A stretch of DNA of 32,477 nt from Thermodesulfobacteriota bacterium (GCA_028282925.1 JANQGV010000086.1:1-32477); one strand, 5' to 3'; shown: positions 1 to 32,477, counted from the stretch's first letter. Program-made: numbers and translations. Notes: generated by a model from the sequence alone, not told the origin.

Positions 1-42
1 GGGCAATCAATTACGATGCTGGACGAGTATATAAAAGAATGG

Positions 43-212
43 TCATCCTGCGACTTGGAGGCTGTGTCACAATTCATTTTTGTCGGTTTAGGAGCCGTCT
101 TTTCTAACCATGCGATCATTTAAAATTTAAAATAATCGCTTACGGGGCAAATATGAAAGCCTTCATTTTCACGTTTTTAATTACGACACAGCCTCTTGTT
201 CGCAGGATCCAT
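43..212. repeat. Imperfect long inverted repeat with TCATCCTGCGA/TCGCAGGATCCAT ends
   Basis: Bases 45-74 and 179-208 are inverted copies of each other, matching at about 24 of 30 positions. The outer ends read TCATCCTGCGA (43-53) and TCGCAGGATCCAT (200-212). The same two end sequences bound a second, shorter hairpin-like unit at 13088-13153, so this may be one family of palindromic intergenic element with variable cores. No transposase is associated. Confidence 0.5.
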
Positions 213-287
213 ATCACAAACCCCTTGCTGTATATTGATTGGGTGTTTCTTTCACCAGAACAGCCTTGGGTATGGGCGGAATTGTTT

Positions 288-317
288 GAGACGGAACGGT
301 ATCTCCCGTTCCGTCTC
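288..317 (+). terminator. Hairpin, possible terminator
   Basis: A perfect 12-bp stem (288-299 with 306-317) closes a 6-nt loop and is followed on the plus strand only by a weak AATATTTT stretch. It could end transcription of a gene left of the window. The poor T-tract makes the call uncertain. Confidence 0.4.
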
Positions 318-527
318 AATATTTTCATATATTGAAATTCTCCGCCTGCCCTGAGCATAGCCGAAGTGCCCGGTTACGGACATATACTGAAAGGCAAAAA
401 CCGATACAGCCGAGTGCACAGGCATCTAACAGTTCAAAAATAAGTATTTAAACCTATAGACAGATGTCATACAACCCACACCTGTAACACTGCCTTCTTA
501 AAAAATATCCCCAAGACAGGACATATC

Positions 528-565
528 AGTCCACTTTTAACGGACTTGTCCCGCCCAACAAGACA
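528..565. promoter_or_regulatory. Paired dyad, putative enhancer (UAS) of the sigma-54 activator
   Basis: Two adjacent dyads of identical geometry are visible: AGTCC-N9-GGACT (528-546) and TGTCC-N9-AGACA (547-565), with centres 19 bp apart. They lie about 106 and 125 bp upstream of the -24 GG of the sigma-54-like promoter at 661. The same two dyad types recur at 4241-4281, upstream of the second sigma-54 promoter. Position and pairing are typical of enhancer sites for NtrC-family activators. The likely ligand is the response regulator at 2749-4173, which is an inference. Confidence 0.7.
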
Positions 566-660
566 AAAAGTCCTGCCTGCCGCTCAAACACACCCGAAAA
601 AAAAGCCGTAACTAGTCGTATTAGCTTCGTGTTACAATCAAGCACGGTACAAGCACCTAT

Positions 661-675
661 TGGCATTTTTTTTGT
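661..675 (+). promoter_or_regulatory. Putative sigma-54 (-24/-12) promoter of the kinase-regulator operon
   Basis: TGGCAT-N5-TTGT fits the sigma-54 pattern TGGCAC-N5-TTGC, with the -24 GG at 662-663 and the correct spacing. The -12 element reads GT rather than GC, so it is weaker than the receptor promoter at 4383. It lies about 100 nt before the kinase start and downstream of paired activator-type dyads. Confidence 0.55.
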
Positions 676-773
676 AATGCAAATGATAGACATTATTATT
701 ACGGGAAGGAATACCCGCATTCATGCCGAATGCTCCTTGCAAAGGTGTAAGTATCGAGACGTGAAGGGAGACT

Positions 774-2756
774 ATGGACCGGGAAAACCTTTTGCAGGAA
801 ATAGCAGATCTGCAACGTAAGGTGAGCCGCCTCGAAGAGCAACAGGCCGCAAGTCTCAAGGTTGAGACTGCCCTGCGTGAAAGCGAGGGCAAGCTGTTCG
901 GGCTGGTAGGGGCCGTGACCGACAAGCTGAGCATGATCGACGAAAACCACACCATCGTCTTCGCCAGCACCACTACCCTTGAAAAGTTCGGCCACGACAT
1001 TGTGGGACAAAAATGCTACCGGGCGTTTCGCCGGCGCGACACGGTCTGCGACCCCTGTATTGTTTCCCAAACCTTTGCCGACGGCATGATACACGAGCTT
1101 GAACAGGACATGATAACCCGGGACAACCGGACCATCAACTGCTGGACCACCTCAAATGTCGCCGCCCGGTATGAGGACGGCCGCCCGCGCCTGGTGGTTG
1201 AATTTTCCCGCGACATCACCCGGCAGAAACAAGCCGAAGCCAAACTGAAGCGCCTCTGCACCGCCATCAACCAGTCCGACGAAGCGGTCATGATTACCGA
1301 CCGTAACGGCGCCATACAGTATGTCAATCCGGCCTTTACCGACATCACCGGCTACGAACAGCCTGAAGTCATCGGCAAAAACCCCGGTTTTCTCATGGCC
1401 GAAAAAAACCATGGGCCTTTTCATGCCGAATTCTGGAGCACCATCAAGGTCGGCAGCACCTGGAAAGGATACACCACCAGCACAAAAAAGGACGGCAGCC
1501 ACTATACCCAGCATGCCACCATTTCTCCGGTAACCGCCAACGGAGGAACCGTCACCAATTTCGTTGCGGTCATGCGCGACGTTACCGTTGAGCTGAACAT
1601 GGAAGAACAGATTCGCCAGTTGCAGAAGATGGAAGCCATCGGGGTGTTGGCCGGGGGCATTGCCCACGATTTCAACAACATACTGGGCATCATCATCACC
1701 AATGCCGAAATGGCAATTGAAGATGCCCTCCCCGGCTCTGAAACGCTCTACAGCATACGCCAGGTATTGGGCGCGTCGTATCGCGCCAAAGAGCTGATAC
1801 GGCAGATTCTGCTGTTCAGCCGCCGCTCCGAAAAAGAGCTGATGCCGCTGCACCTCGGGCCGCTGGTAAATGAGTCGCTCAAAATGCTCAGGTCCACCCT
1901 TCCGGCTTCCATTGAGATCAAGCAAAACATCAAAGCCGTTTCCGATGCGGTACTGTGCGACCCGATTCAGATCCACCAGTTGCTGATGAACCTGTGCACC
2001 AACTCGGCACAAGCCATGCAGGAGGCCGGGGGCACACTGGCCGTCACCCTGACCGAGGCCCGCAACATACCGGATAAAATCGCCGGCTATATGCCGGGCC
2101 CCTGCCTTGTGCTGACCGTCAGCGATACAGGCTGCGGTATATCTCCCGACAATATCAAAAAGATTTTCGATCCTTACTTCACCACCAAAAACCCGGGCGA
2201 AGGCACCGGGCTGGGGCTTTCGGTTGTGCTGGGCATTGTCAGAAGCCTGCAAGGGGAAATCATTGCACGCAGCACGCCGGGCCGGGGAACCACGTTTAAG
2301 ATATATTTACCCCGGGCCGTTTCCCGCAATGCAAAGTCACCCGATACCAAAAACGGCTTGCCCAGAGGCGAAGGCCGTATCCTGTTTATAGACGATGAGG
2401 CCCAGGTGGGCAATGCCGCATCACGCAGGTTGACGCGCCTCGGCTATACCCTTACCACCGAGACGACACCCCAGAACGCACTGGCCGTATTCAGGAGCGA
2501 TCCCGCTGCCTTCGACCTGGTGATAACAGACAAAACCATGCCCGACATGAACGGGTTTGAACTTGCCGCCGCCATGAAAGAAATCCGGCCTGATATTCCT
2601 GTCATCATATGTTCCGGCTACTTTGTGCCGGAGGATACAACGCTATCAAAAAAACTGGGCATAGCCGCCCTGCTGCCGAAACCCGTTACAAAAAAAGATC
2701 TGGCCGAAGCCATACAGTCTGTTCTTGATGATACAAAAGGAGAGTACCGTGGCTGA
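774..2756 (+). CDS. PAS-PAS hybrid histidine kinase with C-terminal receiver
   Basis: A 660-residue sensor kinase with no transmembrane segment, so probably cytoplasmic. After a short coiled coil (1-35) come two PAS domains (about 36-155 and 158-275). The first carries Cys81, Cys92 and Cys95 in a CY...CxxC arrangement that could bind a metal or sense redox. The dimerisation/phosphoacceptor box GGIAHDFNN has His298. ATPase motifs follow: N box around Asn406/Asn410, DTGCGIS (451-457) and GEGTGLGLS (475-483). The receiver (about 535-655) has acidic Asp540/Asp541, phospho-acceptor Asp586 and Lys636. Start: AAGGGAG sits 4 nt before ATG 774. Its last 8 nt overlap the next gene, so the two are translationally coupled. 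It probably phosphorylates the adjacent regulator; the signal is unknown. Confidence 0.93.
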   Translation: MDRENLLQEIADLQRKVSRLEEQQAASLKVETALRESEGKLFGLVGAVTDKLSMIDENHTIVFASTTTLEKFGHDIVGQKCYRAFRRRDTVCDPCIVSQTFADGMIHELEQDMITRDNRTINCWTTSNVAARYEDGRPRLVVEFSRDITRQKQAEAKLKRLCTAINQSDEAVMITDRNGAIQYVNPAFTDITGYEQPEVIGKNPGFLMAEKNHGPFHAEFWSTIKVGSTWKGYTTSTKKDGSHYTQHATISPVTANGGTVTNFVAVMRDVTVELNMEEQIRQLQKMEAIGVLAGGIAHDFNNILGIIITNAEMAIEDALPGSETLYSIRQVLGASYRAKELIRQILLFSRRSEKELMPLHLGPLVNESLKMLRSTLPASIEIKQNIKAVSDAVLCDPIQIHQLLMNLCTNSAQAMQEAGGTLAVTLTEARNIPDKIAGYMPGPCLVLTVSDTGCGISPDNIKKIFDPYFTTKNPGEGTGLGLSVVLGIVRSLQGEIIARSTPGRGTTFKIYLPRAVSRNAKSPDTKNGLPRGEGRILFIDDEAQVGNAASRRLTRLGYTLTTETTPQNALAVFRSDPAAFDLVITDKTMPDMNGFELAAAMKEIRPDIPVIICSGYFVPEDTTLSKKLGIAALLPKPVTKKDLAEAIQSVLDDTKGEYRG

Positions 2757-4173
2757 CATTCTGATCATCGACGACGACATGATGATGTGCAACACCATGG
2801 AACGCATTGTAACCCACATGGGTCATACGGCCCGTTCGGCCCATACCCTGAAAAAAGGCCGTAACATGGTTTCAATCGGTTCCTACGATGTTGTGCTGCT
2901 TGATGTGCTCATGCCCGACGGCAGCGGGCTCGATCTTGTGCCGCAGATCCGGCATGTTCCCGACGCCCCCGAGATTATCATTATAACGTCCCTCGGCAAC
3001 CCCGAGGGTGCCGAGCTTGCCATCCGGAACGGGGCCTGGGATTATGTGGAAAAGCCGTTCTCAAAACAGGACATCGTACTGCAGGTCAGCCGTGCCCTGG
3101 AATACCGTACCGCAAAAACGTCCCGCAAGGACCATTCATCACTCAAGCGCGACAACATCATCGGAAACTCTCCGGCCATATCAAGCTGCCTGGATCTGGT
3201 GGCCGACGCTGCGGAAAGTGAGGCAACCGTTTTAATACAGGGTGAAACCGGTTCTGGTAAAGAACTGTTCGCCCGCACGATTCACGATAACAGCGCCCGC
3301 AAAGACAACGACTTCATCATTGTCGATTGTGCTGCAATACCGGGATCGCTTATTGAAAGCCTGCTGTTCGGCAACGTCAAAGGCGCTTTTACCGGGGCGG
3401 ACCGGGACAAAACCGGACTGGTTAAACTGGCCCACCGCGGCACCCTCTTTCTTGACGAAGTCGGCGAACTCCCCTTAAAGGTTCAAAAGGTTTTTTTACG
3501 GGTATTGCAGGAGCGCCGCTTCAGGCCCGTTGGGTCACACCGTGAGGTGGTCAGCGATTTTCGGCTGGTTGCCGCCACCAACCGCAATCTCGAACACATG
3601 GCTGCAGAGGGTACCTTCCGCAAAGACCTTCTCTACCGCCTGCAGCAGGTAACCATAGCAATCCCGCCGCTGAACCAGCGTCCGGAGGACATACGGGAAC
3701 TTACCCGGGAATATGTGGCCCGCATATACAGGCAGGCGGAGGTACCGCCCAAAAGCATCACCCCTGATTTTTTCAAGTCCCTGTGCGTGTATACCTGGCC
3801 CGGCAATGTACGCGAACTGTTCAACACCCTCGAGCGTGCCCTTGCAGCCGCCGGCAACGATTCACAGCTTGTGCCTCTGCACCTGCCCGACAATATCCGC
3901 ATCCACCAGGTTCGCACATCCCTCGGCGCACAGCCGAAAGACGATAACGGTTCAGCCCCTGTCTCCTCTTCCGGGGAGGTCGCGCCGCCTGAAACCATGC
4001 CCCTGTTCAAGGAAATGCGCTCGGCTGAACTGTTGAAAATAGAGTACAAATATTTTCGTCGGCTCATCGCACTTGCCGACGGCGACATCCGCAAAGCGTG
4101 CGCGATCTCAGGCCTCGGCCGATCCTACCTATACGGCCAGTTAAAAAAACACGGTCTGCGACTCAGCAGGTAG
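2749..4173 (+). CDS. Sigma-54-dependent NtrC-family response regulator
   Basis: Start chosen at GTG 2749, 6 nt after AAAGGAG, rather than upstream TTG/ATG codons; this gives 474 aa beginning [10 protein letters not shown]. The receiver (1-120) has acidic Asp8-10, phospho-acceptor Asp52 and Lys102. The AAA+ domain (about 137-370) has Walker A GETGSGKE (165-172), the sigma-54 contact loop GAFTGA (212-217), Walker B LFLDE (233-237) and an arginine-finger region RKDLLYRL. A Fis-type helix-turn-helix lies at the C-terminus ([20 protein letters not shown]). It is predicted to bind enhancer DNA and drive sigma-54 open-complex formation. The GTCC-N9-GGAC dyad pairs upstream of this operon and of the receptor gene are its likely sites, implying autoregulation plus control of the receptor. 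Full family length with all key residues present. Confidence 0.95.
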
Positions 4174-4240
4174 CCTGTTGGGTAATACGGATTAATGCGT
4201 ACTCTGAAATGGTGAATATCCTTTTTCAACCGTCCCAACC

Positions 4241-4281
4241 TGTCCTGCACCATGGGACACAGTCCGCACACATCGGACTGT
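4241..4281. promoter_or_regulatory. Paired dyad, putative enhancer (UAS) upstream of the chemoreceptor
   Basis: TGTCC-N9-GGACA (4241-4259) is followed by ACAGTCC-N9-GGACTGT (4259-4281), both perfect dyads with centres 20 bp apart. They sit about 114 and 134 bp upstream of the -24 element at 4384. Both dyad types and their N9 spacing match the pair at 528-565, in reversed order. This is the strongest evidence in the window for a dedicated regulon of the adjacent sigma-54 activator. Confidence 0.75.
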
Positions 4282-4382
4282 CTGTGCTCTTACTCGATAC
4301 ACCATAAGTAAAAACCATTACCTGCCTTACATAATTCACTGATATAACATCAATTTTTAATTATTATGTTTTTTTTCAAACA

Positions 4383-4397
4383 TGGCACACCCTTTGC
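4383..4397 (+). promoter_or_regulatory. Sigma-54 promoter of the chemoreceptor gene
   Basis: TGGCAC-N5-TTGC is a consensus match: -24 GG at 4384-4385 and -12 GC at 4396-4397, predicting a start near 4408. It lies 64 nt before the receptor ATG and follows an AT-rich stretch that could assist DNA bending between the enhancer and the promoter. Confidence 0.85.
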
Positions 4398-4460
4398 GAT
4401 AGGAAAACACATATACAGCGTATCGTATCTACAGCAATTCATACAAATGGAGGCACTTCC

Positions 4461-6638
4461 ATGAACTGGAAAAATCTAAAAATCGGGCAAAAGCTCGGAA
4501 CCGGTTTCGGTATCGTGCTTGTGCTGTTGAGCATAACCGGCCTGCTCACCTACACCGGCGTAGGAACCATTGTGGACAATGCCAAAGAGGTCATCAGCGG
4601 CAATAAACTGGATGGTCTGCTGGCCCAGCGTGAGGTAGACCACCTGAACTGGGCCAACCAGGTTAATGCCCTGCTTACCGACAGCACGGTAACTACATTG
4701 AACGTGCAGACCGACCGCCATAAATGCTCCTTCGGCGAGTGGTATTACGGCCCCGAGCGCAAACAGGCCGAACAGCAGGTGCCCGAACTGAAGCCGCTGC
4801 TCGCAAAGATTGAAACCCCGCACCGGAATCTCCATGAATCGGCCGTGGACATCGCTCAGGTGTTCCGCCAGGCAGATACGGAGTTGGGCAATTTTCTGCG
4901 CGAAAAAGAGACCGACCACCTGGCCTGGGCTCACAGGGTTAAAGATGTCTTTGTGGATCATTCCATCACCAAAATAAATGCCGAAATGGACCCCCGCCGG
5001 TGCAGCTTTGGAAAATGGCTTTACTCCAAAGAGGTCGCAGAATTAAAACGCAACAATCCGGCATTTGCGGCTGAGATTGCCAAAGTAGAAGAGCCGCACA
5101 CAAAGCTTCACGAAAGCGCGCGTCACATCCAGGCCCTGCTTGATGAGGGCAAACGTAGTGAAGCTGCGCCATATTATATGGAAAACACAAAACCGCTTGC
5201 GTATAAAACCCTCGACGCCATCGACAATATTTTAATCTGGAGCGATAATCAGGTTGCCGGAATGCACAAGGCAAATAAAATCTACGCCGAAACAACACAG
5301 CCTGCCCTGAAACAGGTGCAGCAACTGCTTGATGAAATCAGGGAAACTGCACGGGAAAGCATTATGACCGACGCCGCCATGCTGGCCTCTGCCCAGGGTA
5401 CCCGCCGCAACGTGAGCATCGTTGCTGTTGTGGCCCTGGTTGTCGGTTTGTTCCTGGCCGGTGTTATAACAATCGGCATTACCCGGCCGATTGTCAAGGG
5501 AGTTGACTTTGCCAATAAAATGGCCGGGGGAGACCTTACGGCCACCATTGACCTTGACCAGAAGGATGAAATAGGCGTGCTGGCCCGCTCCATGACCGAA
5601 ATGGCGCAGAAGCTGCGCGAAGTTATCACCAGTGTGCGCGGCGGAGCCGACCAGGTGTTTGTAATGGCCGAGGACGTTAAGGAAGCGGCCGACAATGTGT
5701 CTTCAACCAGCGAGGAAATGAGCGCTACAGCCGAACAGATGTCCCAGGGCGCAACAGAACAGGCCGCCGCCGCCGAGGAGGCCTCCAGTTCAATGGAGCA
5801 GATGAGCGCAAACATCAAACAAAACGCCGACAACGCCCTGCAAACCGAAAAAATCGCCCTGCAAACCGCTGAAGACGCCCAGGAGGGCGGTATTGCCGTC
5901 AGTGAAACCGTTACGGCAATGAAGGAGATTGCAGGCAAGATATCCATTATCGAGGAAATCGCCCGCCAGACAAACCTTCTGGCCCTCAATGCCGCCATTG
6001 AAGCGGCCCGGGCCGGTGAAGCAGGCAAGGGGTTTGCCGTGGTGGCCTCAGAGGTCAGAAAACTTGCCGAACGCAGCCAGACGGCCGCCGGTGAAATAAA
6101 CACCCTCTCCAACAACAGTGTTATGGTGGCCGAGAAGGCCGGAGATCTACTCGAAAAAATTGTTCCCGACATTCGTAAAACAGCCGATCTGGTACAGGAA
6201 ATCAGCGCCGCCTGCACCGAGCAGAATACCGGTGCCGATCAGATAAACAAGGCCATCCAGCAACTGGATCAGGTTATTCAGCAAAATGCTTCGGCTTCAG
6301 AAGAAATGTCGTCCAGCTCCGAAAGCATGTCTTCCAATGCCGAAGAAATGGCATCGGGAGCCGGTGAAATGACCGACCAGTCCCGCCGGCTTCAGCAGGT
6401 TATCACATTTTTTAATACAGGAGAACAAACAGTCACCCATGAGCAGTTGCGGCACCGGCCCCGGAAAAGCATCACTGCCGCAACTGCTCCCCCTCCTCCT
6501 AAGCCCGCTGCTGCAATGCCTTTTGAGGCACCGGCAGAAAAACCGGTGGAAGAGAAGAGTTCCGGCGTTGCACTCGACATGGGCCGGAACGACGGCAACG
6601 GCCATACAGTAAGGGATGACGAGTTCGAACAGTATTAA
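4461..6638 (+). CDS. Methyl-accepting chemotaxis protein with two tandem periplasmic CZB domains
   Basis: A 725-aa transmembrane chemoreceptor; GGAGG precedes the ATG. TM1 is about 14-31 and TM2 about 318-340. Between them, in the predicted periplasm, are two chemoreceptor zinc-binding (CZB) units with the same ligand set: His61, Cys89, His121, His125 and His153, Cys181, His213, His217. The offset is exactly 92 residues, indicating tandem duplication. HAMP follows TM2, then a long methylation/signalling coiled coil with the conserved hairpin tip ([20 protein letters not shown]). A Pro/Ala-rich linker leads to a C-terminus ending EFEQY, whose aromatic-x-x-aromatic pattern recalls CheR-binding pentapeptides. 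CZB domains are best known in cytoplasmic positions, so the location is notable. Zinc, or hypochlorite as for other CZB receptors, is a candidate ligand by family inference only. A consensus sigma-54 promoter and paired enhancer sites lie upstream. Confidence 0.93.
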
Positions 6639-6656
6639 TGTAAGCGTTCAAACGTT

Positions 6657-6703
6657 CCGGACGGGAACCGGGCATCCGGTTTCCGTCCGGATGTAGCGTT
6701 TTT
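6657..6703 (+). terminator. Strong terminator after the chemoreceptor gene
   Basis: A 15-bp stem (6657-6671 with 6676-6690, one G-T wobble) with a GCAT loop is followed by a T5 run at 6699-6703. The gap of a few bases between stem and T-run is slightly long, but the stem is GC-rich. It would separate receptor and cheW transcription, at least partly. Confidence 0.75.
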
Positions 6704-6730
6704 CATATAAAAGAAACGTTAAAACATGCG

Positions 6731-6783
6731 GCTTGAGGAGAATGTTCAGATACAGGGCGCACGAATCTCTGAGTAACGAGGCG
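6731..6783. repeat. Left-half copy of a GGAGAATGTTCAGATAC palindromic element
   Basis: Bases 6737-6764 match 22930-22957 (the left arm of the full element at 22917-23049) at 26 of 28 positions. Only the left half is recognisable here; the right side has diverged before the cheW leader. This is evidence of a dispersed intergenic family (copies also at 17231-17275). Confidence 0.7.
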
Positions 6784-6819
6784 ATGGTCCCAAATCAAGT
6801 GAGTGCAACACAAGGAGAT

Positions 6820-6852
6820 AAGCACTCCTCAACATCCTCCCGGGAGGTGCTT
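6820..6852 (+). promoter_or_regulatory. Leader hairpin that could mask the cheW ribosome-binding site
   Basis: AAGCAC (6820-6825) can pair with GTGCTT (6847-6852), and the stem extends inward with one bulge. The perfect palindrome CCTCCCGGGAGG (6836-6847) contains the GGGAGG ribosome-binding site of cheW. Either fold would occlude the site, so translation initiation may be structure-controlled. Confidence 0.4.
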
Positions 6853-6854
6853 CT

Positions 6855-7397
6855 ATGGCAGTAGCAGGCATTACCACAACATCTTCGTATCTTTCCTTTA
6901 CCCTCGACGGAGAAAACTTCGCCATTGAGGTTAATAAATCACGCGAAGTACTCGACTTTATAAACGTAACCAAAGTGCCCCATGCCCTGGAGTATATGAT
7001 CGGGGTGATAAATGTGCGGGGCAGCGTGGTACCGGTTATCGACATGCGGATGAAATTCGGCATCGATCAAAAGGAACAGACCGTCAACTCCTGCATTATC
7101 CTGGTTGAGCTCTCCCTTCAGGATGACGATCAGGTTGTGGGATGCCTGGTCGACTCGGTGCATGAGGTGCTTGAGATTAAGCCTGAAAGCATTGAACCGG
7201 CGCCGAAAATCGGCACCCGCTGGAACACCGAGTACATTCGCGGCATAGGCAACCATAACGGTCGGTTTATCATCATCCTGAATATCGACCGAATATTCTC
7301 GGATGCCGATATCGATATGGTGCAGAAATCGGCCGCCCCGGCGGAGATTGCCGCGCAACAGGAAACAAACCAGGGCCGGGAGATATCCCTGACGTAG
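6855..7397 (+). CDS. cheW: CheW-type chemotaxis adaptor protein
   Basis: A 180-residue CheW domain protein occupying almost its whole length (about 12-155). Family features include the opening segment YLSFTLDGENFAIEV and the central GVINVRGSVVPVIDMRMKFG. A polar tail of about 25 residues rich in Ala/Gln follows. CheW links chemoreceptor tips to the CheA kinase at the inner membrane. GGGAGG lies 7 nt before ATG 6855 and may be sequestered in a hairpin. It follows the receptor gene by about 216 nt, with a terminator between, so it may use its own promoter, which I could not identify. No CheA, CheR, CheB or CheY-alone gene is in the window, so the receptor/CheW pair must feed a chemosensory array encoded elsewhere. 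Confidence 0.95.
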   Translation: MAVAGITTTSSYLSFTLDGENFAIEVNKSREVLDFINVTKVPHALEYMIGVINVRGSVVPVIDMRMKFGIDQKEQTVNSCIILVELSLQDDDQVVGCLVDSVHEVLEIKPESIEPAPKIGTRWNTEYIRGIGNHNGRFIIILNIDRIFSDADIDMVQKSAAPAEIAAQQETNQGREISLT

Positions 7398-7409
7398 CCG
7401 AAACAACAA

Positions 7410-7451
7410 AGGGCCGCCCCGGGAAGACTGAACACTGCCCGGCGCGGCCCT
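7410..7451. terminator. Bidirectional terminator between cheW and the lipoprotein gene
   Basis: A 14-bp stem with one mismatch (7410-7423 with 7438-7451) is followed by TGTTTATT on the plus strand and by TTTGTTGTTT on the minus strand. It can end both the converging cheW transcript and the minus-strand envelope operon. Confidence 0.75.
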
Positions 7452-7571
7452 GTTTATTGCATACGTACTTTCTGCTGTATTACTCCCCGGATTCAGCCTC
7501 TTCCCCGGCCGTATCTTCTTCGGCCTCGCCGGATATAGTTATTGCCGATTGATAAAACAGATGGCATAGGA

Positions 7572-8303
7572 TTATAACTGCAATATACGCGAAAGCATCG
7601 GCGCGTCTCGTTGGATTTGAGACTTAATGTCTGTAAGCGCTGCCTGAAGAGCCCTTGCGCTTGCGGTTCGGGACATGCTGCTGTCGCTATCATAGAACTG
7701 TACATCCAGCGGATTACAGCCCCAGTACAAAGTGGCGTATGCCGTATCATGTCCAAGGCCCGAGTAGGTACCGATCAGCTTCTCGTCCTTGCTGTAAATA
7801 TCCAGGGCCACATCGACTTCCACTGATTGCGATAACATGGGTACACCAAACAATAGAGATATCGTTGCAGTACAGGCGGTTGGGACATACCAGCCCCAGT
7901 TTGTCGTTCTGTTGCAGCCTGCTATGCGGCACACCGCATACCCCTTTGCGCCGTCAAAAGGGGGCTCACAGATATTTTGCTCTATTTCCCGCTGAAATAT
8001 GGTAATGGCGTCCTGTACCCTTTTATCAAGAAATTTCTGCGTGGTCTTTTTTGAGTATGAAGAACGTATACCGTAGGAACGCCGTTTTTTATATATTCTG
8101 TCTGAGGTCCCAAAACGTGATACATGCGAAGTGGTGCGCCCCAGCGAATACGCTGCCAGGATACTGCCTGTATCAACCAGGAACTCAAGATGGGGCAGCC
8201 TTTGTTGCAGCTGCCCCTGGGGCCTGAGCAGACTGAGCTGAAATCCGCTACAACCCGAAAGCAGTATACAGAAAAAAAATATTGCTGTTATTGTACGAAA
8301 CAT
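7572..8303 (-). CDS. Putative lipoprotein, family not recognised
   Basis: A 243-aa protein with a lipoprotein signal peptide: Arg near the N-terminus, hydrophobic FFFCILL, then lipobox LSGC with Cys18. AAGGGG precedes the ATG. The mature part has several cysteines (ICEPP, VCRIAGC, YWGC) and a strand-rich segment VEVDVALDIYSKDEKLIGTYSG. A helical C-terminus (RTASARALQAALTDIKSQIQ) recalls the layout of some outer-membrane lipoproteins that end in an amphipathic helix. It lies 25 nt downstream of the 8329-10365 gene on the same strand, so they are probably cotranscribed. A second, short open frame with an acidic end runs past its stop (to about 7490) but has no start codon; I did not annotate it. 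Confidence 0.8.
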   Translation of the reverse strand: MFRTITAIFFFCILLSGCSGFQLSLLRPQGQLQQRLPHLEFLVDTGSILAAYSLGRTTSHVSRFGTSDRIYKKRRSYGIRSSYSKKTTQKFLDKRVQDAITIFQREIEQNICEPPFDGAKGYAVCRIAGCNRTTNWGWYVPTACTATISLLFGVPMLSQSVEVDVALDIYSKDEKLIGTYSGLGHDTAYATLYWGCNPLDVQFYDSDSSMSRTASARALQAALTDIKSQIQRDAPMLSRILQL

Positions 8304-8328
8304 ACTGACCCCTTTGTAAAATCACCTT

Positions 8329-10365
8329 TCAAGTTGCATCATGAATCTTCATGGTTTTTGCCATATGTTCAAAAATCGGAATATATTTTCCAGCCCGGAC
8401 TTTCAGGTCGGCTACACTTTCCCCGGGCTTCATATCAATAAAAAATTGCAACTCAATTTTATGGTGGGTATTCTTTATAGTATATTGACGTATAAATATT
8501 TTCTTTTGAGACTCTTTTCCTTTATCATCTCCTATAACCTCAATCATGGCTGCGGGCCAACCGTCAATCTCCATTTTCTTTTCTTTGAGTACTGTGAAAT
8601 TAACCAACCCCAGGGTATTTACTACATTTTTGTATGAGCTACTGGAAAAATATTCGGCAGCAAGCTTTTTACATTCTTCAAATGATTTTATGTCATTATT
8701 CTCGTCATCAAGCTTGTTATTTTTTTTGTCCTCCCGTAAATCGTTTATATCCAGTATGGCAAAAACCGACCCATAGCTGTATTGGTCATTAAACCGTCCA
8801 GCAAGGTTTCCGTTTTTATTTTCATCAGCAAACCAGCTTTGCGGGTACTCAACCTGGACATCCAATCCATTAGCATTTTTAAGCCCTTTTGTGCTGAATA
8901 TATTATTATTCCATACTTCTAATTCATCGGCAGGACTATCCATAAATTGATATGCCAAAAGCATCCCGAGAACATCTGTATCTATCTGTCCGTTTGCGTA
9001 TTCCATTATCCTATTAATTAAGTCAGCAGCAGTTTCACTGGTAAACAGTTTTGCATTAACAGTCGAACTCAATTTTTCTTCTATAGCCTGCCTAAAACTC
9101 TCCTCTTTGTATAAGTGTTCCATTTCTTTCTCAATATTTACTATCGCTTTACCATACGAATCATTTATTGCCTTATTTGCTATCAACACACTGTTGGCAA
9201 GACCTGGATATTCTTTCTTTATACGTGCAAGATACATTTCACACTCTATTACGAATCCATATGCTTTGCTTGTCATCTTCATGCGCTTAATATCATTAAT
9301 TTGCTCATCTGTAGTTTCTTCCGGCCTATAGCGCACAAGCAGGCTTTTTTCCATAGCCTCAAAGAGCGGCCTCCATTGGAGAATCACCTTTGTTTGCGCC
9401 TCTTTGTCTGATGGTAATTCAGCCTCGCAAACAAAGATAATCAAATGGTTATCACAAAGAACATGATAGAGTCTCTGATAGTGTGGCCTCTTTTTTCCAC
9501 CACTGATTTTATCGCCAATACACGTAACAAGTGCGCTATGCCTGTAGTTACGTTTGAAACGTTTCACGTCAATAATACGAACATTTTGCAACCCATGACC
9601 ATAAGTCGCAGCCTTAAGTTTTCCGTCGGCAAAAAGATCGTCAGCAAAGTCTTTGGCACCTTTATCCGTACCCAGATGTTTCATTTTTTTTGCCTTTTGG
9701 TCGCCACTTAAATGATCAAAAAACTCAACACTGGTAATAACTCCGCCAGCTGGCCATCGGGCGTAATTGCTCTTCAGCAATAAAATATTTCCTTTTGCAT
9801 CTTGATCATTCAAAAACCAACTTCTAGGAAGATCTAAAATCAAATCAATTCCCTTAGTACGGCGATTACCAATAGACTTGTATTCATTAATAAAACCTTT
9901 TTGCATTTCTTCCGACGGATTGTCCCAGTACTGATAAGCCAGAGCAACCTCAACACCAGAAAAATCTATTCTCCTGTTTGCGCAATTCGTTACCACGTCA
10001 TTGATATAATCAATTGCATCCTTATGATTGAGCTCTTCCTTTGTTATTGTGTTTAAAACTTCTTTTTCATAATTTACATAATAGGTTTTAAATTTTTCTT
10101 TGTAAGCTGATTTTATAATATCTTTCATTTTGTTTTCAGCCTTACCGAACGTGTTCTTAAGGCTCTGCCGTGCCTTTTGAACTTTACCTGAAAGATCTGG
10201 GTACAAATTATCAATACCCTTTAAAATATAATAATTCAGCATCAAGTTTTGGTATGCACCACTAATTTCATTCAACTGACTGTTCTGCTCTGCTTTTGCA
10301 TTACTCATTCCCGACAGAACAAACATAAGCAAAACGGAAACAATTACTACACTGTATTTTTTCAT
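8329..10365 (-). CDS. Exported protein with internal duplication, function unknown
   Basis: Start chosen at ATG 10365 instead of the upstream ATG 10413: AAGGAG lies 10 nt before it, and the protein then begins with a good signal peptide (MKKYSVVIVSVLLMFVLSG, cleavage near NAKA). It gives 678 aa. Two homologous halves are visible. VALAYQYWDNPSEEM corresponds to MLLAYQFMDSPADEL. GIDLILDLPRSWFLNDQDAKGN corresponds to GLDVQVEYPQSWFADENKNGN. Each half has a charged helical N-part and a strand-rich C-part (FVCEAELPSD / LQFFIDMKPG). No catalytic motif is recognised; the exported Lys/Asp-rich helical character suggests an envelope or structural role. The base composition is more AT-rich than that of the signalling genes. 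It is first in a two-gene unit with the lipoprotein gene. Confidence 0.82.
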   Translation of the reverse strand: MKKYSVVIVSVLLMFVLSGMSNAKAEQNSQLNEISGAYQNLMLNYYILKGIDNLYPDLSGKVQKARQSLKNTFGKAENKMKDIIKSAYKEKFKTYYVNYEKEVLNTITKEELNHKDAIDYINDVVTNCANRRIDFSGVEVALAYQYWDNPSEEMQKGFINEYKSIGNRRTKGIDLILDLPRSWFLNDQDAKGNILLLKSNYARWPAGGVITSVEFFDHLSGDQKAKKMKHLGTDKGAKDFADDLFADGKLKAATYGHGLQNVRIIDVKRFKRNYRHSALVTCIGDKISGGKKRPHYQRLYHVLCDNHLIIFVCEAELPSDKEAQTKVILQWRPLFEAMEKSLLVRYRPEETTDEQINDIKRMKMTSKAYGFVIECEMYLARIKKEYPGLANSVLIANKAINDSYGKAIVNIEKEMEHLYKEESFRQAIEEKLSSTVNAKLFTSETAADLINRIMEYANGQIDTDVLGMLLAYQFMDSPADELEVWNNNIFSTKGLKNANGLDVQVEYPQSWFADENKNGNLAGRFNDQYSYGSVFAILDINDLREDKKNNKLDDENNDIKSFEECKKLAAEYFSSSSYKNVVNTLGLVNFTVLKEKKMEIDGWPAAMIEVIGDDKGKESQKKIFIRQYTIKNTHHKIELQFFIDMKPGESVADLKVRAGKYIPIFEHMAKTMKIHDAT

Positions 10366-10491
10366 AGCACTCTGACTCCTTTTCAAACTGAAGGTCATTT
10401 TTTTAATTCGCATTACGTTCTTCGCCGGCTCTTCATATCAATGCATCATGAACCTGCGCATTCGAATAAGCATGCCTATAAATAACCTGCA

Positions 10492-11202
10492 TCATTTAAT
10501 CAAATTCGGTATCGCAATGGCCAAAACAACAAAGGGTATTACTATCGCTGCGATAATAACAAGGTAATTCATTAACGCCTTCCATGCCGAAAAACCCTGA
10601 ACCTGCCCCAGGATTTTCAGACCTATCACCATTGACCATAGATACATAACGATCCCTACAATGCCTAACACTGCTGCGAATACTTGAACAGTCAGATTGA
10701 TTATTTCACTTGTGGAATCAAATACCTCAAACAATATATATGCAGGGTTAAAAATAAGCGATGCAATCTGCGAAGTCAAAACAGCCCATATCAATGCATA
10801 CCGAATATTTTGTTCCGTACCGGCACCACCAATCAGCCTTCCGGCCCATTTCAAAATTACTGCACCTACATACACAACCAGATACAAAATAATTGGTGCG
10901 AGGATAATCCCGAAAAGAAGCCCCTCAATCACTTCGGATACCCCTTTATCAATTTGTTCCATTGCCATATTAATCGCGCCTAGAAATGCGCTGAACAACA
11001 CAAGCTGATGAAACTTATGTCTCGGATCCACATCGATAATCTGCTGTATGGTTGCCCGCGGCTTTCTCCAGATAGATAGATAAGGCCTTAACTGTCTAAG
11101 TTTTTCTTTAGGATCTTCCCCATCTCCTTTTTTAAAATCATATCCGCACCCGCAGATCGTATCGGTGTCCGAATTTTCAAGACCGCATTTTGGACATTGC
11201 AT
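10492..11202 (-). CDS. Zinc-ribbon Yip1-domain membrane protein
   Basis: 236 aa, with AAGGAGG just upstream of the ATG. An N-terminal zinc ribbon (Cys3, Cys6, Cys17, Cys19; CPKC...CGC) is followed by a charged linker, the segment LSIWRKPRATIQQIIDVDP typical of bacterial Yip1-like proteins, and about five membrane segments (roughly 66-86, 95-120, 135-165, 170-200, 210-235). The fold suggests an inner-membrane protein with the ribbon in the cytoplasm. The bacterial Yip1 family has no agreed function. The gene is separated from its neighbours by short gaps on the same strand (28 nt to the PEGA-like gene upstream). Confidence 0.88.
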   Translation of the reverse strand: MQCPKCGLENSDTDTICGCGYDFKKGDGEDPKEKLRQLRPYLSIWRKPRATIQQIIDVDPRHKFHQLVLFSAFLGAINMAMEQIDKGVSEVIEGLLFGIILAPIILYLVVYVGAVILKWAGRLIGGAGTEQNIRYALIWAVLTSQIASLIFNPAYILFEVFDSTSEIINLTVQVFAAVLGIVGIVMYLWSMVIGLKILGQVQGFSAWKALMNYLVIIAAIVIPFVVLAIAIPNLIK

Positions 11203-11230
11203 ATCTTACCCTCCTTTTAATTAATTAAAA

Positions 11231-11530
11231 TCAAACTGAGTATATTAATACGTTAAGGCACAATAGGAATACTCCGCTGGTCGAGTTGTTAATAACAATT
11301 GTTCTTTTTTCAAAGCCCTCCTTGTCAAATTCGCAGACATGTTCCTTGTCTGACATCAACTCCGTTTCAAAGGGAGTCCTGCCCGGGTTATTACCATTTA
11401 TATATACTTTTGCGCCCTTCAGTTCCGAATCAAAACTGACTGTTTCCGTTGATCCCTTAAATAGGGGTGCACACCCACTGGCCGAAAACAAAAAACAGAC
11501 TGCATAAATGATGCACGTAATCCCTTTCAT
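11231..11530 (-). CDS. PEGA-like small lipoprotein
   Basis: Start chosen at ATG 11530 because AAGGGG lies 7 nt before it; ATG 11536 has only 1 nt between. 99 aa with a lipoprotein signal ending ASGC (Cys20). The mature part (VYINGNNPGRTPFETEL, then CEFDKEGFEKRTIVI) matches the PEGA-type surface domain pattern, a short beta domain common in secreted and lipid-anchored proteins. A hydrophobic stretch GVFLLCLNVLIYSV ends the protein, perhaps cut short or a second membrane contact. Possibly in one transcript with the Yip1 gene downstream. Confidence 0.72.
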   Translation of the reverse strand: MKGITCIIYAVCFLFSASGCAPLFKGSTETVSFDSELKGAKVYINGNNPGRTPFETELMSDKEHVCEFDKEGFEKRTIVINNSTSGVFLLCLNVLIYSV

Positions 11531-11613
11531 TCTCATGCCCCTTCCCCCTTAATCGTTAGAGTGGTTTATTTTGCTACCATTTCAACGCCTCCTGCAGATA
11601 CATCCAAATGAAA

Positions 11614-11643
11614 AACAGAGCGGTACTTGCGTACCGCCCTGTT
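11614..11643 (-). terminator. Terminator after the RCC1/TSP3 gene
   Basis: On the minus strand, AACAGGGCGGTAC-loop-GTACCGCTCTGTT forms a hairpin with one internal mismatch, followed directly by a T-run and TCATTTGG. It lies 18 nt after the stop of the 11662-13006 gene. Confidence 0.8.
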
Positions 11644-11661
11644 CCACCCTAATTTAAATTT

Positions 11662-13006
11662 CTATTCAAACACCCCGTAGATTTTTCGCGGCACTGCCTT
11701 AACGGGGCCGTAAAACATGCTGATACCTTCGGTGTCAACGTCCTCAAGCAGATACCAGTAGCGCTTGCCGTTAAAAACCATGTTGTCGATAAACTCGTAG
11801 GCCGCTCCAAAGGTGCTGCCGCCCTCGCCCGGTATCATGTCGTCACTAATGCGCCGGAAACCTTCGGCCCGCCAGATGTTAAACCCAACATTGTCGATTT
11901 CTGAGTCGGTGCTCCATGATACCGAAACCTTCGCGTTATGGGGTTTTGCTTCAAGAGCGGAAAGCTCTATCAGGGTGGGGTTTACCGTTGTGGTGGTAGT
12001 AGATCCGCATGAGCAGTCCTCAAGCTTCTGGTGCATGCCCTGCACAAATCCGTAATAGTCGCACAGGTCGCCTTCACCGTTGCCGTCTGCATCATGCTGG
12101 TTGGGGTTGTAATCCTCCGGACAGTTATCAACGTCATTATATAAACCATCATTATCAATATCAGGGTTATCACCACATGCATCTCCAATGCCGTCATTGT
12201 CATGATCAGCCTGATCCGGGTTAGAAACATTTGGGCAGTTGTCATCGCAGGATACTGTGTCGCCCCCGGTGCAGGGATTGTCAAAAATTATACCGCTCCC
12301 GTCCCCGTCATCACCTATACCATCTGAATCATCATCGGCATTGTTGTCAAAATCCCAACTGCCTACATTACATTTTCCACCAGAGTTGCTACCGACAGCC
12401 ACTACCGTACCGTCATTTTTCAGGCCGAGAGTATGGTCACCATTAGCTGCTATGTACACAATATCCGTCCAGCTTTCAACATCGCTTTGACCGTAATAAT
12501 TATCCCCCGTAGCCACAACCGTACCATCCGATTTCAAGCCGACAGTATGTCTATGCCCCATCGCAATCTGCGCAATATCCGACCAGCTTTCCACATTACG
12601 TTGTCCATTGTAATTATAACCAACCGCCACAACAGTTCCATCCGACTTCAGACCCGCAGTATGGATACCATGGGTTGCAATTGCAATAATATCCGACCAA
12701 CTTCCAACATTTAATTGACCAAAATCATAAGTACTCATTGGATCTTCTACTGCACCGACTGCTACTACTGTACCGTCTGATTTCAGACCAACACTATGGT
12801 ACGCTCCCCCTGCAATTGCAGTAATATCAGTCCAACTGCCGACATTGCGTTGACCCGCTTCATTTGAACCAACCGACATTACAGTACCGTCCAACTTCAA
12901 GGCTAAGGAGTTCTGATATCCTGCGTTCAACTGCAGCCCGGCTAAAGCAGTGCCTCCACACACACAACATTATTGTCACATTCATCAAAACTACAATTTT
13001 CTTCAC
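11662..13006 (-). CDS. Secreted RCC1-repeat / thrombospondin type-3 protein, N-terminus frameshifted at (CA)5
   Basis: The main frame is open from about 12970 down to 11662, with a possible GTG start at 12963 that has no ribosome site and no full signal peptide. A GTG at 13006 with AAGGAGG 4 nt upstream starts a signal peptide (MKKIVVLMNVTIMLCV) in another frame. The two frames meet at a (TG)5 tract (12957-12966). One extra TG unit would join them into a normal signal peptide ending TALA-G. The mature protein has about five RCC1-like repeats (LKSDGTVVAVG...SW(S/T)DI), three calcium-binding thrombospondin type-3 units (DNDGIGDAC and similar), a Thr-rich linker and a C-terminal beta domain (VSVSWSTDSEIDNVGFNIWRAE). 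This is a probable surface or secreted adhesin-like protein. It is either phase-variable, mutated or mis-sequenced. Confidence 0.82.
12957..12966. repeat. (CA)5 dinucleotide tract within the signal-peptide region
   Basis: Five CA units on the plus strand (TG on the coding strand) lie exactly at the junction between the two reading frames of the RCC1/TSP3 gene. A 10-base A-run (13038-13047) lies about 32 bp upstream of the GTG 13006 start. Both are candidate slippage tracts, although five units is short for fast phase variation. Confidence 0.6.
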
Positions 13007-13017
13007 GATTCCTCCTT

Positions 13018-13852
13018 ACAAGTGAGTTGATTCAGCCAAAAAAAAAATGAAAATTTCCAAATCTATCCAATTAAGCAAACAAGCTTATCATCCTGCGATT
13101 TTTGAAGAACTAGCTGAAATCCAGCACCTCAAATCGCGAATCGCAGGATCCATGCTGCCTGTAAAAAAATTCGATCATTTATATGAGATTATTTCGCCCC
13201 TTTTTTGAGATGATCGGATTGGCCTTATACTTATTCGAAGAGATCCTTTTCACATCATGTTACACGGTCGCAACAATGGATTTAAGATGGCCGACCAGTA
13301 TGCATTAAGCAGATTACATCCTGCACCTCACCGCGTTGCAGGTGCAGATATATTACCAGCCTGGCCGATACAAATTGCATGTGCAGACTGCACTCAATTC
13401 AGATTGTTTTCCTGCGCAACATTAGTTCTGCTGGTGAAAAACAATCGCAATATTGGTGAAACATAAATGTGAAAATACTCTTGAGCCCCTTGGGTATTTT
13501 GTACTACGTCGACAAGAATACATTAGTACACATACAAAGTCAAAACAAAACCACCTGCACGTTACGTTTTTCATCAAAAAAAGTGCCACCGGCTTGAAGC
13601 CGGTACCGGTTTTAAACCTGTTGCACTATTATTTTTAATCAAACCGGTTAATAACCGATAACGATTTAAAAATATAAAAGATCAAAAAAACTTCAGCTCA
13701 CAACACGTGTGCTGCTCACTCTAACAAAGACAAGTCAATAAGTATTTCCACTCTTTCATCTATGCAAACATCAACATCAGCAAATTATCTCTTAAATACT
13801 GATGAATTAATCATATACAGGACGATTCAATTCTAAAAGTAATTACAAAAAA
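13018..13852. other. Gene-poor intergenic region with hairpins
   Basis: No ORF here is convincing; the 69-codon plus-strand frame at 13257 lacks a ribosome site and family likeness. Visible structure: a palindromic unit at 13088-13153; an 8-bp inverted repeat CTGCACCT...AGGTGCAG near 13320-13347; and a hairpin ACCGGC-TTGAA-GCCGGT at 13588-13604. The region becomes AT-rich towards 13640-13850. It lies upstream of the minus-strand envelope genes and downstream of the tail-fibre block, so it marks the left edge of the phage-derived segment. Confidence 0.55.
13088..13153. repeat. Short palindromic unit with the same ends as 43-212
   Basis: TCATCCTGCGA (13088-13098) and TCGCAGGATCCAT (13141-13153) bound a core that can fold further (AGCTG/CAGC). 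The same outer sequences occur at 43-53 and 200-212. The unit may be a non-autonomous repeat or a regulatory RNA hairpin. Confidence 0.5.
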
Positions 13853-13894
13853 ACCCTTCCAACCAGGGGCTGTACCACGGGGCCAGAAGGGCTT
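13853..13894 (-). terminator. Terminator downstream of the fibre 2 block (copy 1)
   Basis: On the minus strand this reads AAGCCCTTCTGG... ...GGAAGGGT followed by a T-run (13844-13852). It is nearly identical (3 differences in about 45 bases) to 19842-19883, downstream of fibre 1. This shared 3' flank supports duplication of a fibre cassette. Confidence 0.75.
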
Positions 13895-13915
13895 AAAGCG
13901 CATACATCTTGCAGA

Positions 13916-14209
13916 TTAACTCAGCATGGCTTTTCCAACCTCCGGATGAATATACCGCTTTGTCACACGGTTGTCGGGATCAAGATCAAAGTCCACCAGC
14001 AACACCGTGTTTTTCACCCGTGACGGAGGCACAACCTCCACCGCACCATACTCAGTTGCACTTACAAAATACCTGTCAACACTCACGGCTTCAGGCACTT
14101 TAAAAACCTTTACTCTTCTGGAAGTTGCACTGTTCTCCAGCGTGTGATTAAACTCTCCCAGCCCAAGACCGGCTATCACCGGAATATGTATGTTTATTCC
14201 TAACAGCAT
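13916..14209 (-). CDS. Small phage-block protein, function unknown
   Basis: 97 aa, with AAGGGAG before the ATG, lying 28 nt downstream of the fibre 2 stop and before the shared terminator, so it is the last gene of that unit. Mostly beta-type sequence with a Gly-containing start (INIHIPVIAGLGLGEFNH) and a conserved-looking YFVSATEYGAVEVV segment; no signal peptide and no membrane segment. I do not recognise the family. By position it may be a fibre chaperone or a small structural tail protein. Fibre 1 has no counterpart of it downstream. Confidence 0.7.
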   Translation of the reverse strand: MLLGINIHIPVIAGLGLGEFNHTLENSATSRRVKVFKVPEAVSVDRYFVSATEYGAVEVVPPSRVKNTVLLVDFDLDPDNRVTKRYIHPEVGKAMLS

Positions 14210-14237
14210 TATATTCTCCCTTCTTTATATATAATTT

Positions 14238-17087
14238 CTAGTATTTTGCCATTCGACTTCCTGTATAATCCGCTACAGATGTTGCATCAAATAATAGAGC
14301 AAAAATGCCCCCCTGGTCATTGCCTGTACTTGAATTACCGCCATGAGCTAAAAACAAATAAGAGCTTCCATTTATGTAGTTATAACAATCCGCTAATGTG
14401 CCCGTCGAAAAAGCTGCACCGATGGAAGCGGGCATAAATAAATAATTGAAATCAAAATCCTGGCCTTGACTTTCCAGAATCGAAACCGTGTATCCATTGT
14501 TTTGCATACACTTGATATTTGTGCTTACAAATTCATTCATAGTTCCGCCTGGTTTAAGAATTTCCATATAATCATCACCTGTGCAGCGAATCCCTTTTAT
14601 TGCGTGCCAAACATTACCCCATAGCTCGGAAATACCGCGATATATTGCTGAAGTCGCTCCAGTCATAGCTACGCTATGTGAGTACAGATTTCCCGGAGCA
14701 ATAGCCGAAACCACATCCGGCGTGCCCTTTTCAATCAGGAACAGTAACTGTATAGCTGCCAATTCGTAGATTGTCAGCAAATGAAAACCTTCAGTACCGG
14801 CGGAAACGTTGCGTTGCTGAATTGCGGCTTCAGTATCGGCCAAAGAAAGCGAGGTTTTGGGGGCCTTATTTATGTCCGATCCAAACATAAGCGGACTAGA
14901 GCTTGCCTCGTAATTTTCATATTTACCCACGTAGAAGCAATCAATTTCCGTGCCCTCATCCAAAAAAGCCGGATACACAACAAAACCGTCTGCCGGCATA
15001 TCAGATATCCACCAGCATGTTTTACCGGCCTGGTCTGAACCGGTAGGTGCGGCGTCTTTTTTGAAGTAGAACTTTGGAATTTTAACCATTTTTTGCGAGG
15101 CAATTTCTACATCCACTATGCCACCCCACACCGGGTGATTATTAAAAAACGCTTCATTGGTCGTCTTGTTACTGCCATCCTTGTCAACCCGCTGCCATGT
15201 ACCGCCTCCACCTCCTTCATGCACCAGTGCAATACCGATGATATTTGCAAACACTTCTTTAGTGGTAAATTTGGTCTCTGCTGACCAATCCAACCAGCCT
15301 ACATATGTCCCTTTATGCCTTACCCGGTAATAATAATCCGTTTCACCCTCTTGCAATTTTCCGGGTGGAACAATATGTGCTGTCAAGTCTGCAACCTCAC
15401 CGGAACTATACTCCGGCTCATCATACGTACCCGCTGTATTTCTAATTTGCCATTCTGAAGCCTCATGCATAGGCGTACACGTGATCGTGTCGGCCGACAG
15501 GCCGTCGGGATCACCTGAGGCCAAATGGACATAAATCGTTTCATAGCCTAGATCATCATTATTGCCCCAGGCCCACTCACCCGCAGCAAGGCTGCCAAGT
15601 GTACCGGTTGTCAATGCCGAACCGGAAGCCTCAACTTCTGTCGGCTGAACGCCGATATCCTGTCCGGTATAATAATATTCCGTTGAAGTCGTCCCGGACT
15701 GTAGCCACAAATTTGATGATCCATCATTGAGCGACTTTGCCTGATAATTCACTAGAACCCCTACAGTGGAACTCAATGTCGGCTGTTCAGGCACGTCTAC
15801 AGCACCGTCCACTGGGCCTTGATTCAATGGCGTCGCCATATAGGCAAATGACTGTGCTGTTTGAAATGATGTTTCATCCGACCAGTCGGACCAGGCCCCA
15901 TCTGCGTCTTTAACCCGCATGCGCCAGTAATATGTAGTTGACACAGCCAGTTTTCCCGCCGGCACTGAATGGGACGTACCCCCCGGCACAACTTCTTCAG
16001 AGTCATATGCAGGACTTGCATAATCACTCTGGGTTGTGGTAATCTGCACCTGCAATCCCGACTGGTTTGAACTCACAACTGAATTATAGCCCGCGATCGA
16101 CAGGGTCGGTACCTCGTTAATATTCTGCACTCCATCTCCCGGTTCATCATTAACAGGCTTTTCCGGCGGGTGATGGTTGCCTTTCAGGGCGGTATCGGCA
16201 TGCACGCCAACCATATGATAAATAACAACCTGGGACGTGATTGTTCCTGCAACCGCCACCAGCTTCAAGTTCATATTGTCCCTGGACGGCACACGGTATT
16301 CAACTTCGATCACACCAGTCTGTCCTTCCACAGTACGACGCCACTCCCAGTGTGCTTCCGTCCAGGTTGTGTGGGTATCATCCTGGTAGTACAACTTCAG
16401 TTCCGTATCGTTGTCATCGCGGCGGATAATCAAAGCTTTGTCTATATCATCACTACCAAGGTTTAAAGGCCCGCAAAAATACATATCTCCATCTTCTGCG
16501 GTTCCTGTGCCGTTTTCAATTGTAAAGCTTGAACGCTTCAACGTTGCATTAGTAAAGGTGTTGGAAAGCGGCACGGTTGCCTCAAAGGCTTCGGCCCCGG
16601 TTAATATCGTTCCAACCACAACGGATTCGACTGCATTGTTGTCGAATATCACGTATTCTTCTCCTTCAACCAGGTCACTCTTGTCACTTACTTCCACCCG
16701 CTGCGAGCCTGCTACTGCCTCGGTTACCGTTATTTCTATATCATCCAACAAGGTCCAGTTGGGAGTCCAAAGCTCTGTGGCAAACCGCATATTACGGTAC
16801 AGCCAGTCGAGCTTCACCGCCTCGCTCACGGCTATGGCGCTGTCAAGCTCCAGGGCGCCGGTGCGGGCGTCAAGAGAGGTAACGCTCGAAACAATGTCCG
16901 TTACCTTATCGGCCAGCGTGGGTTTGTCACCCCGGGCGTTGGCAACATCGGTTTCCAGGGCTTCCTGCCTTACATCAATATCCTGAAAATTTTCATCTAT
17001 TTCCGTATAGCGCACATTCCACAAACTCGGGACCGCGCTTGGATTGGTATCCGTTATAGGTGTTATAGTACTATGTGGTAAACTCAT
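14238..17087 (-). CDS. Tail fibre / receptor-binding protein 2 with C-type-lectin-like C-terminus
   Basis: Start at ATG 17087 (AGGGAG upstream; aligns with the start of fibre 1) rather than ATG 17117. 949 aa, exactly the length of fibre 1. The N-terminal about 110 residues are nearly the same in both (TSLDARTGALELDSAIAV, LWTPNWTLLDDIE), probably the part that docks on the tail. The middle has fibronectin-III-like repeats (YYWRMRVKDADGAWSDWSDE). The C-terminal about 340 residues contain WGNVWHAIKGI and end with HGGNSSTGNDQGGIFALL...GSRMAKY. That pattern is typical of formylglycine-enzyme/C-type-lectin folds, including proteins diversified by diversity-generating retroelements. The gene sits directly downstream of the tail-assembly chaperone, where a tape-measure gene would normally be. 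Confidence 0.88.
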   Translation of the reverse strand: MSLPHSTITPITDTNPSAVPSLWNVRYTEIDENFQDIDVRQEALETDVANARGDKPTLADKVTDIVSSVTSLDARTGALELDSAIAVSEAVKLDWLYRNMRFATELWTPNWTLLDDIEITVTEAVAGSQRVEVSDKSDLVEGEEYVIFDNNAVESVVVGTILTGAEAFEATVPLSNTFTNATLKRSSFTIENGTGTAEDGDMYFCGPLNLGSDDIDKALIIRRDDNDTELKLYYQDDTHTTWTEAHWEWRRTVEGQTGVIEVEYRVPSRDNMNLKLVAVAGTITSQVVIYHMVGVHADTALKGNHHPPEKPVNDEPGDGVQNINEVPTLSIAGYNSVVSSNQSGLQVQITTTQSDYASPAYDSEEVVPGGTSHSVPAGKLAVSTTYYWRMRVKDADGAWSDWSDETSFQTAQSFAYMATPLNQGPVDGAVDVPEQPTLSSTVGVLVNYQAKSLNDGSSNLWLQSGTTSTEYYYTGQDIGVQPTEVEASGSALTTGTLGSLAAGEWAWGNNDDLGYETIYVHLASGDPDGLSADTITCTPMHEASEWQIRNTAGTYDEPEYSSGEVADLTAHIVPPGKLQEGETDYYYRVRHKGTYVGWLDWSAETKFTTKEVFANIIGIALVHEGGGGGTWQRVDKDGSNKTTNEAFFNNHPVWGGIVDVEIASQKMVKIPKFYFKKDAAPTGSDQAGKTCWWISDMPADGFVVYPAFLDEGTEIDCFYVGKYENYEASSSPLMFGSDINKAPKTSLSLADTEAAIQQRNVSAGTEGFHLLTIYELAAIQLLFLIEKGTPDVVSAIAPGNLYSHSVAMTGATSAIYRGISELWGNVWHAIKGIRCTGDDYMEILKPGGTMNEFVSTNIKCMQNNGYTVSILESQGQDFDFNYLFMPASIGAAFSTGTLADCYNYINGSSYLFLAHGGNSSTGNDQGGIFALLFDATSVADYTGSRMAKY

Positions 17088-17117
17088 ATAGTTCTCCCTT
17101 AATGTATGATTCTTCAT

Positions 17118-17230
17118 GTAGGGTACGTCCTGTTTATCCTGAGCTGAGCCGAAGGGCGCACCGCCTTTTTTGATTCTTTACTTTTGTTGGGAGCTGCATT
17201 ACTCTTGTTTGCACGTCACAATGACTAAAG
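17118..17230. other. Fibre 2 upstream flank
   Basis: A short stretch with a CCTGAGC-type intergenic fragment (17138-17160) and the degraded inner part of the palindromic element that is better preserved at 17231-17275. No promoter stands out. Confidence 0.4.
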
Positions 17231-17275
17231 ATTGAGCGCAACGCCGGAGATGGGTACTCTCCGAAAGCCTCCTAA
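17231..17275. repeat. Right-half copy of the palindromic element, abutting a stop codon
   Basis: 45 bases match 23005-23049 closely (about 38 of 45 identical). The element begins at the TAG stop (17272-17274) of the chaperone -1 extension, just as the full copy begins at the TAG stop (23046-23048) of the tail gene there. The left half is missing or diverged. Confidence 0.75.
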
Positions 17276-17804
17276 CTTCCGTTGAAAGCTTTTGCTATAG
17301 CCGCCGCCGTAACATCGATTTCCCGCTGTTCCAGCCAGAGCACTTCGGCATACTGCCTGGCAAACTCGTTCAAATCATCGGCAGGAGGTTTGCCGATATA
17401 GTGTTCCACCAGCATTTCCGCCTGCCTGATCCAGTTGCTCTCAATCTCTGCGCTGTGCCGGTCTACAGCTTTTTTACGTCAAAATCCTCGTTCAGCCCTA
17501 TTTCGGTCTGAATGGCATTATTGAGTGCCAGCATACGGGCCGGTTTGTCGTCAAACATCCGTTCAAGTTCTTCACGGCTGGGGTGCACCAGTATGTCGTA
17601 CACCAGGTCTGTTGTGGCTCGTGCCAGCTTCTGTTTTTGCACACCCGCCAGGTAGCGGTTCAGGTCCTGGCGGCCCGGTTTCCTGAAATAATATTTCTGA
17701 CCGTCTTCACCCAGCAGTTCCAGCACCACAATGCCTTTGTCCGTCAGTTCCTGTACTTTTTGCGGCAAACTCGACTTTTTAACCACTGTACTTTCATCTT
17801 TCAT
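17272..17804 (-). CDS. Tail assembly chaperone, -1 frameshift long form (gpGT-like)
   Basis: Reading 17804 to the heptamer at 17469-17475, slipping back one base, then continuing to TAG at 17272-17274 gives 177 aa: 112 from the short form plus 65 new residues. The extension starts AVDRHSAEIESNWIRQAEML and ends AAAIAKAFNGS; it is fully open, helical and has no ribosome-binding site of its own. The -1 frame is closed by TGA just upstream of the slip site. This therefore looks like a programmed extension and not an independent gene. The extension of such proteins normally recruits the tape-measure protein to the tube subunit. Confidence 0.75.
17463..17804 (-). CDS. Phage tail assembly chaperone, short form (gpG-like)
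   Basis: 113 aa, with AAGGAGA before the ATG. The segment YYFRKPGRQDLNRYLAG, then helices ending in IQTEIGLNEDFDVKKL, fits tail-assembly chaperones of contractile- and long-tailed phages, encoded between tube and tape-measure genes. The last codons are GTA AAA AAG CTG TAG, which contain the slippery heptamer A AAA AAG in the correct phase. Such chaperones are classically made in two forms through programmed -1 frameshifting. No tape-measure gene is present downstream, so the gene is likely a relic or has been relocated. Confidence 0.82.
   Translation of the reverse strand: MKDESTVVKKSSLPQKVQELTDKGIVVLELLGEDGQKYYFRKPGRQDLNRYLAGVQKQKLARATTDLVYDILVHPSREELERMFDDKPARMLALNNAIQTEIGLNEDFDVKKL
17469..17475 (-). 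promoter_or_regulatory. Programmed -1 ribosomal frameshift site A AAA AAG
   Basis: The heptamer lies in the zero frame as (GT)A AAA AAG, two codons before the stop. A Shine-Dalgarno-like GAGG ends 10 nt upstream, the spacing known to stimulate slippage in E. coli dnaX. A short stem GCTGT/ACAGC follows directly. The -1 frame downstream is open for 65 codons. Confidence 0.8.
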
Positions 17805-17851
17805 TGTTGTTCTCCTTCACGTTGTTTTAATAGTGTGAGCAGCATTTCCAT
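17801..17851 (-). CDS. 16-codon leader ORF overlapping the chaperone start
   Basis: A short ORF (MEMLLTLLKQREGEQQ) whose TGA stop overlaps the chaperone ATG as ATGA. GGAGG lies about 9 nt before its ATG. The chaperone ribosome site AAGGAGA lies inside it. It could couple translation of the chaperone to upstream reading; the peptide itself need not be functional. Confidence 0.35.
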   Translation of the reverse strand: MEMLLTLLKQREGEQQ

Positions 17852-18000
17852 TCTCTATTCGCCTCCAGGGATATGTTTACCACCGGAACGCATGACAAGT
17901 GCTGCCGTATCATACGCCTGTTTCCAACGGCTACCGGTCAGGCCTCTGGTTAACAGGCTTACATCTCATGTACTGTTTCAGCTTTTGCACATAAAAAAAG
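17805..18000. other. Upstream flank of the chaperone with a startless frame
   Basis: Apart from the 16-codon leader, a minus-strand frame ending at TAG just before it is open for about 36 codons and reads like protein (LTRGLTGSRWKQAYDTAALV) but has no start codon or ribosome site. It may be the remnant of the gene that once preceded the chaperone. Confidence 0.35.
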
Positions 18001-18036
18001 GAGTACAGCGCATCAATTCATTAACGCTGTACCCCT
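18001..18036 (-). terminator. Terminator on the minus strand
   Basis: An 11-bp stem with one mismatch (18001-18011 with 18026-18036) is followed on the minus strand by a T7 run (17994-18000). It lies 40 nt after the stop of the small ORF at 18077 and upstream of the chaperone, so the chaperone/fibre 2 unit would not be read from the toxin-antitoxin side. Confidence 0.75.
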
Positions 18037-18076
18037 GTTGTAATCCCTGCGGGGTGACATTAATACCTGACAAGTG

Positions 18077-18202
18077 TCAAAATAATTTTCTGCCTTTCGC
18101 TACCGCATAAAAATCCTTACGGTATCGAACAACCTTCAAGTAATTTTCATCGCCCTGGGACGAGGTTTTAGGAATCACCTCAAAGAGGTGCTTGAAAAGC
18201 AT
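18077..18202 (-). CDS. Small hypothetical protein or gene remnant
   Basis: 41 codons from ATG 18202 reading MLFKHLFEVIPKTSSQGDEN and ending YAVAKGRKLF, followed by a terminator. The frame is open further upstream to 18307 with protein-like sequence (ERKPVTNQQQKLLL) but no start codon, and no ribosome site precedes the ATG. It may be the 3' end of a truncated gene. Family not recognised. Confidence 0.4.
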   Translation of the reverse strand: MLFKHLFEVIPKTSSQGDENYLKVVRYRKDFYAVAKGRKLF

Positions 18203-18739
18203 TACAAAGCTGCATGCAGCATTGATTAATAAAAGCTTTTGCTGTTGATTCGTTACGGGCTTTCTCTCTCCCCTTCCAATGCCGCCGCGTGCAACCCTAC
18301 GCTCCGCTCAGGATAAACTCATTCAGGAAAAGATAAGGCTTCGACCGTGAGCTCAGCCGAACGGGTCGACATGTTTGAGCCCTGTTCCTCAGGGGCGCGT
18401 TTGTTGGTTTGCCGACTGATATCGTGAAGCGAGGGCATCCCGCCAACGGTTGGACATGTTGCAGTGCGCACTTTCTTTTGCCTCTTTTTTTTGGAGCGTG
18501 CAAAATGTGCAACTCTTATCACCACAGGTGACACGACAAAAAGGTGAAGGCGCCTAGCGTCTTACGAACCTATTCTCCCCGAACCGCCAAAACCATTCGG
18601 TCGAAGATTCCGATTCAGCGGGGTTCGCACGGCCAAAGGCCGCGGGTTTTGAAATGCAACTAACTGATCAAGAAACAAAAAAACTCTTCAGGATGGGATC
18701 TGCACCTGTTTGTTTATACAAAGGAGGGAAATGTGCTCG
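18203..18739. other. Repeat-like intergenic region
   Basis: No supported gene. Long overlapping frames here on the minus strand (ending near 18297-18319) read like the spurious proteins often predicted from dispersed intergenic repeats in Desulfuromonadia-type genomes (ISRQTNKRAPEEQGSN); this is a recollection, not a search. A perfect palindrome GCTGCATGCAGC lies at 18209-18220. The region ends at the toxin gene stop. Confidence 0.45.
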
Positions 18740-19012
18740 TTATTTTTTGAATAAATCGGAGTGAGTACCGGTACGTTCAAAAATAATTTGTTTTTTGTCG
18801 GCTTTGTAGATTACGAGCCAGTCGGCCTCCACGTGACACTCACGGCGTCCTTTGTAATTGCCGACAAGTCTGTGATCGCGATGAAGTGAGTCCAGGGGTT
18901 TGCCCGAGATGAGGGTTTCCGCAATAATTTTAAACTTCTGAAGATTCTTACCCCGTTTCTTGAGACGTTTTAGATCTTTTTCAAACTGTTTCGTATACGC
19001 GGGTGTGCGCAT
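18740..19012 (-). CDS. YafQ-family (RelE superfamily) mRNA endonuclease toxin
   Basis: 90 aa, full length for the family. The YafQ-type residues align with a constant offset of three from E. coli YafQ: His47, His60, Asp64, Trp65, His84 and Phe88 (RRECH, ADWLVIYK, TGTHSDLF). YafQ toxins cut ribosome-bound mRNA. The ATG overlaps the antitoxin stop by one base (TAATG), the usual coupling in type II toxin-antitoxin operons. All catalytic residues are present, so the toxin is probably active. It sits as cargo between the two fibre cassettes. Confidence 0.93.
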   Translation of the reverse strand: MRTPAYTKQFEKDLKRLKKRGKNLQKFKIIAETLISGKPLDSLHRDHRLVGNYKGRRECHVEADWLVIYKADKKQIIFERTGTHSDLFKK

Positions 19013-19272
19013 TAAATACCCAGCTTTTTAAACATGTCATCGGCATCTTTGCAGATAACCACATCACGGCCTTTATCCGTGTCCTGAAACGTTTTTTCAG
19101 TGAGATCACCAGGCACGGCAACGTCAAAGGGAAGTCCTTTATGCAATTTAACCTGGTGATAAAACAGGGTAATTGCCTGCGTGGCGGTAAGGCCCAGTTT
19201 TTTAAAAAGCTTTTCGGCATCGTTTTTAAGCCGGGGCTCGATTCTGGCCCTGACTGTTGCGGATTTATTCAT
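19012..19272 (-). CDS. DinJ/RelB-family antitoxin
   Basis: 86 aa. An N-terminal ribbon-helix-helix (ATVRARIEPRLKNDAEKLF, then LGLTATQAITLF) dimerises and binds operator DNA. The C-terminal part (about 50-86) would wrap the toxin. It is the first gene of the pair, under a good sigma-70 promoter. Autorepression by the antitoxin/toxin complex is expected from the family. Confidence 0.92.
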   Translation of the reverse strand: MNKSATVRARIEPRLKNDAEKLFKKLGLTATQAITLFYHQVKLHKGLPFDVAVPGDLTEKTFQDTDKGRDVVICKDADDMFKKLGI

Positions 19273-19305
19273 GGCTGACCTTTTTAATGAGCATCTTAAA
19301 AACTA

Positions 19306-19334
19306 AATGTAGCACAAATGGGGTACAATTTCAA
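19306..19334 (-). promoter_or_regulatory. Sigma-70 promoter of the toxin-antitoxin operon
   Basis: On the minus strand TTGAAA (19334-19329) and TACATT (19311-19306) are separated by exactly 17 nt, 34 nt upstream of the antitoxin ATG. Confidence 0.75.
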
Positions 19335-19357
19335 GTCATTGCTTAATCCCCTCTTTG

Positions 19358-19648
19358 TCATACATAAATGCTCTCCTGTTCAATGCGCTTTTTCAAAAAA
19401 GGGTTCATCTTCTTCCGAACACGTACAATATCAACCCGTCGGCAAACGATTTTCTCTAAATCTTCCTTGATATGAGCCAACAGAAAGGGATTGGGAGTCT
19501 GCATTGTTACACAAATATCAAGATCGCTGTTCTCGTTTATTTGCCCGCGGGCAAACGAGCCGAAAAACCCCAGTGTAACAATACCGTATTTATCGGAGTG
19601 ACGCTCTTTATAATCACGTAACGTCTTGACCAACTCATTTTTATTCAT
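19358..19648 (-). CDS. Minimal nucleotidyltransferase (MNT/MntA-like)
   Basis: Start at ATG 19648 (GGAGG upstream), giving 96 aa. The pol-beta-type motif GSFARG...SDLDI supplies Gly30-Ser31 and Asp42/Asp44; Asp73 (RVDIVRV) is the likely third metal ligand. MNT proteins usually pair with a HEPN ribonuclease and neutralise it by adding nucleotides. No HEPN gene is seen on either side, so this is an orphan here. It lies just upstream of the toxin-antitoxin pair on the same strand, with that pair's own promoter in between. Confidence 0.88.
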   Translation of the reverse strand: MNKNELVKTLRDYKERHSDKYGIVTLGFFGSFARGQINENSDLDICVTMQTPNPFLLAHIKEDLEKIVCRRVDIVRVRKKMNPFLKKRIEQESIYV

Positions 19649-19841
19649 TGGGATTCCTCCATCAACACTCCCTCGGTTTCCATATGTATAATCATATATA
19701 CTATTAATGCAATTTTGCTGTAAAATCAAGGCATTAGTAAAAACCAGACATGTTTGCACTCCGGGACTTAAAGCACATATCTGCTTCTGAAAAACCACTA
19801 CAAAACACCGGGCCCTCAAAAAGCATTACTGCATTAAAAAA
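19649..19841. other. Spacer upstream of the MNT gene
   Basis: AT-rich DNA with possible promoter sequence for the MNT gene but nothing decisive. An in-frame extension of the MNT frame up to 19819 lacks a ribosome site and was not used. Confidence 0.4.
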
Positions 19842-19883
19842 GCCCTTCCAACCAGGGGCTGCACCACAGGGCCAGAAGGGCTT
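19842..19883 (-). terminator. Terminator downstream of fibre 1 (copy 2)
   Basis: On the minus strand AAGCCCTTC pairs with GAAGGGCTT, followed by T's (19836-19841). Nearly identical to 13853-13894. It lies 85 nt after the fibre 1 stop. Confidence 0.8.
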
Positions 19884-19968
19884 CACCGCATACCGGGCAA
19901 TTATACTATGTATATTTTATTTCATTTATTCCCGGTGCGGATATTTAAAACCTGTTAAGATATACACT

Positions 19969-22818
19969 TTAGCGTTTTGCCAACCTACCGCCCCCTACGT
20001 CGCGAATGTCGGTTTCTAGCATCACTGCTGCCAAATAAAATAACCCACATTGGTTTCCATTTCCATGATCACCGCCATGTATCAGGACATTATATGACGC
20101 ATCGATACCAAAACCATCCCCATATGTTGCATCATCATATGCTGCAACAACATAACGGGGTATAAATACCGACTTCATATCATAGCCTGTACCTTCCTTG
20201 TCCTGCATTGCTGCCACATAGCCTGATCCGCTCGGCATAGTGATATCAATCTGCACATATCCGGTTCCCTGGTCATTAAGCATGGTTAAATTACTGCCGT
20301 TATTTTTAAATCCGTCAATTGAAGTCCATGTGTTGCCCCACAGGTCAAATATACCACGCCACTCCAGGGTACTCGCACCGGTATTCAATAAACTACCACT
20401 AAGCACATTTCCTTGACCGATTTCTCCCTGCACATCCGTTGTTCCGGTTTCTATTAGTATGAGAAACTGAATCGCGCCCATCTCGTAAATATTGAATAGG
20501 TGAAACCCATCAGTATCAGGGTCGGTATTCCAGTCTTCGCACGATGACTTCATTTGCTGATAACTCCGCTGCACCCATGGTACCTGGTTTAATTCCGAAC
20601 CGGCTCTGCCGGAACCGGCATCATGTGCTTCGTAAGCGCCAACATAAAACTGTTCGATTTCAGTGCCGTTATCCATAAAAGCCGGATGCAGTTTAAAACC
20701 ATCTACCTGCTTGTCAGATATCCACCAGCATTTATTTCCGGCCTGGTCTGACCCTGCTTGAGCATTGTCAACCTTATAATAGAACTTGGGTATTTTTACC
20801 ATCTTTTGATTTTTAACTGTTGCATCTGAAACGTTTGTTATTCCACTCCATATCGGATGATTGTCAAAGAAAGCAGCATCGGTCGTAACGTTGTTCCCAT
20901 CCCTGTCAACCCGTTGCCAGGAACCGAATGAGGTCCCCTGATTAACCAATGCAATTCCGATAATTGAGGCAAATGTCGTTGAAGTAGTAAATCTTGTTTC
21001 TGCAGACCATTCCGACCAGTCAAGATTAACTCCCTTGTGCTGCACACGAAAATAGTAGTCATTTTCACCATCTTCAAGAATAGCAGGCGGCACTACATAT
21101 GTTGTCAGGTCGCTGGTTACTTCATTAGTATCATGTAAAGGTGATGTATAATTACCTGTAGCGGTTCTTATCTGCCAGCGGCTCGACTGGTGGAATTCAG
21201 TACACTGAACAAAATCTGCAGGGTGATTGTTTGGGTTTGTTTCAACATCGGCTACCTTTACATACAGCCTTGCTTCGGGCTGCCCGTCGTTGATTCCCCA
21301 TGCCCACTGACCGGTTTCAAGAGTACCCAGGGTTCCTTCAACCATCAAAATATTGTTTTCATACACAGATTCCGGTTTGGCAGGTATATCGGTTTTATTA
21401 TAATAATACTCATTAACAGCTCCGGATGCGGCTGACAACGTCCAGTCACCACTGGTCCCGGTCAGGGAAATCTTGTACCCCGACACGGCGAAAGCACTTG
21501 AAACAAGGGTGGGCTGTTCAGGCACATCCAGGGCATTGGCAACAGGGGCAATATTTACCGGCGTGCTTACATAGGCAAATGAATCAGCGGTTTGAAAGGA
21601 AGTCTCATCCGACCAGTCCGACCAGGCCCCTTCCGTATCTTTCACACACATGCGCCAGTAATATGTTGTTTGGCCGGATACAAGCTTACCCGGAGGAACC
21701 GAATGCGCTCTGCCACCCGGCACTACCTCCTGGGAGTCATATGCAGGACTGGTATAATCACCCTGCACAGTGGTAATCTGAACCCGAAGGGCCTCCTGGG
21801 CCGTGTTTACCACCGATTCATATTTTTCAATTGAAAGTGTCGGCGTTTCTTTAATACCTACTGCCGCAATGCCGGGCACAGCATTCACCGGTTTTTCCGG
21901 CGGGTGATGAGTTCCCTTCAGCCCTGTGTCGGCATGCACTCCAACCATATGATATAACACTACCTGGATTGATGTTGTACCGGCCACAGCCTCAAGCTTC
22001 AGGTTCATATTGTCCCGGGCCGACAGGCGGTACTCCACTTCAATCACACCGGTTTGTCCTTCTACATTACGCCTCCACTCCCAATGAGCTTCCTTCCAGG
22101 TTGTGTTGGCATCATCCTGGTAGTACAATTTCAGGTCGGTATCATTGTTCTCACGGCGGATAATCAGTGCCTTGTCGATATCATCACTACCCAGGTTTAT
22201 CGGACCGCAAAAGTACAGATCCCCGTCCAGGGCAGTTGCATTGCCGTTTTCAATTGTAAAACTGCATCGTTTCAGTCTTGCCCCGCTGAACGCATAAGTC
22301 AGATCGGCTGTTGCACGAAAACGCGTACCGGTTAAAACCTCTGCAACAACAACAGACTCTTTATTCGTACCGTCAAAAATGACATATTCCTGTCCTACAA
22401 CAAGATCTGTTGTGTCATTCACATCTACCGACTCATCACCAACTACGGTCTGGGAAACAATAAGTTCAATATCATCCAGCAGCGTCCAGTTGGGGGTCCA
22501 CAGCTCGGTGGCAAAGCGCAGGTTTCGGTACAGCCAGTCGAGCTTCACCGCTTCGCTCACCGCTATGGCGCTGTCAAGCTCAAGGGCCCCGGTGCGGGCG
22601 TCAAGTGAGGTAACGCTTGAAACGATATCCGAAACTTTGGCAGCCAGACTCGGCTCACCATCACGTGCGTTTTCAAGGTCGGTTTCAACTGCGGTTTGCC
22701 TGCTGTCAAGATCCTGGAAATTATCATCGATTTCCGAATAGCGGTTGTTCCACAAATCAGGCACAGCGCCGGGATTTGTATCGGGGATAGGTGTTATGTT
22801 GTTCTTTGGTAATGTCAT
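19969..22818 (-). CDS. Tail fibre / receptor-binding protein 1 with C-type-lectin-like C-terminus
   Basis: 949 aa, AAGGAGG before the ATG. Paralogue of fibre 2: about 110 nearly identical N-terminal residues with a coiled-coil-like start (EIDDNFQDLDSRQTAVETD), similar fibronectin-III-like middle repeats (YYWRMCVKDTEGAWSDWSDE), and a diverged C-terminal domain. The end (LIHGGDHGNGNQCGLFYLAA...VGGGRLAKR) resembles the variable-region pattern HGG...NG..CGLFYL....VG.RLA of retroelement-diversified C-type-lectin proteins. It probably carries host- or surface-binding specificity for the contractile tail. In transcription order it follows gpI and the short collar protein, the normal site for fibre genes in P2-like phages. 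Confidence 0.9.
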   Translation of the reverse strand: MTLPKNNITPIPDTNPGAVPDLWNNRYSEIDDNFQDLDSRQTAVETDLENARDGEPSLAAKVSDIVSSVTSLDARTGALELDSAIAVSEAVKLDWLYRNLRFATELWTPNWTLLDDIELIVSQTVVGDESVDVNDTTDLVVGQEYVIFDGTNKESVVVAEVLTGTRFRATADLTYAFSGARLKRCSFTIENGNATALDGDLYFCGPINLGSDDIDKALIIRRENNDTDLKLYYQDDANTTWKEAHWEWRRNVEGQTGVIEVEYRLSARDNMNLKLEAVAGTTSIQVVLYHMVGVHADTGLKGTHHPPEKPVNAVPGIAAVGIKETPTLSIEKYESVVNTAQEALRVQITTVQGDYTSPAYDSQEVVPGGRAHSVPPGKLVSGQTTYYWRMCVKDTEGAWSDWSDETSFQTADSFAYVSTPVNIAPVANALDVPEQPTLVSSAFAVSGYKISLTGTSGDWTLSAASGAVNEYYYNKTDIPAKPESVYENNILMVEGTLGTLETGQWAWGINDGQPEARLYVKVADVETNPNNHPADFVQCTEFHQSSRWQIRTATGNYTSPLHDTNEVTSDLTTYVVPPAILEDGENDYYFRVQHKGVNLDWSEWSAETRFTTSTTFASIIGIALVNQGTSFGSWQRVDRDGNNVTTDAAFFDNHPIWSGITNVSDATVKNQKMVKIPKFYYKVDNAQAGSDQAGNKCWWISDKQVDGFKLHPAFMDNGTEIEQFYVGAYEAHDAGSGRAGSELNQVPWVQRSYQQMKSSCEDWNTDPDTDGFHLFNIYEMGAIQFLILIETGTTDVQGEIGQGNVLSGSLLNTGASTLEWRGIFDLWGNTWTSIDGFKNNGSNLTMLNDQGTGYVQIDITMPSGSGYVAAMQDKEGTGYDMKSVFIPRYVVAAYDDATYGDGFGIDASYNVLIHGGDHGNGNQCGLFYLAAVMLETDIRDVGGGRLAKR

Positions 22819-22916
22819 GTGTTCCTCCTTGTTAGCATTGCTTATATAATGATTTTAGCTTTTAGTTTATGTATAAAACAGTAGTTTAACCGACACTCTG
22901 TCTGATCTTGCCACAA

Positions 22917-23049
22917 ACTTGAGGCTGGTGGAGAATGTTCAGATACAAGGCGCGCGAAAATGTGTGGAATGAGGCGTACTTGTTTGTACGCTGCAGTGAC
23001 GCACATTGAGCGCAACGCCGTAGATGGATTTTCTCCGACTGCCTCCTAA
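22917..23049. repeat. Complete palindromic (MITE/REP-like) element
   Basis: About 130 bp. The ends are inverted copies: GAGGCTGGTGGAGAA (22921-22935) against the complement of the right end (GAGGCAGTCGGAGAA), with further pairing of GGCGCGC/GCGTTGCGC arms and an inner perfect hairpin around GCGTAC/GTACGC (22974-22992). Half copies lie at 6731-6783 and 17231-17275. No transposase gene is inside it. It begins exactly at the stop codon of the gene at 23046-23420. Confidence 0.8.
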
Positions 23050-23420
23050 AACAGTATTGAGATACTCACATCATAAAACTCATCCGAATCCTTGATCTTC
23101 TCAGAGAAATTTTTAACACCCACCATCATCGATCCTGAAAAAAGCCCTGCCTCGCTCACGCCAACGCCCACCAGGTCTCCTTCCAGGAGCCTGCCGGTAG
23201 CCTTTACGCTGTAGGCGTCCGGCTGCTCCAGGCCGACTATTTCTTTCGTAATAAGAGGTGTGTTCAAATCGGTCTGGGCCGGGTCCGGCGTTTCGGGACG
23301 CTGCTCTGCTTCGTTCCAGCCGCCGCTGCCGAATTTCATACTGCCGCCTGTCTGCAGCTTGTTATACAAATCTGTTGCAAGCGATGCTCTGAATTCATCG
23401 GTTATCGTTTTATATGCCAT
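23046..23420 (-). CDS. Short tail-collar/fibre N-terminal-like phage protein
   Basis: 124 aa, AAGGAG before the ATG. MKFGSGGWNEAEQRPETPDP, TDLNTPLITKEI and a following strand-rich part with GVGVSEAGLFSG resemble the N-terminal collar domain of phage tail fibre proteins (the 'exogenous stimulus' IREIGLFD-type pattern). It sits between gpI and the large fibre, where gpH-type proteins begin, so it may link fibre to baseplate. It is much shorter than gpH, and its TAG stop coincides with the start of the palindromic element. The gene either ends naturally there or was cut by that insertion. Confidence 0.68.
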   Translation of the reverse strand: MAYKTITDEFRASLATDLYNKLQTGGSMKFGSGGWNEAEQRPETPDPAQTDLNTPLITKEIVGLEQPDAYSVKATGRLLEGDLVGVGVSEAGLFSGSMMVGVKNFSEKIKDSDEFYDVSISILF

Positions 23421-23556
23421 TCAGGTTCACTCCTTTCTTAAAATTTCTGTTTGTTTCCGAATCAGTGGTAATTCTGCCACTTAATCGCATAATCCGGTTG
23501 TACCAGCTTTTACCAAGAGACTTAACTTTCGCCATATTTATTATTTCAAGAGACAT
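23410..23556 (-). CDS. Possible small basic protein
   Basis: 48 codons (MSLEIINMAKVKSLGKSWYN..., ending KKGVNLNGI), overlapping the next gene's start by 11 nt. Rich in Lys/Arg. No good ribosome site; a second ATG lies at codon 8. It could be a real small ORF in the gap between gpI and the collar-like gene, or chance. Confidence 0.25.
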   Translation of the reverse strand: MSLEIINMAKVKSLGKSWYNRIMRLSGRITTDSETNRNFKKGVNLNGI

Positions 23557-23618
23557 CTTCACATCGGGCGCCGTCTCCCGCACGATGTGAAATCTCTTCT
23601 TCTCTGTGTGCTCTGTGT

Positions 23619-23640
23619 CTCGAGCAAAGCGGGTGGTTAA
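23619..23640. repeat. 22-bp dispersed repeat, copy 1 (inverted, 3 mismatches)
   Basis: The complement reads TTAACCACCCGCTTTGCTCGAG, matching the exact 22-bp repeat at 30805-30826 and 32359-32380 at 19 of 22 positions. The adjacent CTCTGTGTGCTCTGTGTCT also recurs near 31020-31040. This is a dispersed intergenic repeat. Confidence 0.65.
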
Positions 23641-23647
23641 TGTTTTC

Positions 23648-24802
23648 CTACCTCACCCCCGGCCAGGACTCGCATTCCGGTGGCTGCCAGCCTATCTTAT
23701 TGTCACCATTAAGCTGCGGTGCATCGTAGCCGACTTTCAACGTGCCATCCAGCGTATGCTCGCTGGTTTCACCCAGTCTTGGTGCCGACAGGTACTTTGT
23801 GCCGTCCAGTTGCCAGCTACCGTCTAAACGGTTATCCGCTCCGGCATCCCACGTGCCGTCCACCTTTTTAATGGTTTTGGAAAGGCTGAAAAACGGTTCT
23901 CCTCCCAGAAAGAAATACGGCAACTGCGTCAAATCAGGCTCACCGGCAGGTATTTCGAAAGCAATGTTTAGATCAGCCTCACTCTGAATTCGGCAGTTTT
24001 TCAACCACCGCTCAGGCTGTGCCGAAATGATTTGCCCTACCTGCCAGGAACCGTCAAGCACCAATGTTCCGTCAAGCAGCATTTCCTTTTCATCGCTGCC
24101 CAGGTTCCAGGAGCCATCCAGCGGGTTACAGGCATGCATGGCATTCAGGAAATCGTGATGATTTAAAGCACCGCCACTGTCGATGTCCTTGTCCACGTCA
24201 AGGTCCAGGTCCATGGTGTAAAACCATTTGGCGACACTTCGGGCCGGTTTAAACTCCGCCACAATCATTTGTGCCAGTTTTTTCCAGTCCGAATTCCCGG
24301 CCGATGCAAGATTGGCCTGCACTGCAAATTCAGCCCAGTCAAGGTACGGAATCCCTACCGCGTTCTCAAAATCTTTGAGCTGCACGCTGCCGTCCAGGTT
24401 CCAGGTGCCGTCAAGTGTTTTACCGCCTGAACCAAGCCACACATCATATGAATCGGTGGGTTCAACAATGTCACCCTCGATTCCGGCCAGATCGAAAAAA
24501 TACCGCAATCCACCAGGCCGGCCTCCCTGCTTGTAAAACAGGTATGCCTGTATCACCCGCTGCTTGAAAAAAGATTCCGTTTCAACCGGCCAGTGCCGCA
24601 ACCCCCGTGATGAAGCAAACCGTGCAATAAAATCATCTTCACACATTTCCGGCAGAAACTGGTTGCGCAGCCAGCGTATGTTGTCCCGCGCCACGTCAAG
24701 TGCCGAGGCACCGCCCTTTGCAAGCTGAGCCAGCGCACCTTTCTTCCAGATCTGTGGATACCGGAGGGTGTTTTTAAAATAGTTCCAGAAAGTACCAGCC
24801 AT
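23648..24802 (-). CDS. Phage tail protein I (baseplate wedge, gpI-like)
   Basis: 384 aa starting 4 nt after the gpJ stop. The N-terminal about 200 residues fit the P2 gpI type (LAQLAKGGASALDV, LRNQFLPEMCEDDFIARFASSRGL, then RVIQAYLFYKQGGRPGGLRY). The second half is unusual: an LDG(T/S)W repeat recurs about six times (LDGTWNLDG, LDGSWNLG, LDGSWQVG, VDGTWDAG, LDGSWQLDG, LDGTLKVG), a beta-repeat likely added to the baseplate edge. gpI normally bridges gpJ and the fibres, which agrees with gene order here. Confidence 0.85.
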   Translation of the reverse strand: MAGTFWNYFKNTLRYPQIWKKGALAQLAKGGASALDVARDNIRWLRNQFLPEMCEDDFIARFASSRGLRHWPVETESFFKQRVIQAYLFYKQGGRPGGLRYFFDLAGIEGDIVEPTDSYDVWLGSGGKTLDGTWNLDGSVQLKDFENAVGIPYLDWAEFAVQANLASAGNSDWKKLAQMIVAEFKPARSVAKWFYTMDLDLDVDKDIDSGGALNHHDFLNAMHACNPLDGSWNLGSDEKEMLLDGTLVLDGSWQVGQIISAQPERWLKNCRIQSEADLNIAFEIPAGEPDLTQLPYFFLGGEPFFSLSKTIKKVDGTWDAGADNRLDGSWQLDGTKYLSAPRLGETSEHTLDGTLKVGYDAPQLNGDNKIGWQPPECESWPGVR

Positions 24803-24806
24803 TATA

Positions 24807-25952
24807 TTAAAGCTCCGATGCCCAGGTGGTGGTTAGCGTCAAACTCTCAAGGCGTGCAAGCCCATCATTACTCACTGCAATATCCAATGCCGGGCTGGTC
24901 CAGTTAATACACTTAACGCCCGTAACGGCCATAATGGTTGCCCGCAGCAGATCAAGCGTCAGGTCCTGCCCTATCTGCAGGGCTTCGATGCCGGGTACCG
25001 GACTGGGGTCAAGGAACAGGGCCCGCACACGGTCTTCCGCCTCGGCAATAATTGCCGACGGGTTGCCGTCGGTCAGTTCCAGATCGGCTTCTAGTACCAC
25101 ATCAACCGGGTCCGGCCCGCGCACCAGCACGTCATCGTTAATGGGCCGGTTCTCCTGCACCACCGCATCAACCGCCTCAATCAGTTCTACTGTCGGCTGC
25201 CCTGCCGTACCGCGCACAATAACGTCAACCGTGCCCTGCCCCCTGGGGTGGTTGTCCATGATCTTCACCGCAATCACCCCGTTAATGCCCCGGGCCCAGG
25301 ATTCATAGGCATATTTCGTAGCCCCGTTCACATCCATCCATGCCAGGCGGTAGCGCTCCTGCAAAGAGCCGTCATCTTCCTTGTCCGTGCCTTCGCTCAA
25401 CAGCCACTCAACCCGGTTCTCCACTGCGTCAATGCCCGGTATGGCTGTTGCAATTTCGGTAATCATGCCTGCGGTTACGTTTGCTTCCCTTCCGTACTCT
25501 TCAGCCTCAACGGCAACTCCCACTTCACTGTGTCCATCCGGCAGCACCGCGTCCTCCGTTGTTACAAAGCGGTACAGGCGACCCATACCGTCGGGCCGGG
25601 TTTTAATAATCCGTCCCTTTGCAACAGGCACGTTTCCATCGGTTCCGTTCCGGGTAAAATAGATTATGCCCTTTGCTTTGGTTGCGGTCATGCGCTGCAG
25701 GCCCAGTTGACGGCAATGGATATCAAGCCACGCTCCGGTTGATGTGTCCGGAAATGCCTGTTGCAGTATCGACGCCAGAAAGCTGTACAACTGGTACAGC
25801 CCCCAGGCCCACATCTCTATCAGGCCCCGCACCGGCCCGCGGTTAAGGTTCAGGTTTTGCGGCAGCCACCCTTCCTGCTGCACAGTGCCGATCTTGTCGA
25901 ACAGATCGGTTCTTACCTGCTCAAGTGTTTTTTCAACCGGTATAGTCGACAT
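24807..25952 (-). CDS. Baseplate J family protein
   Basis: 381 aa, matching baseplate wedge gpJ in length and layout: helical N-terminus (LRTDLFDKIG-type opening), WLDIHCRQLGLQRMTATKA, central beta domain (GIIYFTRNGTDGNVPVAKG), SLQERYRLAWMDVNGATKYAYE, and a C-terminal alpha/beta part. gpJ forms the baseplate wedge of contractile tails. It overlaps the upstream gpW-like gene by 20 nt, indicating tight operon structure. No defect is visible. Confidence 0.93.
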   Translation of the reverse strand: MSTIPVEKTLEQVRTDLFDKIGTVQQEGWLPQNLNLNRGPVRGLIEMWAWGLYQLYSFLASILQQAFPDTSTGAWLDIHCRQLGLQRMTATKAKGIIYFTRNGTDGNVPVAKGRIIKTRPDGMGRLYRFVTTEDAVLPDGHSEVGVAVEAEEYGREANVTAGMITEIATAIPGIDAVENRVEWLLSEGTDKEDDGSLQERYRLAWMDVNGATKYAYESWARGINGVIAVKIMDNHPRGQGTVDVIVRGTAGQPTVELIEAVDAVVQENRPINDDVLVRGPDPVDVVLEADLELTDGNPSAIIAEAEDRVRALFLDPSPVPGIEALQIGQDLTLDLLRATIMAVTGVKCINWTSPALDIAVSNDGLARLESLTLTTTWASEL

Positions 25953-26373
25953 CTTGTATCACCATCTCCATTTCCGACGTTATGGTTATAATCAGGTTAA
26001 ACGGGTGCTGCTCATCAATCAGATTAAACTGCACTTCCAGTACCACTCCTTCCACGTCCCACGATTGTATCCCGCAATCAACCGTACCCGGCACAACCCG
26101 GGGGTCCATACCCACGGTGCGCTCCACTTCAACACACAGGGCCATCCGGTTCATATACGTATTTTCATCCTTTACAAACTCGATCACCTTTGAGCCGAAC
26201 TCCTGGTCGTAAAAAAGGCCGCCCAGGGGCGTAAACAGCCGCAGTTTTATATCCTGCAGCACTGTTTGCAGCCCTGTCGACACCACCACCTCACCGTTGG
26301 CGGCCACAGCAGCCTGCATTTCATCAGTCAGTAAAATATCCTGTCCGTATAATTCTTCCAGCATGGCAGTCAT
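25933..26373 (-). CDS. GPW/gp25 family baseplate wedge protein
   Basis: 146 aa. The gp25 signature is visible: STGLQTVLQDIKLRLFTPLGGLFYDQEFGSKV, followed by EVERTVGMDPRV and a strand pair VEGVVLEVQFNLI. Members nucleate or stabilise the sheath at the baseplate of contractile tails and related injection systems. One-base overlap with the upstream spike remnant (TAATG) and 20-nt overlap with gpJ fit the V-W-J order of P2-like phages. Confidence 0.93.
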   Translation of the reverse strand: MTAMLEELYGQDILLTDEMQAAVAANGEVVVSTGLQTVLQDIKLRLFTPLGGLFYDQEFGSKVIEFVKDENTYMNRMALCVEVERTVGMDPRVVPGTVDCGIQSWDVEGVVLEVQFNLIDEQHPFNLIITITSEMEMVIQDVDYTG

Positions 26374-26555
26374 TAATGTACGTGGTTATTGGTATTGCCC
26401 TTGGCGTCGATAACAGTACCGCCGGCCTGGACATTCTTGGTAACGTTTACGTCACCCTCAACATTCAAAACACCCTTTATATTCACAACCGTGTCTCCCA
26501 TATCCTGTCCCGTCAGGTTGAACATAGGGGCCGTCAGGTTCACTAGGGCCAACAA
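26373..26555 (-). CDS. Truncated spike/baseplate V protein (C-terminal tip only)
   Basis: Only about 60 residues from a TTG, or 50 from ATG 26525, are open; a TAA-TAA closes the frame upstream at about 26570-26575. The sequence alternates small and hydrophobic residues (FNLTG, VVNIKGVLNVEGDVNVT, AGGTVIDAKGNTNNHVH), as in the beta-helical tip of gpV-type spikes that end in His-rich metal-binding tails. The N-terminal OB-fold of gpV (about 200 aa in the family) is missing and no ribosome site is present, so this marks a deletion end of the tail operon. Confidence 0.65.
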   Translation of the reverse strand: MLALVNLTAPMFNLTGQDMGDTVVNIKGVLNVEGDVNVTKNVQAGGTVIDAKGNTNNHVH

Positions 26556-26637
26556 GGGGACGTCCGTTTATTATTGATATACATTTCCAGACGGAATGAT
26601 GCGCACCGCGCACCGGTTAAACAACCCGCATGCCCCC

Positions 26638-26666
26638 TTGACACATAACCAATTATTGGTTATATT
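26638..26666 (+). promoter_or_regulatory. Strong promoter with a 19-bp operator palindrome
   Basis: TTGACA (26638-26643), 17-nt spacer, TATATT (26661-26666). The spacer plus the edge of the -10 box forms a perfect palindrome ATAACCAAT-T-ATTGGTTAT (26645-26663). Half of it (GGTTAT) recurs just before the ribosome site. Placed over the promoter, it should be a repressor operator. Confidence 0.85.
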
Positions 26667-26710
26667 TATATCATATTCTTTGTTTCATAATTTTGGTTAT
26701 GGAGGCGACT

Positions 26711-27820
26711 ATGGACAATCCTTTTACCTATTCAAAAATAGTCACCGGCGATGCTTTCTGCAACCGCACAAATGAAATAAAAGAACTGTCGGGTTTTATA
26801 AACAGTTCGCAAAACGTTCTGGTATATTCGCACCGCCGCCTTGGAAAAACCTGCCTTTTGCACAGGGTTCTTTCACAACTGGGCCGCAAATGCTCAGGCA
26901 TGTATGTAGACCTCTACGGCACCACAACGGAACAGGATTTCATCGATGCTGTTTTTAAAAGCTATACCCAAATCGAACCCAAAATCGACAAAATAATAAA
27001 ATTCCTCAATAAAACGATGAAGTCCGCCCGGATTGATCTCTCATATAATCCAGGAAGCGATTCCTATTCTCTTAAGCCCCTGTTCGACCACAAAGAAAAC
27101 GATCTGGTGCTGCATGAACTGTTTGAAACCCTGAAACTCTATTCCGAAAGCAAAAAACTGGTTGTGGTGTTTGACGAATTTCAGGAAATTGAAAACTATT
27201 CAGATGGAACTTTTGAAAAAAAACTGCGCAAGGAACTGCAGTGGCACAACAATATATCCTACATTTTCTCAGGTTCAAAGCGTCACGTGCTCCAGCAAAT
27301 GTTCACTTCCGGCAAACGTGCATTTTACAAGCAGGCCCAGAGTTTCCCCATTGAGAAAATAGACACCGTCCATTACCTTACCTGGGCAGGCAAGCTTTTT
27401 AAAAAAGCCGGATTTAACGTTCCGGAAACTGTTTTACAGGAAGTTATTCAGCTATGTGAAAACCACCCCATGTATGTACAGAAATTCTTGCATCATTTGT
27501 GGGAGTTCATGCAGGTAAAGGGTGCCGTCAAATTAGAAAATCTGCCGGAGATCACTGATACAATAATACGACTTCAGGAAGACGAATATGTATTGCTATG
27601 GGGCAGTTTGACCGCCAACCAGAAAAAAACCGTTAAGCTGATCATCAACACCGGCGGCAAAGATATGTTTTCGGCAAAAAACCTGGCACAGGTCGGCTTG
27701 AAGACAACATCACAGATAAACTACTCTATCAAGGTGTTAAAAGACCTGGATATAGTTTTCAAAAACCATACTTGGCATCTTGAAGATGTCATGTTTAAAA
27801 AATGGATTTCAACCCTTTAA
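26711..27820 (+). CDS. AAA-type ATPase (archaeal-ATPase/MoxR-unrelated STAND-like) with C-terminal winged helix
   Basis: Start at ATG 26711 (GGAGG 5 nt upstream), 369 aa. Walker A is a family variant SHRRLGKT (40-47, Lys46); Walker B is LVVVFDEFQE (Asp155/Glu156); a sensor segment SYIFSGSKRH follows. The C-terminal about 80 residues (LTANQKKTVKLI... TTSQINYSIKVLKDLDIV) are a winged-helix domain. This is the PF01637-type ATPase group seen in archaea and many anaerobic bacteria, often on mobile or defence-linked DNA, with unclear role. It is transcribed opposite to the phage block and abuts its truncated end. A promoter with an operator-like palindrome lies directly upstream, suggesting tight control, possibly self-control through the winged helix. 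Confidence 0.85.
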   Translation: MDNPFTYSKIVTGDAFCNRTNEIKELSGFINSSQNVLVYSHRRLGKTCLLHRVLSQLGRKCSGMYVDLYGTTTEQDFIDAVFKSYTQIEPKIDKIIKFLNKTMKSARIDLSYNPGSDSYSLKPLFDHKENDLVLHELFETLKLYSESKKLVVVFDEFQEIENYSDGTFEKKLRKELQWHNNISYIFSGSKRHVLQQMFTSGKRAFYKQAQSFPIEKIDTVHYLTWAGKLFKKAGFNVPETVLQEVIQLCENHPMYVQKFLHHLWEFMQVKGAVKLENLPEITDTIIRLQEDEYVLLWGSLTANQKKTVKLIINTGGKDMFSAKNLAQVGLKTTSQINYSIKVLKDLDIVFKNHTWHLEDVMFKKWISTL

Positions 27821-27905
27821 ACTCCTATGGTGGGTCACTAAAATAAGATATGTAATTACCCTGGCACATTGTCACTCTCGAGAACCCATACGATTTTCCA
27901 AACGC

Positions 27906-27943
27906 AAAAGAAGCGCGACCTTTTGCAAAGCCGCGCTTCTTTT
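27906..27943. terminator. Bidirectional terminator between the ATPase gene and the tRNA
   Basis: A perfect 12-bp stem AAAAGAAGCGCG / CGCGCTTCTTTT encloses a 14-nt loop. A/T-rich arms give a U-run in both directions. Confidence 0.85.
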
Positions 27944-27955
27944 AGTATATATAGA

Positions 27956-28032
27956 TGGTCGGGAAGGCGGGATTTGAACCCGCGACTTCATGCTCCCGAA
28001 GCATGCGCGCTACCAAGCTGCGCTACTCCCCG
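27956..28032 (-). tRNA. tRNA-Pro (anticodon CGG)
   Basis: A 77-nt cloverleaf including an encoded 3' CCA. Acceptor CGGGGAG pairs with CTTCCCG (one G-T), D stem GCGC/GCGC, anticodon stem CATGC/GCATG with loop TTCGGGA (anticodon CGG, reading CCG), T stem GCGGG/CCCGC with loop TTCAAAT. It follows the secreted-protein gene by 18 nt. No partial copy of its 3' end was found elsewhere in the window. Confidence 0.97.
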
Positions 28033-28050
28033 ATCCGTTTTTCTGTCGGA

Positions 28051-28479
28051 CTATTCCTCGATAACTCTAAACCCAAAAAACGTCAGGGCGTGTGTGCTGC
28101 GGTACTCAACCGACAGAATGCCTACCCCGACGATAAAAGGATCGAAGGTGTTGCCGATGAACAGAAACAGCGTATCGCCCGATATCTGCCCTATGTTTGC
28201 GTCAAGGGCCCAGTACGATGCCGCAAAAAAGTTGGTTATCGTAAAGTAAAAACCTATTCCGGTAATCGTACTGAGAGTGGTTGAAAAATTCGACATTACC
28301 AGCCCGCCTCTGTCCTCAAACTCCATATTAACACCGAGAATATCCAGCGTCGACAGAATGTAGCAACTGTACGTATTGCCGTTTACCACTGCCGTTTCAA
28401 TCGGGGCCGCTTCAGCCGCCCCGGAAATTACCAGCAATGCGATACCACTTACCAGTAGAACCTTCAGTTTATTACGCAT
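28051..28479 (-). CDS. Small secreted protein, function unknown
   Basis: Start chosen at ATG 28479 (GAGGAATG just upstream), giving 142 aa with a Sec signal peptide (MRNKLKVLLVSGIALLVISG, cleavage about AEA-AP). The mature part is mostly beta with many aromatic residues and a few charges (TLSTITGIGFYFTITNFFAAS), compatible with a periplasmic or surface beta-sandwich. One Cys. Family not recognised. The tRNA-Pro lies directly downstream on the same strand and may be cotranscribed. Confidence 0.72.
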   Translation of the reverse strand: MRNKLKVLLVSGIALLVISGAAEAAPIETAVVNGNTYSCYILSTLDILGVNMEFEDRGGLVMSNFSTTLSTITGIGFYFTITNFFAASYWALDANIGQISGDTLFLFIGNTFDPFIVGVGILSVEYRSTHALTFFGFRVIEE

Positions 28480-28583
28480 ATCATTCCTCGAAAATGTGCT
28501 ACAGCGTAATCCGATAATTTTACACCTAATCGGCAAATCAATAAAGCTTTTTTTGCGCGATCCGAAAAAATTTCTGTGCAGTG

Positions 28584-28898
28584 CTATTTCGGCGGTTGCG
28601 GCTCCGGCTGTGCGCCCGCCTGCTGTTCGGCCATTTTATACTGCTCCATCATGGTCTTCAAATCGGCCGATAACGCCTGGGCTTCATCCATCAACTCGTC
28701 CCGCGACAGACCGGTCTTCTTCACCAGCAGGTTCACAAGCGCTCCCTGCATCACGGAGTTCGTATTGATGGCCTCGTAGCACTGGGCCAGTTTTGCTTCG
28801 AAATCGCTTTTCAGATAATTAATCGACAAAATCTGGCCTACCACGATGATAAACACCAGGATAATCACCAGACGCGGCCGATACCCTTCATTGTCCAT
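28584..28898 (-). CDS. Single-pass membrane protein, function unknown
   Basis: 104 aa. After PRL comes one membrane segment (VIILVFIIVVGQILSI, about 10-27), then a helical, probably coiled, acidic extracytoplasmic or cytoplasmic domain (LVKKTGLSRDELMDEAQALS) and a Pro/Gln-rich tail ending PQPPK. An AAGAGGTAG ribosome site precedes the ATG. Family not recognised. It lies 64 nt downstream of the sugar-nucleotide gene, so it may be the last gene of that operon. Confidence 0.72.
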   Translation of the reverse strand: MDNEGYRPRLVIILVFIIVVGQILSINYLKSDFEAKLAQCYEAINTNSVMQGALVNLLVKKTGLSRDELMDEAQALSADLKTMMEQYKMAEQQAGAQPEPQPPK

Positions 28899-28962
28899 AA
28901 AACTACCTCTTACCTTTTGCTCTTCACATCATCCCCGGGTCCACATACCCCCGGAATAGTAA

Positions 28963-29898
28963 TTACAGATTCAGCTTTTTCTTAAAATACGCCATGGTGG
29001 ACTTCAGGCCCTCTTCCAGCGGCACCCGGGGCTCCCACCCCAGAAGCCTCAATGCCTTGGCAATATCGGGCTGGCGCACCTTGGGGTCGTCCTGGGGCAG
29101 CGGCCGGGGTTCCACATTCAGCTCCACCCCGGCAAGCTCCGATACTTTTTGCGCAAAGTCTTTGATGGTCATCTCGTGCGGGTTGCCGATGTTGACCGGC
29201 TCGGGCTCATCGGAATTCAGCAGCCGGTAAATACCCTCTATCAGGTCGTCCACAAAACAGAAGCTGCGCGTCTGTGATCCATCGCCGAAGATGGTCAGAG
29301 GTTCGCCTTTCAGTGCCTGGGAGAAAAACGCCGGCACCACCCGGCCGTCGTCCAGCCGCATGCGAGGCCCATAGGTGTTGAATATACGCACAATGCGGGT
29401 CTCCACCCCGTGATAGCGGTGGTAGGCCATCACCAGGGCTTCGGCAAACCGCTTGGCCTCGTCGTACACCCCGCGCGGCCCGATGGGGCTCACGTTGCCG
29501 AAGTACTCTTCGGGCTGGGGATGAATCAGCGGATCGCCGTACACTTCCGAGGTCGATGCCAGCAGGAACCGCGCCCCCTTGGCCTTTGCCAGACCCAGGG
29601 CCTTGTGGGTCCCAAGCGAACCCACCTTCAGTGTCTGGATCGGCAGCTCCAGGTAGTCAATGGGGCTGGCCGGCGATGCGAAATGCAGGATGTTGTCCAG
29701 TTCTCCTTCAACGTAAATGTATTCGGTAACGTCATGGTTGATGTATCTAAACCGTTCATGACCGATCAAATGGGCGATATTGTCCATGTTGCCGGTTATG
29801 AGATTGTCCATGCAGATTACTTCATGACCTTCTTTTAAAAACCGGTCACACAGATTACTCCCCAAAAACCCGGCACCCCCGGTAATAAGTGTACGCAT
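28963..29898 (-). CDS. UDP-glucuronate decarboxylase (UDP-xylose synthase)
   Basis: 311 aa SDR-family enzyme that oxidises and decarboxylates UDP-glucuronate to UDP-xylose with NAD. Rossmann motif GGAGFLGSN (7-15), active-site segment STSEVYG (115-121) and YxxxK at Tyr145/Lys149. [11 protein letters not shown] (72-82) is diagnostic for UXS within the extended SDR family. AAGGGG precedes the ATG, 13 nt after the rmlD stop, so the two are in one operon. The product feeds surface glycan synthesis. Confidence 0.93.
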
Positions 29899-29911
29899 TA
29901 TGCTATCCCCT

Positions 29912-30769
29912 TCATATGCTTTGTCTCAGCTTTCCCCTGTCGTGCAAATACTCTTTCAGGGTCTCCTCCCAGTGCCGGGGCTGAAATCCTGTTGCAGCTT
30001 TTAATTTGTCACAATTCAACACCGAGTACTGCGGCCGTTGTGCCGGGCTCCCGAAATCTGCAGCGCTTATCGGATCGACCCTGGTCGCTGCCCCGCTCAA
30101 CTCCATTATTTTTTTCGCAAAATCACACCAGGAGCATTCCCCGCTGTTAGACATATGAAAAACACCCTCAGCGCCGGTATGTATCAACACTTTTACGGCC
30201 CGCGCAAGGTCAACGGTATAGGTGGGGCATCCCCGCTGGTCGTCTACAACCTTCAGCACATCTCTTTCATCGGACAAACGGAGCATTGTCTCAACAAAAT
30301 TATTGCCGTTTTTGCCGAAAAGCCAGGAAGTTCTTACAATTACATACTTTTTCGACGCCTTGAAAATCTCCTGTTCCCCTGCATATTTAGACCGGGCATA
30401 GGCCGACAGGGGGTTTGCAGCGTCGTTTTCAACATAGGGCGTGCCTTTCGTGCCGTCAAATATAAAGTCGGTGCTGATGTGATACAACGTCACACCCTGC
30501 TCATTACAGGCCTGCACCAGGTTGGCAACCCCGCCCCCGTTTACCTGCAGGGCGCGCTCCTCCTCGGTTTCACACTGGTCCACGGCCGTAAAAGCGGCGC
30601 AGTTTACCAGGATCTCGGGCCCAATCTCCCGCACTTCGGCAAGCACTTTTTCGCGGTCGCAAATATCCAGCTCCGGGTGTTCGCGGGCAATCACCTCATG
30701 GTCGCTTCGCAATTCTTCAATTATGTCCTTGGCCAGCATACCGCAGGCGCCGGTCACCAGTATCTTCAT
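29912..30769 (-). CDS. rmlD: dTDP-4-dehydrorhamnose reductase
   Basis: 285 aa, usual length. Rossmann motif GACGMLA (7-13), [12 protein letters not shown] (56-67), STDFIFDG (99-106) and YARSK with Tyr124/Lys128. The enzyme makes dTDP-L-rhamnose, the last step of the four-step Rml pathway. rmlB lies upstream on the same strand but 300 nt away, separated by repeat-rich DNA. rmlA and rmlC are not in the window. The ribosome site is weak (CTGAGAT). Confidence 0.94.
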
Positions 30770-31069
30770 ATCTCAGTTTTTCTACTTAGGAGCTTACTGA
30801 ACAATTCACCACCCGCTACGCTCGAGTCACTGAGTTCACAGAGGAGTGCATTTTTTCCTTTGTCGGGAGACGACGACAAAGGAAAAGGGTGCTCATTTTC
30901 ATCATATCCTGTCATGCATACTTCCTGCCCGCAGGGCTTGAGGTTTTTTGACGGAAGGCCGCTTGCGCTGAGCTTGCCGAATGTGTCTCCCCTTCCGTCA
31001 AAAGAGATTTTTTCTCTCCGTGCCCTCTGTGTCTCTGTGGTGAAACATGCTTGCACAACCAATACAGCT
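30770..31069. other. Repeat-rich intergenic insertion between rmlB and rmlD
   Basis: No gene. Contains one exact copy of a 22-bp repeat (30805-30826), a perfect 13-bp hairpin (30853-30865 with 30874-30886), a second perfect 13-bp inverted repeat with a 32-nt loop (30946-30958 with 30991-31003), and the CTCTGTGTCTCTGTGG-type repeat (31024-31042). It probably split an originally compact rmlBD unit. Confidence 0.7.
30805..30826. repeat. 22-bp dispersed repeat, copy 2
   Basis: TTCACCACCCGCTACGCTCGAG is identical to 32359-32380 and similar to the complement of 23619-23640. Confidence 0.75.
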
Positions 31070-32098
31070 CTACCCCACCCGGTCGCCATACCAGCGCTGG
31101 TAAAACTGCACATACTCACCGGTCTTGATCCGCTTCCAACAGTCTTCGTTCTTCACGTACCACTCCACGGTTTCCTTCATGCCGGCTGCAAAATCATACT
31201 GCCGCGTCCACTGCAATTCGCGCTCAATTTTTGAACTGTCAATGGCATAGCGCCGGTCGTGCCCGGGCCGGTCCTTCACCCGCTTGATCAGCGATTCGGG
31301 TTTGCCCAGAGCCTCCAGAATGGTGTAGGTGATTTCCTTGTTGGTCTTTTCACAATTCCCCCCGATGTTGTACACCTGGCCGGCCTTGCCGTGGTGCAGC
31401 ACCTTGTCGATTGCAGCGCAATGGTCGGTCACAAAAATCCAGTCGCGCACGTTCAGCCCGTCGCCGTACAGCGGCAACTGCTGGTCGGCAAGGGCGTTGG
31501 TGATAAAAAGCGGGATCAGTTTTTCCGGGAACTGGTACGGCCCGTAGTTATTCGAACAGCGCGTAATCAGGGTTTGCATCCCGTAGGTTTCGTAGTAAGC
31601 CCGCACAAAAAGATCTGCGCTGGTCTTGCTGGCCGAGTAGGGGCTGTTGGGCGCAAGGGGTGTTGTTTCGCTGAACAGGCCCGTGGGCCCCAGCGACCCG
31701 TACACCTCGTCGGTTGATATCTGCACATAGCGGCTTACCTTGTGCTTCAGCGCCGCATCCAGCAGCACCTGGGTACCCAGCACGTTCGTATCCACGAATA
31801 TTTTTGAACTGTCGATACTGCGGTCAACATGGGATTCAGCCGCAAAGTTCACAATGGCATCAACACCGGTTTTTAATAGAGAGTCCACCAGTTCGGCGTC
31901 GGCAATGTCGCCCCGGATAAACTCGTAGCGATCTTTAGAGTCCCCCACCTGCTCAACAATGTCTTTCAGATTTTCCAGGTTCCCGGCATACGTAAGCGCG
32001 TCCAGGTTGATAATACTGTAGTCCTTATACGTGTTGAACATCAGCCGCACAAAATTCGAACCGATAAAACCGGCACCCCCAGTAATAAGTATTCTCAT
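31070..32098 (-). CDS. rmlB: dTDP-glucose 4,6-dehydratase
   Basis: 342 aa. Rossmann motif GGAGFIGSNF (7-16), active-site STDEVYG (128-134) with the Thr-Asp-Glu catalytic set at 129-131, and YSASK with Tyr154/Lys158. Converts dTDP-glucose to dTDP-4-keto-6-deoxyglucose, a branch point for rhamnose and other deoxysugars. Full length with all key residues. AGGGTGA is a modest ribosome site. It is the first gene of the minus-strand sugar cluster here. Confidence 0.96.
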   Translation of the reverse strand: MRILITGGAGFIGSNFVRLMFNTYKDYSIINLDALTYAGNLENLKDIVEQVGDSKDRYEFIRGDIADAELVDSLLKTGVDAIVNFAAESHVDRSIDSSKIFVDTNVLGTQVLLDAALKHKVSRYVQISTDEVYGSLGPTGLFSETTPLAPNSPYSASKTSADLFVRAYYETYGMQTLITRCSNNYGPYQFPEKLIPLFITNALADQQLPLYGDGLNVRDWIFVTDHCAAIDKVLHHGKAGQVYNIGGNCEKTNKEITYTILEALGKPESLIKRVKDRPGHDRRYAIDSSKIERELQWTRQYDFAAGMKETVEWYVKNEDCWKRIKTGEYVQFYQRWYGDRVG

Positions 32099-32477
32099 GG
32101 AATCACCCTGTTGAAAAATTATGCGTTAAAGGCTTATAAAATTATATAAATATACATAATATCTATATTTTTATCAAGAGCAATTATTAAGCAGCTCTAA
32201 TAAAACAGGCCCAGCCACATAAAAAATCATTAAAAATGCCCGAAATTTGAGATACCTGGCGGGTTTTAGGCCCTTAGAGGTGGTATTCATGAAAGGCCCT
32301 GAAAAAAACGATAGCAAGCTGGTCTATATATAATATAGGGCCGCCCCGCAGGTTCCAGTTCACCACCCGCTACGCTCGAGCTTGCTATATTGTAGTAGCC
32401 TTTTGAGCACATAAAAAGGCTATGCCCTAATTTGTTTCATGCCGAAAGGCAAGTTGGTATTGGAAATCAAAAAAGGA
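32099..32477. other. Upstream region of rmlB with repeats
   Basis: AT-rich stretch 32120-32180 likely holds the rmlB promoter, but no clear -35/-10 pair stands out. Further right are AGGCCC/GGGCC-containing palindromic fragments, the exact 22-bp repeat (32359-32380), and a perfect 9-bp hairpin TAGCCTTTT/AAAAGGCTA (32396-32404 with 32414-32422). No gene is seen. Confidence 0.5.
32359..32380. repeat. 22-bp dispersed repeat, copy 3
   Basis: Exact match to 30805-30826 in the same orientation, so the two copies flank rmlB as direct repeats about 1.55 kb apart. Confidence 0.75.

Follow-up and report, generated by a model that had tools for sequence, protein, structure and literature searches.

The regulons of sigma-54 activators are usually small and hard to predict. 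In the enteric NtrC (NR-I) system, paired upstream dyads lie about 110-140 bp before the sigma-54 promoter, as at glnAp2. In activators of the response-regulator kind, phosphorylation of the receiver releases the formation of the AAA+ ring. Their dimers bind to dyads, two adjacent dyads nucleate the ring, and the ring reaches the sigma-54 polymerase by looping. FlrC, FleQ/FleR and FlgR are sigma-54 activators of motility or chemotaxis genes. For D. vulgaris Hildenborough, the texts of two papers describe response-regulator activators that adjoin the sigma-54 promoters which they regulate (Kazakov et al. 2015, PMC4641369; Rajeev et al. 2011, PMC3333781). The sites there are palindromic, have the half-sites TGT and ACA and form three motif groups, and most regulons comprise one to four operons. 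In these same texts, the chemotaxis-linked sigma-54 promoters have no predicted upstream site, and a chemoreceptor regulon is not assigned to any activator (PMC4641369, PMC3333781).

The locus discussed here comes from a stretch of 32,477 nucleotides, called the window, which lies on contig C5 of the 5.6 Mb draft genome (324 contigs) of a Thermodesulfobacteriota bacterium. Its relevant features are the following:

528-546, no strand: distal dyad of the candidate enhancer of the kinase operon, AGTCC-N9-GGACT, exact match, within a match to the pair model R1 (527-568, 18.3 bits)
547-565, no strand: proximal dyad of the same candidate enhancer, TGTCC-N9-AGACA, TGTCCCGCCCAACAAGACA, one mismatch
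661-675, plus strand: sigma-54-like promoter of the kinase-regulator operon, TGGCATTTTTTTTGT, score 13.4
774-2756, plus strand: hybrid histidine kinase with PAS domains, HisKA, HATPase_c and a C-terminal receiver (Pfam)
2749-4173, plus strand: NtrC-type sigma-54 activator P0002 with receiver, AAA+ domain with GAFTGA and Fis-like HTH (Pfam, sequence)
4241-4259, no strand: distal dyad of the candidate receptor enhancer, TGTCC-N9-GGACA, exact match, within an R1 match (4239-4280)
4261-4279, no strand: proximal dyad of the candidate receptor enhancer, AGTCC-N9-GGACT, exact match
4383-4397, plus strand: sigma-54-like promoter of the receptor operon, TGGCACACCCTTTGC, score 17.5
4461-6638, plus strand: chemoreceptor (MCP) with two CZB domains, HAMP, a short-hairpin signalling domain and the tail DDEFEQY (Pfam; class tree, tails)
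6855-7397, plus strand: CheW (Pfam)

The gene of P0002 starts with GTG, overlaps the kinase gene and forms one operon with it. Chemoreceptor and CheW follow, the two probably being in one operon. Both CZB domains of the receptor lie between two apparent membrane helices, as judged by eye. P0002 itself has what is expected of a response-regulator sigma-54 activator, i.e., Response_reg and Sigma54_activat domains by Pfam and, by eye, GAFTGA and a C-terminal Fis-like helix; no Pfam model of a Fis-type HTH matched it at E 0.001. RpoN is encoded in the same genome.

A first-pass annotation of the window had described four dyads of the form WGTCC-N9-GGACW. Three of them (528, 4241, 4261) are exact, but 547-565 is off by one base, an A replacing a G, and fully matches only the broader form GTCY-N9-RGAC. 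The two promoters seen by the same annotation held up: 661 and 4383 are the only sites in the window that match TGGCAY-N5-TTGY with zero mismatches, the -12 element of the former ending in GT, not GC. The distance from pair to promoter, measured from the GTC of the dyad to the TGG, is 113 bp (proximal) and 132 bp (distal) on the kinase side and 121 and 141 bp on the receptor side. The window thus has palindromic sites 80-200 bp upstream of -24/-12 promoters. The swapped order of the dyads dissolves into an outer base that is merely A or T and is free in the wider set of sites, and was rejected as a code.

How unusual are such pairs? A single dyad is unremarkable: WGTCC-N9-GGACW has 14 exact matches in the genome, its reversed control 30. 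Two GTCY-N9-RGAC dyads separated by 1-3 bp, in contrast, are found four times in all 5.6 Mb and the reversed control not once; two of the four places are the window pairs. In the phylum, the pair is present in 20 of 395 genomes and the reversed control in roughly 40, there nearly always once each. Isolated chance pairs therefore exist, and context is needed. The window's dyad pairs and both sigma-54-like promoters are far above chance.

The context is provided by the relatives of P0002. Its clade, defined by E <= 1e-112 to P0002 with the next group near 1e-89, occurs in 85 of the 395 sampled genomes of the phylum, about a fifth. The window's genome has five members, P0002 and four paralogs of about 51-54% identity (on C106, C166, C109 and C134). 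Within 500 bp after the gene of a clade regulator, a sigma-54-like site was found at 57 of 95 loci and a high-scoring pair at 22 of 95. Stretches drawn at random from this DNA, 1486 in number, had such a site in 55 cases and such a pair in 23. The window, with dyads and the promoter at 4383 behind its regulator gene, follows this habit. The pairs mostly lie within 150 bp of the stop codon of the activator gene (at locus L031 about 400 bp after it), the promoter usually comes about 110-165 bp further on, and the loci belong to several genera and families. In the 230 bp upstream of each of 61 regulator-adjacent sigma-54 sites, GTCY...RGAC arms were spaced by N9 in 19 regions and by N8 in 10, versus 0-6 for other spacers and 0-5 for control arms. 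The dyad is thus conserved at related promoters across the clade, one of the checks that the annotation had proposed. Yet it is common, not universal: only about a third of the regulator-adjacent promoters have a recognisable one. Of the paralogs of P0002 in this genome, that on C166 has an adjacent promoter lacking a dyad, and that on C109 has a GTAC variant. The fuller consensus reads WGTCYTG-N5-CARGACW, its inner TG/CA being often degenerate.

Autoregulation is not a trait of the clade and was rejected as such. Upstream of the kinase-regulator operon, a sigma-54 site was found at just 5 of 60 loci and a pair likewise at 5 of 60. For the window operon, with its full upstream cassette, positive autoregulation is nevertheless plausible; this would be unusual in the clade.

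To the window's genome we applied R1, a sequence-only pair model built from 14 pairs, all from other genomes. Its nine best places are C315, C167, C164, C106, C141, C175 (9164), the window (527), C221 and again the window (4240); C166 (9156) and C175 (1590) rank lower. The match on C315 belongs to an array that the end of the contig truncates (4044-4089), and a promoter is not visible there; those on C82, C22, C176 and C225, with no sigma-54 site nearby, were not counted. The R1 matches with a sigma-54 site, together with two loci of paralogs, C134 and C109, which were included after inspection, make up a set of twelve cassettes, which precede the following genes:

C5 (window), two cassettes and two operons: kinase-activator; MCP-CheW
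C106, all on one strand: small uncharacterised protein, MCP-like protein, STAS, CheA, MCP, CheR
C109: small protein, MCP
C134: small protein, dCache MCP
C141: Rrf2, STAS, CheA, dCache receptor (incomplete at the contig end)
C164: CheA, Cache MCP
C166 (9156): MCP-CheW
C167: MCP
C175 (1590): MCP-CheW
C175 (9164): receiver-kinase
C221: MCP

Ten of the twelve stand before chemoreceptor operons, in a genome that holds about 31 MCP signalling domains. The spacing is nearly constant. Between the proximal dyad (its GTC) and the -24 element (its TGG) it amounts to 110, 110, 110, 111, 111, 112, 113, 114, 114, 121 and 124 bp in 11 of the 12 cassettes; the twelfth, the weak GTAC variant of C109, has 130 bp. 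The spacers are mostly AT-rich (GC 0.26-0.49) and contain partial IHF-like matches (6-9 of 9 positions), which in DNA of this composition we do not claim as sites. Several of the promoters are weak, that of C164 scoring 10.8. The concern that pairs might be frequent in the genome apart from sigma-54 sites proved groundless. A dyad on C107 (L039) was set aside, since a different large kinase-activator protein adjoins it and probably owns it; single dyads of the extended motif on C38, C68, C84, C98 and C174 lie inside genes, lack sigma-54 sites and were dismissed. Ten other MCP genes whose upstream DNA was available, one of which (C106) itself lies inside the C106 cassette operon, lack a pair immediately before them, and no more than one weak match to a sigma-54 site was seen there. 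Among the cassette targets, which are receptor, CheA, CheW and CheR operons, no flagellar genes were seen.

The receptors concerned are of a distinct kind. Their signalling domains fall into two groups with 100/100 support, separated by a seven-residue gap in each hairpin arm; only this two-class split of the tree was used, the group labels being imprecise where, as on C106 and C109, a contig holds more than one receptor. The short-hairpin group comprises eight receptors (C5, C109, C134, C167, C221, C166, C106 and C7), and those of them that are intact have in common a tail of the type F-x-x-Y after acidic residues. All except that of C7 are in cassette operons, i.e., 7 of 8, the C106 receptor being included by reading two overlapping loci as an operon. 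The long-type receptors number 16. A pair is present for one of these (C175), and another, on C166 beside the paralogous activator, has a sigma-54 site only. The difference, 7 of 8 versus 1 of 16, corresponds to a Fisher p of about 2e-4.

Pairs, promoters, spacing, conservation and the chemotaxis genes downstream are read directly from the DNA. What we infer on this basis is binding, phosphorylation, looping and activation, and also which paralog belongs to which promoter. Quite probably, the paired dyads are the UAS of the P0002 clade, used as one cassette by the kinase-regulator operon and about ten chemosensory operons. The linked PAS hybrid kinase would phosphorylate the NtrC-type activator of the P0002 clade, dimers of which would bind to the two adjacent 19-bp dyads. 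On the pair an AAA+ ring would assemble and contact RNA polymerase-sigma-54 across the mostly AT-rich spacer of about 110-120 bp. One type of cassette would thereby drive both the kinase-regulator operon, which amounts to positive autoregulation, and some ten chemoreceptor/CheA/CheW/CheR operons. What results would be a chemosensory system, mostly separate, whose parts are expressed together, and not the supply of one receptor. The sequence fits each element of such a mechanism: GAFTGA, RpoN, adjacent dyads and a spacer of near-constant length that is mostly AT-rich.

The first-pass annotation had imagined a small regulon in which P0002 drives its own operon and one receptor. Paired sites, two promoters and an intact activator speak for the driving, but one regulator for two promoters is not established, because the four paralogs of 51-54% identity carry very similar recognition helices. 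The smallness is not supported, since such a paired element recurs in this genome before about ten chemosensory operons; the presumed two-promoter regulon appears, therefore, to be a fragment of a chemosensory one.

Which regulator acts where can be read in several ways. Several of the kinase-regulator paralogs might share these pairs as targets, different signals thereby converging on one chemosensory regulon; this is a serious possibility, if short of an even chance. All five paralogs resemble each other in the recognition helix (that of C106 reads SGLSRTRLYALLKTH), the twelve cassettes outnumber them, and no clade regulator was found on the contigs of the receptor cassettes C141, C164, C167, C175 and C221. 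Sub-types of half-sites, however, hint at discrimination. The rival view is that P0002 binds the two window pairs only, while the other pairs belong to paralogs with slightly different half-sites. Of the 8 half-sites in the window pairs, 7 indeed have GTCC and no more than 2 have TG at +5/+6, whereas the genome's other pairs are mostly GTCYTG/CARGAC, and the recognition helix of P0002 has SY where that of C106 has TR. The paralog helices are otherwise nearly identical, though, helix residue and inner base do not correlate significantly across the clade (Fisher p 0.07, locus-level p 0.20), and both window pairs are recovered by R1 even though its training sites were of the TG type or mixed. A private circuit of this kind is somewhat doubtful. 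Improbable is the binding of a regulator unrelated to sigma-54, e.g., a repressor, with the proximity to sigma-54 promoters reflecting operon architecture only. GTCY-N9-RGAC is, of course, a generic palindrome and binding to the pairs is predicted, yet the near-constant 110-124 bp to the -24 element and the fact that in many genera pairs follow the activator's own gene argue against it. Chance palindromes, which the lack of enrichment of single dyads might suggest, are already refuted by the enrichment of pairs, their recovery by a cross-genome model, the spacing and the gene context.

The genome, then, appears to use a paired control element before about ten chemoreceptor operons, which suggests that the bacterium turns on an entire second sensing system by means of the unusual sigma-54 machinery. 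Tentatively, several kinase-activator pairs sharing one enhancer code might jointly switch on the distinct short-hairpin system in this way. If so, the cell would change which sensing system gets built, with its own CheA, CheW and CheR, and not signalling alone. The expression of a distinct receptor class would be tied to kinase input, a question usually posed at the level of receptor signalling only. The cis code is readable from the promoter beside the activator gene and transferable from genome to genome; here it suggests a chemosensory regulon that is dispersed over the genome and in which five paralogous activators may divide the labour. The targets differ elsewhere. In G003, of the same family, and in others, the genes found behind such a pair and its sigma-54 site encode hybrid kinases, a receiver protein, a TonB receptor and methionine sulfoxide reductase. 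The code is conserved while its targets change, and the chemosensory bias is, as far as seen, specific to the window's genome or lineage.

A search of open-access papers yielded no chemoreceptor regulon of this kind. The known systems resemble the locus in parts. P0002 shares with NtrC (NR-I) the domain order receiver, AAA+, Fis-like HTH; it reaches 337.6 bits with the NtrC equivalog TIGR01818, below the cutoff of 558.6, and half-sites and target genes differ. The FlgR/FlbD models give 262.2 and 242.1, both below the cutoff of 750. With D. vulgaris the window has in common an activator beside its sigma-54 promoter and palindromic TGT/ACA sites. The texts of the papers do not present the D. vulgaris sites as having to stand in adjacent pairs. 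An individual D. vulgaris motif might still match the one seen here, although by these texts the gap between TGT and ACA is 9, 11 or 12 bp there versus 13 bp here.

The strongest match in the window's genome to R1, a sequence-only model of paired dyads, lies at the very end of contig C315, where at least two dyads and the beginning of a third are interrupted by the contig end. This array and the other features concerned are:

L189:4044-4089 (C315), dyad array, R1 match
L305:2334-3669 (genome G204), pair and sigma-54 site, then MsrA-MsrB gene
L031:4497-4961, L032:5090-5512, L033:4414-4818, L034:10320-10781, small protein of 134-154 aa
L039:1546-1736, different dyad (TGTCCA-N7-TGGACA) and sigma-54-like site
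window 45-74 and 179-208, inverted repeat of 30 nt, 80% complementary, arms 104 nt apart
window 4461-6638, chemoreceptor with two CZB zinc-binding domains between two apparent membrane helices

Downstream of the paralog activators' sigma-54 promoters, the small-protein gene comes first and is often followed by a receptor gene. The protein has no significant Pfam match at any of its four loci, and two copies also lack an NCBIfam match. In G204, the pair and its sigma-54 site precede a fused methionine sulfoxide reductase, MsrA-MsrB, an oxidant-repair gene.

The L039 dyad and its sigma-54-like site come after the gene of a 1054-aa hybrid kinase, which contains its own sigma-54 activator domain; this is probably another local activator-target pair.

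The window's inverted repeat, of the GAGGCTGTGTC/GACACAGCCTC type, is perhaps a small repeat element dispersed in the genome's DNA; both L031 and L034 have GAGGCTG... stretches resembling it nearby.

The window chemoreceptor has a paralog with a closely matching N-terminus in the C106 chemotaxis operon (L260:1793-3985). Because apparent membrane helices flank the window receptor's CZB pair, these domains are probably located outside the cytoplasm; the CZB domains described so far are mostly cytoplasmic.
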